From Gammaproteobacteria bacterium (GTDB lineage Bacteria > Pseudomonadota > Gammaproteobacteria > Steroidobacterales > Foliamicaceae), in assembly GCA_009838035.1 (NCBI GenBank), contig VXSK01000002.1, forward strand, positions 1 through 64,000: DNA of 64,000 nt. Reading direction: 5' to 3'. A program made the translations under genes and the position numbers. The notes beneath the pieces were generated by a model. That model had not been told where the DNA came from, searched no databases, and was given only the letters and a program-made list of their open reading frames with translations. This document shows, piece by piece, positions 1 to 64,000 of the stretch (position 1 is the first letter of the stretch; each line of letters starts with the position of its first letter).

Positions 1-1
1 G

Positions 2-1702
2 CCCGGACGGGTAGTCGTCGATGCCGCTGCCGGCGCGGAGATCCGTATCGAGGGAATGGACTGGGTGTTTTCGCCCGGCGAGGAGATTTCACTGGACCCG
101 GGCACTTACGCTCTCACCGTAAGCGCCCCCCGCTACAAGGACCTGAACGTGCCGCTGGTCGTGGAGGGCGGCGGCGACCTGGAACCGTTCACGGCGGACC
201 TGGAGCCCGACTGGGCGGAGATTACGGCCAGCAGCGATCCGCCAGGAGCCGAATTGCGCTCGGAAGGGCAGGTCCTGGGGACAACCCCGGCAACGGTGGA
301 ATTGCTGTCCGGCGAGCGCGTACTGTCGTTCTCCCGGCCCGGATTCGCCACGCATCGCGAACGGCTGACCGTGGTTGCGGGTTCGCCGCAGGCCCTGCCG
401 ACCATCCGCCTGCAGCCTGCCGCCGGCGTGCTTCGGGTGCAGACCGACCCGCCCGGCGCCAGCATTACCGTCGATGGGAACTTTCGCGGAGGATCGCCCG
501 CGACCGTGGAAGTGAGCCCGGACCGGGCGCACCGGGTCGTGGTGTCGCGGGCGGGCTACGAGTCGCAGGAACGCACGGTGACGCTGGGGCGGGGCGCTGA
601 GCAGTCCCTGAACATTCGACTTGAGCCGCGTCTGGGAACGATTCGCGTATTGAGCCGCCCGGCCGGAGCGCAGGTCAGCGTCAACGGGCAGTTCGCGGGA
701 CGGACCCCGCTGGAGCTGCAATTGCCTTCAGCCGAACAGCAGCTTGAATTCAGCCTGGAAGGCTACGTGGCGCAGTCGCGCGAGGTGGTGCCCCAGCCTG
801 CCTATCCCCAGGAGGTGCAAGTCGAGCTCCTGACGCCGCAGCAGCAGATGCTGGCCTCCCAGCCCACCGAAATCGAAACGTCGCAGGGCGCGACCATGAT
901 CATGCTGTACCCCGGCGAGTTCGAGATGGGGTCGCAGCGCGGTTCGCAGGGATGGCGCAGCAACGAGGTGCGCCGCATGATCAGGCTCACGAAACGCTAT
1001 TACCTGGGCGTAAACGAAGTCACCAATCGGGAATTTCGCGCTTTCATTCCCAATCACACCTCCGGAGCGGAGCGCTTCCGGTCGCTGGCGGCCGACGGCG
1101 GTCCCGCGGTGAACGTTGAATGGCAGGCCGCCGCGGCCTTCTGCAACTGGCTTAGCTCGCAGGAGAACCTGCCGCTTCAGTATCAGAGCCGGGCCGGCCG
1201 GCTGATTCCGGTGGACGAGCCGGGGACCGGCTACCGCCTGCCGACCGAGGCGGAGTGGGTCTGGGCGGCCCGCTACCGGGGCGGTGCCGGGAACTCGCGG
1301 TACCCCTGGGGCGAACGTATGCCTCCTCCGGAGCGCTCGGGCAACTATGCGGACCAGTCGGCCGGCAGCCTCGTTACCAACGTGCTGAGCGCCTACAACG
1401 ACTTCTTTCCCTTCACGGCCCCAGTCGGTTCGTTTCCGGCCAATTCGCTGGGCTTCCATGATCTCGGCGGCAACGCGGCCGAATGGACAGGCGATTACTA
1501 CGGCACCGATACGCTCTATCCCAACTTCGAGGTGGACCCGCGCGGTCCGCAGGAAGGACGCTTTCACGTGATCCGCGGCTCGGGTTGGCTGCACGGCACG
1601 TTGCGCGAACTGCGCTGGGCCTTCCGCGATTTTGGCGCCGAAGAGCGGCTCGATGTAGGATTTCGCCTGGCGCGCTACGCCGAATTGCAGGAACCGGAAT
1701 GA
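2..1702 (+). CDS. PEGA-repeat protein with C-terminal SUMF1/FGE-like domain (5' end outside window)
   Basis: The frame is open from base 2 and reads through the first ATG at 56 into a recognisable PEGA motif, so the gene starts before the window. The visible 566 residues hold about four PEGA-type repeats (the DPPGA...V.G...G.TP pattern recurs) over the first 270 residues, then a formylglycine-generating-enzyme/SUMF1 fold with motifs such as MGS, EVTNREF, RLPTEAEW and GGNAAEW, ending GFRLAR. PEGA repeats usually bind surface or peptidoglycan-associated partners. The C-terminal GSGW...R segment lacks the paired cysteines of true FGE, so sulfatase activation is unlikely and a binding role is more probable. 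The stop overlaps the next gene by 4 bp (ATGA). Confidence 0.85.
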   Translation, partial: PGRVVVDAAAGAEIRIEGMDWVFSPGEEISLDPGTYALTVSAPRYKDLNVPLVVEGGGDLEPFTADLEPDWAEITASSDPPGAELRSEGQVLGTTPATVELLSGERVLSFSRPGFATHRERLTVVAGSPQALPTIRLQPAAGVLRVQTDPPGASITVDGNFRGGSPATVEVSPDRAHRVVVSRAGYESQERTVTLGRGAEQSLNIRLEPRLGTIRVLSRPAGAQVSVNGQFAGRTPLELQLPSAEQQLEFSLEGYVAQSREVVPQPAYPQEVQVELLTPQQQMLASQPTEIETSQGATMIMLYPGEFEMGSQRGSQGWRSNEVRRMIRLTKRYYLGVNEVTNREFRAFIPNHTSGAERFRSLAADGGPAVNVEWQAAAAFCNWLSSQENLPLQYQSRAGRLIPVDEPGTGYRLPTEAEWVWAARYRGGAGNSRYPWGERMPPPERSGNYADQSAGSLVTNVLSAYNDFFPFTAPVGSFPANSLGFHDLGGNAAEWTGDYYGTDTLYPNFEVDPRGPQEGRFHVIRGSGWLHGTLRELRWAFRDFGAEERLDVGFRLARYAELQEPE

Positions 1703-2073
1703 AGAAGGTCATCGCAGTCGCCGCCGTCATCGGCCTGGCCGTGGGCCTGACCTGGGCCGCCGAACAGGTGGGCGGTTGGCTGGGCTTCGCCCAACAGGAC
1801 ACGGCGAGCGCCGAAAACCAACCCGCCGATAACGAGGATGTCACCCCCGGGATCGAGGGCGTCCCGCCCTCAAATGTGGCCGCCATCGAAACCGAAGCCC
1901 AGGCCGAAGGCGACGTCCCCGCTCCCCCCGTGCTGTCCGAAGAGGTCGCCTCCATCGAAGAGGACCTGGCGCGAATCGAGGAAGCCCTTCAGAGCGAAGA
2001 GATCCTGGAAGAGTTCACGCCCTCCGAACCGCTCTCCGCCGACAACCCCATCGCGATGCCCACCGACATCTGA
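1699..2073 (+). CDS. small acidic membrane-anchored protein of unknown function
   Basis: This 124-residue protein starts at the ATG that overlaps the stop of the PEGA/FGE-like gene (ATGA), so the two are probably translationally coupled. An in-frame start further upstream would bury most of the added sequence inside the preceding gene. An N-terminal hydrophobic segment (about residues 4-20) could be a membrane anchor or an uncleaved signal. The rest is strongly acidic, proline-rich and low in complexity, with a short Glu-rich helical stretch near residues 80-105. I do not recognise a family. The context suggests an accessory subunit of the upstream PEGA protein. A bidirectional terminator follows. 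Confidence 0.6.
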   Translation: MKKVIAVAAVIGLAVGLTWAAEQVGGWLGFAQQDTASAENQPADNEDVTPGIEGVPPSNVAAIETEAQAEGDVPAPPVLSEEVASIEEDLARIEEALQSEEILEEFTPSEPLSADNPIAMPTDI

Positions 2074-2084
2074 ACCTCGGGATC

Positions 2085-2120
2085 AGTCCGTCCTTCATTG
2101 CGATACGGAGGACGGACTTT
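2085..2120 (+). terminator. secondary hairpin downstream of the PEGA unit
   Basis: A perfect 9-bp inverted repeat, AGTCCGTCC (2085-2093) and GGACGGACT (2110-2118), is followed by TTT. It lies 12 bp after the stop of the small acidic protein and just before the stronger hairpin at 2133-2171. It is a weak terminator on its own. Confidence 0.4.
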
Positions 2121-2132
2121 CCGCCAGCCAAA

Positions 2133-2171
2133 AAAAGAGGCGCTCCGCGACTTCTGCGGAACGCCTCTTTT
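2133..2171. terminator. bidirectional rho-independent terminator
   Basis: AAAAGAGGCG and TCCGC (2133-2148) pair with GCGGA and CGCCTCTTTT (2156-2171), with one internal mismatch and a 7-nt loop. The A-run on the left and T-run on the right give a U-tract on both strands. It sits between the plus-strand unit ending at 2073 and the minus-strand TonB receptor ending at 2196, so it can end both transcripts. Confidence 0.85.
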
Positions 2172-2195
2172 CTTTCGGCCGCCTGGTGTGGTACG

Positions 2196-4982
2196 TCAGA
2201 AGTCGTAGGTCACTTCAGCAAACCAGACCTGCCCGCGCACATCAACCCTGGACGCATCGAAAGGCCGGCCCTGGCCGTTGAGCGCAAACGGAAAATCCGA
2301 GTCGAATATATTCCTGCCGCCCAGCCGCACAAGGAGGCCGTTGTCCCACTGATAGGTGCCGGACAGGTCCACCGTGTAGCGGCTGTCCACCTGCATGTCC
2401 GGCACGCGGGGCTCGCCAAATGCGTTGGACGAATAGTGATTGTTCAGGTAGCCCGGCGTGTAATTGAAGAACATGCTCGCCGATAGCCGACCCTTGAACC
2501 AATCCAGTTGCGCCTGGATTTTGCGCTTGTCTATGCCCACGAACTCGCCCAGGAAACGGGCTTTCGGCGCGTCCGCCGTTACCTGATCGAACATGTCAAT
2601 GACGTAGTGGTAGTAGAGAATGGGAGTGAAGGTACCCCAGTCTTGCGTTTCGATGTTCCATTTCAACTGAAAGTCCAGGGATGTGTGCTCGCGGCTGCTG
2701 ATGTTCACGACTCTGCTGATCGATCGGATCAACGCCCCTGTGGCCGGGTCACGTTCAAAGAACTGCGGAAGATTGCCGTAAATTTCAGCCGGAAGAAGAT
2801 TACGCAACTCACTACTGCTGGCGATGCGATTCTGGAAATCGATCAGAGAATAGTCCACGTTGATGGTAAGGCCTTGCGCCCAGCCTGGCTGCCAACCGAA
2901 ACCGATGCTCAGGTTGTCCGACTGCTCCGGCTTCACATCGGGATTGGGGCCGAAGGCCTGGCAAGCTCCGGGCACGAAACCGTTAATAAGCGGATCATAT
3001 GCGCCGAAGGCGGAGCAGAACTCGCTTTGCGTGCCGCCGAACAGATCATAGACGGTGGGCGCACGAAAAGCTTCTTCTGACCTCAGGCGGATCGCGAAGG
3101 TATCGGTAATCGTCAGTCGTGCGCCGAGGCCCAGGGAGGTGTTGGCGAAATTGGACTTGGAAAGCACCGGGTTGCCGTCGGCATCGCTTTCAAGGGAGCC
3201 TTCCACCGTATAGTCGTCTCTCCGCACGGCGACCCTGAAGGTAAGCGCCTGAATACCGGGCATGTTGTTCCCGGCGCCCAAAACGGGAATGTTTAGCTCG
3301 GCGAAATAGGCATCCAAATCGCGGTAAGGCCGCTCAAGGCCGATGTAGCCCTCCTGGAAATCGTCCAAGGACGCAAGTTCTTCCTTGCGTTGTTGCCCGC
3401 CCAGCACGAAGCGCACTTCACCGGCAGGCAGCTCGAGCACCTTGCCGTTCAGGAAGGCGTCAATCTCCGTTGTTTCGGTGCCTTCGCTCGAAGTGCTGAG
3501 AGGTCCGTACAGTTCCGCGATAGTAGCATTCTGTCCGGTTCCATCCCCGAAAAAGTTGACTGCCTCGCTGGGGTCCGGGCTGGCGATCAATTCCGCCGCC
3601 CGTCCATTGAATTGCATCTCATTGGAAAGAGGCCCGCGAGCCCGGTTGGTGAGCATGTATTGGTAGCTGTCCTTGTCTGAACCTGATCGCAGCCAGTCGA
3701 TCGTGAGCCTGAAGTTGTCGAGGAAGTCGAGGTCTATGCCACCCGAGATGCGATCGCTCACATTGGTCGAAGACCGCTCCGGGGTAGGCAAAAGGCCTAG
3801 ATCAACTTCGGTTTGCGGATCGTACGTCACATACACCGTAGTCCCGAAATTATTGAAGGCGTTGGAGGCCGGGACCGCAATTGAGCCGGTGCCGAAGCGC
3901 GTCAGGCGCGTATTGGTCTGAGCTTCCGTCCGATAGTACTCGCCACGCACCCGCAGCATGTCGGCAAAGTACTGCTCGAAGCTGAGCAGGACGGAATCGT
4001 CCTTGGTCGATCCGCCTGCGTCAACATCCAGGACTTCGATGCCGTCCGCCAACGTAACCCTACGAAAATCTCCCGGCTGCGCGTTCCGGCCGTCATTGCC
4101 TTCGGGCAGGGTCAGGTTCGCAGGGGCCCAGCGGGAAACGCCAACGCGGGCTGAGCGGGTGTTGAGTGGCTGCCCGCTAAAGGGGTTTACATTGAAGTTG
4201 TACGCCTGATCGCCGCCGAACATGGAGCTCCAGTCCTTCGTGTAGTACCCCGCCTTGCGGGCAGAATAGGGCTCACTGTCGGTGCGGCTCACGTTGAGGG
4301 ACACGTTTCCGGTGTCCCAGCTGTGCCCGTAGTAAGCGCTGAGCTGCGACTGGTCGGCGGCGTTGCTGCTCGATTCGTGGCGCAGCGTGACCTTGCCGCC
4401 CTGGAAGTCCTTGCGCGTAATGATATTGATGACGCCCGCCACCCCGTCCGAGCCGTAAACGGATGATCCGCCGTCCAGATTGACTTCAACGCGATCGATG
4501 GCTCCAGCAGGCATATTCCGCAGATTGACGAAGAAGTCTTCCTGCCCCGCCGCGCCGGCAATGCGCTTGCCGTTCAGCAGCACCAGGGTATTGGCCGAGC
4601 CGAATCCCTTCAGGTTGGCGGTGGAAACGCCTATCGAGAGCGCACCGAGGTTTCTGTCGATGGCCTCGCTGCCGAAGTTCATGTTGGTGGTGCCGTTGAT
4701 CGACGAGAAAACTTGCGGAATGGTGCGTATCACGTCTTCCACGGAACTGATGCCGCGCTTTGCAATATCCTCCGCTGTAATCGTCAGTACGCGCGCCGTT
4801 GGGTCTCCACCAGTCAGGCGCGTGCCGGTGACGGCAGTCGGCTCGAGTTCGAGCGGTACCTCTGCGGTTACAGGGGCTTGCTCCCCCTCTTGCTCGTCCG
4901 CGTCCTGCGCCAAACCCAGCATCGGTGTTGCGAAAGCCAGCAGTAAACCGGCCGCCCACGCGCTCTTGATAGTAGTTTGCAT
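2196..4982 (-). CDS. TonB-dependent outer-membrane receptor
   Basis: The 928-residue product has a signal peptide (about residues 1-25, ending at LGLAQ), a plug domain (about 50-200) with the typical LNGKR, DRVEV, GSSVYGSDGVAGVINIITR motifs, and a long beta-barrel ending in the terminal Phe (TYDF) expected of outer-membrane proteins. It would import a ligand across the outer membrane using TonB-ExbBD energy. The ligand cannot be read from sequence. The plug resembles the large oligopeptide/siderophore-like receptors of marine gammaproteobacteria. The ATG at 4982 has a purine-rich GAGGGGG upstream. The gene stands alone, with no transporter beside it. It is a distant paralogue of the receptor at 21993-25028. 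Confidence 0.92.
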   Translation of the reverse strand: MQTTIKSAWAAGLLLAFATPMLGLAQDADEQEGEQAPVTAEVPLELEPTAVTGTRLTGGDPTARVLTITAEDIAKRGISSVEDVIRTIPQVFSSINGTTNMNFGSEAIDRNLGALSIGVSTANLKGFGSANTLVLLNGKRIAGAAGQEDFFVNLRNMPAGAIDRVEVNLDGGSSVYGSDGVAGVINIITRKDFQGGKVTLRHESSSNAADQSQLSAYYGHSWDTGNVSLNVSRTDSEPYSARKAGYYTKDWSSMFGGDQAYNFNVNPFSGQPLNTRSARVGVSRWAPANLTLPEGNDGRNAQPGDFRRVTLADGIEVLDVDAGGSTKDDSVLLSFEQYFADMLRVRGEYYRTEAQTNTRLTRFGTGSIAVPASNAFNNFGTTVYVTYDPQTEVDLGLLPTPERSSTNVSDRISGGIDLDFLDNFRLTIDWLRSGSDKDSYQYMLTNRARGPLSNEMQFNGRAAELIASPDPSEAVNFFGDGTGQNATIAELYGPLSTSSEGTETTEIDAFLNGKVLELPAGEVRFVLGGQQRKEELASLDDFQEGYIGLERPYRDLDAYFAELNIPVLGAGNNMPGIQALTFRVAVRRDDYTVEGSLESDADGNPVLSKSNFANTSLGLGARLTITDTFAIRLRSEEAFRAPTVYDLFGGTQSEFCSAFGAYDPLINGFVPGACQAFGPNPDVKPEQSDNLSIGFGWQPGWAQGLTINVDYSLIDFQNRIASSSELRNLLPAEIYGNLPQFFERDPATGALIRSISRVVNISSREHTSLDFQLKWNIETQDWGTFTPILYYHYVIDMFDQVTADAPKARFLGEFVGIDKRKIQAQLDWFKGRLSASMFFNYTPGYLNNHYSSNAFGEPRVPDMQVDSRYTVDLSGTYQWDNGLLVRLGGRNIFDSDFPFALNGQGRPFDASRVDVRGQVWFAEVTYDF

Positions 4983-5400
4983 TGAAGTAGCCCCCTCAAT
5001 CTGTATATAAAGTGAGGCTGCTCAATTCGGCGTTTCCCCCAACGCGTCTACTCCCAGCCCCCAATTCAGGGGAGCAAATCTAACACGTTTTAGCTTACGG
5101 AAACCTTACGCGCCGGTCGTACCAGTTCACTGCAACGTGTAACCGAGTCTTCTGGCGCGTAGCTGCCTGAAAGCAATGCCGCACCTGATCGCCAATTTCT
5201 ATCGAAACACGCACCATTTTTCGCACACGCCCAACTCTTGCGTGCGCTATGCTGGCAGCCCTGTCGGTAGCGAATTGCTCTGCCTCGCTCTGCTATGACC
5301 TGGCCAATCGCCGCTCTGGTGAACCTGCCCATAAACGCGACCGAAAGGCCTCACACCCCAAACGCCTCTTCCGGATCAGCGCTTGATTCGCTGTAGTCAA
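4983..5400. other. intergenic stretch without a supported gene
   Basis: These 418 bases lie between the divergent TonB receptor and the HigB remnant. The end next to the receptor holds its leader, with GAGGGGG and, further out, TATATA near 5003-5008 that could be a -10 element. The rest shows no tRNA or rRNA and no repeat that I can recognise. A minus-strand open frame at 5090-5332 has no recognisable motif or convincing start and looks spurious. Confidence 0.6.
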
Positions 5401-5751
5401 ATGGCTACAGTACAGATCAAGGTCGCCAGATACATTGGTACCGATGGTTCGGATAGACTCGGTTCATGGCTCAAGAGGCAGAATCCGGAAGTGCGCGCGA
5501 GGTAACAGACTCGCCTGGACCGTGTGGAGTTGGGCAACTTTGGCGACCATCGAGCGGTTGGCTCTGGCGTATTTGAGCTTCGTATACACCACGGTTCGGG
5601 ATACCGTGCGTATTACGGCAGGGATGGCGACGAACTTGTGATCATGCTGGCCGGTGGAGCGAAGAAACGGCAACAGCGCGATATCGACAGGGCGACTGAA
5701 AACTGGGATGCCTACAAGCGGGAGAAACGAAATGCCGATCAAGGTCCATAA
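5401..5751 (+). pseudogene. higB: HigB-like (RelE superfamily, Gp49/HI1419-type) toxin, interrupted by an in-frame stop
   Basis: Reading from the ATG at 5401 gives 34 residues (MATVQIKV...EVRAR), then TAA at 5503-5505. The same frame then continues into RLDRVELGNFGDH, SGVFELRIHHG and YRAYYGRDGDELVIMLAGG, the conserved core of HI1419-type killer proteins. The two halves join without any frame change and fit the usual length of about 100-117 residues. This points to a single nonsense change (for example TTA to TAA) or a sequencing error. Re-initiation at GTG 5524 would yield only 75 residues without the first helices. The frame overlaps the antitoxin start by 20 bp, the normal higBA arrangement. 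Active toxin would cleave ribosome-associated mRNA; this copy is probably dead. Confidence 0.75.
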
Positions 5752-6013
5752 GGCTAGCGAATTCCTGCAAACGCCGGAAGATATCGCCGCCTACCTGAAC
5801 GCCACCATCGAGGAGATGGACGACCCGAGACTGCTAATGAAAGCATTCCGTAATATCGCCGAAGCCCAGGGCGGTGTGTCGGAGCTTTCGCGGCGCGCGA
5901 ACGTGGATCGGGTCGCACTCTCGCGAGCATTGTCAGGCCGCAGGCACCCGCGCCTCGACACCCTCGCAAAGGTGGCGGATGCCTGTGGAGTGAAGCTCCA
6001 GTTCTCCGCTTAA
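5732..6013 (+). CDS. higA: HigA-like antitoxin (putative addiction-module antidote, Xre-type HTH)
   Basis: The 93-residue protein begins at the ATG inside the 3' end of the toxin frame. It carries the family signature: an N-terminal region with EDIAAYLNATIEE and DPRLLMKAFRNIAEAQGG, then a Cro/C1-type helix-turn-helix (about residues 50-90: ELSRRANVDRVALSRALSG, then TLAKVADACGVKLQF). It should neutralise the toxin and repress its own promoter. It is intact although its toxin partner carries a stop codon, so it may persist as a solitary antitoxin or regulator. An earlier in-frame ATG at 5654 would lie deep inside the toxin frame and is not favoured. Confidence 0.88.
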   Translation: MPIKVHKASEFLQTPEDIAAYLNATIEEMDDPRLLMKAFRNIAEAQGGVSELSRRANVDRVALSRALSGRRHPRLDTLAKVADACGVKLQFSA

Positions 6014-6094
6014 GCGGGAAACGAACCGAAATCGCGGTCCGGCACCCCGCCCGGTTTGTGCTCGCGGGGTGGTGCCGTGGTACGCCACCGCGGT

Positions 6095-6110
6095 TGTTTC
6101 CGCGGAAACA
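6095..6110. repeat. 16-bp perfect palindrome, copy 1
   Basis: TGTTTCCGCGGAAACA is its own reverse complement. An identical copy lies 61 bp downstream. It falls in the gap between the antitoxin and the converging Uma2 gene, and could be a regulator-binding site or a dispersed genomic repeat. Confidence 0.8.
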
Positions 6111-6155
6111 TCCCGGTCGCGGTCCGCGCTGCTGGAATGCGGCGGCCACTGCAAG

Positions 6156-6171
6156 TGTTTCCGCGGAAACA
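6156..6171. repeat. 16-bp perfect palindrome, copy 2
   Basis: This is the second identical TGTTTCCGCGGAAACA. Both copies are followed by T, so 17 bases are shared. It lies 27 bp from the 3' end of the Uma2 gene. No U-tract follows, so it is not a normal terminator. Confidence 0.8.
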
Positions 6172-6197
6172 TTTCCTCAGAGTCGCTTGATCAGGAG

Positions 6198-6836
6198 TCA
6201 CGGCTTCTTCGCGGGGGGCCACAAGTCGGCCAGACTGAATTCGATGGTGTCGAAGGGCGGGAGCGACACGGGATCATCGCCGCTGCGCTTGCCGTTCAGG
6301 GTGTAGCGCCCGCCGCGCAAGGCGAAAGCGGCCAGCGAACGGGCGCCGGGATCGACGAACCACAAATGCGCCACGCCCTCGCGGGTGTAGATGGCTTGCT
6401 TGGGGCCTTCGTCCAGCGCCCGCGTTGACGGCGAGAGCACCTCGCAGGCCCAATCCGGCGCCTGCGAGAAGTAGGCCGCATCAGGAAGCTCCGGCATGCT
6501 CTCCCGCCGCCACCCGGCCAGGTCGGGCACCACGATGTCCTCGCCCAGGTGCAGTTCCGGCTCGTCAATGAGCCACCATCCGCCGGGACCGCTGCGGCCG
6601 CCCCGTTCCGAATCGAAGGGGGCGCCCAGCCTGACGCCCAGCCTTGATGAAGCGCGCGCGTGCGGCACCGCAGGGCGGGGATGGGTGTAGAGCGCGCCGC
6701 CGAGCACCTCCGCCACCATGTTGGGAGGCGCGTCCAGCACATCCTGGTAGGTGGCGCGCTTTTCCTTTTCCGGGGCGTTCGCGCAGCTTTCCTTACGGGG
6801 CGGAGCGCCGGAACAATCGCTTGCGTCGCTGGCCAT
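6198..6836 (-). CDS. Uma2 family (DUF820) putative restriction-endonuclease-fold protein
   Basis: The protein of about 212 residues has the Uma2 core: a strand with EDIVVPDLAGW, then ACEVLSPSTRALDEGPKQAIYTREGVAHLWFVDP. This gives the D...E...K constellation of a PD-(D/E)xK nuclease fold. Family members are abundant in cyanobacteria and scattered by transfer elsewhere, and their biological role is mostly unknown. AAGGAG lies 9 bases before the ATG at 6836 and only 3 before the ATG at 6842, so 6836 is preferred. It sits beside a toxin-antitoxin remnant, which suggests an acquired patch. Confidence 0.85.
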   Translation of the reverse strand: MASDASDCSGAPPRKESCANAPEKEKRATYQDVLDAPPNMVAEVLGGALYTHPRPAVPHARASSRLGVRLGAPFDSERGGRSGPGGWWLIDEPELHLGEDIVVPDLAGWRRESMPELPDAAYFSQAPDWACEVLSPSTRALDEGPKQAIYTREGVAHLWFVDPGARSLAAFALRGGRYTLNGKRSGDDPVSLPPFDTIEFSLADLWPPAKKP

Positions 6837-6936
6837 GAACATCTACTCCTTGAAATACAGGCCATTCCATGCGTCGCATCGTAACACGCGACGTGCAAGT
6901 GCACGCGGTGCACGCGGGGAAACCGCAGCATCGTTC

Positions 6937-8430
6937 TCAGGGGTTCAGGCGCAGTGCGTGGTCCAGGCTGAGATGGGCGGCGAGAGCGCGCAGCCTGCGC
7001 TGCACCGTGTTTCCGACCAGGATATGCGCGTCTTCCGGTCCGGTGAGCACAAGTCTCTTCTTCGTGCGTTCCAGGCGGAACTGCTCGAGAACGCTGACGG
7101 CTCCGCCGGATATCGTGTAGGCAAGGCGCATCGCCAGGCCAATTGCGGTTGCCTGTCTTCTCTCGCCCTTGCTGATCAAACCGCTCAGACCCAGGCGTTT
7201 CAGGGTCCCGCGCAAAGCCGCATGGCGCGATGCCACGGCCAGGCCGAGCATGATTCGCTCGCCGTGATCGGCGCCGGTCAGCGGCATGCGCAATATGCGC
7301 AGGAACACCTGCTCGGCACGGTAGTCGGGATGTTCGGACCAGCCGATGTCGGACAGGTGGCAGGCGGCCTGCCTGAGCTTGTCCGGCGCGAGTCCTTCCA
7401 GCGCCGGCGCGATCCAGCCGGCCAGCAAGTCGCCGCCGGAACCGCCGCGGCCCATGCGCCGGGCGGCGCTCTCGCATAAAGAAAGCAGGGGGTCTATCTG
7501 CTGTTCGAGCGGCGTCAGGGCTTCGTACAGGCAGCCTTCGCGCAGGCCGTTGGCGGAGAACACGATCTGCCCGGCGCCGCTGCGCTTAACCAGGCATTCC
7601 AGGGCGACCGCCGCAAAGGGCAGCGATTCCAGCCGGTCGGCCCGCAATCCCTTGGCCGACTCGAGGCGCGGGCGGGGCCAGCCGGCCAGCATTGCGCAGA
7701 ATTCCGAAGCGTCGCGGGCCTCCAGCGCGTAATGATGGATGACGTGCAGCGGGTAACCGGATTCGTCCATGTGAATACGGGCCAATGCCCGCCAGGAGCC
7801 GCCTACCAGGTAAAGAGACTGCCCGTGCGCCTGCGGCAACCAGTCCAGTCCTTCAAGCTGGCCCTGAATCGCCTCCCGGCTTTCCCCAATGGACTCCCCG
7901 CCGTTTCCGCGCACCGTGCCCAGCGGCAGCGAAATACGCTCGGCCACGCTCCCGTCATCCAGAAGCGTCAGTTCCAGACTGGCGCCGCCGAGATCGGCCA
8001 CAACGCCGCTAGCCAGGGGGATTGCGCTGAGGACTCCGCCGGCTGAAACTTCAGCTTCCCGCTCCCCCGTCAGCAAGCGGACGTCCAGGCCGCATTCGTT
8101 GCGCACAGTCTCCAGGAACTGCGGCCCATTGCTTGCCTCCCGGACGGCCGCGGTCGCCACCGCCTGTACTTCAAGGACCCCCATTTGCGGGCACAGGCGG
8201 GCGAACCGGCGCAGGCTTTCCAGGGCCATCCCGATTCCGTCTTCAGACATTCTGCCGGTGCGGTCGAGTCCACGGCCCAGCCCGCACAGGACCTTTTCGT
8301 TGAATATCGGCAAGGGCGCCCGTCCGCCGTTCTCGTAGACGACCAGTCGCACCGAGTTCGAGCCGATGTCGATCACAGCTACCGGCGCCTCGCTTGGGGT
8401 CGCGGGGCTGGTTCGCAATACGCCCGGCAC
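6937..8430 (-). CDS. ppx: exopolyphosphatase / guanosine pentaphosphate phosphohydrolase (Ppx/GppA)
   Basis: The 497-residue product has the ASKHA phosphate-binding motifs VIDIGSNSVRLVVYENG (about residues 18-34) and DLGGASLELTLLD (about 145), followed by the helical C-terminal HD-like half typical of Ppx. It removes terminal phosphate from polyphosphate and may also act on pppGpp. It starts at GTG 8430, only 6 bp after the ppk1 stop, so ppk1 and ppx form an operon in which synthesis and breakdown of polyphosphate are co-transcribed. Confidence 0.93.
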   Translation of the reverse strand: MPGVLRTSPATPSEAPVAVIDIGSNSVRLVVYENGGRAPLPIFNEKVLCGLGRGLDRTGRMSEDGIGMALESLRRFARLCPQMGVLEVQAVATAAVREASNGPQFLETVRNECGLDVRLLTGEREAEVSAGGVLSAIPLASGVVADLGGASLELTLLDDGSVAERISLPLGTVRGNGGESIGESREAIQGQLEGLDWLPQAHGQSLYLVGGSWRALARIHMDESGYPLHVIHHYALEARDASEFCAMLAGWPRPRLESAKGLRADRLESLPFAAVALECLVKRSGAGQIVFSANGLREGCLYEALTPLEQQIDPLLSLCESAARRMGRGGSGGDLLAGWIAPALEGLAPDKLRQAACHLSDIGWSEHPDYRAEQVFLRILRMPLTGADHGERIMLGLAVASRHAALRGTLKRLGLSGLISKGERRQATAIGLAMRLAYTISGGAVSVLEQFRLERTKKRLVLTGPEDAHILVGNTVQRRLRALAAHLSLDHALRLNP

Positions 8431-8436
8431 TGGCTG

Positions 8437-10644
8437 CTAGACGGCGGCTTTGACCAGTGTCGGGCGGGGTTTGTCTTCCGCGGCAGCAGAATCCCCGGTC
8501 TCTGGAAACAGTTCGCCGGGCATGGCCGGCTGCGACTCCCGCAGGGCGCTGCCCCGGCCGGAAAGGCTGGGGTTGGTCATGAACCAGGTATGGGCGCTGA
8601 AATCGCCGGATTGATGATCCAGGCGGCGGTAAGCGCCGTCCGGTCCGAGTTGCCAGCTCTGCATCACGTCGAAGCGATTCGCCATCAGGACCTGCTCCAC
8701 GAGTTGCCGCTTGACCGTCTCGTTCTCGATCGGCACCAGCGTCTCCACGCGATGGTGCAGGTTGCGGGGCATCCAGTCGGCCGACGATACGAAAACCTTG
8801 CTGTCGGTGGAGGGAAGCTGGTGGCCGGCGCCGAAACACATGACACGGGAGTGTTCCAGGAACCTGCCGACCATGCTGCGCACCTGGATATTCTCCGACA
8901 TGCCGGGCACGCCCGGGCGCAGGCAGCAAATGCCCCGGACGTAGAGTTCGATCCGCACGCCGGCCTGGCTCGCCCGATAGAGGCAGTCGATGATATCCGG
9001 GTCAACGAGCGAATTGAGTTTGGCCCAGATCTCCGCCGGGCGCCCGGCGCGGGCATGGGCGACTTCATCCTCGATCAGTTCGACCAGACTGCTTTTCATT
9101 TGCGCGGGCGCGTACACCAGCTTTTCCATGTCCTCGGGCGTCGCGTAACCTGTCATGTAGTTGAACAGGCGCGCGGTATCGCGCCCCAGGGCCGCGTCGC
9201 AGGTGAAGAAGCTCAGGTCCGAATAAACGCGCGCGTTGATCGGATGGTAGTTGCCGGTGCCGAAATGGGTGTAGGTTCGCAATTCTCCCGCTTCCCTTCG
9301 CACCACCAGCGATACCTTGGCGTGGGTCTTGAGTTCCATGAAGCCGTAGACCACCTGCACGCCGGCGCGCTCCATCTCCTGCGCCCAGCGGATGTTTGCC
9401 GCTTCGTCGAAACGCGCCCGAAGCTCGACCATGGCGGTGACCAGCTTGCCGGCCTCGGCAGCGGCGATCAGCGCCTCGACGATCGGCGAGTCCTCGGACG
9501 TGCGGTACAGGGTCTGCTTGATCGCCACCACCGCCGGGTCATCGGTGGCGCGGCGCAGGAACTGCACGACCACGTCGAAACTCTCGTACGGATGCTGCAC
9601 CACGAAGTCCTTGGCGCGTATGGCGGCGAGGATGTCGCCGCCATATTCGCGGACCCGTTCGGGGAAGCGCACATTGAGCGGCTCGTGCTGCAGGTCGCGG
9701 CGCTGGTCCGTGATGATCTGCTTGATGTCCGACAGCCCCAGCATGCCGTCGATGTTGAAAACATGCGCATGCGAGGCGTTGAACGCTTTGAGCACGAACC
9801 GGCGGAAGTTCTTCGGCATGCCGGCCGCCACCTCCACCCGGATGACGTTGCCTCTGCGGCGCCGCAGCAGGGCGGTCTCGAAGGTCCGCACCAGGTCCTC
9901 GGCTTCCTCGTCGATCTCAAGGTCACTGTCGCGGCTGATACGGAAGATGCCGTGGCCCAGGATCTTCATGCCGGGGAACAGCAGCCTGAAGTTGCGGGCG
10001 ATGATTTCCTCGACGGCGACGAAGCGCAGGGCCTTGCCGGGCACCCGCACGAACCGCTCGATCTGGGGCGGGACCAGGACCAGGCCGTTGATCTCGTGCT
10101 TGTCCGCGGGCCGCATCAGCCGCAGCACGTACACAAGGCAACCGGTCTGTATGAAGGGGAAGGGGTGCGCCGTGTCGACCGCCTGGGGGGTCAGTACCGG
10201 AAACAACTGGTTCTCGAACCATCGCGACAGCCACTCCTGGGCCCGATTGCCCAATTCCTCGGGTTTTACCACCGCCACGCCGGCTTCGCGGCATTCGGCC
10301 AGCAACTGCGCGCTGCGCGTGGATTGGGCCTTGAGCAGCCTCTTTACCTGTTCGCGTATCGCTTCGAGCTGTTCGCCGGGGGTCAGCCCGTCATCGCTGC
10401 TCTTGGTGACGCCCGCCGCCACCTGCGCCATGAGGCCGGCCGCCCGCACCATGTAGAACTCGTCGAGGTTGCTGGCCGAGATGGACAGGAACCGCACGCG
10501 CTCCAGCAGCGGGTGGTTCTCGTTGCCGGCTTCCTCCAGTACCCGGGTATTGAATTCCAGCCACGACAGCTCGCGATTGATCAGGCGGCCGGCGACGCGC
10601 TCCGCCTCGCTCAGCGCCCGCGGCTTGCCGGACGCAGGCGTCAT
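8437..10644 (-). CDS. ppk1: polyphosphate kinase 1
   Basis: The product reversibly transfers the gamma-phosphate of ATP to polyphosphate. The 735-residue protein starts with the conserved INRELSWLEFNTRVLEEA region and SNLDEFYMVRAAGL, and carries YTHFGTGNYHP and the later FLEHSR segment, which hold the active-site histidines of the family. The ATG at 10644 gives a normal family length. The ATG at 10704 would add 20 residues and has AGGA upstream, so it remains possible. The open frame extends further to 11193, but that part is antisense to sixA and is not real. ppk1 is divergent from the sixA-motor unit. Confidence 0.93.
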   Translation of the reverse strand: MTPASGKPRALSEAERVAGRLINRELSWLEFNTRVLEEAGNENHPLLERVRFLSISASNLDEFYMVRAAGLMAQVAAGVTKSSDDGLTPGEQLEAIREQVKRLLKAQSTRSAQLLAECREAGVAVVKPEELGNRAQEWLSRWFENQLFPVLTPQAVDTAHPFPFIQTGCLVYVLRLMRPADKHEINGLVLVPPQIERFVRVPGKALRFVAVEEIIARNFRLLFPGMKILGHGIFRISRDSDLEIDEEAEDLVRTFETALLRRRRGNVIRVEVAAGMPKNFRRFVLKAFNASHAHVFNIDGMLGLSDIKQIITDQRRDLQHEPLNVRFPERVREYGGDILAAIRAKDFVVQHPYESFDVVVQFLRRATDDPAVVAIKQTLYRTSEDSPIVEALIAAAEAGKLVTAMVELRARFDEAANIRWAQEMERAGVQVVYGFMELKTHAKVSLVVRREAGELRTYTHFGTGNYHPINARVYSDLSFFTCDAALGRDTARLFNYMTGYATPEDMEKLVYAPAQMKSSLVELIEDEVAHARAGRPAEIWAKLNSLVDPDIIDCLYRASQAGVRIELYVRGICCLRPGVPGMSENIQVRSMVGRFLEHSRVMCFGAGHQLPSTDSKVFVSSADWMPRNLHHRVETLVPIENETVKRQLVEQVLMANRFDVMQSWQLGPDGAYRRLDHQSGDFSAHTWFMTNPSLSGRGSALRESQPAMPGELFPETGDSAAAEDKPRPTLVKAAV

Positions 10645-10746
10645 TCGGGTGTTCCCGGATGGCGTGGAATGTGCCCCATGATCGGAGTAGCATACAGGAG
10701 TCATGAGCAATTCCTGGAAAGGAGGGCGTGCCGCCCGTGTTCCGGC

Positions 10747-11283
10747 ATGAAGCGCCTTTGGCTGCTTCGGCATGCCAAGGCCGGGCCGTATTCCGCCGAC
10801 GATTTCGAGCGGGCGCTGGCCCCCAGAGGCCGGAAGAACGCGCCCGCGATGGGAGAGAAGCTGGCGGCCGTGGGATGCGCTCCCGAGAGAATCCTCTGTT
10901 CCGCCGGTCGCCGGGCCGTGGAGACGATGTGCGGCGTCCTGCCCAGCCTTCCCGCCGACCTCAGCATCGAGGTGATGCGGAGGCTCTACACCTTCAGCCC
11001 GGGCAACGTGCTGCAGTGCCTGCGCGAACTGCCGGAGGATGCCGGCGACGTCATGGTGGTCGGTCACAACCCGGCTTTGCAGGAATTGGCGCTGTACCTG
11101 GCCGGCAGGGGCGAAGAGGAGGCTTTCGCTGTGCTCCACGGAAAGTTTCCCACCTGCGCCGTGGCCGAGCTGGAGTTTCCCGAGTCGCCGCACACGACGG
11201 ACTGGGACGAAGGCAGCGCATTTCTTCGGCGTGTCATGACGCCCCGCCCGCCGCGATACTTGCGGACACCCCTGGTCGACTAG
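10747..11283 (+). CDS. sixA: SixA-type phosphohistidine phosphatase
   Basis: The 178-residue protein belongs to the histidine phosphatase (phosphoglycerate mutase-like) superfamily. It has the catalytic RHAKAG motif at residues 8-13, the SixA-specific DFERALAPRGRKNAP segment and the second catalytic histidine in VVGHNPALQEL. Such enzymes remove phosphate from phosphohistidine on Hpt or phosphotransferase proteins. It is the first gene of a tight plus-strand cluster; the next gene begins 10 bp later. An AAGGAGG lies about 22 bp upstream of the ATG, too far to be an ideal ribosome-binding site, and no other in-frame start is available. Confidence 0.88.
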   Translation: MKRLWLLRHAKAGPYSADDFERALAPRGRKNAPAMGEKLAAVGCAPERILCSAGRRAVETMCGVLPSLPADLSIEVMRRLYTFSPGNVLQCLRELPEDAGDVMVVGHNPALQELALYLAGRGEEEAFAVLHGKFPTCAVAELEFPESPHTTDWDEGSAFLRRVMTPRPPRYLRTPLVD

Positions 11284-11293
11284 TGAGCAATCG

Positions 11294-12091
11294 ATGAGAA
11301 GACAGTTACCGGTCGAATTCGTTTTTCAGATTTTTTCGCTGTTGCTTTCGGTGATCATCGTGCACGCGATGTACGTCGCCTGGATCCGCCCCCAGGCGAA
11401 CGCGGTCATCGAAGAGCAGCGGATCATGCTGGAGCAGGACGCCGACTACGTACCCGAACGCTCCCTGTACGTGATCGTGCGCGATTTCGAGCAGGAGGCC
11501 TGCCTGATCCTGGCGCTCTGGGCGCTTGCGATCATGGGCTACAAGGCCCGCGGGGCGCTGCGCGAGCGCTCACTGCTGCAGCGTGACCTCCTGCCACTGG
11601 CGGAAGGGGTGCGCATCCTGCCGGAGGACACGCGCGAGCACGCGCGCCAGTTGCGTGCGCTGCCCGAATCACAGCAGCGCTTGCTGTTGCCGCGGGTGCT
11701 ACTTAGCGCGCTGCAGCGGTTCGGCGCCACCGGCAATGTGCAGGACGTTTCGTCCGCTACCCAGACGCTGGTCAATGCCGAAGCCGAGCGGCTGGAGTCG
11801 GAACTGTCGATGATCCGGTATATCGCCTGGGCGATACCCTCGATCGGCTTTATCGGCACCGTGCGCGGAATCGGCCAGGCGCTGACGCTGGCCTACAGGG
11901 CCGTGGAGGGCGACATCAGCGGCGTGACCGAGAGCCTCGGCGTGGCCTTCAATTCCACCTTCTTCGCCCTGCTGGTCAGCATCATCATCATGTTCCTGGT
12001 CCACCAGCTTCAATTGTTGCAGGAGCGACTGGTCTTCGAGACCTCGGATTACTGCGACGAACGGCTGATCCGCCGCCTGCAGGGCGACTGA
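11294..12091 (+). CDS. MotA/TolQ/ExbB-like proton-channel subunit
   Basis: The 265-residue membrane protein has four likely transmembrane helices at about residues 9-31, 68-83, 176-198 and 219-238. The last two carry the family pattern IPSIGFIGTVRGIGQAL and a Thr/Ser-containing helix with FNSTFFALLVSII. The cytoplasmic loop between helices 2 and 3 (about 85-175) is mostly charged helix, as in MotA/ExbB proteins. Such subunits form a pentamer around two MotB/ExbD-type partners and convert ion flow into rotation or force. The expected partner is encoded two genes downstream and has a matching anchor helix with Asp15. Flagellar, Tol and Exb genes are absent here, so this is not an obvious stator of those systems. 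Confidence 0.85.
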   Translation: MRRQLPVEFVFQIFSLLLSVIIVHAMYVAWIRPQANAVIEEQRIMLEQDADYVPERSLYVIVRDFEQEACLILALWALAIMGYKARGALRERSLLQRDLLPLAEGVRILPEDTREHARQLRALPESQQRLLLPRVLLSALQRFGATGNVQDVSSATQTLVNAEAERLESELSMIRYIAWAIPSIGFIGTVRGIGQALTLAYRAVEGDISGVTESLGVAFNSTFFALLVSIIIMFLVHQLQLLQERLVFETSDYCDERLIRRLQGD

Positions 12092-12109
12092 GCCGGGGGG
12101 CGTCAACAA

Positions 12110-13522
12110 ATGGCGCTGGTCGCGCTGGAAATCAATGGAGCGGCACTGGTAGGCGCTACCTCCGCCGGAGTGCTGTTCAACGAGCCGGGCGTGGCGCTGG
12201 TGCAAAAGCGCCGCGTGGCGTTCGGGCGCGAAGCGGTCGAAGAGGCGCGGCGCGATCCCGCAAACAGTTACCGGAATTACTGGGAATTGCTGTCGGACGA
12301 ATCGCTACCCAGGCCGGCGCGGGGGTTTCGCAGTTATGCCGACCTGGCCCACGGTCAAATGCAGGGGCTTTGGAAGCGCTTTCGGGAGTCCGTGGGAGAC
12401 ATTAGCGGTGTGGTCCTGGTCATTCCGGCCGGCGTTGCGGAAGACCGCCTGGCGTTGCTGCTGGGGATCGCCGAGGAAGCCGGACTGCCGGTGTCCGGGC
12501 TGGTCGAAAGCGGAGTTGCCGCGGTGCGGGGCGCCGCGTCGGGCCGCGCCTGCCTCCACGTCGAAGCAACGGCCGAGCGTCTGGCGGTGTCCCGGCTCGC
12601 GGCGGGTGACGGGCGAATCCGGCGCGAGGAGATCCTGTTCGACGGGCGTCCGGGATTGCGGCATCTGCGAGCGGCCATGATTAGCTACGTTGCCGGCCGG
12701 TTCGTGGCGGGTTCCCGCTTTGATCCGCTGGACCTGCCCGTAACCGAACAGGAACTGGCGGGGCGACTGGATGCCTGGCTCCAGGCGGTCCTGTCCGGCG
12801 GCGAACTGGGAATCGAGCTTGATGCGGCTCCGGTGACCGCTACCGCGGTCCTCACTCGAGATGACTGTCTTGCTTCGATCGAGCGGCTGCTGGGAGCCGC
12901 GGGAAACCGTCTGCGATCGTGGTGCACGGGTCCCGGGGCCGCGGACGTATACCTGTCGGGGACCCTTGCGGAGGCCCCCGGCTGCGCCGAGGTGTTTGCG
13001 CGGCTGCTCGCCATGGAGGTCCAGGTCCTGCCGGCCGGCGCCGCGGCATTGGGAGCGCTGGAGCGGTTCACGCCGATGGCGGGCGCGAAGGACCGACACG
13101 TGCTGCTAAAGTCCCTGCCGGCAGCTGACTTGGCGGACGGCCCGGGCACGGCGCGCAATGCCCGGCCGGACCCTGCCGCGGCGCCGGTCGCCGGAAACAG
13201 GGAAACGGGAGAGCGGACGCCCACCCACGTCGTGTTCGGCGGCCGGGCCTGGCGCATCGGCGCCGAAGGCCTGCATCTCGGTTCGTCGCCGCAACCCGGG
13301 GGCCTGTCGATCGTGCTCTCACCGGAAGGCGGGATTTCGAGAAACCACTGCACCGTGGTGCTGGAGAACGGACAGGCGGTATTGCATGATCACAGCCGAT
13401 ACGGAACCAACCTGAACGGCGCCCCGGTGGCCGATTCGGCGCCGTTGCGCGGGGGCGACGTGGTGGGAGTGGGACCGCTGGAGTTCCTGATCGCGCGCGA
13501 GGTGGGCGGCGATGGCTCGTAG
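12110..13522 (+). CDS. actin/Hsp70-like domain protein with C-terminal FHA domain
   Basis: The 470-residue protein has two parts. Residues 1 to about 310 resemble an ASKHA fold (LVALEINGAALVGATS at the start, SGVVLVIPAGV near 100, LVESGVAAVRGAASGRACLHVEA near 135), though the nucleotide-binding motifs are degenerate. After a Pro/Ala-rich linker, about residues 385-465 form an FHA domain with LGSS, GISRNHC and SRYGTNLNG, the phosphothreonine-binding residues. No transmembrane segment is seen, so it should be cytoplasmic. It lies between the channel subunit and the vWA partner and overlaps the latter by 11 bp. The first-half assignment is inferred from pattern and is less certain than FHA. Confidence 0.75.
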   Translation: MALVALEINGAALVGATSAGVLFNEPGVALVQKRRVAFGREAVEEARRDPANSYRNYWELLSDESLPRPARGFRSYADLAHGQMQGLWKRFRESVGDISGVVLVIPAGVAEDRLALLLGIAEEAGLPVSGLVESGVAAVRGAASGRACLHVEATAERLAVSRLAAGDGRIRREEILFDGRPGLRHLRAAMISYVAGRFVAGSRFDPLDLPVTEQELAGRLDAWLQAVLSGGELGIELDAAPVTATAVLTRDDCLASIERLLGAAGNRLRSWCTGPGAADVYLSGTLAEAPGCAEVFARLLAMEVQVLPAGAAALGALERFTPMAGAKDRHVLLKSLPAADLADGPGTARNARPDPAAAPVAGNRETGERTPTHVVFGGRAWRIGAEGLHLGSSPQPGGLSIVLSPEGGISRNHCTVVLENGQAVLHDHSRYGTNLNGAPVADSAPLRGGDVVGVGPLEFLIAREVGGDGS

Positions 13523-14609
13523 GCGCTTTCACGTATTCAGCATGTCGTTTCTGGACATCATTTCCTGCGGCTTCGGCGCGGTCGTGCTGTTCTTCGTGAT
13601 CATCAACGCGCAGGTGCGCCTGCGGGCCGATGCCGAGCGTATCGATCTGCTCAGCGATTCCACGCAGCTTGAAGAGGAGGTCCTGGAAGGGCGCAAGGAC
13701 CTGCTGCAGTTGCGCGGTGAGCGCGACACGCTCGACGAGCGACGCGCAACGGCAATCGAGGAGTTGAGAAAGCTGCGCGAGCGCCTTGCCGCACTGCTGG
13801 CGGAGCTGGCGGAATACGAACGCCTGGGGACCCAGAGCGAGGAGTCGGTCGAGAAGCTGCGGGCCGACGTGGATCGGCTCAGGGAAATGCAGGAGGAACT
13901 GGAGGCGCGTGTCGCCGAGGCGGACGAAGGAACGGGGCAGCGCGTGCGCGGCTTCGAGGGCACGGGCGAGCGGCAATACCTGACAGGCATGCAGATGGGT
14001 GGCGATCGCGTACTGATCCTGGTGGATGCGTCCGCCAGCATGCTGGGGCGCACCTACATCGACGTGTTGCGTTTTCGCCTGATGGAAGAAGAACTCAAGC
14101 CCCGCGCGCCCAAGTGGGTCCAGGTCGTGAACTCGGTCGACTGGATCACGACGCGGCTGGAGCCGCAACAGAGATTTCAGGTCTATATCTTCGGAGTCGA
14201 GCACAGGAGCATCCTTGAGGGCACGGACGGCGAGTGGCTCAGCGTGGCCGACGGCGCGCGGGTTTCCGAAGCGATCGAGGCCTTGCGCAAGTTCGCGCCG
14301 AACGGCGGAACCAGCCTGCATGCGGCGATGCGCGCCATTCGCGCCATGGAGCCGCTGCCGGACAACGTGTACCTGCTGACCGACGGACTGCCGACGCAGG
14401 GCGCCAGTCCTCCCTCGCGGGTCGGATGGGTGGATACGCGGGCGCGTGAGCGGTTCTTTGACCGCGCTCGACGCGATCTGCCCTCGGGGATTCCGGTCAA
14501 TGTGCTGTTCTACCCGATGGACGGGGACCCGCGCGCGACCGGCTATTTCTGGCTGATGGCCTCGCAGACCCGGGGGTCCTTCGTCAGCGTTTCCCGCGAC
14601 TGGCCCTGA
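13512..14609 (+). CDS. MotB-like anchor, coiled coil and von Willebrand factor A domain protein
   Basis: The 365-residue protein begins with a short cytoplasmic tail and one transmembrane helix (about residues 13-32), SFLDIISCGFGAVVLFFVI. This matches the anchor helix of MotB/ExbD/ZorB proteins, with Asp15 in the position of the ion-carrying aspartate. A long charged coiled coil (about 35-135) leads to a vWA domain (about 160-360) with the MIDAS motif DASAS at 172-176, the later GGTSLHAAM threonine and LLTDG. If topology follows MotB, the coiled coil and vWA lie in the periplasm. It starts inside the FHA gene (11-bp overlap) and is almost certainly the partner of the MotA-like channel. The usual OmpA-type peptidoglycan-binding domain is replaced by vWA. 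Confidence 0.85.
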   Translation: MARRRFHVFSMSFLDIISCGFGAVVLFFVIINAQVRLRADAERIDLLSDSTQLEEEVLEGRKDLLQLRGERDTLDERRATAIEELRKLRERLAALLAELAEYERLGTQSEESVEKLRADVDRLREMQEELEARVAEADEGTGQRVRGFEGTGERQYLTGMQMGGDRVLILVDASASMLGRTYIDVLRFRLMEEELKPRAPKWVQVVNSVDWITTRLEPQQRFQVYIFGVEHRSILEGTDGEWLSVADGARVSEAIEALRKFAPNGGTSLHAAMRAIRAMEPLPDNVYLLTDGLPTQGASPPSRVGWVDTRARERFFDRARRDLPSGIPVNVLFYPMDGDPRATGYFWLMASQTRGSFVSVSRDWP

Positions 14610-14681
14610 CAAACCCCAGGGACGTCCCAACTCTCCCCCGCCCGTTTGCACCCGCAGCAGACGAAGACAAGTCGGAGGTAT

Positions 14682-14711
14682 TTGGAAGTGTAGTATCGGT
14701 AATGGTATCAT
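14682..14711 (+). promoter_or_regulatory. possible sigma-70 promoter of hicAB
   Basis: TTGGAA (14682-14687) and TATCAT (14706-14711) are separated by 18 bases and lie just upstream of hicA. The repeated GTATC and GGTATC words around the -10 could serve HicB autoregulation. This is a motif-level prediction only. Confidence 0.4.
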
Positions 14712-14733
14712 TTGGCTGTGCAAGGAGGCACCC

Positions 14734-14970
14734 ATGGATCTTGATAGGCTTCGCCGCAACCCACGAGGAGTTTCGTTCCGCGATCTGTGCAAAGTGTGTG
14801 ATGCCTACTTCGGCAGACCCCGGCAAAGTGGCACGAGTCATCGGATTTACGCAACTCCATGGCGGGGAGATCCCAGGGTCAATATTCAAAACCATCGTGG
14901 TATGGCCAAGGCTTATCAGGTTCGGCAAGTTATCAAGGCTATTGAGAGGCTGGAGAAAGAACATGGCTGA
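14734..14970 (+). CDS. hicA: HicA-type mRNA interferase toxin
   Basis: The 78-residue protein has the double-stranded-RNA-binding-like HicA fold, with the catalytic histidine in GTSHRIYATPW followed by RVNIQNH and the C-terminal helix KAYQVRQVIKAIERL. HicA cleaves mRNA when not bound by HicB. AGGAGG lies 6 bases before the ATG. The stop overlaps the hicB start by 8 bp, giving the usual toxin-first operon. All recognisable residues are present, so the toxin is probably active. Confidence 0.9.
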   Translation: MDLDRLRRNPRGVSFRDLCKVCDAYFGRPRQSGTSHRIYATPWRGDPRVNIQNHRGMAKAYQVRQVIKAIERLEKEHG

Positions 14971-15283
14971 CCATTACACCTATCGCCTGACCTGGTCTCC
15001 AGAAGACCAGGAGCACGTAGCGTTGTGCGTTGAGTTTCCGTCTCTTAGCTGGCTTGCCAATTCGCCCCAGGCAGCCCTGGCGGGGATTCGCAAATTGGTG
15101 CACGAAGTGCTCAGTGATATGCAGGCTGCAGGCGAGTCACCGCCGGAGCCGCTCGCAGATCGGGCGTATAGCGGCAGATTCCTGGTTCGAATTCCGCCTG
15201 ATATGCATCGAGAACTTGCAATCAAGGCAGCAGAGCAAGGGGTTAGCCTGAATCGGCTCGTTAGCTCTCGCTTGACGCGCTGA
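14963..15283 (+). CDS. hicB: HicB-type antitoxin
   Basis: The 106-residue protein has an N-terminal partial RNase H-like HicB domain (TYRLTWSPEDQEHVALCVEFPSL, then SPQAALAGI) and a C-terminal ribbon-helix-helix DNA-binding segment (FLVRIPPDMHRELAIKAAEQ, then SLNRLVSSRL). It binds HicA and represses the operon. The ATG at 14963 is chosen because the protein then begins directly with the HicB domain and overlaps hicA by 8 bp. The longer open frame to 14702 would cover all of hicA in another frame. Confidence 0.9.
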   Translation: MADHYTYRLTWSPEDQEHVALCVEFPSLSWLANSPQAALAGIRKLVHEVLSDMQAAGESPPEPLADRAYSGRFLVRIPPDMHRELAIKAAEQGVSLNRLVSSRLTR

Positions 15284-15326
15284 AGCGCAAACTGCGGGAT
15301 AATGCGCGCGCCAGGAGAAGGGCGGT

Positions 15327-16118
15327 ATGGACTTGCACTTGAGCGATAAGGTAGCGCTGATTACGGGGGCCACCGGTGGCCTGGGTACGGCCTGCGCGCG
15401 GCAAATGGCTGAGGAAGGAGCCGTGGTGTTCCTCACCGCCCGCACGACAACGAACCTGGAGGAACTGGCGCTCCAGCTGCGCCAGGAAACACGCGCCGAA
15501 ATTGGGTGGTTGGCGGCGGATTTGACGTCCTCTGACGCTGCGGAGACAGTCGTTTCTGCGGCCAGAAAAATATTCCAACGAATCGATATTCTGGTGAACT
15601 GCGCCGGGGCGTCGGCAGGCGGACTGTTCTGGGAAATACCGGATTCGGCCTGGGAGGACAGCATGGCGCTCAAGTTCATGGCCACCATCCGGATGATTCG
15701 CGCGGTCCTGCCCGGCATGATCGAGCGGCGCTATGGGCGAATCGTGACACTGGTGGGCAATTCGGGCCGCGAACCGGACCCCCGCATGCTGCCGGGCGCC
15801 GCGGCGAACGCCGGTTTGCTCGCGGTCACCACCGGACTGGCGCGGGAAGTGGCCGAACACGGCGTGGTCATCAACGCCGTCAATCCCGGTCCCACGAGGA
15901 CGGGCCGCTGGGAGGGCATGATGGAATCGTTCGCCGCCCGCAGCGGCAAGACGCCCGCGGAGGAGGAACGGAGTTTCCTGGATGCGATTCCCCAGAAGAG
16001 GTTGGGAACGACCGGAGAAATCGCCCGGCTGGTTGCGTTTCTGGCGAGCGATGCCGCTCCGCACGTTACCGGGCGTTCCATTACGGCCGACGGCGGGGCG
16101 GCCCGCGCAATTCTCTGA
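15327..16118 (+). CDS. SDR family protein lacking the catalytic Tyr-Lys pair
   Basis: The 263-residue protein has a classical short-chain dehydrogenase Rossmann fold: TGATGGLG at residues 13-20, NCAG at 91-94, Ser146 and NPGPTRTG near 186-193. Where active SDRs have YxxxK, it reads GAAAN (157-161), so both the catalytic tyrosine and lysine are missing. Related FabG-like proteins with this change exist, and their chemistry is unclear. AGGAG lies about 9 bases upstream of the ATG. A GATAAT at 15298-15303 could be a -10, and TTGACG lies 20 bp before it inside the end of hicB. It is followed by an acyl-CoA dehydrogenase, so a role in acyl-CoA or branched-acid metabolism is plausible. Confidence 0.85.
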   Translation: MDLHLSDKVALITGATGGLGTACARQMAEEGAVVFLTARTTTNLEELALQLRQETRAEIGWLAADLTSSDAAETVVSAARKIFQRIDILVNCAGASAGGLFWEIPDSAWEDSMALKFMATIRMIRAVLPGMIERRYGRIVTLVGNSGREPDPRMLPGAAANAGLLAVTTGLAREVAEHGVVINAVNPGPTRTGRWEGMMESFAARSGKTPAEEERSFLDAIPQKRLGTTGEIARLVAFLASDAAPHVTGRSITADGGAARAIL

Positions 16119-16139
16119 ACTCCAGCGGTATTGAAGCTC

Positions 16140-17288
16140 ATGGACAAGGAACAACTGGCCGAAATCCGGGAGGCGGTGCAAGCCGTGTGCGCCGACTTTC
16201 CGGGGGAGTACTGGCGCGATCTGGATCGCGAGCGGGCCTATCCCACGGAATTCACGCAGGCCATGACCGAGAGCGGTTTTCTGGGCGCGCTGATCCCCGA
16301 GGAGTACGGCGGCAGCGGCCTGGGCCTGGTGGCGGCCACGGCGATTCTGGAGGAAATACATCGCTCCGGCTGCAATGCCGGCGCCTGCCACGCGCAGATG
16401 TACACGATGGGCACGGTGCTCCGTCACGGCAGCAGCGAACAGAAGCAGCGCTGGCTGCCGGACATCGCCTCGGGCGATCTGCGCCTGCAGGCATTCGGGG
16501 TAACCGAACCGGGCAGCGGCACCGACACGCTGGCATTGCGCACGACCGCCCGGCTGGAGAACGGCGATTACGTCGTGAACGGTCAGAAAATCTGGACGTC
16601 GCGGGCGGAACACTCCGACCTGATGATCCTGCTGGCGCGGACCACCCCGCGCGAGGAGGTCCAGCGCCGAACGGAAGGCCTGTCCGTATTGATGGTGGAC
16701 ATGCGCGAGGCGCCCGGCCTGAGCATCACCCCGATCCGCACGATGATGAATCACGCCACCACACAGGTCTTCATGGATGACGTGCGCGTCCCGGCGGAGA
16801 ACCTGATCGGCGAGGAGGGGCAGGGCTTTCGCTACATCCTGGACGGGATGAACGCCGAGCGCACGCTGATCGCGTCGGAATGCATCGGCGACGGACGCTG
16901 GTTCATCGACAGGGCCGCCGCCTACGCCGGCGAGCGGGAAGTGTTCGGCCGGCCGATCGGCCGCAACCAGGGGGTGCAGTTCCCGATCGCCCGGGCCTAC
17001 GCCTCGATTGAAGCGGCCACCCTGATGGTCACTGACGCGGCGGAGAAATTCGACCGGGGGCTATCCGCCGGCAAGGAGGCCAATATGGCCAAGCTACTGG
17101 CTTCGGAAGCCGCCTGGGAAGCGGCGGAGGCCTGCGTTCAGACGTTCGGTGGATTCGGTTTCGCGGAGGAGTACGACGTGGAACGCAAGTTTCGCGAGAC
17201 GCGCCTTTACCTGGTCGCGCCCGTCTCCACCAACATGATCCTGAGCTACATCGGCCAGCACGTCCTCGGCATGCCGCGCTCTTATTGA
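16140..17288 (+). CDS. acyl-CoA dehydrogenase family protein
   Basis: The 382-residue FAD flavoenzyme has the full family layout: an N-terminal helical domain (GFLGALIPEEYGGSG), the signature FGVTEPGSGTDT near residue 120, the middle beta domain (VVNGQKIWTSRAEHSDL), a substrate-lid region, and the C-terminal QTFGGFGFAEEYDVER. It oxidises an acyl-CoA to the 2-enoyl-CoA and passes electrons to ETF. The substrate is not determined by sequence. The ATG at 16140 is preferred over a TTG at 16131. It lies 21 bp after the SDR gene and is probably in the same transcript. It converges with the di-haem/CRTAC1 gene. Confidence 0.9.
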   Translation: MDKEQLAEIREAVQAVCADFPGEYWRDLDRERAYPTEFTQAMTESGFLGALIPEEYGGSGLGLVAATAILEEIHRSGCNAGACHAQMYTMGTVLRHGSSEQKQRWLPDIASGDLRLQAFGVTEPGSGTDTLALRTTARLENGDYVVNGQKIWTSRAEHSDLMILLARTTPREEVQRRTEGLSVLMVDMREAPGLSITPIRTMMNHATTQVFMDDVRVPAENLIGEEGQGFRYILDGMNAERTLIASECIGDGRWFIDRAAAYAGEREVFGRPIGRNQGVQFPIARAYASIEAATLMVTDAAEKFDRGLSAGKEANMAKLLASEAAWEAAEACVQTFGGFGFAEEYDVERKFRETRLYLVAPVSTNMILSYIGQHVLGMPRSY

Positions 17289-17308
17289 CGCTTTACCGCG
17301 CCCTGTGC

Positions 17309-20300
17309 TCAGGGGGCGGGGCAGGCCGAATCGCCGAGGCGCTGGTCGAGCACGATGAACTGATTGGCCGCGACGTCCGCGCAAACGAGTTCGGCGCCGC
17401 CGGGCCATTCAACGCGAACGCTTTCGGCCATCGCCGCCTGCCCCAGCCCGAAATGCAGGTCCGGCGGGTTCTGGCTGTTGTAGTTGCTGTTCGCCTGGCT
17501 GAGCCTGAGCTGCGTCTGCGTGCCGAAACCCTGGCCGACGTCGGCCGTGACGGTCACCCGTGCGCCGAGGGCGTCGGTGTTCGGCGCAGCTCCTACCAGG
17601 CGGATGTTCAGGAAGGCCCGTCCCGACGCGCTGCCGGACTGGTTTTGGTAGAACTGCAGGCCGGTCGAATGATCGAGCAGCACGATGTCGATGTCGCCGT
17701 CGCGATCGTGGTCGAAGCAGGCGAGGCCGCGCCCTTCGGAGGGGGCGTCGATACGCCAGTCGTGCGCCGCCTCGGTAAACGTCCCATCGCCGTCGTTGAT
17801 GAACAGCCGCGAGGGTTTGGCCTGCAAGATGTCCTTGGTCAGCGTGTCGTATTCGGTTTTCGTGTCGTCGTCAAACGGGAAGTAGCCGAAACCGTTCACA
17901 TGGAAGATGTCGGCAAAACCGTCGTTATTGAAATCCGCCGCGCAGGCGCCCCAGCCCCAAAGGCCGTTCCGTACGCCGGCCGCGTCGGTGATGTCCTCGA
18001 ACGCGATCCCTTCCGCCGTGCTCGCGTTGCGGTAAAGGCGATTGCCGGTCCTGCCCCAGAGCCCGCGCGGTATGGTCGCATCGTAAATCGACGTTACGAA
18101 CCATTCGAGATTGCCGTCGTTATCGATATCGAGCAGCGCGCTGCCCATGCCGTTCTCGTCCGTGATTACGTCACGGTTGGTCTGGTCAACGAAGCTTGGT
18201 CCGTCGGACAACGAACCGGCGTTGTGCAGGGTCACGCTGGTCTCGAAATCCGAGGCGACCACGAGGTCGGTAAGCCCGTCGCCGGTGAAATCGGCGAAGG
18301 CCGGCGTGAAATTGAACTCCTGATTGATGTCGTTCGCGGTCGTGCCCGCCTGCGCGTCCCAAGGATAAAGCGTCGTGCCGTCGTTCTTCCACAGCGCGGG
18401 CGCCGTTCCCGCGGTCCCCAGGCCGGACCAGTGGCCAAGATAGAAATACGGGAAGCCGCTTGCGTCGAGCGGGGCGGCCGAAATGCCGTAGGTCGGGCGC
18501 GTCATGGGCAGATCGGCAATCGGTTCGTAGCGCCCCGATGCGTGCTTGGCGAACACCGGCACAGCAACGTCGAAGAGGTTGCCGAATAACAGCTCGCGGC
18601 GATAGTCGCCATTGAGATCTACGCTGGCGGCGCCCGTGTAACTCTTCTGGGTAAGGCCGTCAAGCCATTCGACGGCCTGGAACCACGAACCCTCCATGTT
18701 CCGATAGGTCCGTATGCCGGTTCGTTGGTCGCCGCCGGCAAAGACGATGTCGGCCCAGCAATCGTCGTCGAGGTAGGTTGCCGTTACGCCGCCGGCAATC
18801 ATTGCAACCTCCAGATTTTGCAGATCGTCGGTCCAGGTTTCGAACAGGTAACCGTGGCCGTCGATGAGTCCGAAGCCCGTATCGCTTCTGCGCCGGAACG
18901 CCAGGTTGCCGGTGTTGCGGGCGCCCGCAAGCCCATTGCCGCAGTTCTCGACGTCAGCGAAGGTCGCGAGCGGTTGGGTCGGCGGGAACGCGAGCGGGAC
19001 TTGTTCCGGATAGTCCTCCGGGCTGCTCGGGTTGAAGAAGACCGGCGCACCGGAAGAACGGTCGCGCACGAACAGATTGCCGTCCGGGTCGTCGTCCCCG
19101 GACGGCGTCCACGCATCGATGCAGTTCTCGTCGGTGACGCAGTCGTCGCTCAGTGTTTCGAGGAAAGCGACCAATTGATCGACTTCGTTGCCCGGCAAGG
19201 TCTGCGCGGGAAGAATGTCTTCGCTCGCGGCAAAGCTGGACGCGTCAATCGCAGCGCGCGTGTGCGGTTCGGCGTGATCGTATTCCATCCCGAGCCGGCT
19301 GAACTGGTCGAGCTCGAGCAGCATGAAATCGAAGCTGTTTACGCCTGCGCGTGGATCGGCATGGTAGGCGATCGCGTCGGCGAGCGTCGCGAAGCTGCCC
19401 GCGTGGCCATATGGCGCGGTTTCCGCCACGTTGAGCAGGCTCGGCGTTCGGAACGCGAAGCGGTCTGACTCCGCCAGCGTTTCAAGCCAGCGGCCAAGGT
19501 CGGACCGGTCGGCGCGCACGAATCCCCGGCCGAGCTGCGGAAAACCGACATTGTGGAACTTTTCGTCGGTAAAGCGGTCGCCCGCGTGGCATTGCGCGCA
19601 TCCGTGTCCGCCGTCGTCCGGATCGCGCAGGAACAGCAGGGCGCCGCGCTTGGCGTCATCCGAAATGGCGCCGTTTTCGCCGCCCAGGAACCGGCGCCAC
19701 GGCGTATCGACGAAAATCTGCGAGTTCATGTAGGCGCCCAGCGCGCGCTGCAAATTGGGCATGGTGATCACTTCGTCGGCCGCCGCCTCGGGCGTATCGA
19801 AGGCGAGCCGGAACTCCGCAAGCCAGTTGGCGGGACCGTTCGGATCCTGATTGAGCGCGGTATCGACTTCGCCGCGCAGCCGGCGGATCACGTGCCCCCG
19901 GTATTCGTCCGCCGTGCTGTATTCGGTGTAGCGGAATCCGCGCATCTCGTTGTTGTTGTTGAGCGGCAGCTTGGCCGAGAACTCAAGCAGACCCGACACC
20001 GGGCTTGAGTCGCTGCGCTGCCGGGATTCCGGAGTCTGGATGTGCTGTCCACGCCCGCCCGGCAGGGTTTCGTCGTCGAGCACGGCAATTCCGCCGTCGA
20101 AGGTCAGCACCCGGTCGAACAGTGCGGCGTTGAATGTCGTGGTCGAGTTCCGGTGCACGTTGGGGCCGCCGTCCGCTCGCGGATCAAGATCCTGCTCCGG
20201 ATCGACCTGGCGTCCGGGACCCAGCGTGGCGCTGTTTGCCGCCGCCACGCCCACTGCCAGCGACAGTCCGTCGCCGCCGGCGAAGTCGGGATGGTGGCAA

Positions 20301-20623
20301 CTGCCGCAGGACACGTCGAAGCTGGCCGAGAGCGTCTGCGTGAAGAATAGGAGTTGGCCCAGTTTCACGAGCGGATCGTCGTCGGGCCGGGTTTGCACGG
20401 CATCCCTGGGCGTCGCCGGATCGCCGTTGAGTTCCAGCTCGGTCACCGCGACGGCGCGAACGTCGTCGTTCAGGGGGTTGACCGGCGGCGGCGGTGGCGG
20501 CTGCGTGGGAGGCGGCGGGCTCGGCGGCGTACTGCCGCCACCACCGCCCCCGCAGGCCGCGAGCGTTACCGCCAGCAGCACCCCGAGCGCAGCGCCAGCC
20601 GCCTCATGCGGCCGCCTGTTCAT
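17309..20623 (-). CDS. lipoprotein fusing a MauG/CCP-type di-haem peroxidase to a CRTAC1-like FG-GAP and ASPIC/UnbV module
   Basis: The 1104-residue protein starts at ATG 20623, giving MNRRP and a lipobox ending LAAC (Cys24) followed by Gly and Pro tracts. About residues 60-490 form a di-haem cytochrome c peroxidase domain. Haem sites are CGSCH (106-110) and CAQCH (342-346), with GDRFTDEKFHNVGF and FRTPSLLNVAETAPYGHAGSF as in MauG and MbnH. From about 600 to 990 come FG-GAP/VCBS repeats with Ca-binding DxNxDG-like loops (DFNNDGFAD, DIDNDGNLE). An ASPIC/UnbV domain (about 1000-1090) ends the protein. The fusion is unusual. It is the last gene of an operon with a TlpA-like lipoprotein (4-bp gap) and a TonB receptor. 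I infer secreted oxidation of a captured ligand or protein. Confidence 0.9.
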   Translation of the reverse strand: MNRRPHEAAGAALGVLLAVTLAACGGGGGGSTPPSPPPPTQPPPPPPVNPLNDDVRAVAVTELELNGDPATPRDAVQTRPDDDPLVKLGQLLFFTQTLSASFDVSCGSCHHPDFAGGDGLSLAVGVAAANSATLGPGRQVDPEQDLDPRADGGPNVHRNSTTTFNAALFDRVLTFDGGIAVLDDETLPGGRGQHIQTPESRQRSDSSPVSGLLEFSAKLPLNNNNEMRGFRYTEYSTADEYRGHVIRRLRGEVDTALNQDPNGPANWLAEFRLAFDTPEAAADEVITMPNLQRALGAYMNSQIFVDTPWRRFLGGENGAISDDAKRGALLFLRDPDDGGHGCAQCHAGDRFTDEKFHNVGFPQLGRGFVRADRSDLGRWLETLAESDRFAFRTPSLLNVAETAPYGHAGSFATLADAIAYHADPRAGVNSFDFMLLELDQFSRLGMEYDHAEPHTRAAIDASSFAASEDILPAQTLPGNEVDQLVAFLETLSDDCVTDENCIDAWTPSGDDDPDGNLFVRDRSSGAPVFFNPSSPEDYPEQVPLAFPPTQPLATFADVENCGNGLAGARNTGNLAFRRRSDTGFGLIDGHGYLFETWTDDLQNLEVAMIAGGVTATYLDDDCWADIVFAGGDQRTGIRTYRNMEGSWFQAVEWLDGLTQKSYTGAASVDLNGDYRRELLFGNLFDVAVPVFAKHASGRYEPIADLPMTRPTYGISAAPLDASGFPYFYLGHWSGLGTAGTAPALWKNDGTTLYPWDAQAGTTANDINQEFNFTPAFADFTGDGLTDLVVASDFETSVTLHNAGSLSDGPSFVDQTNRDVITDENGMGSALLDIDNDGNLEWFVTSIYDATIPRGLWGRTGNRLYRNASTAEGIAFEDITDAAGVRNGLWGWGACAADFNNDGFADIFHVNGFGYFPFDDDTKTEYDTLTKDILQAKPSRLFINDGDGTFTEAAHDWRIDAPSEGRGLACFDHDRDGDIDIVLLDHSTGLQFYQNQSGSASGRAFLNIRLVGAAPNTDALGARVTVTADVGQGFGTQTQLRLSQANSNYNSQNPPDLHFGLGQAAMAESVRVEWPGGAELVCADVAANQFIVLDQRLGDSACPAP

Positions 20624-20627
20624 TGAC

Positions 20628-21869
20628 TTACTGATCGGAGGGCGAAGGAACACCGTCGATCAGTTCGGCCAGCTTTACGTCGAGTTTTTCGCCGCGCAGG
20701 TTCTTTGCCACGATGGTTCCTTCAGTGTCGATCAGAAAGTTCATCGGGATTGCGGTCACGCCGAATTGCGCGGGGACGGGGCTGTCGTAGGCAAGCAGGT
20801 CGCTGGTATTGATCCAGGGGATGGCGTCTTCCTCGCTGGCTTCGAACCAGTCATCGCGGTCGTCGTCCAGCGAAAATGCAAAAATCTCGAAACCCTCGGG
20901 CCCGTAGTGCTCGTAGCTCGCTATGAGGTTGGGGTTCTCCGCGCGGCAGGGTCCGCACCAGGAAGCCCAGAACTCCACCAGCGTGAAATTGTTCGCCGTC
21001 CGCGAGTCCTGCAGGTGATACTCAAGTTCGTCCAGGCCGATGCTCGAAAAGTCCTCGACCTGCGCGCCTTCCTGCATGGCTGCGTAGGCGGCCCGCAATT
21101 CGATCCCCTTGTTGACCCGGCTGCGCATGGCCACCAGGGCAGGGTGGGCGCCAAGCTCAGTCTCCAGCGCGTTCAGGCGCGTAAGAGCGTCCTGGCCCCC
21201 GAGGCCGCCAAGCTGCACCGCGTAAAGGCTGGCCAGTGGGTCGTCCGGCGATTCCGCAATCGCGCGCAGGGCATCGAAGCGAATCTTGTTCAGGGCCCGG
21301 TAGCGTTCCCAGGATTCGTCCTGGAGCTCTTCATAGCCCTCGTCGCCCTCTTCCAATCCCTTGCGCCGATCCATGACGTCCCGGTAGGCATTCAGGGCCT
21401 CGTCGTATTCGTCGCTGTCCTGCCAGCTGGAAACAATCTGCTGCTGATACGGCCCGCCCCGGGCCCTCAGCCCAGCCACGTCGCCAGCGTACACAATAGT
21501 GATATCCACGGGCTCGAGGATGAACTGCACCGATCCCTTCGATTCTTCGTCGACGTTCATGACCGACAGCCGGACCGCTCCGCCCTGGTCGAATTCGGCT
21601 GTCAACTCGAACTCCCCGCCATTGATTTCCGCGCGGACGATCTCGTCGGAACCCCCAAGCACCGAATTTCCGCGGCTCAGCACTGCTTCGCCTTCCTCAA
21701 GCAGTTCGATCAAATTGCCGGAAATGGTGTATTGCGGTGTGGTATCGGCGCTCGCCACAGGTTCCCGCGAATTACCGCAACCCCATGCTGTCAGCGCATA
21801 GCAGGCGACAATCACGGTCAAGGGAAAGAGCCTCTTCGAGAGGAGAAGCCCAGTGTGATTATGTTTCAT
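20628..21869 (-). CDS. TlpA/AhpC-type thioredoxin-fold lipoprotein
   Basis: The 413-residue protein has an N-terminal signal ending near TAWGC (Cys31, probable lipid attachment). A beta-rich DUF4369-like region (about 45-130) and an alpha-helical middle follow, then a C-terminal thioredoxin domain with FWASWCGPC and the cis-Pro region GVTAIPMNFLID. It would act as a periplasmic thiol-disulfide reductase or haem/thiol-maturation partner. The start at ATG 21869 avoids an implausible upstream extension. It lies 4 bp before the di-haem/CRTAC1 gene and about 120 bp after the TonB receptor. Cytochrome c maturation or protection of the haem protein is a reasonable role, inferred from context. Confidence 0.88.
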   Translation of the reverse strand: MKHNHTGLLLSKRLFPLTVIVACYALTAWGCGNSREPVASADTTPQYTISGNLIELLEEGEAVLSRGNSVLGGSDEIVRAEINGGEFELTAEFDQGGAVRLSVMNVDEESKGSVQFILEPVDITIVYAGDVAGLRARGGPYQQQIVSSWQDSDEYDEALNAYRDVMDRRKGLEEGDEGYEELQDESWERYRALNKIRFDALRAIAESPDDPLASLYAVQLGGLGGQDALTRLNALETELGAHPALVAMRSRVNKGIELRAAYAAMQEGAQVEDFSSIGLDELEYHLQDSRTANNFTLVEFWASWCGPCRAENPNLIASYEHYGPEGFEIFAFSLDDDRDDWFEASEEDAIPWINTSDLLAYDSPVPAQFGVTAIPMNFLIDTEGTIVAKNLRGEKLDVKLAELIDGVPSPSDQ

Positions 21870-21906
21870 ACGTGTTCTCCAGCCGAAAACTTGCGCCTTG
21901 ACGACG

Positions 21907-21941
21907 GCGCCCGTCGCCACCGGGAGGGCAGCGACGGGCGC
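21907..21941 (-). other. intercistronic hairpin between TonB receptor and TlpA-like gene
   Basis: GCGCCCGTCGC (21907-21917) and GCGACGGGCGC (21931-21941) are perfectly complementary over 11 bp with a 13-nt loop. In the minus-strand direction of the operon no U-tract follows, so it is more likely an mRNA-stability or processing element than a terminator. On the plus strand a T-run (21946-21950) follows, which could stop antisense transcription. Confidence 0.6.
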
Positions 21942-21992
21942 AGCATTTTTCGACAGTTCCTTATTCTCAAACGGTCAAGCCATTCCTCACGG

Positions 21993-24900
21993 TCAGAACG
22001 ACTTGTGTATGTTCAAGCGGTAGGAGCGTCCCTGGGTCCATTCCGTGAGCGGATTGATCTGATTCGTGGCGCGTTCGCCGGTTGACTCGGTTATCCGCGT
22101 GTACTTGGAAAAGGCATTGGTCAGGTTATTCACCGTTAGCGTCAACTCAACGCCCCTCAGCCAGTTCGGGGATGAGAATAGAGTGTTGTCGTCAAATCCG
22201 TAACCCAGTACCAGGTCGTAGAGCGTTGCCGGCTCGTCTATATAGGAGAAAAAGCTGCCGATGCGCCGGGTTTCGTCACCTCCCTCTACGTCGAGGCTGA
22301 GGAACAGGCTCCCGCGCGACCAGGTGAACTGTGCGGTGGTCTTGTGTTTGGGAACCGGTGGCAAGACGGTGTCTTCCGGCCCGGAATCGTCACGGCTTGT
22401 CACCAGGTCATGCACAATGCCGCTGGCGGGGTCCACTTGTACCCTGTGCTTGTTGGTGTAGGTGCGCCGAACGGTGATGTTGTATTCGTTAAGGCCCATC
22501 TCCCACTCGTAACGGAACTCGTAGTCAATACCCGAGCGTTCGAGCGCCGAGACGTTGATCCAGCGGTCATCCAACACGTAGATGTCATCCGCTTCGATAT
22601 ACATCACGTTGGACGGCAGGTCATCGAGGTAGATGATCGGCACCGGCAGCTTGTAGATCCGGTCCTTGTAATCCGTGTCGCTCCAGGCCACCTTGAAGAA
22701 AACGCCGGGCAGAAAAGCCGGAGAAAATTCGCCCGACAGGCTCAGCGTGTCGGCGGTTTCGGACTTGAGTTGATCATTTCCGCCGCTGTATCCGAATACC
22801 TTGTCGCCGGGCAGCGTAGTGATCGAGCCGCTCCCGCCTGGTCGGTAATACCACAATGACCGGGGGTTGCTCTCGTACAGGGACTTTTGCAGCAACTGAT
22901 TCAGTTGCGGCGCCACAAAGGCAGTCGAAACGTTTGCCTTGAACAGCATGCTGTCGTTCGGGCGATACACCGCCCCCCCGGACCAGGTGAATTCGCTTCC
23001 CGGATCCTTGGCTTCGACCGACTCGGCTGTCGCGGATTCCGTTTGCCGGTAATCGACTTCCACGTTCGAGTAGGAGTCGTAGCGCCCGGAAAACGTAAGG
23101 TTGAGGCGCTGGATGCCTGACATGGCGTTATCGGCGCCAATCAGCGGTATAAGGCCTTCCACAAAGGCGGCGTGGTTATCGCGGCTGATCTGGGTGTTGA
23201 ACGGAGAGCTGCCCGTTGCTGTGGCGCTGGCCAGATAGTTGGCCATTTCATTGAATGAATCCAGGGTGTCCTGACGGTAGTCGTAGCCCACCACCAGCGC
23301 TATCGTGCCGCCCGGAGCGCTGAACAGTTCGCCCCGCGCCAGGGCCTCGAATTGCAGTTGTTCATTCTTCGCCCCGGAGTACACGTCAGGGATGATGTAC
23401 GGGGAGATATCGCCGAACGGGTTGATGGGATCAGGCGGGGCGCCGTAAACGGTGCAGTTGCCGCCGAAGAAGGAGCTGTAGCTGTAGCGGGTGCCGCCCA
23501 GCTCCGCTACCTTGTCCGCGCACGCCGGTTCCAGGATGCGGCTGAAGCGGCCAATGACGGCCTCGCTTACTCCATCTGAATTGACTCCGAGGCCATACGC
23601 CGGATCCCTGACGTTCAGGCGCTGTGTGTCCGTTTCGGAGCTCGAACTGCTGAAATCCGCTTGCCAGGACCAGGTGCCGAACGTTCCTTCCACGCCCAGG
23701 CCCACATACAACTCGTCCCTCGTCGAGTCATACGTGGTGGGCGGATAATCGGGCGTCGTGCCGGTCAGCGATACCTGGGTCCCGAAGGGATTGAAGGGGC
23801 TGTTGGCGTGCAGCGTTCCGCCAACCTGGATAAGACCGGATTCCTGTTCGGCGTCCTTTCGCGTGGCCCGGATGTTGCCGTGCAGAACCAGCGTGCCGGC
23901 CAACTCCTGGTCAACCCCGAGAAAAACCGAGTGGCGCTGGCGTTCCGGCCGCAGGCTGTAGCCCTGCTCGGCAGCCTCGCCCCAGTGCGGCTCGCCGACA
24001 ATGTCGAGAGAACTCAGGCTGTCGGTGTGCTGGAAGCCGGCCGGCAGCGTGAAGTCATTGACGCAGGTGGCCATGGTTTGCTGCTCGGCATCCAGAGCGG
24101 CGTATTCATCCCGGGTGATGACCCGGCCGCCAAGCTCGTACACCACTGCGCGCCGTCGATCCCAGATGGGGGCATCGGAGTTACAGCCATCATCGAAGAA
24201 ATTGGTCCAGACGCGAATCTGCGGGCCGGCCGCGGTGTTCTTTTGATTGGTGGTCAGCAGGGTGCTTCGGTTCGATACAATGATCGAATCACGGTTGGAA
24301 GCGTCCAGGCCGGTATCGCGGAAGTACTCGTAACCGGCGTTCAGGCGCCCGCTTCCCCAGGAAAAGCCGCCGCCGATATTGCCTTGCGTTTCGCTGTAGC
24401 CGCTCTTGTGCGGGCGGCCGTAGTTCAAATCCAGTTCCACTCCGGCGTAGTCGCGGCGCGTAATGATGTTCACCACGCCGCCCACTGCGTCCGAGCCGTA
24501 GATGGCGGATGCGCCGTCGAGCAGGATTTCAATGCGATCCACCATTGACAGCGGAATCGTGGAAATATCGGTCACTCCACCCAGAATACCGCTGTAACCC
24601 ACTCGCCTGCCATCGATGAGAATAAGCGTGGATTCGCTGCCCAGACCGCGCAGGTTCACGGTGGACGCGCCGGTCACGTTGCGCGCGCCGTTCAGCGTGG
24701 AGCCGTATGTTTCGTTGGTGGAGTTAACGTTTTGCGGAAGTTGCCGCAGAACGCGCGCCAGCGTGAGTTCTCCCGAAGCGCGGATGTCCTCGCGATCCAG
24801 CACGACAAGGTTACCGGACAGCTCGGAGGGCGGGCGGTTCAGGCGGCTGCCGGTGACCCGCACGTCGGCCAGTTCCAGAGCTTCCTCGTATTCCGCATCG

Positions 24901-25028
24901 CCGGCCTCTTCCTGGGCTGTAGCGACGCCAATGCTCAGTGCCAATCCTGCAATGACTGAAAGAAGCCAGGCAAAAGCCGATCCCGATTTTCGCCAGGTAA
25001 GGTCTCTGTGTTCGTCAAGTCTGTTCAT
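21993..25028 (-). CDS. TonB-dependent outer-membrane receptor
   Basis: The product has 1011 residues when started at ATG 25028 (MNRLDEH), which has GGGGC upstream and gives a signal peptide ending GVATAQ. The plug domain (about 45-200) carries VTGSRLNRP, TLILIDGRRVGYSG, DRIEILLDGASAIYGSDAVGGVVNIITRR. The long barrel ends at a terminal Phe (HKSF). An upstream in-frame start would add 22 residues ahead of the signal peptide and is rejected. It is the first gene of the operon that continues into the TlpA-like lipoprotein and the di-haem/CRTAC1 fusion. This is reminiscent in outline of methanobactin-type receptor plus MbnH loci, although no MbnP or precursor peptide is visible. Confidence 0.92.
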   Translation of the reverse strand: MNRLDEHRDLTWRKSGSAFAWLLSVIAGLALSIGVATAQEEAGDAEYEEALELADVRVTGSRLNRPPSELSGNLVVLDREDIRASGELTLARVLRQLPQNVNSTNETYGSTLNGARNVTGASTVNLRGLGSESTLILIDGRRVGYSGILGGVTDISTIPLSMVDRIEILLDGASAIYGSDAVGGVVNIITRRDYAGVELDLNYGRPHKSGYSETQGNIGGGFSWGSGRLNAGYEYFRDTGLDASNRDSIIVSNRSTLLTTNQKNTAAGPQIRVWTNFFDDGCNSDAPIWDRRRAVVYELGGRVITRDEYAALDAEQQTMATCVNDFTLPAGFQHTDSLSSLDIVGEPHWGEAAEQGYSLRPERQRHSVFLGVDQELAGTLVLHGNIRATRKDAEQESGLIQVGGTLHANSPFNPFGTQVSLTGTTPDYPPTTYDSTRDELYVGLGVEGTFGTWSWQADFSSSSSETDTQRLNVRDPAYGLGVNSDGVSEAVIGRFSRILEPACADKVAELGGTRYSYSSFFGGNCTVYGAPPDPINPFGDISPYIIPDVYSGAKNEQLQFEALARGELFSAPGGTIALVVGYDYRQDTLDSFNEMANYLASATATGSSPFNTQISRDNHAAFVEGLIPLIGADNAMSGIQRLNLTFSGRYDSYSNVEVDYRQTESATAESVEAKDPGSEFTWSGGAVYRPNDSMLFKANVSTAFVAPQLNQLLQKSLYESNPRSLWYYRPGGSGSITTLPGDKVFGYSGGNDQLKSETADTLSLSGEFSPAFLPGVFFKVAWSDTDYKDRIYKLPVPIIYLDDLPSNVMYIEADDIYVLDDRWINVSALERSGIDYEFRYEWEMGLNEYNITVRRTYTNKHRVQVDPASGIVHDLVTSRDDSGPEDTVLPPVPKHKTTAQFTWSRGSLFLSLDVEGGDETRRIGSFFSYIDEPATLYDLVLGYGFDDNTLFSSPNWLRGVELTLTVNNLTNAFSKYTRITESTGERATNQINPLTEWTQGRSYRLNIHKSF

Positions 25029-25191
25029 GTGTGTTGCCCCTAAGTGTGTTGGGAAGCGGAAGAGGCGCTCCCCGCCAATCGACCTACTATACACCTTCGA
25101 GACCTACATTTTGGCGGGATTCCCGAACGGCCGGGAAGCCCGCAATGGTGCCAAATTGCGTCGTCCGGCCATAGGGAAAACAGGGCATCGG

Positions 25192-25200
25192 TGGTAGAAT
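25192..25200 (+). promoter_or_regulatory. extended -10 promoter of gyrA
   Basis: TGGTAGAAT matches the extended -10 consensus TGnTATAAT. No good -35 is visible at 17 bp, which fits an extended -10 promoter. Transcription would begin near 25207, leaving a leader of about 45 bases before gyrA. Confidence 0.5.
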
Positions 25201-25206
25201 TGACGG

Positions 25207-25251
25207 CGTAGAAACCGCTATGCGCCGCCTTTGACGCGGCGCGTTTTTTGC
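25207..25251 (+). promoter_or_regulatory. gyrA leader with mini-ORF and terminator-like hairpin
   Basis: GCGCCGC (25222-25228) pairs with GCGGCGC (25236-25242), and six T residues (25244-25249) follow, ending 2 bases before the gyrA ATG. A four-codon frame ATG CGC CGC CTT TGA (25220-25234) overlaps the left arm. No Shine-Dalgarno is present between the hairpin and the ATG. The arrangement could be an attenuator or a translational control element. Confidence 0.55.
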
Positions 25252-27792
25252 ATGGCCGGGCCCGCCCCTGAAATCGTACCGGTAAAGCTCGAAGAGGAGA
25301 TGCGCCGGTCCTATCTGGACTATGCGATGTCCGTCATCGTGGGCCGGGCCCTCCCCGACGTTCGCGACGGCCTCAAACCCGTTCATCGGCGCATCCTCCA
25401 CGCCATGCGGGAGCTGGGGAACCTGCATGACCGGCCGTACAAGAAGTCGGCCCGGATTGTCGGCGACGTCATAGGCCGCTATCACCCGCATGGCGATACG
25501 GCCGTGTACGACGCGATCGTTCGCATGGCGCAGGATTTCTCGCTGCGCTACCCACTGGTGGACGGTCAGGGCAACTTCGGTTCCATGGACGGCGACGCAC
25601 CCGCGGCGATGCGTTACACCGAGATCCGGATGGCGCCGATCGCCGCGCTCATGCTCACCGACATCGACCGCGAGACGGTGGACTTTGTCGACAACTACGA
25701 CGGGGCGGAACAGGAGCCGACGGTGCTGCCGGCGCGGCTCCCCAACCTGCTGGTCAACGGCGCATCGGGGATTGCCGTGGGCATGGCCACCAATATTCCC
25801 CCGCATAACCTGCGCGAAGTCATCGATGCCGCGCTGGCCCTGAGCCACGAACCCGATATCGGCATTGCTGAATTGATGGAGCACGTGCCGGGACCGGATT
25901 TTCCGACCGCGGCCCAGATCGTGGGCGAGGCCGGCATGGCCGAGGCCTACCGGACCGGACGCGGAACAATTCAGCTCCGGGCGCGGGCGGAGATCGAGGA
26001 GGGGAAGACGCGCGACTCGATCGTGGTCACGGAACTTCCGTATCGGGTGAACAAGGCGCGCTGCGTGGAGAAGATCGCGCTGCTGGCCCGCAAGAAGGAG
26101 ATCGCCGGCATCCAGGAAGTCCGGGACGAGTCCGACAAGGACGGCACCCGGGTGGTGGTGGAGTTGCGCCGCGACGTCAGCGCCGAAATCGTCCTCAACA
26201 ATCTGTATCGACGCACGCCGCTGGAATCCAGCTTCGGCATCAACATGGTCGCGCTATGCGGAGGGCGCCCGCAGTTACTGAATCTCAAGCAGATGCTCGA
26301 GCATTTTCTCGACCATCGCCGCGACGTGGTCACGCGGCGCAGCGTCCACGATCTGCGCCGGGCGAAAGCGCGAGCGCATGTGCTGGAAGGCCTGACGGTG
26401 GCGCTGGCCAACATCGACGAGGTCGTGGCGCTGATCAGGGCTTCGAGCAACGCGCAGGAGGCGCGCGAAGCGCTCACCGCGAGAATCTGGGCGCCGGGGG
26501 CGGTGCGGGGACTGCTGGAGCGGGCCCAGGCTGCGCTAACGGAACTTCCCAACCTCAGCGACCGGGGCTACCGCCTCAGCAACCGACAGGCGCGCGCGAT
26601 ACTGGAACTGCGCCTGCAGCGCCTGACCGGACTCGAGCAGGAAGCGATCCTCGACGAATACGCCGAACTGTTGCGGAAGATGGAGGAGCTTACGGATATC
26701 CTGCGCGATCCGGACCGGCTGCTCGAAGTGGTGCGCAACGAACTGATTGAACTGCGCGGCGAGTACGGCGACGAACGCCGCACCGAAATTATCGCCGACT
26801 ACACGCGCACGGCGGACGAAGACCTGATTCCGCGGCGCGAGGTGCTCGTGACCCTGTCGTGGCGCGGCTATGTGAAGACGCAGGAACTGGAGACCTTCCG
26901 GACCCAGGGACGGGGCGGGCGAGGCAAGCGCGGCGCCTCGGTCGGCCAGGAGGACTTCATCGACCAGTTGTTCGTGACCAATTCGCACTCGACGCTGCTG
27001 TGTTTTACCGACCGGGCCCGCGTGTTCCAGCTTCGGCCCTTCGAGATACCCACGCAGAGCCGCGCAACGCGCGGACTGCCGATCGCCAACCTGCTGCCGG
27101 GGCTCGAGGAGGGCGAGCAGGTCAATTCGGTCCTGCCCGTGGATTCCTTCGATCATGGACGCTTCGTGTTCATGGCCACCCGCAAGGGTCGGGTGAAAAA
27201 GACCCGGCTGGACGCGTTTGCGAAAATCCGCCGCACCGGAATCTATGCGCTGAGCCTGAAGAAGAAGGACCGCTTGATGGAGGCGGCGATCACCGATGGC
27301 GACAGCGACGTCATCCTGCTGGCGAGCAATGGGCGGGCCGCGCGCTTCTCCGAGTCCAATGTGCGGCCGATGGGGCGTATCGCGGCGGGCGTGATCGGCC
27401 AGAGGCTCAAGAAGAAGCACCGGGTCGTGGCGGCGCTGATCGTGGACGGCGACACCGACGATGCCTGGGTCCTGCAGGCCACGACCAAGGGTTTCGGCAA
27501 GCGAACGCCCGTGAGCGAGTTCCCGCGCAAGGGCAGGGCGGCCCAGGGCGTGATTTCTATCCGCACCGAGGGGCGCAACGGCAAGCTGATCGGCGCCGCC
27601 CTGGTCCGGGAGGGCGACGAGGCGATGTTGATGACCGCCGGCGGCACGCTGCTGCGCACGGCAGCCGGCGACGTTTCCATACAGGGGCGCTATTCGCACG
27701 GCGTGCGGCTGATGCGGCCCGACAAGGGCGACCGCGTCGCCGGGTTCTGCACCCTGGCGGGGGAAGAGGAAGAATCCGCTTCCACGCAATAG
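25252..27792 (+). CDS. gyrA: DNA gyrase subunit A
   Basis: This is the type II topoisomerase subunit that cuts and rejoins DNA during negative supercoiling. The 846-residue protein starts at ATG 25252. It has [28 protein letters not shown], the active-site Tyr122 in RYTEIRM, and the C-terminal beta-pinwheel with a GyrA-box-like QGRGGRG that separates it from ParC. The quinolone region reads [10 protein letters not shown] (Thr83, Asp87 in E. coli numbering). A TTG at 25231 within the leader hairpin is rejected as a start. gyrA leads into serC with a 2-bp gap, the usual gammaproteobacterial order. Confidence 0.96.
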
Positions 27793-27794
27793 GC

Positions 27795-28874
27795 ATGGAT
27801 CGGATCTTCAACTTCAGCGCCGGTCCGGCGAACCTTCCGCTTGCCGTGCTGGAGCAGGCGCGCGAGGAACTGCTGAGCTGGCAGGGCCGCGGCCTGTCGG
27901 TCATGGAGGACAGCCACCGGGGCCGTCAGTTCATCGAGCTCGCCGAGCAGTCCGAACGGGACCTGCGCGAGCTGCTCGGGATTTCCGATGAATACGCCGT
28001 GCTGTTCATGCAGGGCGGCGCCACGCTTCAGTTTGCAACGATCCCGATGACCCTGGCCCGCGAAGGGCAGGGCGTGGATTACCTGATCACCGGGCACTGG
28101 GGCCGGAAGGCTTCGTCCGAGGCCGCCAGACTCCGGCCGCTGCGTGTCGTCGCCGATGGCGAGGCGCTGCAGTACCGCTCGGTGCCGGCGCGCGGCGAAT
28201 GGGCGCTGGGTGACGACGCGGCCTATTTCCACTACACCGCGAACGAAACGCTGCACGGACTGGAGATCGACCCGCCGCCGGACGTGGACCATGCACCCCT
28301 GGTCTGCGACATGTCCTCCACGCTGCTCTCGCGGCCGATTCCGGTGGATCGCTTCGGGCTGATCTACGCCTGCGCGCAGAAGAACCTCGGACCGGCCGGC
28401 GTGACCGTGGTCATCATGCGCCGCGACCTGCTGGAGCGCGTGCCCGAGGATACGCCGCTGGCCTTCAATTACCGGAAGATCGCCGCCGCCGGGTCCATGC
28501 TCAACACGCCGGCGACGTTTTCCTGGTACGTGGCCTCGCTGGTGTTTCGCTGGGTTGCGGGGCAGGGCGGAGTGGCCGGGATGGCGGAACGCAACCGGCG
28601 CAAGGCGATGCGCTTGTACGACTGCATCGACGGCTCCGATTTCTACGCCAATCACGTCGCCCCGGAATGGCGATCGTGGATGAACGTGCCGTTTATGCTC
28701 GCCGACCCGGAGTTGAACGGGACCTTCCTCGAAGCTTCAGAGGCCCAGGGCCTGTATGGCCTGAAGGGCCACCGCGCGGTCGGAGGCATGCGGGCCTCGA
28801 TTTACAACGCCATGCCGGAAGAAGGCGTCGAGGCGCTGGTCGGCTTCATGGAGGAGTTCGAAAGGAGGGCCTGA
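27795..28874 (+). CDS. serC: phosphoserine aminotransferase
   Basis: The product is a PLP enzyme converting 3-phosphohydroxypyruvate to phosphoserine in serine synthesis, and it also acts in pyridoxine synthesis. The 359-residue protein has NFSAGPANLP at the N-terminus, VMEDSHRG, the PLP-lysine region ACAQKNLGPAGVTVV (about residue 197) and the C-terminal KGHRAVGGMRASIYNAMP motif. Its length is normal. It starts 2 bp after the gyrA stop and precedes serA, so the two enzymes of adjacent steps are encoded together. serB is not in the window. Confidence 0.95.
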   Translation: MDRIFNFSAGPANLPLAVLEQAREELLSWQGRGLSVMEDSHRGRQFIELAEQSERDLRELLGISDEYAVLFMQGGATLQFATIPMTLAREGQGVDYLITGHWGRKASSEAARLRPLRVVADGEALQYRSVPARGEWALGDDAAYFHYTANETLHGLEIDPPPDVDHAPLVCDMSSTLLSRPIPVDRFGLIYACAQKNLGPAGVTVVIMRRDLLERVPEDTPLAFNYRKIAAAGSMLNTPATFSWYVASLVFRWVAGQGGVAGMAERNRRKAMRLYDCIDGSDFYANHVAPEWRSWMNVPFMLADPELNGTFLEASEAQGLYGLKGHRAVGGMRASIYNAMPEEGVEALVGFMEEFERRA

Positions 28875-28889
28875 GGCGGACGCTCGGGC

Positions 28890-28907
28890 GGGCGCCCATG
28901 GGCGCCC
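28890..28907. repeat. 18-bp perfect palindrome between serC and serA
   Basis: GGGCGCCCATGGGCGCCC is self-complementary and followed by more C residues. It lies 16 bp after the serC stop. There is no T-tract, so it may be a REP-like or mRNA-processing element rather than a terminator. Confidence 0.7.
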
Positions 28908-28940
28908 CCCTATGGGTGTCGTCCCTACTGGAAACAAGCA

Positions 28941-30116
28941 ATGTTCAATATCCGAATTTACAACAGCATCGCCAACGAGGGCCTCGCGCGCCTGCCCGCG
29001 GAGCACTTCAAGGCCCCGTCCGGGTCGGATTCGCCCGACGGAATCCTGCTGCGTTCGCATGACCTGCATTCGGAAACGATCCCCGACAGCGTCGAGGTCG
29101 TGGCGCGCGCGGGCGCCGGCGTCAACAATATCCCGGTGGACGTCCTGGCGAAGCGGGGGATCCCGGTGCTGAACGCGCCCGGCGCCAACGCCAACGCCGT
29201 CAAGGAACTGGTCGTGGCCGGCATGCTGATGGCGGCCCGCAACCTGTTGCCGGCCTGGGACCACCTGCGCACCATGGACCTGCCCGCCGATGAACTGCGC
29301 AAGACCGTGGAGGCGCACAAGAAGCGGTTCGCGGGCCGCGAACTGGCCGGCCGGGTCATGGGCGTGGTGGGCCTGGGCGCGGTAGGCGTGAAAGTGGCCA
29401 ACGCCGCGATCGGGATGGGGATGAAGGTGTTCGGCTACGACCGCGCCCTTGCGCTGGACCGGGCCTGGGAGCTGTCCTCGCAGGTCGGCAAGGGACAAAG
29501 CCTGGAACACGTGTTCGCTGGCGCGGATTTCGTCAGCATCCACGTTCCTCTGATGGACGAGACCCGCGGGCTGGTGGGAAAAGAGCTGATCAGCAGCATG
29601 CGCAAGGGTGGAGTCCTGCTCAATTTCGCCCGCGGCGGCATCGTGAAGAGCGGCGCCGTTCTTGAGGCCCTGAATTCGGGCTGGCTGTCGTGCTACGTCT
29701 GCGATTTTCCCGAGCCCGAAATGATGGGCCATCCGGGCGCGATCCTGCTCCCGCATCTGGGCGCCTCCACTTCCGAAGCAGAGGTGAACTGCGCCGTGAT
29801 TGCCGCGGAGAACCTGCGGGCCTACCTGGAAGACGGCAATGTGCGCGGATCGGTGAATTTCCCGGTGATCGACCAGCCGCGCGGCAGCGGTTACCGGCTG
29901 ACGATCGCCAATGAAAACGTGCCGTGGATCGTGGCGAGAGTCTCCGCCGTGCTGGCGCAGGAGAATCTCAACATCGAGTCGATGATGAATATGTCGCGCG
30001 GCCGCCTTGCCTACACCATGCTGGATCTCAACGACCAGGCCCCGGACTCGGTGCTCAAGCGCCTGCGCGGCATGGAGGGTATCCTGCGCGTACGGGATCT
30101 GGGTGTGAGATCGTGA
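28941..30116 (+). CDS. serA: D-3-phosphoglycerate dehydrogenase with ACT domain
   Basis: The product is an NAD-dependent enzyme oxidising 3-phosphoglycerate, the first step of serine synthesis. The 391-residue protein has the substrate region RAGAGVNNIPVD, a Rossmann site GVVGLGAVGVKVA (about residue 142), the active-site arginine in NFARGGIV, and the histidine in LLPHLGAST. A C-terminal ACT domain (about 320-391, WIVARVSAVLAQENLNIESM) suggests serine feedback control. It is the short type without the extra intervening domain. It follows serC in a gyrA-serC-serA-aroA string, a position where many gammaproteobacteria have pheA. Confidence 0.94.
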   Translation: MFNIRIYNSIANEGLARLPAEHFKAPSGSDSPDGILLRSHDLHSETIPDSVEVVARAGAGVNNIPVDVLAKRGIPVLNAPGANANAVKELVVAGMLMAARNLLPAWDHLRTMDLPADELRKTVEAHKKRFAGRELAGRVMGVVGLGAVGVKVANAAIGMGMKVFGYDRALALDRAWELSSQVGKGQSLEHVFAGADFVSIHVPLMDETRGLVGKELISSMRKGGVLLNFARGGIVKSGAVLEALNSGWLSCYVCDFPEPEMMGHPGAILLPHLGASTSEAEVNCAVIAAENLRAYLEDGNVRGSVNFPVIDQPRGSGYRLTIANENVPWIVARVSAVLAQENLNIESMMNMSRGRLAYTMLDLNDQAPDSVLKRLRGMEGILRVRDLGVRS

Positions 30117-30129
30117 AAGGAGTACGCTT

Positions 30130-31434
30130 CTGAGGTCCTGGCGCGTCAGCCGCATTCCCGCCACGCCGTCGCCCGGACCGCTAACAGTACCGGGAGACAA
30201 GTCGATCTCCCACCGCGCCGTGATGCTTGCGGCGCTCGCGGAGGGCGAGAGCGAGATTGTAAATTTCCTTCCCGGACACGACTGCGTCGCCACCGCAAGG
30301 GCTCTGGAAGCGCTGGGTGTCCGGATTTCCCGGCTGGCTCAGGACCGTTTGCTGGTGCGTGGCGGGGCGACCCTGAACCCGCCTGACGGCCCACTGGATT
30401 GCGGCAACTCCGGAACTTCGATGCGGCTCCTCGCCGGCCTGCTGGCCGGTCAGGGCGTGTCTGCCGAGCTGCACGGCGACGACTCGCTCAACCGCCGGCC
30501 CATGCGCCGGATCATCGAACCCCTGGCCCGGATGGGCGCGCGCATTGACGCGCTGGGCGAGGACGGACGGCCGCCGTTGAGCATTGCGGCCAATTCCGGG
30601 ATCACGGGCGTTTCGTACGAGCTCCCGGTTGCGAGTGCGCAAGTGAAGTCCGCGATATTGCTGGCCGGCCTGGGCGCCCGGGGCGAGACCTGTGTGAGTG
30701 AGCCCGTGCCGACGCGCGACCACACGGAGCGGATGCTTCCGAGCTTCGGGATGTCGATCGAGCGGACCAATGGCCGAACCTGCCTGATCGGAAGGCAACC
30801 GTTGCGGGCGACGCGGATCGACGTTCCGGGCGACTTTTCCTCGGCGGCATTCCTGATGCTGGCGGGACTGATCGGTCCGCGGGAGCTCCAGGTCGGCGCC
30901 GTGGGCGTGAACTCCACCCGCACGGGCTTTCTGCGGATGATGGACGCCATGGGAGGCATATTGCAGATCGCCGCGCGACGCACTTCGGGGGCCGAGCCGG
31001 TGGCGGACGTTATGGCGAAGCCCGGAATGCTCCAGGGCGCGCTGATTCCCGCTTCGCTGGTTCCCTCGGCGATCGACGAGATGCCGGCCGTGTTCGCGGC
31101 GGCGGCCTGCGCGATGGGGGAAACCGTGATCGAGGGCGCCGGGGAACTGCGGCTCAAGGAAAGCGATCGGATCGCGGCAATGGTGTCGGGCCTGAGGAAA
31201 CTGGGAGTGGACTGCGAGGAGACTCCCGACGGCGCGCGGATACGCGGCGGCCGCATTCTGGGCGGGGAAATCGACTGCGAGGGCGACCATCGCGTGGCGA
31301 TGGCCTTTGCGGTCCTGGGGCTTGTGGCGAAGGGCCCGGTGGTCATTCGCGATGTGGATTGCGTTGACACTTCGTTTCCGGGATTCGCCGACACCGCATT
31401 GCAGCTGGGCTTGAACCTTGAGCCGATCGAATAA
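30130..31434 (+). CDS. aroA: 3-phosphoshikimate 1-carboxyvinyltransferase (EPSP synthase), apparent CTG start
   Basis: The product transfers the enolpyruvyl group of PEP to shikimate-3-phosphate in aromatic amino-acid synthesis. The conserved N-terminal motif TVPGDKSISHRAVMLAALAEG begins at 30184, upstream of the first ATG (30220), so that ATG is not the start. In this frame a stop lies at 30106-30108, and between it and the motif there is no ATG, GTG or TTG. CTG at 30130 has AAAGGAG (30116-30122) 7 bases upstream and gives 434 residues, close to the normal length. Other motifs are LDCGNSGTSMRLLAG, RRPMRRI, SAQVKSAILLAGL and LRLKESDRI. It overlaps cmk by 17 bp. Confidence 0.92.
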   Translation: MRSWRVSRIPATPSPGPLTVPGDKSISHRAVMLAALAEGESEIVNFLPGHDCVATARALEALGVRISRLAQDRLLVRGGATLNPPDGPLDCGNSGTSMRLLAGLLAGQGVSAELHGDDSLNRRPMRRIIEPLARMGARIDALGEDGRPPLSIAANSGITGVSYELPVASAQVKSAILLAGLGARGETCVSEPVPTRDHTERMLPSFGMSIERTNGRTCLIGRQPLRATRIDVPGDFSSAAFLMLAGLIGPRELQVGAVGVNSTRTGFLRMMDAMGGILQIAARRTSGAEPVADVMAKPGMLQGALIPASLVPSAIDEMPAVFAAAACAMGETVIEGAGELRLKESDRIAAMVSGLRKLGVDCEETPDGARIRGGRILGGEIDCEGDHRVAMAFAVLGLVAKGPVVIRDVDCVDTSFPGFADTALQLGLNLEPIE

Positions 31435-32128
31435 CCCTCCCGCCCAGGCGCCGGTGGTCGCCATCGATGGTCCCGCCGCGGCGGGCAAGGGGGTGATCGC
31501 GCGCTATCTTGCGGAGAGGCTGGGCTGGCGGAGACTGGACAGCGGCGCCCTGTACCGGGCCGTATCGCTGTCCCTGCTTCGCGCCGGGCTGGTGCACGCC
31601 GGGGAGGAGAGGATCGCCGCACACCTGGCGGATTCGCCTCCCGAACTGGAAGCCGCTCACGACGGCGAAATGATCTACCTGAACGGCGAAAACGTCAGCA
31701 GCGCGATCCGTGAAGAGGAAACGGGTGTGGCGGCGTCGGTCGTCGCCCCGTTGCCGGCCGTGCGGAACTTTTTGCTCAAGCGGCAGCGCGCCTTTCGCAG
31801 GGCGCCCGGACTGGTGGCCGAAGGCCGCGATATGGCGTCGGTGGTTTTTCCGGGCGCAGAGCTGCAGATTTACCTCACGGCGACCCCCGAGGAGCGTGCC
31901 AGGCGTCGCCATAAACAATTGAAGCAAAAGGGAATCAATGCTAATATGCGCGACTTGATCCGCGATCTGACCGATCGCGATCTTCGCGATTCGGCCCGTA
32001 CGCTGGCGCCACTGAAGGTAGTGCCTCATGCGGTGGTGCTGGACACCACGAAGCTGGATATCCGGCAAACCAGGAAAGCGGCGTGGCGTCTGGTAACGGA
32101 AGTGTGGCCTGAGAAGGCGGACCGATAG
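31418..32128 (+). CDS. cmk: cytidylate kinase
   Basis: The product phosphorylates CMP and dCMP. The 236-residue protein has the P-loop IDGPAAAGKGVIARYLAERLG, then RLDSGALYRA, the late LVAEGRDMASVVFPGA and the LID arginine segment TPEERARRRHKQL. The frame starts at TTG 31418 within the end of aroA. A GTG at 31451-31453 just before the P-loop strand is the alternative but would shorten the N-terminus. cmk precedes rpsA, as in most gammaproteobacteria. Confidence 0.93.
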   Translation: MSRSNNPPAQAPVVAIDGPAAAGKGVIARYLAERLGWRRLDSGALYRAVSLSLLRAGLVHAGEERIAAHLADSPPELEAAHDGEMIYLNGENVSSAIREEETGVAASVVAPLPAVRNFLLKRQRAFRRAPGLVAEGRDMASVVFPGAELQIYLTATPEERARRRHKQLKQKGINANMRDLIRDLTDRDLRDSARTLAPLKVVPHAVVLDTTKLDIRQTRKAAWRLVTEVWPEKADR

Positions 32129-32218
32129 CGGAATTGGCGCCGGCCAGGACGGCAGGCGCGTGGAATGGCAACCGCGAGCGTAGCTGGATTGCACGCCCGC
32201 ACTACATTGAGGCCCTTA

Positions 32219-33913
32219 ATGGCAGAAAGTTTCGCAGAGTTGGTGGAAGCCAATCTCGCTGACAAGAATTTCCGGCCGGGAGAGATACTCTCGGCGCAGG
32301 TGATCGATATATCACCGGAGATCGTAACCGTAAGCGCCGGACTCAAGTCCGAGGCGCTGATCCCCGCCAGCCAGTTCACCGACGAGACCGGCGAACTGGA
32401 AGTGGACATAGGAGACGAAGTCGAGGTCGCCCTGGATTCAATGGAAGACGGGTTCGGCGAGACCCGCCTGTCACGCGAGCGCGCCAAGCGAACGCGGGTC
32501 TGGGAAAGCCTGGAGTCGGCGTTCGAACAGGAAGAAATCGTACAGGGCGCCATAAGCGGGCGCGTCAAGGGCGGATTCACGGTCGATGTTTCCAATGTTC
32601 GGGCTTTCCTGCCCGGTTCCCTGGTGGACATGCATCCGATCCGCGACACCACCTACCTGGAAGGCCGCAAGCTGGACTTCAAGGTCATCAAGCTGGATCG
32701 GCGGCGCAACAACGTGGTGGTGTCGCGCCGCGCTGTGATCGAGGAACTGCACAGCGCCGAACGCGCGGCGCTGCTGGCCAGCCTGGAGGAAGGCCAGGTG
32801 GTCAAGGGCGTGGTCAAGAACCTCACCGAATACGGCGCTTTCGTCGATCTCGGAGGCATCGACGGCTTGCTGCACGTCACCGACATGGCCTGGCGGCGCG
32901 TCAAGCATCCGTCGGAAGTGGTTCGCGTGGGAGAGGAACTGGAAGTCAAGATCCTGCGCTTCGACAGCGAACGCAATCGCGTCTCGCTTGGGCTCAAGCA
33001 ACTGGGCGACGATCCATGGGTGGACATCGGGCGGCGCTATCCGCCGCACACGCGGCTGTTCGGCAAGGTCACCAACGTGGCGGACTACGGCTGCTTCGTG
33101 CAGATCGAGGAAGGCGTGGAAGGCTTGGTTCACGTGTCGGAGATGGACTGGACCAGCAAGAACGTGAATCCGGGCAAGATCGTTCACGTCGGACAGGAGG
33201 TCGAAGTGATGGTGCTGGACATCAATGAAGAACGGCGCCGGGTTTCACTGGGGCTGAAGCAATGCCTGGAGAATCCGTGGCAGGACTTCGCCAACAATTA
33301 CAAGAGGGACGACCGCGTGACCGGCAAGGTCCGCTCGATGACGGATTTCGGAATTTTCATCGGGCTCGAAGGCAATATCGACGGGCTCGTGCATTTGTCG
33401 GACCTCTCCTGGGACCTGCCCGGCGACGAGGCGGTGCGAAACTACGAAAAGGGCCAGGAGGTCGAAGCCGTAGTGCTTTCCGTGGACGCCGACCGCGAGC
33501 GTATTTCGCTGGGCATCAAGCAGTTGCAGGGCGACCCGCTGGCCAGCTTCCTCAAGGACCATCCAAAGGGCAGCGTCGCGACCGCCGTCGTTACCAACGT
33601 CGAGCAGCGCATGATCGAACTGGAGGTCGGCGAAGGCGTGAAGGGACGCATGCGGGTGGCCGAGTTGTCGCGCGAGCATGTCGATGACGCGCGCATGGTG
33701 GTCAAGCCCGGACAGTCCATCGAGGCGCGCATCGTCGGCGTGGACCGCAAGTCCAGGACGGTATCGCTGTCCGTGCGGGCGATGGAGGAACAGGCCGAGG
33801 CGCAGGCCCTTCGGGACTACGAGGCCGAGGTCGGAGACCGGATCAAGGGAGCGACGCTCGGTGAACTCCTGCGCAGCCAGCAGCAAGAGAACGCCGACGC
33901 CGAAGATACATGA
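32219..33913 (+). CDS. rpsA: 30S ribosomal protein S1
   Basis: The product is the RNA-binding ribosomal protein that recruits mRNA. The 564-residue product starts at ATG 32219 ([13 protein letters not shown]), with GAGG upstream. It contains six S1 OB-fold repeats in order, with the repeated GxVxxxxxxGxFV and [10 protein letters not shown]-type motifs. An earlier ATG at 32165 would add 18 unconserved residues and is not used. The stop overlaps the ihfB start by 4 bp (ATGA), so translation is coupled. Confidence 0.96.
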
Positions 33914-34242
33914 GTGCCTCAGCCGCCCGTAATGCAATAACGCGCTCGGAACTGGTGCGGATCGTTACGCGCAGATTGCTTGAGGACGATCGCTTCAGTT
34001 ATTTCTCGTCCTCCGATCTGGAAGCTTCGGTCAAGCACGTCATAGACCTCATGGGACAGACGCTGGCTTCCGGAGGGGGCATCGAGATCCGGGGCTTCGG
34101 CAGTTTCGGCCTCAGTTATCGCCGCGCGCGGATCGGACGCAATCCGCGTACCGGGGAGGCGGTGGCGCTGCCGAGCAAATACGTCCCCAAGTTCCGTCCG
34201 GGGAAGCGGCTACGCGAACGAGTCAATGCCGCGCGCCGGTAA
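33910..34242 (+). CDS. ihfB: integration host factor subunit beta
   Basis: The product is a DNA-bending nucleoid protein that forms a heterodimer with IhfA. The 110-residue protein has an HU/IHF fold with [14 protein letters not shown], the dimer helices, [14 protein letters not shown] and the beta-arm [20 protein letters not shown], followed by [11 protein letters not shown]. The N-terminus carries a short alanine-rich extension. Its place after rpsA and before lapAB is conserved in gammaproteobacteria. Confidence 0.95.
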
Positions 34243-34251
34243 GGCCGTGAC

Positions 34252-34530
34252 ATGAAAGCCGGGCGCTGGCTGAAACGCGGGATATACATTCTGCTGCTGG
34301 CCGGCGTCGTATCGATCGCCGGCATCCTGGCGCTGCTCAACCGGGGTACGGTGGAACTGGATCTCGCTTTTGCCGAGGTCGGTCTGTCCAAGCCGCTTGC
34401 GTTTACCGTCGCCTTCGGCCTGGGCTGGCTCTTCGGTTTGCTGTGCGCCGGCGGCGCCGTGCTCAAGCGGCGCACCTCCAATAGGAAATCGCGCCAGGAC
34501 GCCAAAGGAACCGCCCCGGCCGAAACCTAG
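34252..34530 (+). CDS. lapA: LapA (YciS) family inner-membrane protein
   Basis: The 92-residue protein has two hydrophobic helices (about residues 11-30 and 48-68) joined by NRGTVELDLAFAEVGLS, the DUF1049 signature, and a basic cytoplasmic tail. In E. coli LapA works with LapB in control of lipopolysaccharide assembly and LpxC turnover. It lies between ihfB and lapB, the conserved order, with spacers of 9 and 14 bp. Confidence 0.9.
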   Translation: MKAGRWLKRGIYILLLAGVVSIAGILALLNRGTVELDLAFAEVGLSKPLAFTVAFGLGWLFGLLCAGGAVLKRRTSNRKSRQDAKGTAPAET

Positions 34531-34544
34531 TGCACTAATCCGCC

Positions 34545-35663
34545 ATGCCTCCCGATTTTCTAGTGTCGATGGCGGGCGGTCTGATTCTTGCAGCCGCCCT
34601 GGGCTACTGGTATGCGCGCTCGGGCGATTCCGGGCGGGGCCTGCACCGGCGGTTCAGGGAATATGCCCAGCAACTTCCGCGGCGCTCGGAAAAGGCCGTA
34701 AGCGCCTACCTGGCGCAGGCGGAAGAGGAGAGCAGCGAACCCGGCGCAGCGTTCGAACTGGCCGCCTATTTCCGGTCCGGCGGGGACTGGCGCCGGGCCC
34801 TGCAGATTCACGAATCGATCGCGGCGCGGGAGGATCTCGACGCCGCTACACGGGCCCACGCCGGACTGGAAATCGGCGACGACTACCGGGCCGCCGGAAT
34901 GCTGGACCGGGCGGAGGAAGCCTACGTGCGCACGGCGGAATACCTGCCCCTGCGCCTGAATGCCCTGGAGCGGCAATTGGGTGTCTGCGAGCAATTATCC
35001 GACTGGGAGCGCGCTGTCGGCGTGGCCGAACAGGTTCGCAGCGAGGACAGCTCGCTGGGGTCGAGATTGCGTTGCCATTACCTGTGCGAACTGGCGGCGC
35101 TGGCCGCGGGAGCAGGGGAAATGCGCCGGGCCCGCAGCTATTGGCGCAAGGCGGCGCGGGGAGCCGACGAAAGCGCCAGGCTGCTGGTTGACCCGGCTGT
35201 TCTGGATCCGCGTGATCCGTCCCGAAGCCTGGCTCTCGCAGCTTCCAATCCCGAAGCCGCCGTGCTGATTCTTCTGGGCCTGGCGAGGCAGCATGGTTTT
35301 GCCGGGACGACGGTCGACGAACTGCTCGAGGGGCTTGTGGCCGACCATCCGGCGCTGGGTCCCGCCGTCGGCTGCGCCCTTCTGATGGAGCCCGAACTCC
35401 TGTGCCCGGCCTCGTCCCGCTGCCTGTTCGCCGCACTGGAGGAACGGCTGCCCGCGTTCGCACGAGCGTATGGAGCGGGCGAGCCCGCGGAGTTCTCCAA
35501 GGAGTCGCTTACAGCGCTGATCGACGAACTGGGCGCGGCCAGCGGCGGGCCGCCGCGCTGGCGCTGCACCATCTGCGGACATCAGGATGAAGCGCGTGGG
35601 TGGCGATGCAATGAGTGCGGCGCCTGGGAATCGGCCCGCCTAATCTCTGTTCTTGCGCCCTGA
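34545..35663 (+). CDS. lapB: lipopolysaccharide assembly protein B (YciM), TPR and rubredoxin-type metal-binding
   Basis: The 372-residue protein has an N-terminal transmembrane anchor (about residues 7-24), several TPR repeats through the middle and a C-terminal rubredoxin-like zinc ribbon with CTICG and CNECG about 15 residues apart. LapB acts at the cytoplasmic face as the adaptor that directs LpxC to FtsH degradation, balancing LPS and phospholipid synthesis. Length and layout match E. coli LapB (389 residues). It follows lapA. Confidence 0.93.
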   Translation: MPPDFLVSMAGGLILAAALGYWYARSGDSGRGLHRRFREYAQQLPRRSEKAVSAYLAQAEEESSEPGAAFELAAYFRSGGDWRRALQIHESIAAREDLDAATRAHAGLEIGDDYRAAGMLDRAEEAYVRTAEYLPLRLNALERQLGVCEQLSDWERAVGVAEQVRSEDSSLGSRLRCHYLCELAALAAGAGEMRRARSYWRKAARGADESARLLVDPAVLDPRDPSRSLALAASNPEAAVLILLGLARQHGFAGTTVDELLEGLVADHPALGPAVGCALLMEPELLCPASSRCLFAALEERLPAFARAYGAGEPAEFSKESLTALIDELGAASGGPPRWRCTICGHQDEARGWRCNECGAWESARLISVLAP

Positions 35664-35794
35664 TCGCCGAAGTAAGGTCTAATTCGCCAAACGCGGCCAA
35701 TTACCTGCTTTCCCTGCGCTCCCGCGCGAAACAAACTCCTGCGCCGTCTGCGCTCCCCGATGGAGCGGAGCATGGCTTAAGAGGAGACGCAAGC

Positions 35795-36082
35795 ATGAAC
35801 AAATGGATCGTTATGATCGTCGCGGCCCTGGCGCCGGTCTGGGCATTCGGCGGACCGGTGAACGTCAACGAGGCCGACGCCGATACGATAGCCCGCGAAC
35901 TGCGGGGCGTCGGGCCCGCCAAGGCCCGGGCCATCGTCACCTACCGTGAGGAAAACGGCCCCTTCGAAACGGTCGAAGACCTGTTGAAGGTTCAAGGTAT
36001 CGGCCCTAAAGTATTGGAGGATAACAGAAAAGATATCCTCCTCGAAGACAAGAAAGAACCCGACTCGGGTGATTCTTCGTGA
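35795..36082 (+). CDS. ComEA-like helix-hairpin-helix protein
   Basis: The 95-residue protein starts at ATG 35795 with GAGGAG about 8 bases upstream. A short signal peptide ends near FGGPV, followed by VNVNEADADTIARELRGVGPAKARAIVTYREENG and KVQGIGPKVLEDNR, the paired helix-hairpin-helix of ComEA/YbaV. Such proteins bind double-stranded DNA in the periplasm during uptake. Small single-domain forms are common and do not prove competence. It stands alone, followed by a strong terminator. Confidence 0.9.
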   Translation: MNKWIVMIVAALAPVWAFGGPVNVNEADADTIARELRGVGPAKARAIVTYREENGPFETVEDLLKVQGIGPKVLEDNRKDILLEDKKEPDSGDSS

Positions 36083-36132
36083 TTGCCCGATGATCGCAAC
36101 CTGACTGTATCCCCCCTCCCTGGTAAAGGGCT

Positions 36133-36161
36133 AGCGGCAGGTTGATCCTGCCGCTTTTTTT
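36133..36161 (+). terminator. rho-independent terminator
   Basis: AGCGGCAGG (36133-36141) and CCTGCCGCT (36147-36155) form a perfect 9-bp stem with a 5-nt loop, followed by seven T residues. It ends the ComEA-like transcript and overlaps the last codons of the converging mscS gene. Confidence 0.9.
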
Positions 36162-37440
36162 ATATCTCCCCGCTCTTGATATGCAGGTCACGCTGCGGAT
36201 ACGGAATTTTGATCCCGTGTTCCTGGTACATCCGCCAGACCTCCAGAATGACGGCGCTCTTGATGTTCGACACACCGCTGTCGGCATCCTGGATCCAGAA
36301 CCGGATCTCCAGATCGATGGCCGACTCGCCGAAGCCCTTGACCAGGCAGCGCGGCGCGGGGTCGCTGAGCACTCGCGACTGGCTCTGCGCCGCTTCGACG
36401 CCCAGGCGCGTGGCAAGTTCCAGGTCGGTTTCATAATGCACGCCGATCGGAATCCGCAGGCGCGTATTGGCATCCGAGTGTGTCCAGTTGGACACCGGCT
36501 CGGTGATCAGGGTTTCATTGGGAATCAGGTGCTCGATCCCGTCCCGCGTAATGATCGAGACATAGCGGGCGCCCAGCTTGTTGACCCATCCGTAGGTCGC
36601 TTCCACCGTAATCACGTCCCCGGGCTTGATCGACTTGTCCATCAGCAGGATGAGCCCGCTGATCAGGTTCGAGAACACCTTCTGCAGCCCGAAACCGATA
36701 CCGAAGCCGACCGCGCCGCCGATCACCGCCAGCGCCGTGAGGTCGATGCCCACCTGACGGATGGTGATGAGGATGGCGAATACGTACAGTGCAATGCGCA
36801 GCGTCTTGTTGAGCAGGACCCGGCCGGCTGGCGTCACCCAGTCGGCATCCCGCAACCGCCGCTCCGTGAGCCGGGATGCGAATGCCGCAAGGCTCAGCAG
36901 CACCGCTAGAAGCAGGGCGGTGGTCAAGACCTGGTAGACGCTCAGGCTGAATTCGCCCTGGGTGAACTCGAAGGGCGGACCGTCCAGGATCTCGATCGTG
37001 GGACCGAGCAGGTCCCAGATGCTGAGCACGGCCATTCCGTAGGCGATGACCGCAGTGATGCGCGAAAGCATCGGATTGCGAATCGCCCTGGACACAAGGC
37101 GAACCACGATCCACGCCATCAGCAGACTGCTGAGAATCTCCAGCAGCCAGGTATCCTGCTGCGCCGCGACGTACAGGCCCAGCAGCAGGCTCAGGAACAC
37201 CAGCCAGGTCAGTGGCCAGATCAGCGGCTCCAGTATTCGCCGCGCTCTTTCCCAGCGCGGGCGGGTTGCGCACCAATCCACGATTGCGGGGTGCATGCGC
37301 CGGCGGATCAGCCATGCGCCAAGGCATAGCAGGGCCGCAAGCGCAAGCTGCAGCAGGCTTTCCTGCAGCGTTACGTCGCTCGGGACAACCGACAGCACGG
37401 TGTCCAGTACGGTTTGCAGGAGTCCGCTGAGTTCTTCCAC
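36160..37440 (-). CDS. MscS-family mechanosensitive ion channel
   Basis: The 426-residue protein has several N-terminal transmembrane helices (about residues 28-47, 75-92, 100-118, 130-150, 168-190), then the pore-lining TM3 region GGAVGFGIGFGLQKVFSNLISGLILL (about 240-265). The conserved beta domain follows (SIKPGDVITV, YGWVNKLGARYVSIITRDGIEHLIPN), then the C-terminal alpha-beta cage. It should release solutes on hypo-osmotic shock. It carries more helices than E. coli MscS (286 residues). It lies downstream of tRNA-Asn in the same orientation. Confidence 0.93.
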   Translation of the reverse strand: MEELSGLLQTVLDTVLSVVPSDVTLQESLLQLALAALLCLGAWLIRRRMHPAIVDWCATRPRWERARRILEPLIWPLTWLVFLSLLLGLYVAAQQDTWLLEILSSLLMAWIVVRLVSRAIRNPMLSRITAVIAYGMAVLSIWDLLGPTIEILDGPPFEFTQGEFSLSVYQVLTTALLLAVLLSLAAFASRLTERRLRDADWVTPAGRVLLNKTLRIALYVFAILITIRQVGIDLTALAVIGGAVGFGIGFGLQKVFSNLISGLILLMDKSIKPGDVITVEATYGWVNKLGARYVSIITRDGIEHLIPNETLITEPVSNWTHSDANTRLRIPIGVHYETDLELATRLGVEAAQSQSRVLSDPAPRCLVKGFGESAIDLEIRFWIQDADSGVSNIKSAVILEVWRMYQEHGIKIPYPQRDLHIKSGEI

Positions 37441-37488
37441 GTAATAGAGCGCGTGCGACCGCGAGTGCCCGCTATCCTAGCGCGAATA

Positions 37489-37564
37489 TGGCTCCCCGGG
37501 CCGGACTCGAACCAGCGACCAATTGGTTAACAGCCAACCGCTCTACCTACTGAGCTACCGGGGA
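37489..37564 (-). tRNA. tRNA-Asn (GTT)
   Basis: The minus strand folds as a full cloverleaf. Acceptor TCCCCGG pairs with CCGGGGA, followed by discriminator G and an encoded CCA. The anticodon loop CTGTTAA gives GTT, and the T-arm contains GGTTCGAGTCC. It is 76 nt with CCA. It sits between the aspartate aminotransferase stop and mscS, all in the same direction. Confidence 0.97.
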
Positions 37565-37596
37565 AGCGTGGCGCGATTTTAGCCGGATCGGGCGTT

Positions 37597-38781
37597 TCAG
37601 GCGAGCAATTTCCCGATGCGGCTTATGGCTTCCTTGAGGTCGTCCATTCCGCAGGCAAAGGAGAACCGCAGATGGCCTTCGGCGCCGAAGGCCGCGCCGG
37701 GCACCAGGGCGACTTCGGCCTCGGAAAGAATCAGTTCGGCCATCTGCGTGTCGTTGTCCAGGCCCTTGGCCCGGATCGCCTCGCGCGCATCGGCAAACAC
37801 GTAGAAGGCGCCCTGGGCCGGAGGGCAGCGCATTCCCGGAAGTGCGTTGACGGCCTCGTACATGTACTCGTAGCGCTCCCGGAACGCGTCGCGCATCGTG
37901 GCGAGAATCGACTGGTCGCCTCCCAGCGCCGCGGCGGCGGCGGCTTGCGAGATACTGCAGGGATTGGACGTGCTCTGGCTGCACAGTTTGCGCATCGCGT
38001 TGACCAGGTCCACCTGGGCCGCCGCGTAGCCGATGCGCCAGCCCGTCATCGCGAAGGCCTTGGATACGCCGTTGATCGTGACGATGCGGTCCTGCATGCC
38101 GGTCCAGACCTGGGCCGGCGTCAGCCAGGGCTCGTCGCCCCAGTAGATGTGCTCGTAGATGTCGTCGGACACCGCCAGCACCTGCTCGTGCGCGGCGAGG
38201 ACCTCGCCCAGCGCTTCGAGCTCGGCGCGGGTGTAGCTGACGCCGGTGGGGTTGTTCGGCGTATTGAAGAAGATCAGCCGGGTGCGTTCGGTGATCGCTT
38301 CCTCGATCTGTTCCGGCGTGACCTTGTAGCCTGCGTCCAGTCCCGCGGACACGACCACCGGCTCGCCGTCGCACAGCTTGACGATGTCGGGGTAGGACAC
38401 CCAGTAGGGCGCCAGCACGATGGCCTCGTCGCCAGGGTTCAGCACCGCCGCGCATACGTTGTAGAGGACCTGCTTGGCGCCGGCTCCCACGCTGATCTGG
38501 CCGGGTTCGAAGCCGAGCCCGTTATCGCGCTCGAACTTGTTGCAGATGGCCTGCTTGAGCGCCGGCGTGCCGTCGGCCGCCGTGTAGCGCGTGTCGCCCG
38601 ATTCCATGGCCCGGACCGCCGCGGCGCAAACGTGCTTCGGCGTGTCGAAATCGGGCTCGCCCGCACTCAGGCTGAGCACGTCCCGCCCCGCCGCGCGCAT
38701 TTCGCGGGCAAGGGACGATACGGCAATGGTGGCTGACGGCTTGACGCGTTGAACACGCTCGGAAAGCTGGACGGTAGTCAT
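37597..38781 (-). CDS. aspC: aspartate aminotransferase (class I PLP aminotransferase)
   Basis: The product exchanges the amino group between aspartate and 2-oxoglutarate. The 394-residue protein is of the type Ib (Thermus/Rhizobium) subgroup: [43 protein letters not shown], the Schiff-base lysine in [18 protein letters not shown], and the C-terminal RFSFACG arginine that binds the alpha-carboxylate. It is divergent from uvrB across 70 bp. Exact amino-acid specificity is not proved. Confidence 0.92.
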
Positions 38782-38839
38782 GATCGGGCTCGCTTGTTTC
38801 TGCGGCCCGTATTTTATCGGCGCGAACCGCCGGAAATGC

Positions 38840-38845
38840 TACAGT
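38840..38845 (+). promoter_or_regulatory. possible -10 element of uvrB
   Basis: TACAGT lies 6 bases before the uvrB ATG, and no Shine-Dalgarno follows it. If used, transcription would start at or next to the start codon. No convincing -35 is seen. Confidence 0.3.
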
Positions 38846-38851
38846 GCCGGC

Positions 38852-40888
38852 ATGAAGACGGACCGCTTCGAACTGCAGGCCGATTTCCAGTTGGCCGGCG
38901 ACCAGCCGCAGGCCGTGGACGGGCTGTGCGAGGGACTCGAAGCCGGTCTGGCGCGCCAGACGCTGCTGGGCGTGACCGGTTCCGGCAAGACCTATACGCT
39001 GGCCAGCGTCGTGGCCCGGCAGCAGCGCCCGGCGCTGGTGCTGGCGCCCAACAAGACGCTGGCTGCCCAGCTCTACGGCGAGTTCCGGGATTTCTTTCCG
39101 AAAAACCGGATCGAGTACTTCGTTTCCTATTACGACTACTACCAGCCCGAAGCCTACGTGCCTTCCACCGACACCTACATCGAGAAGGACGCATCGATCA
39201 ACCAGCACATCGAACAGATGCGGCTGTCGGCGACCAAGGCGCTCATGGAACGCAAGGACACGATCGTGGTGGCCACCGTTTCCGCGATCTACGGCCTAGG
39301 CGATCCGGACACCTACTTCCAGATGATCCTGCACCTCGTGCGCGGCGACCGGGTCGATCAGCGCGAGCTGCTGAGGCGCCTGGCGGATTTGCAGTACACC
39401 CGCAACGAGGCGGAATTGAGGCAGGGCACGTTCCGGGTGCGAGGCGACGTTCTCGACGTGTTTCCCGCCGAGTCCGAGCGGGAAGCGGTCCGCGTGCAGC
39501 TCTTCGACGACGAAGTCGAGGAAATCCGCTACTTCGATCCGCTGACCGGCGAAATGGGCCGCCGCGTCCCACGCGTCACCATCTATCCGAAGACGCACTA
39601 TGTGACGCCGCGCGAGACTCTGGAGGGCGCGGTGGACAAGATCAGGAGGGAACTCAGGGAGCGCCTGACGCTCCTGCGCTCGGAACAGCGGCTGGTCGAG
39701 GCGCAACGGCTGGAGCAGCGCACCCTGTTCGACATCGAAATGATGCTCGAGGTCGGCTATTGCACGGGAATCGAGAACTACAGCCGTTACCTGTCCGGCC
39801 GGAACGCGGGCGAGCCGCCGCCGTGCCTGTTCGACTACGTGCCGGCCAACGCGCTGCTGTTCGTGGACGAGAGCCACGTGACGCTGCCGCAACTGGGCGG
39901 CATGTTCCGCGGTGACCGTTCACGCAAGGAAACGCTCGTGCAGTATGGCTTCCGGCTGCCGTCGGCGCTCGACAACCGCCCCCTTCGGTTCAGGGAATTC
40001 GAACGGATCTCGCCGCAGACCATCTACGTTTCGGCGACGCCCGGCCCGTTCGAGCACGAACATTCCGACGCGCTGGTGGAGCAGGTGGTGCGTCCCACCG
40101 GTCTGATCGACCCGGGGGTGGAGGTCCGGCCCGCGTCACGCCAGGTCGATGACGTACTGTCCGAGATCGCGCTGCGCGTCGAGCGCAACGAGCGGGTGCT
40201 GATCACAACTTTGACCAAGCGCATGGCGGAGGACCTGACCGAGTTCCTCGAGGAGCACGGCGTGCGGGTCCGCTACCTGCATTCCGACATCGACACGGTG
40301 GAACGGGTCGAGATCATCCGCGACCTGCGCCTGGGCGCCTTCGATGTGCTGGTGGGCATCAACCTGCTGCGGGAGGGCCTGGATATGCCCGAGGTCTCGC
40401 TGGTCGCGATCTTCGACGCCGACAAGGAGGGCTTTCTGCGCTCCGAACGCTCGCTGATCCAGACCATCGGGCGGGCCGCGCGCAATCTGAACGGCATGGC
40501 CATTCTGTACGCGGACAAGCGCACCGGGGCGATCCGGGGGGCGCTGGACGAAACCAACCGCCGGCGCGGCAAGCAGCTTGCGTTCAACGAGGAGCGGGGC
40601 ATCGAGCCGCGCGGCATCCAGAAGGACGTGCCCGACATCATGGAGGGAGCGGTGGTTCGGGGCCGGAGACGCCGCGGGCCGGCGAGGAGGGTGGCCGAAC
40701 GGGTGTCCGAATACCGGGCGCTGACGCCGGAGCAGGTGATGAGGAAGATCAAGCAACTCGAAAAGCGCATGTACCGGCACGCCCAGGACCTCGAGTTCGA
40801 GGAAGCGGCGTCGCTGCGCGACGAAATCATGCTGCTGCGGCGCGACGGCCTGGGCCTGCCGGACTCCGACCGGGCCCAGGCATCCTGA
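38852..40888 (+). CDS. uvrB: excinuclease ABC subunit B
   Basis: The product is the damage-verifying helicase-like component of nucleotide excision repair. The 678-residue protein starts at ATG 38852 ([12 protein letters not shown]). It has the Walker [11 protein letters not shown], the beta-hairpin region [21 protein letters not shown], Walker B DESHV, helicase motif VI IGRAARN and the C-terminal UVR domain ([17 protein letters not shown]) that binds UvrC. A longer frame from 38780 adds unconserved residues and is not used. Confidence 0.96.
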
Positions 40889-40931
40889 AACGGCTCGGTT
40901 TTGCGGCCTCCTTCAAGGCTGCGATCGCGCT

Positions 40932-42440
40932 TCAGGCTTCCCCGTTTACCGCCTGCTCGATCGCCTTGGCGGCTGCGTCCAGGTTGTGTCCGCGCGAAAG
41001 GATCACGCCGTCCCGGTCGATTACGACATAGGTCGGCAGGCCCTTGATATCCCAGGCCATGTCCATTTCGCTGTTGACGCCGACGTGCCAGTGGGACCAG
41101 GGCATGGACCGGTCTTCCATGAAGTCGGTCACCGTCTCCAGTTCGGCGTCGAAACTGATTCCGAGAATCTCAAACTGATCCTCGGGATATTTCCCGGCCA
41201 GTCCGCGCATTTGCGGCAGCGCCGCGATGCAGGGCCCGCACCAGGTGGCCCAGAAGTCCATCAGCACCACCTGGCCGGCGTACGCCGACAGCGTGTCCTC
41301 GGTCCCGTCCAGGCGATTGCCCGTTTCGTCTGCGACCGTCGCACCCACCACGGTGTGGCGAATCCCATGGACGAGCGCGGCTTCCGCGTCGGCCAGCGTT
41401 TGGGCCACCTCCTCACCGTCCACCATGGCCGTCTTTACGAAATCCTGATCCTCGACTCCTGCGCTCAGGCTCAATGCCATTTCCAGAGCCTGTTCGCGGC
41501 GCGATTGCCGCTCCGCCGCTTCCATCGAAGGCGTGTTCACGCTGTTGACCAGTCCCTTGGCGCCGAAGTAGCGCGCCGTGGCGCGAACAACGGGGTCCTC
41601 GGCACCGGACGCCATCTCCGCCATGAACTCGTCGAAGGGCTCGGACTCGGCGCTTGGCCGGGCGTTGTCCATATTCATCAATAACTCCGGCCATTCGTCG
41701 AAATCCGGAAAGTGTTCGGCCAGCGCTTGCGCGGCCATAAGCATCCCGAACGGATTCCGGGTGGCGGGATCGATCAGGAAATCGGCCGCGTCGCGGGCAT
41801 TCTCGTGATCGGGCCCGGCCTCCAGAATGGCCTGTGCGGCCGCCGAAGCCAGCAGGGACTTCGGAGGCGGAATGAAAATGAAGGGTTTGCCCTTGTTGTC
41901 GGGCGACCGGAACGCTTCCCTGCGGGCTTCGTCCTCATCCTTCCATGCCTGGAAATCGTCCTTGTATTTCTCGACGACCGACCAGTCCGCGCCGGCGATT
42001 CTTTTCAGGGCGGCGTTGCCGAACTCGATATCGCTTGCCTCGGTGGGCGACAAGCCCCGGGTGCTCTCGATCAGGAAGGTCGCGGCGTCCACCGCGTGCT
42101 CTCCGTCACCCCAGGCCAACGCCCGGGCAGCGACCACGGCGAGCACGATGTCCGGATGTTCGCCACGCTCCTCCGTGCGACGCCGCTCCTTCTCTTCATC
42201 GGAGGCGTCCGAGCGGCTGATCTCGTTGTCCACCGCATGCCAGGCCCGGTCCAGATCGTTATACGCCTGGATCAGCTTCCAGTTTCTGCTGTCAGCCGAT
42301 TCCGTCGTTTCCACCGTTTCGGCTTGAGTGCCCTGGTTGCCTTCCCCTGCCTCTTCGCAGGCGGAAAGGAACATCACCAGTGCGGCTGTCAGGCCGAGAA
42401 GAACCGCTCCCCTTGGTTGATCTGTGGCTATGCTCATCAT
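40932..42440 (-). CDS. TlpA-type thioredoxin-fold lipoprotein with long helical N-terminal region
   Basis: The 502-residue protein has a signal ending FLSAC (Cys28, lipid attachment), a long acidic alpha-helical region (about 50-350) without a family I can name, and a C-terminal TlpA-like thioredoxin domain. That domain has LMDFWATWCGPC and the cis-Pro region IKGLPTYVVIDRDG. It is likely a membrane-attached periplasmic thiol reductase. It is a second example, with the gene at 20628-21869, of a TlpA domain behind a large helical module. It is divergent from a DsbC-like gene, so the pair could handle disulfides together. Confidence 0.88.
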   Translation of the reverse strand: MMSIATDQPRGAVLLGLTAALVMFLSACEEAGEGNQGTQAETVETTESADSRNWKLIQAYNDLDRAWHAVDNEISRSDASDEEKERRRTEERGEHPDIVLAVVAARALAWGDGEHAVDAATFLIESTRGLSPTEASDIEFGNAALKRIAGADWSVVEKYKDDFQAWKDEDEARREAFRSPDNKGKPFIFIPPPKSLLASAAAQAILEAGPDHENARDAADFLIDPATRNPFGMLMAAQALAEHFPDFDEWPELLMNMDNARPSAESEPFDEFMAEMASGAEDPVVRATARYFGAKGLVNSVNTPSMEAAERQSRREQALEMALSLSAGVEDQDFVKTAMVDGEEVAQTLADAEAALVHGIRHTVVGATVADETGNRLDGTEDTLSAYAGQVVLMDFWATWCGPCIAALPQMRGLAGKYPEDQFEILGISFDAELETVTDFMEDRSMPWSHWHVGVNSEMDMAWDIKGLPTYVVIDRDGVILSRGHNLDAAAKAIEQAVNGEA

Positions 42441-42569
42441 GGTGAATTCTCCTCGGCATGTACGTCGCGATCCGATTAGAGACTAACATGCATGGTCGGG
42501 TGATTTCGCCGGCGGGAAACGCGCATGGACTACGAAATTGCTATCGACGGACTATGCCGGGAGCCGGCC

Positions 42570-42575
42570 TATAAT
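42570..42575 (+). promoter_or_regulatory. -10 element upstream of the DsbC-like gene
   Basis: A perfect TATAAT (42570-42575) lies 30 bp upstream of the ATG at 42606. A matching -35 at 17 bp is poor. Its position within the longer open frame supports the internal start at 42606. Confidence 0.45.
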
Positions 42576-42605
42576 TTCTTCATTCTCAATCGGGCAGTAA
42601 ATAAA

Positions 42606-43346
42606 ATGAAGTTCATGCGACGTGCTGTGCCGCTGTTGTTGTTGCTGGCGCCAGTTGTGCTGTATTCCACGGATTCGGTAGAGGCAGAGGTAGAGGCTGA
42701 TATCGCCCAACTGAAAGAGAAGTACGCGAACGTGGACGAGGTGCGCCCGACCCCGGTGCCGGGCCTCTACGAGTTACGGTTCGGCTACCGGATCGCCTAC
42801 GTCGATGCAAGCGGGCAGTTCGGTTTCCTGGGCTCGGGCGATCTCCAGGATGTGTCCAGCGGAGAGAACCTGACCGCATCACGCCGCGCCGAGGTGCGCC
42901 GCGAACTATTGGCGAGCCTGGACGAGTGGGACACGCTGGACTTCATGCCGGACAGGACCGAGCACGAATTGCTCGTCTTCACCGACGTGGATTGCGGCTA
43001 TTGCCGCAGGCTGCACCAGCAGATGGCCGAGTATCACGAACTGGGCATCGGCGTGCGCTACGTGGCATTCCCCCGCTCGGGACCGGACACCGACAGCTGG
43101 ACCACGATGCAGTCGATCTGGTGCTCCGACAATCGCCCGGCGGCCATGACCAGCGCGAAGGCCGGTGGATTCGTGCCCGAGCGGCAATGCGATTCCGTAT
43201 CCGTGGAGCGGCACTTCGAACTGGGCCGGGAAATTGGACTGAGCGGCACCCCGGCGCTCCTGACGCCCGGCGGCGAACTGATCCCCGGCTACGTGCCGCC
43301 GATACGCCTGGCCGCGATCCTTAGCGAGGAAGCGGTTTCCGAGTAG
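42606..43346 (+). CDS. dsbC: DsbC-like thiol:disulfide interchange protein
   Basis: The 246-residue periplasmic protein has a signal peptide (VPLLLLLAPVVLYS), an N-terminal dimerisation-like domain with LYELRFGYRIAYVDASGQFGFLGSGDLQD, and a thioredoxin-fold catalytic domain with FTDVDCGYCRRLHQQ and the cis-Pro loop LSGTPALLTPGG. The CGYC active site is that of DsbC/DsbG isomerases. The start at ATG 42606 gives a proper signal peptide; an ATG at 42615 is also possible. It is divergent from the TlpA-like lipoprotein. DsbD is not in the window. Confidence 0.9.
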   Translation: MKFMRRAVPLLLLLAPVVLYSTDSVEAEVEADIAQLKEKYANVDEVRPTPVPGLYELRFGYRIAYVDASGQFGFLGSGDLQDVSSGENLTASRRAEVRRELLASLDEWDTLDFMPDRTEHELLVFTDVDCGYCRRLHQQMAEYHELGIGVRYVAFPRSGPDTDSWTTMQSIWCSDNRPAAMTSAKAGGFVPERQCDSVSVERHFELGREIGLSGTPALLTPGGELIPGYVPPIRLAAILSEEAVSE

Positions 43347-43374
43347 CCCGGGAGAGAGGCGCTGCGCGAATCGG

Positions 43375-43698
43375 TCAGCGCTCGAGGTACTGGAGTTTGT
43401 CGGGGGTCTCGCGCCAGTCGTCGGCGTCGGGCGGCGGTTCGCCCGCCTCGGTGATGACCGGCCATTCCTGCGACAGTTCGGCGTTCAGTTCCAGGAACTG
43501 CTCCTGGCCGGCCGGAATCTCGTCTTCGGAAACGATGGCGTCCACCGGGCATTCCGGCTCGCACAGCGTGCAGTCGATGCATTCCTCGGGATCGATCACG
43601 AGCATGTTGGGGCCCTCGTGGAAGCAGTCCACGGGGCAGACTTCCACGCAGTCCATCAGTTTGCACTTGATGCAGCTTTCCAGTACCAGGAAGGTCAT
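43375..43698 (-). CDS. fdxA: 7Fe ferredoxin (FdxA family)
   Basis: The 107-residue protein has the Azotobacter ferredoxin I cysteine pattern: Cys9, Cys17, Cys21 and Cys50 for the [3Fe-4S] cluster, and Cys25, Cys40, Cys43 and Cys46 for the [4Fe-4S] cluster, with extra Cys12. The text [18 protein letters not shown] and [16 protein letters not shown] is typical. The C-terminal helix ([16 protein letters not shown]) is also conserved. It carries low-potential electrons to unidentified partners. Confidence 0.95.
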
Positions 43699-43744
43699 TG
43701 ATCAGTTGTTCCGAGGTTTTTTCGGCGCCAATCCCTAATGATAT

Positions 43745-44293
43745 TCAATCCGGAGCGCCGGGACGAACCGCATCCAGGACCAGACCCTTCTCCGGACCTT
43801 CCAGGTAGCGGCGCAACGCAATGACGCCGCTTCGAAACGCTATGGTGTCGAACGGAATCTCGTCAGGCGCGAAGAGGCGGACGTCGAGCGATTCGACGCC
43901 GGGTTCGAATTGGCCGTTGACGACCTCCGCCCTGAAGAAGAAGTGGACCTGGCCCGCTCGCGGCACGTCGACAATCGAAAAGAGTTCGCCCAGGCGGACC
44001 TCGGCGCAGGCCTCCTCGCGGGTTTCGCGCAGCGCGGCTTCTTCCAGGGTCTCGTCGAGTTCCATGAACCCGGCCGGGACCGTCCAGTAGCCCAAGCGGG
44101 GATCGATGGCCCGCCGGCACAACAGAATGCGCCCCTTGTATTCCGGCACGCAGCCGACGACAGGAATTGGATTGCGGTAATGGATGAAGTTGCATACCGG
44201 GCACACTTCCCGTTCCCGGTCTTCGCCTGCCGGAATACGGCGTGTCACCGGCGCGCCGCACTGGCTGCAGAACTTGCTGGGAGGCGCAGGCAC
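43745..44293 (-). CDS. Nudix hydrolase with N-terminal zinc ribbon
   Basis: The 182-residue protein has a zinc ribbon CSQCG and CPVC (about residues 9-35) and a Nudix box GFMELDETLEEAALRETREEA (about 80-102), matching GX5EX7REUXEEXGU except for the terminal Gly. It hydrolyses a nucleoside diphosphate linked to another group; similar zinc-ribbon proteins act on NADH. The open frame runs upstream through tRNA-Leu, so that extension cannot be real. GTG 44293 has AGGAA 6 bases upstream and is chosen. It may be co-transcribed with the tRNA. Confidence 0.88.
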   Translation of the reverse strand: MPAPPSKFCSQCGAPVTRRIPAGEDREREVCPVCNFIHYRNPIPVVGCVPEYKGRILLCRRAIDPRLGYWTVPAGFMELDETLEEAALRETREEACAEVRLGELFSIVDVPRAGQVHFFFRAEVVNGQFEPGVESLDVRLFAPDEIPFDTIAFRSGVIALRRYLEGPEKGLVLDAVRPGAPD

Positions 44294-44344
44294 GGGGATT
44301 TCCTGGAAGCTTTGGATCGAGCTGAAGAATCTGAATTCGGACGG

Positions 44345-44428
44345 TGCCGGGAGAGAGACTCGAACTCTCACGGGTTTCACCCCGCCGGATTTTGAGTCCG
44401 GTGCGTCTACCAATTCCGCCACCCCGGC
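44345..44428 (-). tRNA. tRNA-Leu (CAA)
   Basis: The minus strand begins GCCGGGGTGGCGGAATTGG, a typical leucine tRNA start. The anticodon stem CCGGA/TCCGG encloses CTCAAAA, giving anticodon CAA. A long variable arm (CGGGGTGAAACCCG) and the T-arm AGTTCGAGTC follow, and the 3' acceptor strand is TCCCGGC (one G-U pair). Discriminator A is followed by CCG, so CCA is not encoded. The length is 84 nt. Confidence 0.96.
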
Positions 44429-44451
44429 GCCGGAACGGAAGGATACACTAG

Positions 44452-44465
44452 TGCGTTGCAACGCA
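44452..44465. repeat. 14-bp palindrome in the tRNA-Leu / ECF sigma divergent region
   Basis: TGCGTTGCAACGCA is a perfect palindrome, followed closely by a partial copy TGCATTGCAA. It lies between the diverging tRNA-Leu and ECF sigma factor genes, where it could be a regulator-binding site. Confidence 0.55.
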
Positions 44466-44507
44466 GTGCATTGCAACCATCCGTAAGGGAATCGCATCTA
44501 TCCGAGC

Positions 44508-45101
44508 ATGTCGGGGTTTGCCAACAGGACCATCGATCCGGCATTCGTCCGTGCCGCCCAACGGGGCGACATGAAGGCGCATGAAATTATTTACCGCCAG
44601 TTCGCGGACCCGGTCTATACGCTCGCGCTGCGAATGACCGGATCGCCGACGGTGGCGGACGACATTCTGCAGGAGAGTTTCGTGGAAGTGCTGCGGGGCA
44701 TTGCAAAATTCCGGGGAGAGGCTTCCCTGGCCACCTGGATCCGGCGCATCGCCGTCTCGCGCTGCTTGATGCACATGCGCCAGGCCTGGAACCGCCGGCG
44801 CCTGCTGTTTTCCGAGATCGTCGGTGACGAAGGAACGTACGAAATCCGGGCCAGGGAGGAAACGCCGGAGCTGGCCATGGACCTGGAGACGGCCCTCGAC
44901 GGTCTTTCGCCTACGGCCCGCGCGGTCGTATGGCTGCACGACGTGGAGGGATACACGCACAAGGAAATCGGCGAAATGATGAATCGCACCAGCAGTTTTT
45001 CCAAATCGCAACTGGCGCGCGCCCACAAGCGCCTGCGGGAGCGCCTGGCTCCCGCCGCCGATGCATCCGCGGCGCCGGTGCGGCAGGCGATGATCGCCTG
45101 A
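44508..45101 (+). CDS. RNA polymerase ECF sigma factor
   Basis: The 197-residue protein has sigma region 2 (about residues 25-95: IIYRQFADPVYTLALRMTGSPTVADDILQESFVEVLRGIAKFRGEASLATWIRRIAVSRC) and region 4 (about 130-180: LSPTARAVVWLHDVEGYTHKEIGEMM and SKSQLARAHKRLRERL). It directs polymerase to a stress or envelope regulon. It is followed 10 bp later by a membrane protein likely to be its anti-sigma factor and by a periplasmic PDZ protein, which suggests a transmembrane signal path. No strong ribosome-binding site is seen before the ATG. Confidence 0.92.
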   Translation: MSGFANRTIDPAFVRAAQRGDMKAHEIIYRQFADPVYTLALRMTGSPTVADDILQESFVEVLRGIAKFRGEASLATWIRRIAVSRCLMHMRQAWNRRRLLFSEIVGDEGTYEIRAREETPELAMDLETALDGLSPTARAVVWLHDVEGYTHKEIGEMMNRTSSFSKSQLARAHKRLRERLAPAADASAAPVRQAMIA

Positions 45102-45111
45102 AGGAGATCCG

Positions 45112-45810
45112 ATGACACGCAGTCAGACTCAGAACAGTTCCATGCAGGGCGGCGGCATTGCCGCGGCCCTGAGGGCAATGCCCCCGCAGAAGGCCCCCGA
45201 GGGCGGCTGGAAGCGCGTGCTCGAACGGCATGAAGCCCAACAGCAACTCGAATCGCGCCGCCGGCGCTATTGGGGCGGCGGGATGGCCGTCGCGGCAAGT
45301 GTCGCGGTTGCCGTAGTCGGCTTGAGGCTGGGCGCAGGCTTCTTTGGGGGTCCGGGGATTGAAACCGACGCCGTCAACCCCGGTCCGGAGGCGGCTGCGT
45401 TCGGGGAGGAAGGTTTTGCGTCTTCCCGGAGCGCGGAACGCCCTCCCATCCAGGTCGCATCCGAGACGGAGGGCGGAATCACGGCGGAATTCGGGCAGCA
45501 GCTCGAGCAGATGGACATGGACGCTCTGGTCGCCTTTTCCCAGTTCCAGGAGGAGCGCCTGAGGTCGCTGCCAATGATTGACTTTTCCGGGCCGGGCCGG
45601 GTAGTGGAAGTGGGTTCCTTCGGACTCACGACCGAACTTGAAGACCAGATTGCGCTGCTGGACGAAGGACTGATACCGGCGACGCTCAATGCCGGCGACC
45701 AGGCGGTTCCCCGCCGATTGCTGCAGGAGCGGGCCCTCCTGATGGAAGACCTTTTTGACTTGCGCCGCGCCGAGGCCGCGGAAGCCGGCTTCATTTATGC
45801 CGATTTCTAG
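45112..45810 (+). CDS. single-pass membrane protein, probable anti-sigma factor
   Basis: The 232-residue protein has a cytoplasmic N-terminus (about 1-52) with WKRVLERHEAQQQLESRRRRYW, one transmembrane helix (about 54-78) and a periplasmic acidic, helical C-terminus. It lies directly after the ECF sigma gene with an upstream AAGGAG ribosome-binding site. This layout is that of anti-sigma factors, but no HxxxCxxC zinc motif is present and no family is recognised. The assignment rests mainly on topology and context. Confidence 0.65.
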   Translation: MTRSQTQNSSMQGGGIAAALRAMPPQKAPEGGWKRVLERHEAQQQLESRRRRYWGGGMAVAASVAVAVVGLRLGAGFFGGPGIETDAVNPGPEAAAFGEEGFASSRSAERPPIQVASETEGGITAEFGQQLEQMDMDALVAFSQFQEERLRSLPMIDFSGPGRVVEVGSFGLTTELEDQIALLDEGLIPATLNAGDQAVPRRLLQERALLMEDLFDLRRAEAAEAGFIYADF

Positions 45811-45843
45811 CGTATCCGATAGACAAGACTGGAGTACCGAATC

Positions 45844-46833
45844 ATGAAAATTCTTGCACTGACGCCATTGTTGACATTGTTGCTTGCCCCTGTCGGGCTT
45901 CAGGCGCAGCCGCACGAGGGCGCTTTGCCCGAAGAGCAGTTGGCAGACATGCTCCGCCGGGGATACGTGACGTGGCAGGAACCCGCGAAGGGCGCACGCC
46001 TGGGCATAGGCCTGGGCAACTGGGCCGATGGCCCGGTCGAGGGACTGAACGTGATGTCGGTATCGCCGGGCGGACCGGCCGAGCAGGCGGGGTTGCGGGC
46101 GGAAGACCTGCTGATTTCGATCAACGGGGAATCGCTGGCCGGCCCAAGCGGCGAGCAGTCCTACGGACACCTTCGCGACATGCTCGCCGAAACCCAGCCG
46201 GGCAGTGAAGTCTCCATCGGCTACCGGCGCGACGGTGACGACCGGGAAGTCCGGGTCAAGACCGGTGCGTGGACGCAGATCGTTGCCGGCAGGGACGTCT
46301 TGGCGCCCCGTTTCGCTGAGCGTGCCGAAGGTTGGGCCCGTAGGCTGGCAAACAGTTTCAGCGGCGGCGATGTGGACGTGGAAGTTGAACTGGATGACGA
46401 CGGAGGCCCGGCGCGAAGGGTTGTGCGCGTGCGCCGCGGTGGTCCCGCCGACATCCTGTCTTTCTCCGACATGGCCTGGCGGCTGGGAGGCTTGCAGGTC
46501 GCCGAACTGACGCCCGCCCTGGGCGAGTATTTCGGCGTTGAAGAGGGCCTGCTGGTGGTCCGCACACCCGAGCACGTGGACATCGGGCTGGAAGACGGCG
46601 ACGTGATCCGCAAGATCGGCGGACGGACTTTCAGGGACGCCCGCCAGGCCACGCGCATACTGCGCTCGTATGAGCCCGGCGAGGAGGTGGAGCTGGAAGT
46701 GATGCGGCACAAGCGAAGCCGCACGGTCCGTTTCGAGCTCCCGGAGCGGCCCGGCAGGATCACGCGCGGCAATTTGCTTAGCCCGCCCGCAGTACCCGAA
46801 GCCCCGCCTGTGCGTTGGCCCGGATCAACATAG
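45844..46833 (+). CDS. periplasmic protein with two PDZ domains and no protease domain
   Basis: The 329-residue protein has a signal peptide ending LQAQPHEG. The first PDZ domain (about residues 50-150) has LGIGLGN, VMSVSPGGPAEQAGLRAEDLLISINGES; the second (about 215-300) has GLLVVRTPEHVDIGLEDGDVIRKIGGR and EVELEVMRHKR. A low-complexity linker with Arg and Asp joins them. No trypsin-like or Tsp-type catalytic domain is seen. It follows the probable anti-sigma gene by 33 bp, so it may sense misfolded or unassembled envelope proteins for the pathway. This is inferred. Confidence 0.8.
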   Translation: MKILALTPLLTLLLAPVGLQAQPHEGALPEEQLADMLRRGYVTWQEPAKGARLGIGLGNWADGPVEGLNVMSVSPGGPAEQAGLRAEDLLISINGESLAGPSGEQSYGHLRDMLAETQPGSEVSIGYRRDGDDREVRVKTGAWTQIVAGRDVLAPRFAERAEGWARRLANSFSGGDVDVEVELDDDGGPARRVVRVRRGGPADILSFSDMAWRLGGLQVAELTPALGEYFGVEEGLLVVRTPEHVDIGLEDGDVIRKIGGRTFRDARQATRILRSYEPGEEVELEVMRHKRSRTVRFELPERPGRITRGNLLSPPAVPEAPPVRWPGST

Positions 46834-46908
46834 CCGAATCTCCCGCAGAGTAGCGCCATGTCCCGCTAGCTTCCGGCAAGGAGGCAGGACACCCGCCGGG
46901 GCTTTCCC

Positions 46909-46914
46909 TACAAT
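46909..46914 (+). promoter_or_regulatory. possible -10 element of queA
   Basis: TACAAT lies 6 bases before the GTG start of queA, and no Shine-Dalgarno lies between. If it is used, the transcript would begin at the start codon. The -35 is weak. Confidence 0.35.
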
Positions 46915-46920
46915 GCGCGC

Positions 46921-49031
<2,111 letters not shown>

Positions 49032-49084
49032 TCGGTGTGCGATAATTTGCGGTCAGGAATGAGCCACAAACGGACCCACCCGTC

Positions 49085-49417
49085 ATGCTTCTCGACATAC
49101 TGATTTCTCCCGCCTGGGCCCAGGGGGCTGGCGAAGGCCCCAGCATGCTGCCGATGATCTTCACGATGGTGCTGATCTTCGCGGTCATGTACTTCATGGT
49201 CATTCGCCCGCAGAGCAAGCGCAACAAGGCGCACCGAGCTCTGGTGGCCGCGTTGTCGGAAGGCGACGAGGTGCTGGCCTCGGGCGGCATGGTGGGCCGC
49301 ATTACCGGCGTGGCGGAGCAGTTCGTGACGCTGGAAGTGGCCAGGGACGTGCAGGTCAAGGTGCAACGGCAAAGCGTGAGCGCGGTATTGCCCAAGGGCA
49401 CGATCAAGGGCATTTGA
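49085..49417 (+). CDS. yajC: preprotein translocase subunit YajC
   Basis: The 110-residue inner-membrane protein has one helix (about residues 20-40, LPMIFTMVLIFAVMYFMVIRPQSKR), preceded by SPAWAQ and followed by a cytoplasmic domain with GDEVLASGGMVGRITGV. It binds SecDF as part of the holotranslocon. A GATAAT at 49041-49046 may be a -10 for yajC-secDF. No clear Shine-Dalgarno is seen. Confidence 0.94.
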   Translation: MLLDILISPAWAQGAGEGPSMLPMIFTMVLIFAVMYFMVIRPQSKRNKAHRALVAALSEGDEVLASGGMVGRITGVAEQFVTLEVARDVQVKVQRQSVSAVLPKGTIKGI

Positions 49418-49453
49418 CAAGACACTTGGCGGCGCGCCGGCGCCGTTGCGAGC

Positions 49454-51292
49454 ATGAATCGCTATCCCCTCTGGAAAAACCTGCTGGTACTGATCGCCAT
49501 AGTCGGCGGCGGGCTGATTGCGCTTCCGAACATTTACGGCGACGACCCCGCGGTGCTGATATCGCGCGAAGGCCAGGGCGAGATCAGCGAGATGGAGGCC
49601 GATTCCGCCCGCCGGGCGCTTGCCGTGGCCGGTATTGAAATCCTCGGCGCAAGGCAGCGCGGCAACTCTCTGCTGATCCGGTTCGACTCGGTGGAATCGC
49701 AGTTGAGCGCCCGGGACCTGCTGATGGAGCAGCTCGGACCGGGTTACATCCTGGCGCTGGACCTGGTCCCCCGAACGCCCGACTGGGTGGCGGCGCTCGG
49801 ATTGAGGCCGATGAGCCTGGGGCTGGACCTGCAGGGCGGCGTTCATTTCCTGTTCGAGGTCAATACCGACATGGTCGTGGCCACGCGGGTGGAGGGCTAC
49901 GCCGACGACTTCAGCCGGCGGCTGCGCGAGGCAGGAATCCGCCGCACGGTGCAGCCGCTGGAAGGCGCCGTGCGGGTCGAACTTCGCCGCCGCGAGGACC
50001 TGGAGCAGGCGGAAGACCTGCTCGCCGAGATCGAGCCCGACCTTGCGTACGATTCGGGCTTTGACGGCGAAGGCGCCTGGATTACCGCGACACTGGGCGA
50101 CGCGCGCCTGAGGGAATTGCGCGACAACGCCGTCAGCAAGAACATCACGATACTGCGCAACCGCGTGAACGAACTGGGCGTGGCGGAACCGCTGGTACAG
50201 CGCCAGGGCCTGGGACGTATCGTCGTGCAGTTGCCGGGAGTGCAGGACCCGGCGCAGGCCTCGCGGATTCTCGGCTCCACCGCCACCGTGGAGTTTCGGA
50301 TGACGTGCTACGAGGAGGACGCCCTGCAAGCCGATCGCCTTGGGCGGGCGCCGCTCGGCTGCGAATTGCAGTATCACACGGAAGGATATCCGATCCTCTT
50401 GCGGCGCGCCGTGATCGCCGACGGCGGCCAGTTGGTGGACGCCAGGCAGGGCTTCGACGAGAACGGCCAGCCGGCAGTGCACGTCAACCTGGCGGCGCGC
50501 GGTGCGGACGCAATGCTGGAGGCCACCCAGGAAAACCTGAACCGGCCGATGGGCGTGCTGTTCATCGAGTTCAAACCCGAACTGGATGAACGCGGCGAGA
50601 CCGTGCTTCGCGAAGAGAAAACGGTCATCAGCGACGCCATCATCCGCGGCGTATTCTCCAGCCGCTTCCAGATCACCGGACTGAACGTCGTGGACGCGCG
50701 CGATCTGGCGCTGCTGTTGCGTGCCGGTGCGCTGGAGGCGCCGATCTTCAAGGTCGAGGAGCGGACCGTGGGGCCGTCGCTCGGCCAGGACAATATCGAC
50801 CAGGGCATGCGCGCCATTCTCGTGGGCCTCTTTCTCGTGGTGCTGTTCATCAGCGTCTATTACCGGGTGTTCGGCATGATCGCGACGATGGCGCTGGCCG
50901 CCAACATGGTGTTGATCGTGGCGCTGCTGTCGCTGCTGCAGGCGTCGCTGACGCTCCCCGGGATCGCCGGCATCGTGCTTACCGTGGGCATGGCGGTGGA
51001 CGCCAACGTGCTGATCTTCGAGCGCATCCGCGAGGAACTGCGCAACGGCAATTCGCCGCAGGCGAGCATCCGGGCCGGCTACGAGAAAGCGCTGGTGACG
51101 ATTGCCGACGCCAACATCACCACGCTCATCGCGGCGATCGTGCTGTTTACCTTCGGCACCGGACCGATCAAGGGTTTCGCGATCACGCTGTCGCTGGGCA
51201 TCCTGATGTCCATGTTCACCGCCATCGTGGGAACCCGGGCGGTGGTCAATCTCGTTTACGGCAGGCGGCGCCTGAGCAGGCTGGCGGTGTAA
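49454..51292 (+). CDS. secD: protein translocase subunit SecD
   Basis: The 612-residue RND-type membrane protein uses the proton gradient to help pull proteins through SecYEG. It has an N-terminal helix, the periplasmic P1 head after GLDLQGGVHFLFEVN (about residue 120), and a C-terminal block of transmembrane helices with GIVLTVGMAVDANVLIFERIREELR. The periplasmic portion has the expected size. secF follows 2 bp later. It starts at ATG 49454. Confidence 0.96.
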   Translation: MNRYPLWKNLLVLIAIVGGGLIALPNIYGDDPAVLISREGQGEISEMEADSARRALAVAGIEILGARQRGNSLLIRFDSVESQLSARDLLMEQLGPGYILALDLVPRTPDWVAALGLRPMSLGLDLQGGVHFLFEVNTDMVVATRVEGYADDFSRRLREAGIRRTVQPLEGAVRVELRRREDLEQAEDLLAEIEPDLAYDSGFDGEGAWITATLGDARLRELRDNAVSKNITILRNRVNELGVAEPLVQRQGLGRIVVQLPGVQDPAQASRILGSTATVEFRMTCYEEDALQADRLGRAPLGCELQYHTEGYPILLRRAVIADGGQLVDARQGFDENGQPAVHVNLAARGADAMLEATQENLNRPMGVLFIEFKPELDERGETVLREEKTVISDAIIRGVFSSRFQITGLNVVDARDLALLLRAGALEAPIFKVEERTVGPSLGQDNIDQGMRAILVGLFLVVLFISVYYRVFGMIATMALAANMVLIVALLSLLQASLTLPGIAGIVLTVGMAVDANVLIFERIREELRNGNSPQASIRAGYEKALVTIADANITTLIAAIVLFTFGTGPIKGFAITLSLGILMSMFTAIVGTRAVVNLVYGRRRLSRLAV

Positions 51293-51294
51293 CG

Positions 51295-52230
51295 ATGGAA
51301 TTGCTGCGCCTCCGCCGCGAAATCGACTTTTTCGGCCAACGCCGGATCGCCACCATCCTGTCCGTGGTCCTGGTGCTCGTTTCGTTGGGTTCCCTGGCTA
51401 CGCGGCAGCTCAACCTGGGCATCGATTTCACCGGCGGCGTCCTGCTGGAAGTCGGCTACCAGGCGGACGCCGATCTCGGAGACATTCGGTCCGACCTGGC
51501 GGCGGCCGGTTACGCCGACGCCCAAGTACAGAACTTCGGCGCGGCCCGCGACGTGCTGATTCGGATTCCGCCGCGCGGGAACGTCGATGAGAAGGGCGTG
51601 GGCGAGGAGTTGCTCGGCGTGCTGCGCGCCGGCGGCGAGCAGGTGGACCTGCGACGCGTCGAATTCGTTGGGCCTCAGGTTGGCCAGGAACTGACCGAGC
51701 GCGGAGGCCTGGCGGTTCTTTTCGCCCTGCTGATGATCCTGCTTTACGTGATGTTCCGCTTCCAGTGGAAATTCGCCGTCGGTTCGGTGGCGGCGCTGGC
51801 GCATGACGTAATCATCATCCTCGGCATCTTCTCCGTGTTCCAGCTGCCGTTCGATCTGACCATCCTGGCGGCGGCGCTGGCCGTGATCGGCTATTCCCTC
51901 AACGACACGATCGTGGTGTTCGACCGCATACGCGAAAACTTCCGCAGGATCCGCACGAGCGACGCGCAATCCGTGATGAACACTTCCGTCAACCAGATGC
52001 TCGGCCGCACCGTCATCACCAGCCTGACCACGCTGCTGGTTCTCATTGCGTTGTTCCTGTTCGGAGGGGAGGCCCTGAAAGGGTTCTCGTCGGCCCTGAT
52101 CATCGGCGTCGTGGTGGGAACCTATTCATCCATCTACGTCGCGGGAAATACCGCGCTGGCGCTCAAGGTGAGCACGGTGGACCTGTTGCCGCCGAAGAAG
52201 GAAACCGCCAACGACGGCGCCGTGACCTAA
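51295..52230 (+). CDS. secF: protein translocase subunit SecF
   Basis: The 311-residue membrane protein partners SecD. It has LGIDFTGGVLLEV at about residues 40-52, a small periplasmic domain and five to six transmembrane helices with LAVIGYSLNDTIVVFDRIRENFR and FLFGGEALKGFSSALIIGVVVGTYSSIYVA. It lies 2 bp after secD, so translation is probably coupled. It converges with suhB with only 3 bp between stops and no obvious terminator. Confidence 0.96.
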   Translation: MELLRLRREIDFFGQRRIATILSVVLVLVSLGSLATRQLNLGIDFTGGVLLEVGYQADADLGDIRSDLAAAGYADAQVQNFGAARDVLIRIPPRGNVDEKGVGEELLGVLRAGGEQVDLRRVEFVGPQVGQELTERGGLAVLFALLMILLYVMFRFQWKFAVGSVAALAHDVIIILGIFSVFQLPFDLTILAAALAVIGYSLNDTIVVFDRIRENFRRIRTSDAQSVMNTSVNQMLGRTVITSLTTLLVLIALFLFGGEALKGFSSALIIGVVVGTYSSIYVAGNTALALKVSTVDLLPPKKETANDGAVT

Positions 52231-52233
52231 CTG

Positions 52234-53019
52234 TTATCCGAAGGATTTGTCGAACAGCTTTCTGAGCTCCGCATAAACCTTGGGCGTGCCCGCCAGCACA
52301 TGGCCCGTCTCCATGCAGTCGGTGTCCGGTTCCAGTCCCGAAATCCAGCCTCCGGCCTCCTCGATCAGCAGGGCCCCGGCCGCGATGTCCCAGGGCTTGA
52401 GCCCGAATTCCCAGAAGCCGTCCAGGCGCCCCGCCGCAACATAGGCCAGGTCCAGCGCCGCCGCGCCGGGACGCCGCACTCCGGACGTGTGGCGCATCAC
52501 CTGCCGCAGCATGCGCATATAGACGTCCACCCATTGCAGGTTGCGGCGATAGGGGAATCCGGTTCCGATCAGGCTTCCGGACAGGGTCTCCTGGCGGCTG
52601 GCCCGGATCCGCCGCTCGTTCATCCGCGCTCCTCCTCCGCGCGTGCAGGTGAACATTTCCTGCCGCATCGGATCGTAAATCACGCCGAGCTGCAGTTCGC
52701 TTCTTCGGCGCAATGCCAGGGACACGCAGAAAACCGGGAAGCGATGGATGTAGTTGGTCGTGCCGTCGAGCGGGTCGATGATCCACTCGTACTCGCTGGT
52801 ACCGCTGGCGCCGCCCTCTTCGCCGAGAAAGGCGTGGTCGGGGTAGCCGGTGCGAATGTGCTCGACGATGATCCGTTCGGCGGCCTCATCGACCTCCGTC
52901 ACGAGTTCGTTCGGGCTCTTGCTGCGCACCGTCAGCTGCTCGATCCGGTCGGCGTAGCGCAGGGCCATGTCGCCGGCCCGCCGGGCGGCGGCCGTCGCGG
53001 TGTTGAGCAGGGGCATCAT
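52234..53019 (-). CDS. suhB: inositol monophosphatase family protein (SuhB)
   Basis: The 261-residue protein has the three metal-site motifs: FLGEEGG (about residue 65), DPLDGTTNYIHRFPVF (about 83-98) and KPWDIAAGALLIEEAGGW (about 210-227). It hydrolyses inositol-1-phosphate; E. coli SuhB also joins the rRNA antitermination complex. The ATG at 53019 gives normal length (E. coli 267). Its position next to Sec and isc-type genes is usual in gammaproteobacteria. Confidence 0.95.
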   Translation of the reverse strand: MMPLLNTATAAARRAGDMALRYADRIEQLTVRSKSPNELVTEVDEAAERIIVEHIRTGYPDHAFLGEEGGASGTSEYEWIIDPLDGTTNYIHRFPVFCVSLALRRRSELQLGVIYDPMRQEMFTCTRGGGARMNERRIRASRQETLSGSLIGTGFPYRRNLQWVDVYMRMLRQVMRHTSGVRRPGAAALDLAYVAAGRLDGFWEFGLKPWDIAAGALLIEEAGGWISGLEPDTDCMETGHVLAGTPKVYAELRKLFDKSFG

Positions 53020-53118
53020 CGTGCAGTACCGGGAACGGTCAGGAGGGATTGTCGTTCAGCGACACGAAGCCGCGCCGGGCGGAATCGGCGGGTGCGGCTG
53101 AACGGCGGTTCGGGCGTG

Positions 53119-53712
53119 TCAGGCGGTAGCGGCAATCGGTGGGCCGGCCAGGGGAGCGTGCAGGTCGTTCGAGGCAATAGCCGACAGTTCCTGGTAATGG
53201 TCCAGCTCCATCGGGAATTCCTCCAGCGAATGCGGATGCCACATACGCCGCGGAAGGTTGTCCAGGTCACCGCCATATACGTGCAGCGCGATGGCCGGCT
53301 CATCCGTCGCACATTCCGCCACGTGGATCGTATCCTCCTGCATCCGGAAGATAGAACCGGGCTTGAGCAGGACTTCTCCGGTCTTTTCCAGCCCATGCCG
53401 GCCGCATCGGCGGTACACAATGTTGCGCTCGCTTCCGCTGAGCATCAGTATCGCCGCCCAGGTCGAGTGATCGTGCGGCGGGGTGCGGAGGCCGGGGCAG
53501 AAACAGATGCGCATCATCAGCAGGTCGGGGGACCGGTAGAAGATCTGCCGGTCGGGTGTGTCGTCGGCTTCGCTGCAGCCGCAGAAATCCAGCGCATCGT
53601 AAACGTCGTCGAGCCGGTCACGCAGTCCCGTCAGCATGCCGTGCATGGCGGCGCCGGGATTTGGTTCGCTCGCGGCCCTGGCGCCGCGCTCTACGAGATC
53701 AAATACCTGCAA
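53119..53712 (-). CDS. cysteine dioxygenase-type cupin (possibly 3-mercaptopropionate dioxygenase)
   Basis: The 197-residue protein matches the bacterial CDO/thiol-dioxygenase cupin family. The first cupin motif PPHDHSTWAAILMLSGSERNIVYRR gives two iron-binding histidines, and a later TIHVAECATDEPAIALHVYGG gives the third. The enzyme oxidises a thiol to the sulfinic acid with O2 and non-haem iron. Cysteine and 3-mercaptopropionate types cannot be separated safely by eye. It is divergent from a cysteine desulfurase across about 100 bp, so two fates of cysteine sulfur sit side by side. Confidence 0.82.
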   Translation of the reverse strand: MQVFDLVERGARAASEPNPGAAMHGMLTGLRDRLDDVYDALDFCGCSEADDTPDRQIFYRSPDLLMMRICFCPGLRTPPHDHSTWAAILMLSGSERNIVYRRCGRHGLEKTGEVLLKPGSIFRMQEDTIHVAECATDEPAIALHVYGGDLDNLPRRMWHPHSLEEFPMELDHYQELSAIASNDLHAPLAGPPIAATA

Positions 53713-53815
53713 GCTGAATCTCCCCGCGTTTTCCTGTCTCCGTGGCCCTATTCTAATGCGATCCTGTTGGTATCCTACCGCCCCATTAACCGGCCGTATT
53801 GAACCGATAAGCCTG

Positions 53816-55294
53816 ATGCCTCCCGCCGCGCCGATCTACATGGACTACGCCGCTTCCGCGCCGGTGGATCCGCGCGTGGCCGAGCGCATGAGCGCGCTGC
53901 TCCTGGCCGGGCCTCACGCCAACCCTTCCGCCCGGCACGAGGGCGGAATCGAGGCCGGAAAGCTGATCGCCGAATCGGCGGCGCAAGTGGGCGCCCTGGT
54001 GGGGCTGTCGGGCGAGGAGGTCATCTTCACCTCGGGCGCGACCGAGTCCATCGGACTGGGGGTGATCGGTGCGGCCCGCTATCGATCGCGGCAGGGGCGC
54101 CACGTCATCACCGGCCTGAGCGAGCATCCGGCAGGACTCAAATCCTGCCTGGCCTTGCGGAACGAAGGTTTCGAGGTGACTTGCCTCGAACCCGATTCGC
54201 GGGGGGTGGTGACCAGTGAGGCACTCCGTTCCGCGCTGCGGCCCGACACCGTGCTCGTGTCGCTGATGCACGTGAACAACGAAATCGGCGTCGTTCAGGA
54301 CGTTGCCGAATTCGGCAGGCTTTGCGCGGAACATGGCGCCTGGCTGCACGTCGACGCGGCGCAGAGCGCCGGCAAGCTTCCCCTGAATATGCGCCGGCAG
54401 CGCATCGACCTGCTGTCGCTTACGGCGCACAAGATGTACGGACCGAAAGGCGCGGGGGCCCTGTGCATCAACCGCGATCGGATTCCGCGCATCGAGCCGC
54501 TGCTTTTCGGCGGCGGGCAGCAGCGCTCGTTGCGTCCAGGCACCCTGCCGACGCACCAGGTCGCGGGGCTGGGCGCCGCCTGCGAGATAGCCGGCAGGGA
54601 CATGGAGGCGGAGGGCGTGCGGGTAAGCGCCCTGAGCGAGCGGCTATGGCAGGGCCTGAGTAAAGCCGGAGGCGTAATGCTGAACGGCGCGGGCGCGGAT
54701 CTGGCGCCCGGGATCCTCAGCGTCAGCGTGGAGGACGTGGAAGGCAGCAGCCTGGTGGACGCGCTTGAGGGCATTGTTTTCTCGTTGGGTTCGGCCTGTT
54801 CCAGGGCGCAGGATGAGCCGTCCGCCGTCCTGCGCTGCCTTGGCCGATCCCCGCTTCTGGCCGGCAGCACGATCCGCTTCAGCGTGGGACGCTTCAGCAC
54901 GGAACAGGAAATCGACCGGGTGAGCGGGATATTTCAAAGAGCAGTTGCCTCATTGCGCGCCCTGTCGGACGAGCAACCAGCCTTGGGAGAAGGTCCGGGA
55001 TGCATCACCCGGGGTGAAGCCGGGCGGCGCAACGCCGGCGACTGGATACGCCTGGAAGCGCGCTGGAACCGTGACGAGGTGGTCGAGACCGCATTTCGCG
55101 TGTTGGGCCCTCCGATACTGGCGGCCGCCGCGCGTAACGGCGCCGCGGCGCTGAAATCGTCCGGCCGGCGATTGGCTGTGGACGAATGGACCGCGCGGCT
55201 GAACGAGGAGCTCAAGCCGCCGCCCGAGGCGCGCTCGCTGCTGCTATGCGCCCGCGACGCCTTGCAAGCCTGCCTGCGGGGCGAGGATAATTGA
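53816..55294 (+). CDS. cysteine desulfurase fused to a degenerate IscU-like domain
   Basis: The 492-residue protein has a NifS/IscS domain (residues 8 to about 385): MDYAASAPVDPRV, TSGATESI, the PLP lysine Lys206 in LTAHKMYGPKG, and the active-site Cys328 in SLGSACSRAQDEPS. About residues 395-490 align with IscU: AGDWIRLEARW resembles ACGDVMKLQIKV, then an FRVLGPPILAAAA segment, and finally KPPPEARSLLLCARDAL for PPVKIHCSILAEDA. All three IscU ligand cysteines are replaced (Ala, Pro, Ser); the Asp of the first motif remains. ATG 53816 is the start. iscA follows 28 bp later. No iscR, iscU or hscBA is nearby. Confidence 0.85.
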   Translation: MPPAAPIYMDYAASAPVDPRVAERMSALLLAGPHANPSARHEGGIEAGKLIAESAAQVGALVGLSGEEVIFTSGATESIGLGVIGAARYRSRQGRHVITGLSEHPAGLKSCLALRNEGFEVTCLEPDSRGVVTSEALRSALRPDTVLVSLMHVNNEIGVVQDVAEFGRLCAEHGAWLHVDAAQSAGKLPLNMRRQRIDLLSLTAHKMYGPKGAGALCINRDRIPRIEPLLFGGGQQRSLRPGTLPTHQVAGLGAACEIAGRDMEAEGVRVSALSERLWQGLSKAGGVMLNGAGADLAPGILSVSVEDVEGSSLVDALEGIVFSLGSACSRAQDEPSAVLRCLGRSPLLAGSTIRFSVGRFSTEQEIDRVSGIFQRAVASLRALSDEQPALGEGPGCITRGEAGRRNAGDWIRLEARWNRDEVVETAFRVLGPPILAAAARNGAAALKSSGRRLAVDEWTARLNEELKPPPEARSLLLCARDALQACLRGEDN

Positions 55295-55322
55295 TAGCCT
55301 GGATTGACCGTGAGGTAAACGC

Positions 55323-55646
55323 ATGAGTTTGCGCCTTACATCCCGCGCCGAAGCCAGGGTGCTGGAATACCTGCAACGCCGCGGCAGCGGCCTGGGCCTT
55401 CGCGTGGGCGTAACGGAGACGGGCTGCTCCGGCTATTCATATGTGCTGGATTACGCCGATGAGGTGGGAAGCGACGACGTGGTGTTGCGCCAGAACGACC
55501 TGAACATCGTCGTGTCGCGCGAGAGCCTGCCGCTGCTGGAAGGGACCGAGGTGGACTTCGTGCAGAAGGACCTGAACGAGCAGTTCGTCTTTACCAACCC
55601 GAACGCGACCGGCGAATGCGGCTGCGGAGAAAGCTTCACCGTATGA
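55323..55646 (+). CDS. iscA: IscA/ErpA-type iron-sulfur assembly protein
   Basis: The product is an A-type carrier delivering or assembling Fe-S clusters. The 107-residue protein has the three family cysteines in TGCSGYSY and GECGCGESF, with the intervening [23 protein letters not shown] lies 8 bases before the ATG. It is in the same transcript as the desulfurase and overlaps ndk by 4 bp (ATGA). Whether it is IscA or ErpA in function cannot be decided. Confidence 0.93.
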
Positions 55647-56065
55647 GCCAGCGAACCCTTTCGATCATCAAGCCGGACGGCGTTGCGCGCGGCCTGGTCG
55701 GAGAGATATACAAGCGGTTCGCGGACGCGGGGCTCAAGATCATAGCCGCGCGAATGCTGCACCTGGACGACCAGCAGGCCCGCGATTTCTACCGCGTGCA
55801 TTGCGAACGCCCGTTCTACGACGACCTGGTGGCCTACATGACCTCCGGCCCGATCATGGTCCAGGTCCTGGAAGGCGAAGATGCGATTGACCGCAACCGC
55901 GAATTGATGGGCGCCACCAATCCGGCCGATGCCGACCGGGGCACGGTGCGCGCGGACTTCGGCGAGAGCGTGGAGCGCAACGTGGTTCACGGGTCGGACG
56001 GCCCCGGGACGGCCGGCGAAGAAATCGATTTCTTCTTCCGGCGCGCCGAACTGCATCCGCACTGA
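55643..56065 (+). CDS. ndk: nucleoside diphosphate kinase
   Basis: The product transfers gamma-phosphate between nucleoside di- and triphosphates through a phosphohistidine. The 140-residue protein has [40 protein letters not shown] and the catalytic histidine in [18 protein letters not shown]. It starts at ATG 55643, coupled to iscA. The iscA-ndk-rlmN order is common in gammaproteobacteria. Confidence 0.95.
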
Positions 56066-56079
56066 CGTCGGGCTACCTG

Positions 56080-57165
56080 GTGACCAGGGAAGCGGGCGCC
56101 GTTTCACTGCTGGGTTTGCCGCGAGGCGAACTGGAAGAGTGGTTCGTGTCGCGGGGCGAGGCGGCGTTCCGCGCCCGCCAGCTCATGCGGTGGCTCTACC
56201 ACCGCGGCGAACTGGAGCCGCGCAGGATGACGGACATGACGCTGTCGCTGCGCGAATCGCTGGGGCGGACCGCCGGCCTCGTCCTTCCGGACGTGCTGCG
56301 GCATGAGCGCTCGGCTGACGGCACGCGCAAATGGCTGCTGGACGCGGGTGGCGGGCAGGTCATTGAGACGGTCTTCATTCCCGAGCGCACCCGCGGCTCG
56401 CTCTGCGTGTCCTCGCAGGTCGGCTGCGCGGTCAACTGCCCGTTCTGCGCAACCGGCCAGATGGGATTCAATCGGAACCTGAGCGCCGCCGAAATCGTTG
56501 CCCAGGTCCTGGTCGCGCGCCGGGAAATCGGTGCCGGTGAAAGGGACATCACCAATATCGTGTTCATGGGGATGGGGGAGCCGCTGGCGAATTTCCGCGA
56601 AGTGGTCCGCGCCGCGTCGGTGTTCGTCGACCACCTGGGCCTGGGACTCTCGCGACGGCGGGTGACCTTGAGCACCAGCGGCATAACGCCGCGTATCCGC
56701 AAGCTTGCACAGCTGTCCCGCGTTGCCCTGGCCCTGTCGCTGCATGCGCCGGACGATGAACTGCGCAACTTCCTGGTTCCGCTCAACAAGCGCTATCCCC
56801 TGGGGCCATTGCTCGATGCCTGCTGGAACTATGCCCGGGAGACGGAGAGCCGTGAAATCACGTTCGAGTACGTGATGCTGGACGGCGTCAATGACCAGCC
56901 CCACCAGGCCAGGGCCTTGGCGAAACTGCTTCGGGACCGGCCGGCCAAACTGAATCTCATCCCCTATAACCGGGTGGAAGGCGCCCCGTTCAAGTGCTCG
57001 CCGCGCGACGTGATCGACCGCTTCCGCCAGGTTTTACTCGACGCCGGCATCATGACCATCACGCGCAAGACCCGCGGCGACGACATCGACGCGGCCTGCG
57101 GCCAGTTGCGGGGAACGGTGCTGAACGGCAGGAGCGTTCCGGACGGAATGAGCGCGCGGGCATGA
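56080..57165 (+). CDS. rlmN: dual-specificity 23S rRNA/tRNA adenine-C2 methyltransferase
   Basis: The product is a radical-SAM enzyme methylating A2503 of 23S rRNA and A37 of some tRNAs. The 361-residue protein has the CxxxCxxC cluster motif in QVGCAVNCPFCATGQMG, FMGMGEPLANF, STSGITPRI and ITFEYVMLDGVND. Starts at GTG 56080. The stop overlaps the pilF-like gene by 4 bp (ATGA). Confidence 0.95.
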   Translation: MTREAGAVSLLGLPRGELEEWFVSRGEAAFRARQLMRWLYHRGELEPRRMTDMTLSLRESLGRTAGLVLPDVLRHERSADGTRKWLLDAGGGQVIETVFIPERTRGSLCVSSQVGCAVNCPFCATGQMGFNRNLSAAEIVAQVLVARREIGAGERDITNIVFMGMGEPLANFREVVRAASVFVDHLGLGLSRRRVTLSTSGITPRIRKLAQLSRVALALSLHAPDDELRNFLVPLNKRYPLGPLLDACWNYARETESREITFEYVMLDGVNDQPHQARALAKLLRDRPAKLNLIPYNRVEGAPFKCSPRDVIDRFRQVLLDAGIMTITRKTRGDDIDAACGQLRGTVLNGRSVPDGMSARA

Positions 57166-57716
57166 GGGCAGGGGGCTCCCGCCACGGGCTGCTGGGGGCA
57201 ATGGCCGCGGCCTTGCTGACGGCCGGATGCCAGGCGGGCCTGAATGCCGGTCCGGACGCGGCGGCCTTGAACCTGGAACTGGGTGCGGCGTACCTGGCCC
57301 AGGGTCGCCTGGAACTGGCTCGCGACAAGCTGCTTCGGGCCACGCGGCAGGATTCCCGTTCGTCGGAGGCCCACCGCTTGGTGGGCATGGCCTACGAGCG
57401 CCTGGAAGACCTGGAACGGGCCGAGCGGCATTACCGGCGGGCGGTCCGGCTGGCGCCGCGCGACGTCGAGGCGCTCAACAGCCTGGGCGTTTTCCAGTGC
57501 AGGGCCGGAAAGCCGCAAGAAGGCCTCAAGCTGCTTGAACGGGCAGCCCGGGAAGCCGTCGGAATTCGCCGGGCGTCCGTCTACGCCAATTGTGGCGTGT
57601 GCGAACTGCCGCTGGACAGGAACGGCGCGGCGGAGTGGTTTCGACGCGCGCTTGCGGTCGATCCCCAAAATGTCGAGGCACAATTGCTGCTGAAGCGACT
57701 AGTAGCGCAGAATTGA
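57162..57716 (+). CDS. pilF: PilF/PilW-type TPR lipoprotein
   Basis: The 184-residue protein has a signal ending LLTAGC (lipidation cysteine about residue 23) and TPR repeats with LELGAAYLAQGRLELARDKLLRAT and HRLVGMAYERLEDLERAERHYRRAV. In Pseudomonas the protein helps PilQ secretin assembly for type IV pili. No other pilus gene is in the window, but its site between rlmN and rodZ is conserved. It is shorter than the usual 240-250 residues. Confidence 0.85.
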   Translation: MRAGGSRHGLLGAMAAALLTAGCQAGLNAGPDAAALNLELGAAYLAQGRLELARDKLLRATRQDSRSSEAHRLVGMAYERLEDLERAERHYRRAVRLAPRDVEALNSLGVFQCRAGKPQEGLKLLERAAREAVGIRRASVYANCGVCELPLDRNGAAEWFRRALAVDPQNVEAQLLLKRLVAQN

Positions 57717-57733
57717 TCAGGAGATTTGTTGAG

Positions 57734-58147
57734 ATGGCAGAAACGACCCAGAATCCGGCCGGTTCCTACGGCGAGCGGCTGCAATCCGCCCGCCGGGCGC
57801 AGATGATCACGGTTGAGGACGTCGCCCAGGAGCTTCGGCTGTCGACCGATGCCGTCAGTGCGCTGGAGGCGGGGCAGATCGAGATGTTCGGCGCCCATGC
57901 CCACGTCGTGGGGCATTTGCGCTGTTACTGCAAGCTGCTCAAGATCAACGCGGAAGAGCTGATCTCCGACTACCGGCGCAAGTACCCGGATTGGGACCGC
58001 CTTCCCGCAAAAGTCGGCCTGGCGCCGTCCCGGGTCCAGCGCTGGGGACGCCTGAAGCTGGTTACCTGGATCCTGGTCGCTACGGCGCTTTGCCTGATCG
58101 CCTATCAATTCTGGAGCGACATGGTGCTTGGCTGGTTCTCGGGCTGA
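57734..58147 (+). CDS. RodZ-like helix-turn-helix membrane protein, short form
   Basis: The 137-residue protein has a Cro/C1-like HTH (about residues 12-75: YGERLQSARRAQMITVEDVAQELRLS, VVGHLRCYCKLLKINAEELISDY) and a transmembrane helix (about 108-128). Only a few residues follow, whereas E. coli RodZ has about 200 further residues including a periplasmic domain. The gene sits where rodZ is expected, between pilF and hisS. It may still bind MreB through the cytoplasmic part. ispG, normally next, is absent. It starts at ATG 57734. Confidence 0.8.
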   Translation: MAETTQNPAGSYGERLQSARRAQMITVEDVAQELRLSTDAVSALEAGQIEMFGAHAHVVGHLRCYCKLLKINAEELISDYRRKYPDWDRLPAKVGLAPSRVQRWGRLKLVTWILVATALCLIAYQFWSDMVLGWFSG

Positions 58148-58193
58148 TTCCGAACCGGCGCCAGCAGGTTCCAAGCCAGGCCGGAGGCGGCGC

Positions 58194-59480
58194 GTGCCGG
58201 AAAAATCCATTCAATCGGTTCGAGGCGTTCGCGACCTTCTTCCGGAGGACGCCGCCGTCTGGCGCAGTGCCGAGGGGATCGTCATCGGAACGCTGGAGGA
58301 GCACGGATACCGTGAATTCCGGGTTCCGCTCCTGGAACACGCCGAACTCTACCTTCGCTCGGTGGGCGAGGACACCGACATCGTGCAGAAGGAAATGTAT
58401 ACGACCCAGGGGAGCAAGGGCCGGACCATCAGCCTGCGTCCGGAAGCGACAGCCGGCATCGTCCGGGCCGCGCTGGAACATGGCCTGCACCGCGGCCGCC
58501 ATCGCGTCTGGTGCGCGGGGCCGATGTTCCGCCGGGAGCGGCCGCAACGCGGGCGTCTCAGGCAGTTCCACCAGTTCGACGTGGAAGCCATCGGGTTTGC
58601 GGGGCCGGACATCGACGCGGAGCTCATCGCGCTGGCCGCGCGCGTCTTCGCCAGGCTGGGTGTGGACGGCATCGCGCTGGAACTCAACAGCCTGGGCGGC
58701 CCCCGCTGCCGTGCGGCGTACCGGGAGCGCCTGAGGGAATACTTCGGGGATCACATGCAGTCGCTGGACGCGGACAGCCGCGGCCGGCTGGACCGGAATC
58801 CGCTACGCATACTCGACAGCCGCAACCCGGAGATGGCCGATCTGATTGGCGCGGCTCCGGAGGTGTCCGAATTTCTCGGGCCGGAATCCGCCGATCACTT
58901 TGCCGAACTGCAAACGCTGCTGACCGCAATCGGGCTGGATTTCCGCGTCAATCCCCGCCTGGTGAGAGGCCTGGACTACTACAGCAGGACCGTGTTCGAG
59001 TTTCTGACCGACCGGCTGGGAGCGCAGAATGCGGTGTGCGCCGGGGGGCGCTATGACGGGCTGGTCGAGCAGCTTGGGGGACCGCCGACGCCCGCAATCG
59101 GATGGGCGATGGGAGTCGAACGCGTGCTTGAACTCGCGCGCCTTCCTGAATCGGCCGAAGCCGAAGGCGCATACCTGGTCCTGCTGGGCGGCAGCGACGT
59201 GCGTGAGGCCGGTCTGAAGCTGGCCGAGAAGTTGAGGAACGAGTGCCCCGGCCTGCCCGTGCAGATGCACTGCGGCGGGGGCGGCGCCCGGGCCCAGATG
59301 CGCCACGCAAGCCGTTCCGGAGCGCGCTACGCGCTGGTCGTCGGAGAGCGGGAGCTGGGCGCGGGAACTGTTGGTCTGAAGGACCTGCGCAAGGAAAGCG
59401 AACAGAAGGACGTCCCGATCGAGGAACTTTCGCGCGTGCTGCGCGGTCCCGTCGACCGTACAATTCGGGACCATGGATGA
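58194..59480 (+). CDS. hisS: histidine--tRNA ligase
   Basis: The product is a class II synthetase charging tRNA-His. The 428-residue protein has SVRGVRDLLPEDA, the motif 2 region GPMFRRERPQRGRLRQFHQFDVEAIG, the HisA signature GLDYYSRTVFEF and motif 3 IGWAMGVERVLEL. It starts at GTG 58194 with GGAGG 6 bases upstream. The ORF extends to 58128, but that part lacks conservation. The stop overlaps the yfgM start by 8 bp. Confidence 0.95.
   Translation: MPEKSIQSVRGVRDLLPEDAAVWRSAEGIVIGTLEEHGYREFRVPLLEHAELYLRSVGEDTDIVQKEMYTTQGSKGRTISLRPEATAGIVRAALEHGLHRGRHRVWCAGPMFRRERPQRGRLRQFHQFDVEAIGFAGPDIDAELIALAARVFARLGVDGIALELNSLGGPRCRAAYRERLREYFGDHMQSLDADSRGRLDRNPLRILDSRNPEMADLIGAAPEVSEFLGPESADHFAELQTLLTAIGLDFRVNPRLVRGLDYYSRTVFEFLTDRLGAQNAVCAGGRYDGLVEQLGGPPTPAIGWAMGVERVLELARLPESAEAEGAYLVLLGGSDVREAGLKLAEKLRNECPGLPVQMHCGGGGARAQMRHASRSGARYALVVGERELGAGTVGLKDLRKESEQKDVPIEELSRVLRGPVDRTIRDHG
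59459..59464 (+). promoter_or_regulatory. possible -10 element of yfgM
   Basis: TACAAT inside the last codons of hisS lies 8 bases before the yfgM ATG. This is the third such placement in the window (with uvrB and queA). No convincing -35 is seen. Confidence 0.3.
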
Positions 59481-60171
59481 TTTTCTTACCGATCAGCAGC
59501 AAGCGGCGCGCGTGCGGGGCTGGGTGCGCGAGTACGCGCCGTCCGCGATCCTGGCCGTCGCAATAGGAATCGGCGGCTACTTCGGCTATACCCAATGGCA
59601 GGTGCGGCAGGACCGTCAGGCCGCCGAAGCTTCCGAACTCTACGAGGATTTCCGGGCCGCGATCGAGTCCGACGATCGAGATTCCGCCGGCACGCTGCTG
59701 GAAAGCCTGGTCGCGGAATACGAAGGCAGCGGCTATGCTGATCACGCCCGGCTGCTCATGGCAAAAGAGTATGTCGATACGACGCAGCCCTCCCGGGCGG
59801 AGCAGGAGTTGCAGGCCGTGATCGAAACGACTTCGAACGGCGACCTGCGGCAACTGGCGCGCCTGCGGCTGGCGCGGGTGTACCTATACATGGATCGGCC
59901 CGAAGATGGTCTGGAAACGCTGGACACGGACGTGTATTCGCCCGCCTGGCGTCAGTTGACGGAAGACATGCGCGGCGACCTGCACCAGGCGCTGGGGCAG
60001 ACGGAGGCGGCGCGTGCCTCCTACCAGGCGGCGCTGGAACACAGCGGGCAGATCGATGCCGCCTGGATTCGCCTGAAGCTGGACCACCTGGCGGCGGTCG
60101 GCGCTGACGAAGCGGAGGCGCCTGCGCCGGACCCGGCGGATGAAAGTACGCCGGCCGGGGAAGGTCAGTGA
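59473..60171 (+). CDS. yfgM: YfgM-like SecYEG-associated chaperone protein
   Basis: The 232-residue protein has a cytoplasmic N-terminus with DDFLTDQQQAARVRGWVRE, a transmembrane helix (about 23-41, PSAILAVAIGIGGYFGYTQW) and a periplasmic TPR domain (DUF2133). E. coli YfgM binds SecYEG and PpiD and helps chaperone secreted proteins. It lies between hisS and bamB, as expected. The stop overlaps the bamB start by 4 bp (GTGA). Confidence 0.92.
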   Translation: MDDFLTDQQQAARVRGWVREYAPSAILAVAIGIGGYFGYTQWQVRQDRQAAEASELYEDFRAAIESDDRDSAGTLLESLVAEYEGSGYADHARLLMAKEYVDTTQPSRAEQELQAVIETTSNGDLRQLARLRLARVYLYMDRPEDGLETLDTDVYSPAWRQLTEDMRGDLHQALGQTEAARASYQAALEHSGQIDAAWIRLKLDHLAAVGADEAEAPAPDPADESTPAGEGQ

Positions 60172-61340
60172 AGAAGACCCTTGTCCTGCTGGTCCTTGCC
60201 GCGGGTTCGCTGGCGGTTGGTGGTTGCGGAATATTCGGCGGCGACGAGGAGAGCGAGGCGCGCGCACCCCGCGAACTCATGGAGTTCAGTGAACAGTTCC
60301 GGATTCGGCGAGTCTGGTCCGCCAGGGTCGGCGACGGCGGCGACGAGTTACGCTTGGCATTGCGGCTGGACGGCGACGGCGCCAGGATCTACGCGGCCAA
60401 CGTGGACGGCGTGGTCCATGCCTTCGACGCCGCTAACGGCAGGCAGCGCTGGCGGCGCGACACGGACCTCAGCCTCTCCGCCGGCCCCGTTGTCGGAGAT
60501 GGCGTAGTCGCCGTGGGTTCCTCCGGCGGATGGGTCGTCGTGCTCGATGCGGACAGCGGCATCGAGGAATGGCGCGCCTACGTAAGCGGCGAAGTGCTGG
60601 CGGCGCCGGCCATTGGCGGAGGCCGACTGTTCGTGCGTACGGTGCACGGTTTTCTGTACGCGTTCAGCCTGGCCACCGGCCAGGAACTCTGGTCGGTTTC
60701 GCAAAGCGTGCCCCGGCTCAGCCTGCGGGGAACTTCCGCGCCGATAGTGCAGGCGCAGATGGTGATCTGCGGTTTCGACAACGGACGGCTGACCGCCTAT
60801 CAGCAGTCCGACGGCGCCAAGACATGGGACGTGCCGCTCGCCGCGCCGGCGGGCCGCAACGAGCTGGAACGCCTGGTGGACCTCAACGGCGACGTGCAGG
60901 TGGTGGGCAACGATGTTTACGTCGCAGGCTACAACGGTCTGCTGACCTCGGTGGCGGCGGAGTCGGGGGAATTGCTCTGGTCGCGTGAATTTTCCGGCTA
61001 CAACGGCCTGGTGGTGGACGCGAACAATGTCTATTCGGTCAGCGAAGACGGGCAGATAAGCGCCCACGCGCGCACAGGCGGCACCCCGCTGTGGAGTTCC
61101 GATTCGCTCGGCTATCGGGACCTGTCCCGTCCGGCGCTGTACGCCGCCCACGTGATGGTCGGTGATCTCGAGGGGTATCTGCACGGCTTCAACGTCTTCA
61201 CCGGAAGGCTGGAGGCGCGCGCCCGCGCGGGGAACAGCCGCATCGGCTCGCAACCGCTGGTGATGGGCGACAGGCTGTTCGCTCTCACCGTATCCGGCGA
61301 ACTGACCGCCTGGCGCTCCGCGGTAGCGGCCGGCTCGTGA
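60168..61340 (+). CDS. bamB: outer-membrane assembly lipoprotein BamB
   Basis: The 390-residue protein has a lipobox LAVGGC (Cys20) and an eight-bladed PQQ/WD-like beta-propeller with repeated strands such as YAANVDGVVHAFDAANGRQRW and ATGQELWSVS. It is a subunit of the BAM complex that folds outer-membrane proteins. It starts at GTG 60168, coupled to yfgM. der follows after 18 bp. Confidence 0.95.
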   Translation: MKKTLVLLVLAAGSLAVGGCGIFGGDEESEARAPRELMEFSEQFRIRRVWSARVGDGGDELRLALRLDGDGARIYAANVDGVVHAFDAANGRQRWRRDTDLSLSAGPVVGDGVVAVGSSGGWVVVLDADSGIEEWRAYVSGEVLAAPAIGGGRLFVRTVHGFLYAFSLATGQELWSVSQSVPRLSLRGTSAPIVQAQMVICGFDNGRLTAYQQSDGAKTWDVPLAAPAGRNELERLVDLNGDVQVVGNDVYVAGYNGLLTSVAAESGELLWSREFSGYNGLVVDANNVYSVSEDGQISAHARTGGTPLWSSDSLGYRDLSRPALYAAHVMVGDLEGYLHGFNVFTGRLEARARAGNSRIGSQPLVMGDRLFALTVSGELTAWRSAVAAGS

Positions 61341-61358
61341 TCCTGGTGGAGCAGGGCC

Positions 61359-62684
61359 ATGTTACCGGTCGTGGCCCTCACCGGGCGGCCCAACACAGGG
61401 AAATCCACGCTCTTCAACCGGCTTGCCGGTAAACGCGAAGCCCTGGTCGCCGATTTTCCCGGGCTGACGCGCGACCGCCGCCACTGCCTGGCCAGGGTGG
61501 CCGGCCGGCGCGTAATCCTGGTCGATACGCCGGGCGTCGGCGAGGGCGGCGATTGGGACGACGCGCTTCGCGGGCAGTTCGAACGGGCGCTGGCCGAGAG
61601 CGATCTCGCCGTCCTCCTGACTGACGCCCGCCAGGGACTCTGCCCGGCCGACGAAGCGGCCGCGGGCTGGATGCGCGAGGCTGGCTGTACCGTGATCCTT
61701 GCGGTCAACAAGAGCGAAGGGCAGCCGCGGGAAATCAGCGTCGCGGAGTTTCATGCACTGGGCATCCCCGATCCTTTTGCCATATCGGCGCTTCGCGGTG
61801 ACGGGGTGGCGTCGCTTGCGGACGCGGTGGCGCGCGCTCTGCCCGCCGACGCGGCAACTCCCGAGGCGGACGAGGGACGCACCCGGATCGCGATCATCGG
61901 CCGCCCGAACGTTGGCAAATCGACCCTGGTGAACCGCTACCTGGGCGAGGAGCGCATGCTGGTGCGCGACCAGGCCGGCACCACGCGCGACAGCGTGCCG
62001 CTGGACTTCGAGTACGGCGGCGAACCCTGCACGCTGGTCGATACGGCAGGCATCCGGCGGCGCACGCGTGTCGATCCGGGTCCCGAGCGGCTGTCGGTGA
62101 CGCAGGCGTTGCAGGCGATAGAGCAGGCGGACGCCGTCATCGTTCTTCTCGACGCCAGGGAAGGCGCGACGGAGCAGGACCTGAGATTGATCTCCCTGGC
62201 GCTGGACCGCGGCAGGGCGCTGGTCATCGGCGCCAATCAGTGGGACCGGGTCCCGGCTTCCGGTCGGGCCCGCGTGAACGACGGTTTGGCGCGGCAACTG
62301 AACTTCCTGGACTTCGTCGATCTGCACCGGGTATCGGCATTGCGCGGATGGAGCGTGACGAAGCTGCTCGACAGCGCGTTGGCGGGCGTGGAATCGGCCA
62401 GCCGGGACCTGCCTACCGGGCAACTCAACGCGTTGCTGCGAAGGGCCGTGGAAGAACACGCGACGCCCAGGCGAGGCGGACGCAGGATTCGGCTCAATTA
62501 CGCACACCAGGGGGGCAAACGGCCGCCGCTGATCGTCATTCACGGGCGACAGACGGAACACCTGCCGGCCAGTTTCCGCCGCTACCTGGCGCGCCGGGTT
62601 CGTACGAAATTCGGTCTGCGGGGCACACCGGTGCGCATCGAACTGCGTACGGGCTCCAATCCCTACGCGGATTCTTCAGTCTGA
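61359..62684 (+). CDS. der: ribosome biogenesis GTPase Der (EngA)
   Basis: The product is a double-GTPase needed for 50S assembly. The 441-residue protein has two G domains. The first (about residues 4-165) carries GRPNTGKSTLFNRL and DTPGVGEG. The second (about 175-345) carries GRPNVGKSTLVNRYLGEERMLVRDQAGTTRD, DTAGIRRR and a degenerate NQWD for NKWD. A KH-like domain ends the protein. In domain 1 NKSEG replaces NKxD. The stop overlaps the xseA stop region by 9 bp. Confidence 0.95.
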   Translation: MLPVVALTGRPNTGKSTLFNRLAGKREALVADFPGLTRDRRHCLARVAGRRVILVDTPGVGEGGDWDDALRGQFERALAESDLAVLLTDARQGLCPADEAAAGWMREAGCTVILAVNKSEGQPREISVAEFHALGIPDPFAISALRGDGVASLADAVARALPADAATPEADEGRTRIAIIGRPNVGKSTLVNRYLGEERMLVRDQAGTTRDSVPLDFEYGGEPCTLVDTAGIRRRTRVDPGPERLSVTQALQAIEQADAVIVLLDAREGATEQDLRLISLALDRGRALVIGANQWDRVPASGRARVNDGLARQLNFLDFVDLHRVSALRGWSVTKLLDSALAGVESASRDLPTGQLNALLRRAVEEHATPRRGGRRIRLNYAHQGGKRPPLIVIHGRQTEHLPASFRRYLARRVRTKFGLRGTPVRIELRTGSNPYADSSV

Positions 62685-64000
62685 GTCTTTCTTCTTTCGC
62701 ACTCTGGCATGCAGGATTCCGCGCGCGAGCCGCGCCTGGATGTCGCTCCCCGGATCCGCCTGAGAGGCATCGGTGAGCACCTGGCCTTCGGGACCGGTCA
62801 CGATGGCGTAGCCCCGATTCAGCGTGTTCTGCGGGCCCAGCCCGCGCAGCGCCGAGCGGGCCACGTCCACCCGGCGGCTGGAGACGGCAAGCAGGTTTTG
62901 CGCGGCTGAACCGAGACGCGGGACCAGCCACTCAAGCCGGGTTCGATGGCGGCCGGCCACGGTCAGGGGCGAACCGGCCAGAAGGCGGGTCCGCAGCGTC
63001 GCCAACGTCTGCGCGGCGGGCCGCGGCAGCCGCACGGCCGCGCTGCGCAATCGGTCGTGCAGTTCGTCGAGACGCTGTCCGCATTGCATCAGCCGCGCGG
63101 GCGGTCCGGCGCGGGTCAGCCTGCCCGACAGTTGATTCAGCGACCCGCCCCGGCCCGACAGCAGGGATGCCGTCGCCTGCTCGATGCTGCTCCGGCCTCG
63201 CTCGACCCGCCGCAGCCAGTCGGCCGCGTCCGGCGTGGCGATTTCGGCCGCCTGCGACGGGGTGGCCGCCCGGCGGTCGGCAACGAAGTCCGCGATCGTG
63301 TAATCCGTTTCGTGCCCGACACCACTGATCAGCGCAATCGGAAAGGCTGCGATGAATCGCGCCAGGTGTTCGTCGTTGAACGTGGCCAGGTCTTCGAGAT
63401 CGCCGCCCCCGCGCGCCAGTATCACCAGGTCGCAGGCCTTTTGCTCCGCCGCGGCGCGCAACGCCGCGACAACCTGTTCGGCAGCCCCCACGCCCTGCAC
63501 CTGTGTGTGGTACAGCACCACGGGCAATGCCGGAAAGCGGTTGCGCAGTACCGTAACGACATCGCGCGCCGCCGCGCTCTCCCGCGAACTGACCAGCCCG
63601 ATACGGTTCGGCAGCAGGGGGATCGCCCGCTTGCGCTCCTCGTCGAACAGTCCCTCTTCCCTGAGCTGGCGCTTGAGCGCCTCGAATTGTTGCAGCAGCT
63701 TGCCGACGCCGGTCTCGCGCATGTCCGAGACGATCAGCTGATAGCTGCTGCGCGGCGTATAGGCCTGGACCTGGCCGGTGGCGATGACGCGCTGGCCATC
63801 GGCCGGTTTGAACATGAGCCGCCGGTTGGCGGTAGCGAACATCGCGCATTGGATGAGCGCGTCTTCGTCCTTCAGCTTGAAGTACATGTGGCGCCCGCGG
63901 TAGTGGCTGAAATCGGCGATTTCGCCTTCCACCCTTACTGCCGCAAACTCGTCCCTGAGGCGGGCCGCAATGAGCTGGACCAATTGCCCGACTTGCAGCA
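62676..64000 (-). CDS. xseA: exodeoxyribonuclease VII large subunit (5' end outside window)
   Basis: The product degrades single-stranded DNA with XseB. About 441 residues are visible. The frame is open to the window edge (LQVGQLVQLIAARLRDEF before VRVEGEIADFS), so the start lies beyond base 64000; the TTG at 63983 is only internal. Motifs include the N-terminal OB-fold YFKLKDEDALIQCAMF, VSSRESAAARDVVTVL, ILARGGGDLEDLATFNDEHLARFIAA, ISGVGHETDYTIADFVADRRAATPSQAAE, and the C-terminal LNRGYAIV. It converges with der. Confidence 0.95.
   Translation of the reverse strand, partial: LQVGQLVQLIAARLRDEFAAVRVEGEIADFSHYRGRHMYFKLKDEDALIQCAMFATANRRLMFKPADGQRVIATGQVQAYTPRSSYQLIVSDMRETGVGKLLQQFEALKRQLREEGLFDEERKRAIPLLPNRIGLVSSRESAAARDVVTVLRNRFPALPVVLYHTQVQGVGAAEQVVAALRAAAEQKACDLVILARGGGDLEDLATFNDEHLARFIAAFPIALISGVGHETDYTIADFVADRRAATPSQAAEIATPDAADWLRRVERGRSSIEQATASLLSGRGGSLNQLSGRLTRAGPPARLMQCGQRLDELHDRLRSAAVRLPRPAAQTLATLRTRLLAGSPLTVAGRHRTRLEWLVPRLGSAAQNLLAVSSRRVDVARSALRGLGPQNTLNRGYAIVTGPEGQVLTDASQADPGSDIQARLARGILHARVRKKKDSD

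Follow-up and report, generated by a model that had tools for sequence, protein, structure and literature searches.

Bacteria rely on proton-driven motors of the cell envelope for the upkeep of the outer membrane, the import of nutrients, gliding and defence against phages. In the TolQR, ExbBD and MotAB systems, a channel subunit with a MotA_ExbB domain and pore threonines is combined with a partner that carries a transmembrane (TM) Asp and ends in a TolR/ExbD or OmpA-like domain; the Zorya pair ZorAB likewise consists of a MotA-like channel and a partner with an Asp anchor. We know of no proton-driven envelope motor for which an FHA protein relays Ser/Thr phosphorylation as a switch. A further type was described in 2025, when a TolQ-like channel and paired vWA proteins with a TM Asp (TPH-vWA, Idiomarina type) were predicted to form a 5:2 motor (PMC12204202).

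The locus analysed here shares the MotA_ExbB domain, the pore threonines and the TM Asp partner with TolQR, ExbBD and MotAB, but in this partner the TM helix is followed by a long coiled coil and a terminal vWA domain. Compared by description, it resembles the TPH-vWA motor of PMC12204202 in its TolQ-like channel, its TM-tethered vWA protein with a TM Asp, its heterologous vWA pairs, the lack of TolR/ExbD and its occurrence in Proteobacteria. The motor core is thus not new, as that paper had already predicted a 5:2 motor made of a TolQ-like channel and of vWA proteins that come in pairs and bear a TM Asp. An earlier note on this DNA had proposed a proton-driven unit with a periplasmic vWA effector; the stator-like channel and the conserved Asp partner ending in vWA bear this out, but the suggestion of a new class of envelope motor had to be given up, the core having been published. 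What is apparently new are the kinase, FHA, Hsp70-like, PEGA-FGE and lipoprotein parts together with the co-distribution of kinase and FHA, by which the motor would apparently be phospho-regulated: kinase-TPR, FHA-like/PEGA/FGE, Hsp70-like/FHA and lipoprotein genes and the kinase/FHA co-distribution, all present here, go unmentioned in the TPH-vWA section of PMC12204202. A 2025 account of MotAB evolution (PMC12505986) does not mention vWA, and a literature search on the annotation names gave no match. The vWA-MoxR ternary conflict systems (PMC7159879) were considered and set aside; MotA, TolQ and ExbB are not mentioned in that paper.

The window, that is, the whole stretch of 64 000 nucleotides that was analysed (GCA_009838035.1, VXSK01000002.1:1-64000), comes from a Gammaproteobacteria bacterium. 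Judged from sequence, the channel, Hsp70-like/FHA and vWA1 genes listed below most likely belong to a proton-driven cell-envelope motor of the kind predicted in 2025. We consider it probable that they represent the 3′ block of the operon of an envelope machine with a channel pentamer, a vWA1/vWA2 axle and kinase-to-FHA control.

Table 1. Features of the window (positions counted from its first nucleotide).
Feature	Position	Strand	Evidence or remark
FGE protein, C-terminal 566 aa (FHA-like/TM/PEGA/FGE-sulfatase-fold membrane protein)	2..1702	+	89% identity to L066 FGE
Small exported protein, 124 aa	1699..2073	+	tblastn 71% identity to L066 gene, same place
Receptor-like gene	2196-4982		between small gene and channel in the window
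ppx + ppk	6937..10590	-	Pfam/NCBIfam
SixA-like histidine phosphatase	10747..11283	+	His_Phos_1 E 4e-6; TIGR00249 40.1 bits
Mot, MotA/TolQ/ExbB-like channel subunit	11294..12091	+	Pfam MotA_ExbB E 1e-14; read as 4 TM
Channel pore threonine Thr189	11858-11860		
Channel pore threonine Thr222	11957-11959		
Hsp70-NBD-like domain (residues 1-327) + C-terminal FHA (about 370-465)	12110..13522	+	AF2 model, VIA-align, Pfam
vWA1: TM helix, long coiled coil, periplasmic vWA, C-terminal DWP	13512..14609	+	
vWA1 Asp15	13554-13556		
vWA1 MIDAS D172-S176	14025-14039		

The run of four ORFs that had been singled out earlier, with gaps of 10 and 18 bp and an 11-bp overlap, proved exact in its coordinates and spacings. 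The assignments made at the time to its second gene (MotA/ExbB-type, by the Pfam match given in Table 1), its third (FHA at the C-terminus, with a Pfam E of 4.9e-9) and its fourth (a vWA domain with an intact MIDAS, preceded by an Asp15-bearing TM helix and a long helix, on which topology, fold and conservation agree) were confirmed as well.

The channel scores 54.8 bits against PF01618 (cut-off 22.9). It remains below the TolQ equivalog (27 bits, cut-off 221) and far under the ExbB cut-off too. Both pore threonines, Thr189 and Thr222, are invariant in 70/70 channel homologues and align with the pore threonines of the genome's own TolQ and of an ExbB-like protein. As the genome encodes a genuine TolQ (254 bits) and further ExbB-like channels, the vWA-type unit would be an additional motor.

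vWA1 has a single TM helix (residues 13-31) that carries Asp15, which is invariant in all 80 homologues, as are the DxSxS residues of the MIDAS. Its vWA domain gives a sub-threshold Pfam match and was confirmed by fold matching; no OmpA-like peptidoglycan-binding domain was found in vWA1, the C-terminus of which has the vWA fold and almost always ends in DWP among the homologues. The paralogue vWA2 keeps the D-x-S-x-S of the MIDAS likewise, and its TM Asp19 is invariant (70/70 homologues). Going by its family, the channel would form a pentamer in the inner membrane, into the pore of which vWA1 and vWA2 would each put one helix with an Asp that looks essential, together making up a heterodimeric axle. 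Proton flow past the Asp and the two pore threonines would turn or pull this axle, and force may thereby be exerted, through its coiled coils and its vWA heads in the periplasm, on periplasmic partners. The likeliest candidates for these, to go by operon content and topology, are the protein with PEGA repeats and FGE fold, the kinase with its TPR part, and the operon lipoproteins.

The channel, Hsp70-like/FHA and vWA1 genes are the 3′ part of a larger conserved operon, in which a lipoprotein gene (lip0) is followed by the genes for a kinase-TPR protein (Kin), the FGE protein, the small exported protein, the channel (Mot), the Hsp70-like/FHA protein (Act), vWA1, vWA2 and, sometimes, a second lipoprotein. 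The order lip0-Kin-FGE-small-Mot-Act-vWA1-vWA2 was found in dozens of loci, with median intergenic gaps of -11 to 13 bp and gaps mostly below 60 bp, except for the interval between FGE and channel that houses the small gene. Outside the genus, 55 loci extend far enough upstream to be scored; the channel, the kinase/TPR gene and FGE were each present in all 55 of them, lip0 in 53, the Hsp70-like gene in 48 and SixA in none; vWA2 adjoins vWA1, with the channel beside, in all 74 loci outside the genus that have room for it. The operon gene lists contain no TolR/ExbD gene. In the kinase protein, a single TM helix joins the kinase domain in the cytoplasm to a TPR/PEGA-like part in the periplasm. 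The FGE protein also crosses the membrane once, with an FHA-like N-terminus in the cytoplasm (hhalign 91%, E 9e-7), PEGA repeats on the periplasmic side and the FGE-sulfatase fold at its end; its orthologues give Pfam matches to PEGA and FGE-sulfatase. In both lipoproteins the lipobox Cys is invariant; neither belongs to a known Pfam family or has a significant PDB sequence match.

This set of periplasmic parts is also the point at which an adhesion or gliding force unit has to be weighed, which would move surface components in the manner of the Myxococcus Agl motor or of GldLM in Flavobacterium, the latter together with GldK, a protein of FGE fold. A parallel with the Gld gene set lies in the FGE-fold and PEGA parts and the lipoproteins, which are encoded next to a protein of the proton-channel family; GldKLMN of Bacteroidota is a proton motor beside an FGE-fold protein, and vWA domains often bind ligands. 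However, the motor parts have no sequence match in GldKLMN, where vWA heads and kinase are absent; no match to GldL or GldM was seen, genes for adhesins or secretion are not a recurrent part of the operon, and the operon is kept in reduced genomes, so that we regard a gliding or adhesion unit as rather unlikely.

The window does not hold the operon in this form. Its start is a contig end that lies inside the FGE gene, the remaining piece of which corresponds to residues 241-806 (L066 FGE numbering). Residues 1-258 were found at the end of another contig of the same genome (C31), where they are preceded by the kinase and lip0 genes, and the overlap of 18 residues suggests that the two contigs abut. 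The small exported protein, with an N-terminal hydrophobic segment (residues 4-22), is separated from the channel by ppx and ppk and then the SixA-like gene, an interruption common to L066, L067, L069 and L070, which belong to the same genus. Neither ppx nor ppk was found near the 55 loci from outside the genus that are long enough upstream; both genes are outside the system, and the insertion is an interruption of the operon in this genus. vWA2, split from vWA1 in the genus, has been relocated to a further contig (C4) in the genome of the window. With the upstream genes at the window start and on C31 and vWA2 moved, what the earlier note described was the tail of an interrupted operon.

The same comparison decides on the SixA-like phosphatase, which that note had counted as a partner. 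The protein is below the TIGR00249 cut-off (40.1 vs 74.5 bits), a SixA gene is found at the locus in none of the 75 loci outside the genus, and the SixA relatives in the other genomes of the order that were searched lie elsewhere, unlinked to the operon and to ppk. Membership of SixA in the system was thus rejected on synteny, and the gene is probably a mere neighbour in this genus; the idea that it travels with ppk was dropped too, other genomes of the order showing no such linkage. That SixA and the three genes after it make up a compact and self-sufficient new module, as their tight spacing in the window might suggest, is very unlikely: SixA is missing from the locus outside the genus, whereas other genomes hardly ever lack vWA2 and the upstream genes, remnants of which persist in this genome. 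The kinase, the FGE/PEGA protein, the lipoproteins and vWA2 had been missed at the time, as had the continuation of the operon into the first 2 kb of the window and onto C31.

In the order sample, 52 of 58 genomes (43 of the 47 good genomes) have relatives of vWA1, usually as full-length matches with the paralogue vWA2 directly after. Of the 321 genomes of the class sample, 27 have vWA1 and all 27 also the channel, on one contig and a few kb apart in 25 and on different contigs in two; another five genomes contain weak channel relatives only. In the phylum sample vWA1 was found in 14/299 genomes, mostly of one other family. The channel, Hsp70-like/FHA and vWA1 genes are a tightly kept unit. 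The hosts are Woeseiaceae, Steroidobacteraceae, Chromatiales and other Gammaproteobacteria as well as a few MAGs under other phylum names; among isolates, Povalibacter uvarum and Steroidobacter gossypii carry the operon. It adjoins housekeeping genes (ilv/proB-type) in several families, and streamlined genomes of 1.3-1.4 Mb keep the channel, vWA1, vWA2, FGE, TPR and lip0.

This distribution bears on a Zorya-like anti-phage defence device, the earlier note having also allowed for a role in defence. The pair is of MotA/MotB type and the channel has a match to ZorA, which is weak and covers TM3-4 only (E 0.0038); however, the operon gene lists hold no ZorC/ZorD-like gene, PADLOC gave no convincing hits among the four genes, a peptidoglycan-binding domain such as that of ZorAB is lacking, and neither the near-universal presence in the order nor the same housekeeping neighbours in several families nor the retention in streamlined genomes is defence-like. 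A defence device is barely credible on these grounds. The wide vertical distribution, the housekeeping neighbours and the retention in the 1.3-1.4 Mb genomes favour a role in envelope maintenance or transport over defence.

The third gene had been called actin-like. Its N-terminal 327 residues (AF2 mean pLDDT 85) superimpose on DnaK 2v7y with a VIA-align Z of 27.5 and an rmsd of 3.6 Å over 325 residues (18% identity), and the list of fold matches is filled by Hsp70 nucleotide-binding domains (NBDs), by which actin proper was rejected. The Hsp70 NBD is within the actin/Hsp70 fold superfamily, so the earlier name holds for the superfamily but not for actin itself; the domain is better described as an NBD of the Hsp70 type whose phosphate loops have degenerated. 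The GTT and GGGT phosphate loops of Hsp70 are not conserved and the DnaK motifs are absent among 67 homologues, which makes ATPase activity doubtful. Unlike Hsp70/DnaK, the protein has no substrate-binding domain and carries an FHA domain at its C-terminus instead; the Hsp70-like part is probably a docking scaffold and not a chaperone. The FHA domain, the sole FHA Pfam hit in the genome, retains the core SRxH, S, GT and N in nearly all sequences, but the canonical phosphate-binding Arg of its first loop is replaced by Ser/Thr in 43/56 sequences, and pThr binding may therefore be weak or altered.

Co-distribution of the kinase domain and of the FHA on the Hsp70-like protein was assessed in the 78 loci with a complete operon. 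Both were present in 52 and neither in 24 (13 without the Hsp70-like gene, 10 without a recognisable FHA and one with decayed remnants of both), FHA only was found in two and kinase only in none. In one of the two loci with FHA only (L065), a separate kinase and a PP2C lie just downstream; in the other (L089) no kinase is detectable. The association gives a Fisher p of 4e-18, a value inflated by relatedness. On a tree of channel and vWA1 sequences the basal lineages are without kinase and FHA, several joint losses are seen and the minimum number of changes is 7 for the kinase and 6 for FHA; among five independent pairs on supported branches, three to four change in the same direction and none in the opposite one, for which the sign test is not significant. 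The simplest reading is that phospho-control joined an older motor and was then lost as a pair several times, the ancestral machine having worked without kinase and FHA.

The joint presence and absence points to a motor under phospho-control. The cytoplasmic Ser/Thr kinase would phosphorylate a Thr on a component of the system, and binding of this pThr by the FHA of the Hsp70-like protein would switch assembly or activity of the motor. Alternatively, the motor may be the same and the kinase/FHA pair may serve another process with which it merely shares the operon, for example cell-wall stress signalling through the periplasmic TPR/PEGA part. Many genomes, those of 1.3-1.4 Mb included, do keep the motor core while lacking kinase and FHA, and the kinase has a periplasmic part of its own; but the FHA carrier is encoded between the channel and vWA genes, with the 11-bp overlap, and loss of the kinase is accompanied by loss of FHA, which leaves such a separate role improbable. 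Phospho-control of the motor itself, which we prefer, could tentatively be extended to a kinase-gated rotary motor, a picture to which we give somewhat less than even weight: the TM Ser/Thr kinase would sense the periplasm, and the Hsp70-derived FHA protein would act as a phospho-dependent clutch on the channel pentamer turning the vWA1/vWA2 axle, which would pull on the PEGA/FGE protein and the lipoproteins. A Ser/Thr kinase and an FHA protein associated with an envelope machine, sometimes with PP2C nearby, are also known from the Thr phosphorylation of type VI secretion (PpkA/Fha); these operons, however, contain no T6SS core genes and encode a proton-channel motor instead.

If true, the kinase/FHA layer would be a form of control undescribed for any 5:2 motor in the literature searched. 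The vWA-type motor, so far predicted without phenotype, partners or regulation, gains a full parts list; it occurs almost throughout one gammaproteobacterial order, and streamlined genomes retain it. The linked gain and loss of the kinase and FHA domains provides a testable hypothesis of control, for which cultured hosts are at hand in the two isolates named above.

Gene boundaries in the loci of relatives were obtained by simple ORF calling. Apparent fusions of the channel and Hsp70-like genes in two of them were discarded, the one (L062) being due to a frameshift within TM4 and the other (L086) to a masked stretch.

The first vWA protein of the operon (vWA1) ends in DWP (window 14598-14606), of which D is present in 79 of 80 homologues and W and P in all 80; this nearly universal ending suggests a candidate docking C-terminus.

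The gene for the FHA-like/TM/PEGA/FGE-sulfatase-fold membrane protein (FGE) was recovered in two pieces, one at window position 1 and one at the end of contig C31 of the same genome (G000). Contigs C31 and C2 are probably adjoining, because 18 residues are common to both pieces. In the copy at locus L066 (638-3058), the catalytic cysteines of formylglycine-generating enzymes are apparently missing from the FGE-fold end on reading of the sequence, so this domain probably has a binding or structural role.

In the window, ppx and the small gene are separated by an inserted receptor-like ORF; this ORF was also found in genome G004 (L052), and was not present in the compared loci L066, L067, L069 or L070. 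A TerB-like membrane-anchored gene adjoins the relocated second vWA gene (vWA2) in two genus members (L031 6861-8417; L037 7102-8744).

In each of the genomes G016 and G029 (L032, L033) the system occurs in two forms, of which the divergent form has neither the kinase domain nor the Hsp70-like gene. Streamlined genomes of 1.3-1.4 Mb (L064, L082) retain lip0 (the first lipoprotein), TPR, FGE, channel, vWA1 and vWA2, but the kinase domain has been lost from them, as has the Hsp70-like/FHA gene. An apparent channel/Hsp70-like fusion (L062 7807-10002) was rejected as a frameshift that destroys TM4, and is a sequencing error or decay. At three loci, a separate second kinase and a phosphatase were observed.

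Receptor-like ORF and additional kinase and phosphatase genes
Feature	Location	Strand	Remark
Receptor-like ORF	window 2196-4982	minus	TonB-dependent-receptor look
Second Ser/Thr kinase + PP2C phosphatase	L060 12517-14650		immediately downstream of operon
Second Ser/Thr kinase + PP2C phosphatase	L065 5402-7531		immediately downstream of operon
Second Ser/Thr kinase + PP2C phosphatase	L035 14426-16001		immediately downstream of operon

Follow-up and report, generated by a model that had tools for sequence, protein, structure and literature searches.

CRTAC1-like proteins are found in bacteria and animals and have, to our knowledge, no settled function. In the window, a stretch of 64,000 nucleotides of gammaproteobacterial DNA, one such protein appears joined to a di-haem domain, and the locus raises the question of whether this fusion is real and what chemistry its haem half performs. 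The sequence-only reading described a lipobox, two CxxCH motifs, FG-GAP repeats and an ASPIC domain in a single frame of 1104 residues, and proposed a MauG-type enzyme with the propeller as its possible substrate or ligand binder. The description of the parts holds, and the frame is exact. The frame lies on the minus strand, Table 1, and the plus-strand reading of 17309-20623 contains stops.

A domain search finds both expected halves above the Pfam cut-offs: CCP_MauG (1.3e-20) for the haem half, and FG-GAP_3 (5e-23, three stretches), FG-GAP (8.6e-10) and UnbV_ASPIC (9.1e-17) for the other. The predicted folds are those of a bacterial di-haem peroxidase/MauG and of CRTAC1. With its pTM of 0.64, the predicted model of the full protein does not fix how the two halves are oriented to each other. 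The C-terminal half matches murine CRTAC1 (9etn) with Z 35.6 over 451 aligned residues at 22% identity, and by sequence at 1e-11; a haem domain is absent from this animal structure. The propeller carries calcium-type Dx[DN]x[DN]G loops at residues 832, 897 and 971.

Table 1. Features of the fusion gene and its upstream neighbours, in window positions.
Feature	Position	Strand	Basis or remark
CCP-CRTAC1 fusion lipoprotein, 1104 aa	17309..20623	-	ATG at 20623, stop at 17309
Signal peptide, lipobox LAAC, lipidated Cys24	20552..20623	-	sequence
Di-haem CCP/MauG domain, about residues 85-426	19346..20371	-	Pfam, NCBIfam, fold match
Haem 1 site C106-C109-H110 (C106GSCH110)	20294..20308	-	in 112/112 di-haem ORFs
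F175, inter-haem Trp position of bCCP/MauG	20099..20101	-	alignment; W in solved bCCPs
E226, aligned with acid-base Glu	19946..19948	-	kept in 26/26 His-type ORFs
Haem 2 site C342-C345-H346 (C342AQCH346)	19586..19600	-	sequence
H421, predicted sixth ligand of haem 2 (bCCP Met / MauG Tyr294 position)	19361..19363	-	alignment
Cys pair C495/C501 directly after haem domain	19121..19141	-	common to most stand-alone relatives
CRTAC1-like beta-propeller, about residues 573-995	17639..18907	-	Pfam, fold and sequence match
ASPIC/UnbV domain, residues 1018-1090	17354..17572	-	Pfam
TlpA/ResA-like thioredoxin, DUF4369-like N-terminus	20628..21920	-	4 nt upstream of fusion ATG; kept in L025, L026
TonB-dependent receptor, first gene of apparent operon	21993..25094	-	kept in L025, L026

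The fusion is real and conserved. The same full-length architecture is found in 11 other records: L025 (93%), L026 (83%), L027 (74%), G530 (61%), G342 (47-49%), and, at 36-38%, Hyphomicrobiaceae L028 and Alteromonas C1M14 L029, L030 and L031. In G468 (CCP 39%, CRTAC 34%) the ORF is open at the contig edge. The fusion is also present on a complete Alteromonas macleodii plasmid. The linker is under evolutionary constraint, with dN/dS values of 0.15, 0.49 and 0.18 against L025, L026 and L027 (Nei-Gojobori script). An assembly artefact or frameshifted junction, two genes joined by error, is ruled out by this constraint and by the same fusion in independent assemblies. Trees were built from 38 rows for the haem half and 29 for the CRTAC1 half, with several loci left out and L010 swapped for an identical protein from L170; in both trees the fusions cluster, except for one long-branch row. 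In two genomes, G133 and G486, the two halves are adjoining separate genes. Together, the conserved fusion and the adjacent split genes connect a branch of the CRTAC1 proteins with a haem enzyme and so give that branch a testable role. Among the papers listed by our literature searches none deals with a CCP-CRTAC1 fusion, the nearest being PMC12758564.

The lipobox with its Cys (LAAC24) is as expected of an outer-membrane lipoprotein, and the Gly at +2 after Cys24 would fit outer-membrane sorting under the +2 rule. The lipobox is also present in L025-L027, G530 and G342; a search of the clade B fusions L028-L031 found none.

The haem half has two CxxCH motifs in the bacterial di-haem CCP (bCCP) fold and a catalytic Glu near haem 1. 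Its fold match to MacA has Z 29.3, those to the bCCPs as a group (MacA, CcpR, P. nautica CCP) about 28-29, and those to the MbnH-like 6e1c and to MauG 3l4m 27.4 and 26.8. The bCCPs are also the best PDB sequence matches. However, classical di-haem CCPs have no CRTAC1 part and carry an inter-haem Trp, and in the column of His421 they have a Met, which we take to be the sixth ligand of their high-potential haem. Among the NCBIfam models the best match is TIGR03981 (His-Xaa-Ser system-associated MauG-like), with 178.7 bits against a cut-off of 340; this model spans the haem half alone and scores about 179-186 bits over it. The TTQ_mauG model gives 83 bits (cut-off 444) and the MbnH model 102 bits (cut-off 363). 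Membership in HZS-gamma was rejected, the sequence match being weak (33.7 bits).

The pocket residues were counted in 112 candidate ORFs, all of them usable, from scans seeded by this fusion and with Nitrospira predominating. Sequences with identical tails were collapsed into one; the protein of G468 occurs twice (L142, L155), L030 is nearly identical to L031, and the count does not include the plasmid copy (L174). All 11 distinct fusion rows have His where MauG has Tyr294, and F, Y, H or N in place of the inter-haem Trp, whereas Trp and Tyr occur together in 81 of the 83 Tyr-type ORFs. The catalytic, peroxide-cleaving Glu, E226, which by its spacing we take to be Glu113 in MauG numbering, is kept in the His-type ORFs, and Pro220 near haem 1 is strictly kept alongside it. 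We assign H421 to the Tyr294 column because the chain of Y294H MauG (3orv) is favoured over the wild type (3l4m) by the His-type profile, 98.9 against 95.2 bits, and disfavoured by the Tyr-type profile, 151.4 against 155.3; with P0001 as the query the scores are 39.1 and 37.1. From this alignment, the model itself containing no haem, haem 2 is predicted to be bis-His (His346/His421). Without the Trp that classical bCCPs have, electrons may pass more slowly from one haem to the other. Since both residues that mark MauG are absent from the pocket, a peroxidase or electron-transfer unit is likelier than a MauG, an enzyme that oxidises tryptophan. The split between Trp/Tyr and non-Trp/His provides a simple sequence rule within the CCP_MauG family, separating MauG-like members from those not expected to do MauG chemistry.

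Of the label "MauG-type", the MauG/bCCP fold therefore survives, and the Tyr294 and inter-haem Trp equivalents do not. Membership of MauG/MbnH is rejected by the residues and the curated cut-offs, and the MauG-type tryptophan oxidation once proposed finds no support in the same evidence. A post-translational oxidase of this kind, in which the haem domain would oxidise Trp or Tyr either in its own propeller or in a partner docked to it, is in our view rather unlikely, although the fold is that of MauG and MbnH, and MauG, MbnH and BthA have two haems in common with the fusion. W956 (10/11 fusions, 1/16 stand-alone CRTAC1 rows), W597 (11/11 and 0/16, as far as the alignment permits) and W856 are enriched in the fusions and C622 is found only there. 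Operons of a di-haem protein and a partner with kynurenine are known in methanotrophs: according to excerpts of PMC3912023, SACCP/MopE and CorB/CorA each pair a surface or periplasmic di-haem CCP with a co-transcribed partner protein; unlike the fusion, they are separate genes with a copper-binding partner and a presumed MauG-like chemistry. However, MauG also has a Trp bridge that the fusion lacks, and according to PMC6405878 the sixth ligand is Tyr in MauG and BthA; the Y294H variant of MauG and the Y463H variant of BthA both lose the bis-Fe(IV) feature, in BthA the near-IR one, with H2O2 reduction retained by the BthA variant. Intramolecular Trp oxidation by the haem domain is unlikely.

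The neighbouring genes differ between the branches. In the window, L025 and L026, a TonB receptor gene precedes the fusion within what appears to be one operon; in L027 it is a divergent neighbour and in G530 it is partial and upstream. G468 has FecI-like, FecR and TonB genes near the fusion. L029 has the receptor gene downstream of the fusion, as do L030, L031 and the A. macleodii plasmid at one gene's greater distance, the call in L030/L031 being made from 68% identity to the L029 receptor. No TonB gene was found near the G342 fusion, and in L028 the contig ends. TonB receptors are dense, with 73 matches in G000 and a chance of 5-28% (six genomes) of finding one within 5 kb, and their proximity was therefore downgraded as proof of function. 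An alphaproteobacterium and Alteromonas share a block of PQQ dehydrogenase, Rieske, 152-aa and fusion genes (gaps of 89, 13 and 13 nt), which in Alteromonas is followed by the TonB receptor. The predicted fold of the 152-aa protein reaches a pLDDT of 69.8 only. PQQ alcohol dehydrogenase was found above the cut-off in three of the eight fusion genomes searched. In the window genome none was found above the cut-off, so the Alteromonas context is not transferable, and the enzyme was rejected as a general partner for the window branch.

Our preferred reading, which we hold at about an even chance, is a lipid-anchored envelope redox protein in which a di-haem c-type peroxidase-like module is tethered to a CRTAC1 propeller-ASPIC scaffold; put otherwise, a bis-His di-haem peroxidase or electron-transfer module would be docked on CRTAC1. 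Haem 1 (His110), with its open distal side, Pro220 and Glu226, would be the reaction site for peroxide or another small oxidant, haem 2 would supply the electrons, and CRTAC1 would serve for docking or as a scaffold. For the Alteromonas branch, the electrons would likely come from the co-encoded PQQ dehydrogenase/Rieske pair. A more elaborate device, in which the scaffolded bis-His peroxidase couples a periplasmic dehydrogenase to peroxide, is unlikely as a whole; electrons in clade B would run from PQQ-alcohol dehydrogenase through Rieske and haem 2 to haem 1 and H2O2, and in clade A the protein would oxidise or reduce an imported ligand at the TonB receptor. Somewhat unlikely is also a pure electron-transfer partner without peroxide chemistry, fed by PQQ dehydrogenase/Rieske in clade B and by another reductase in clade A. 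The clade B operon, with no free cytochrome c gene among the genes seen and an identical order on the A. macleodii plasmid, is consistent with it; however, the strictly kept Glu and Pro near haem 1 would be needless for a pure carrier, and five of the eight genomes searched have no PQQ dehydrogenase above the cut-off.

It is quite improbable that the fusion is a RoxA/FadCcp-like oxygenase whose substrate is either bound to the propeller or brought in through the TonB receptor. RoxA/RoxB and FadCcp are likewise di-haem proteins with a bis-His C-terminal haem, but according to excerpts of PMC10837239 and PMC4496055 their second His lies 58-124 residues past the MauG motif, against 14 for the candidate ligand here, and the haem-1 pocket of RoxA is walled by hydrophobic residues where the fusion retains Glu226. 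A propeller is joined to a bis-His di-haem CCP-like part in hydrazine synthase beta-gamma and its non-anammox homologues, whose clusters have an adjoining CRTAC1 gene (PMC12758564 and PMC12607021, as excerpted); however, that propeller is the seven-bladed one of the beta-subunit and not a fused CRTAC1. We consider it very improbable that CRTAC1 is the working part, through ligand binding or calcium-dependent binding beside the TonB receptor, with the haem domain as an optional add-on. Relatives of the haem half commonly stand alone, with no CRTAC1 gene next to them. In G595, a CRTAC1 gene comes after the TonB receptor, and in G003, of the same genus as the window, the syntenic place holds a CRTAC1 protein that lacks haem and has an Ig-like part at its N-terminus; in the tree, however, this protein falls outside the fusion group. 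This place is flanked by vWA-like, SDR and acyl-CoA dehydrogenase genes on one side and by TlpA-like and TonB genes on the other.

The haem and propeller halves are encoded by the third and last of three co-directional genes, 4 nt past a TlpA/ResA-like gene. A lipobox, two CxxCH sites and FG-GAP and ASPIC parts within 1104 residues bear out the sequence-only reading of a one-frame di-haem and CRTAC1 lipoprotein; a proline-rich tether lies between the lipobox and the di-haem domain. The AlphaFold model, which covers residues 50-1104, has a mean pLDDT of 84.9 and a pTM of 0.64. Structure matches for its N-terminal half are MacA (Z 29.3, rmsd 2.9, 304 aligned), the MbnH-like 6e1c (Z 27.4) and MauG 3l4m (Z 26.8), and for its C-terminal half murine CRTAC1 9etn (Z 35.6, rmsd 2.6, 451 aligned).

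Features of the fusion, its operon and the related loci
Feature	Location	Strand	Details
Fusion ORF	17309-20623	minus	1104 residues, one frame
Fusion lipobox	Cys24	minus	sequence
Haem sites, di-haem domain	C106GSCH110 and C342AQCH346	minus	sequence
Short Cys pair	C495/C501		after di-haem domain, before FG-GAP repeats
FG-GAP repeats, then ASPIC/UnbV domain	C-terminal half of fusion		
TlpA/ResA-like thioredoxin	20628-21920	same direction as fusion	72 nt after TonB receptor
TonB-dependent receptor	21993-25094	same direction as fusion	first of three genes
Clade B operon	L174 3277-15494; L029 2287-13285		conserved, plasmid-borne in one case
Secreted-looking protein, ~152-158 aa	L029 7383-7841; L028 1545-2021; L030 7352-7813; L174 8352-8813		

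Full-length fusions of the same architecture were found in several genomes, with identities of 93% (L025), 83% (L026), 74% (L027), 61% (G530) and 47-49% (G342). More distant ones (36-38%) occur in Hyphomicrobiaceae (L028), Alteromonas sp. C1M14 (L029) and loci L030 and L031; that of genome G468 shows 39% and 34% for its two halves, in a frame open at the contig edge. A complete Alteromonas macleodii plasmid also encodes the fusion, annotated "FG-GAP-like repeat-containing protein". The possibility that two genes had been wrongly joined in assembly is excluded by these independent records, and the linker between the halves is under purifying selection. The CCP-CRTAC1 fusion is a real, conserved domain combination, and we found no description of it in the literature searched.

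In the class sample, 15 of 369 genomes match at E 1e-40 or better, two with full fusions (the window's genome, G000, and G342). The order sample gave 24 of 396 at E 1e-60 or better, six with fusions (G000, G007, G004, G040, G530, G468), and the phylum sample, with the Alteromonas protein as query, 5 of 398 at E 1e-60, two with fusions (G000, G1028). Split halves occur as adjacent same-strand genes in two genomes (G133, 4 nt apart; G486, slightly overlapping); most stand-alone haem-half relatives have no adjacent CRTAC1 gene. In maximum-likelihood trees all 11 fusion rows fall into a single group for the haem half (support 95/99), and for the CRTAC1 half they group (99/97) with one long-branch stand-alone row inside. 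The trees agree in dividing the fusions into two branches, A+C (window, L025-L027, G530, G342) and B+D (L028-L031, G468). This would be best explained by one old fusion event that later spread.

Three comparisons anchor the column of the haem-2 sixth ligand: the MacA alignment, a Tyr-type profile and MauG Y294H chain scores. H421 aligns with the Met of MacA, the sixth ligand in that enzyme, and the bCCP Met aligns with the Tyr of the Tyr-type profile. MauG Y294H (3orv) outscores wild-type 3l4m with His-type queries and scores lower with the Tyr-type profile. All 112 of 112 di-haem ORFs in the loci compared were usable: an inter-haem Trp is present in 81 of 83 Tyr-type and 2 of 26 His-type ORFs. 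Three stand-alone relatives have Met or Asn at the ligand position (e.g. L109, L113, L115). These three suggest that the ligand has switched repeatedly in this subfamily. Every fusion counted is His-type without the inter-haem Trp, which is replaced by Phe (window, L025, L026, L027), His (G530, G342), Tyr (L028-L031) or Asn (G468). In 26/26 His-type ORFs the acid-base Glu and the Pro close to haem 1 are retained; the MauG Gln103 position, assigned by spacing, is Ser in four and Ala in one.

The label "MauG-type" thus holds for the MauG/bCCP-like predicted fold and the two haem sites, but not for the pocket, where the Tyr294 equivalent is His and the inter-haem Trp is replaced. The missing Trp by itself would prove little, because BthA, with Ser at the bridging site, still forms bis-Fe(IV) (passages of PMC6405878). 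The same passages report that BthA Y463H, like MauG Y294H, lacks the near-IR bis-Fe(IV) feature and still reduces H2O2 with an external donor. Judged from the aligned residues, it is the loss of Tyr that carries the argument against MauG chemistry. The fusion is better placed among the di-haem peroxidases, as a new variant, than with MauG.

The propeller had been proposed as an intramolecular or docked substrate, or as a ligand binder, of the di-haem oxidase. The haem-pocket residues make intramolecular Trp oxidation unlikely; nonetheless, three Trp and one Cys of the propeller half are enriched in fusions over stand-alone CRTAC1 rows: W956 (10/11 vs 1/16), W856 (11/11 vs 5/16), C622 (11/11 vs 0/16) and, in a poorly aligned stretch, W597 (11/11 vs 0/16). 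In the working that we favour, haem 2 would be bis-His and supply haem 1 with electrons; peroxide cleavage there would be aided by Glu226 and Pro220, and the CRTAC1 part may tether the haem module to an envelope partner. Envelope pairs of a di-haem protein and a partner are described for SACCP/MopE and CorB/CorA (excerpts of PMC3912023). According to parts of PMC12758564 and PMC12607021, hydrazine synthase beta-gamma likewise joins a propeller to a bis-His di-haem CCP-like part, and in some clades its non-anammox homologues adjoin CRTAC1 genes. A bis-His haem, as predicted here for haem 2, is also present in RoxA and FadCcp, but their ligand His lies considerably further downstream (sections of PMC10837239, PMC4496055).

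In clade A, the window's branch, the TonB/TlpA pair is the only shared neighbourhood element. The window's genome (2.9 Mb) has 73 TonB-receptor barrel matches, about one per 40 kb. In G003, of the same genus, the slot syntenic with the fusion is occupied by a CRTAC1 protein that lacks haem and carries an Ig-like N-terminal part where the fusion has its haem domain (L170 7503-9572); a TonB receptor and a pair of TlpA-like genes adjoin it. This protein is not the nearest relative of the fusion's CRTAC1 half in the tree; therefore, in this single comparison, the slot rather than the gene seems conserved. No PQQ alcohol dehydrogenase over the cut-off was found in 5 of the 8 fusion genomes searched, the window's included. 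G040 (3.7 Mb) shows a striking expansion of 44 matches to this family, several being pieces of one gene.

Clade B, the Alteromonas/Hyphomicrobiaceae branch, has a neighbourhood that appears to be an island for the oxidation of alcohols or diols. Alteromonas keeps one gene order: a sigma-54 regulator, a PQQ alcohol dehydrogenase that exceeds the TIGR03075 cut-off (536.7 bits), a Rieske protein, the 152-aa protein, the fusion and a TonB receptor; some loci, not L029, have an alpha-hydroxy acid dehydrogenase (oxidase) gene between the last two. PqqU is the best named match of the L029 receptor (333.6 bits, below the cut-off of 1200). The stretch from PQQ dehydrogenase to fusion recurs in an alphaproteobacterium, up to the contig limit, with identities of ~72, 45-49, 44 and 51%, and transposases and an aldehyde dehydrogenase gene lie near the plasmid copy. 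The small protein between the Rieske and fusion genes (4/4 loci inspected) has conserved cysteines. Its L029 copy has no match in Pfam or NCBIfam, and the predicted model is all-beta (pLDDT 69.8).
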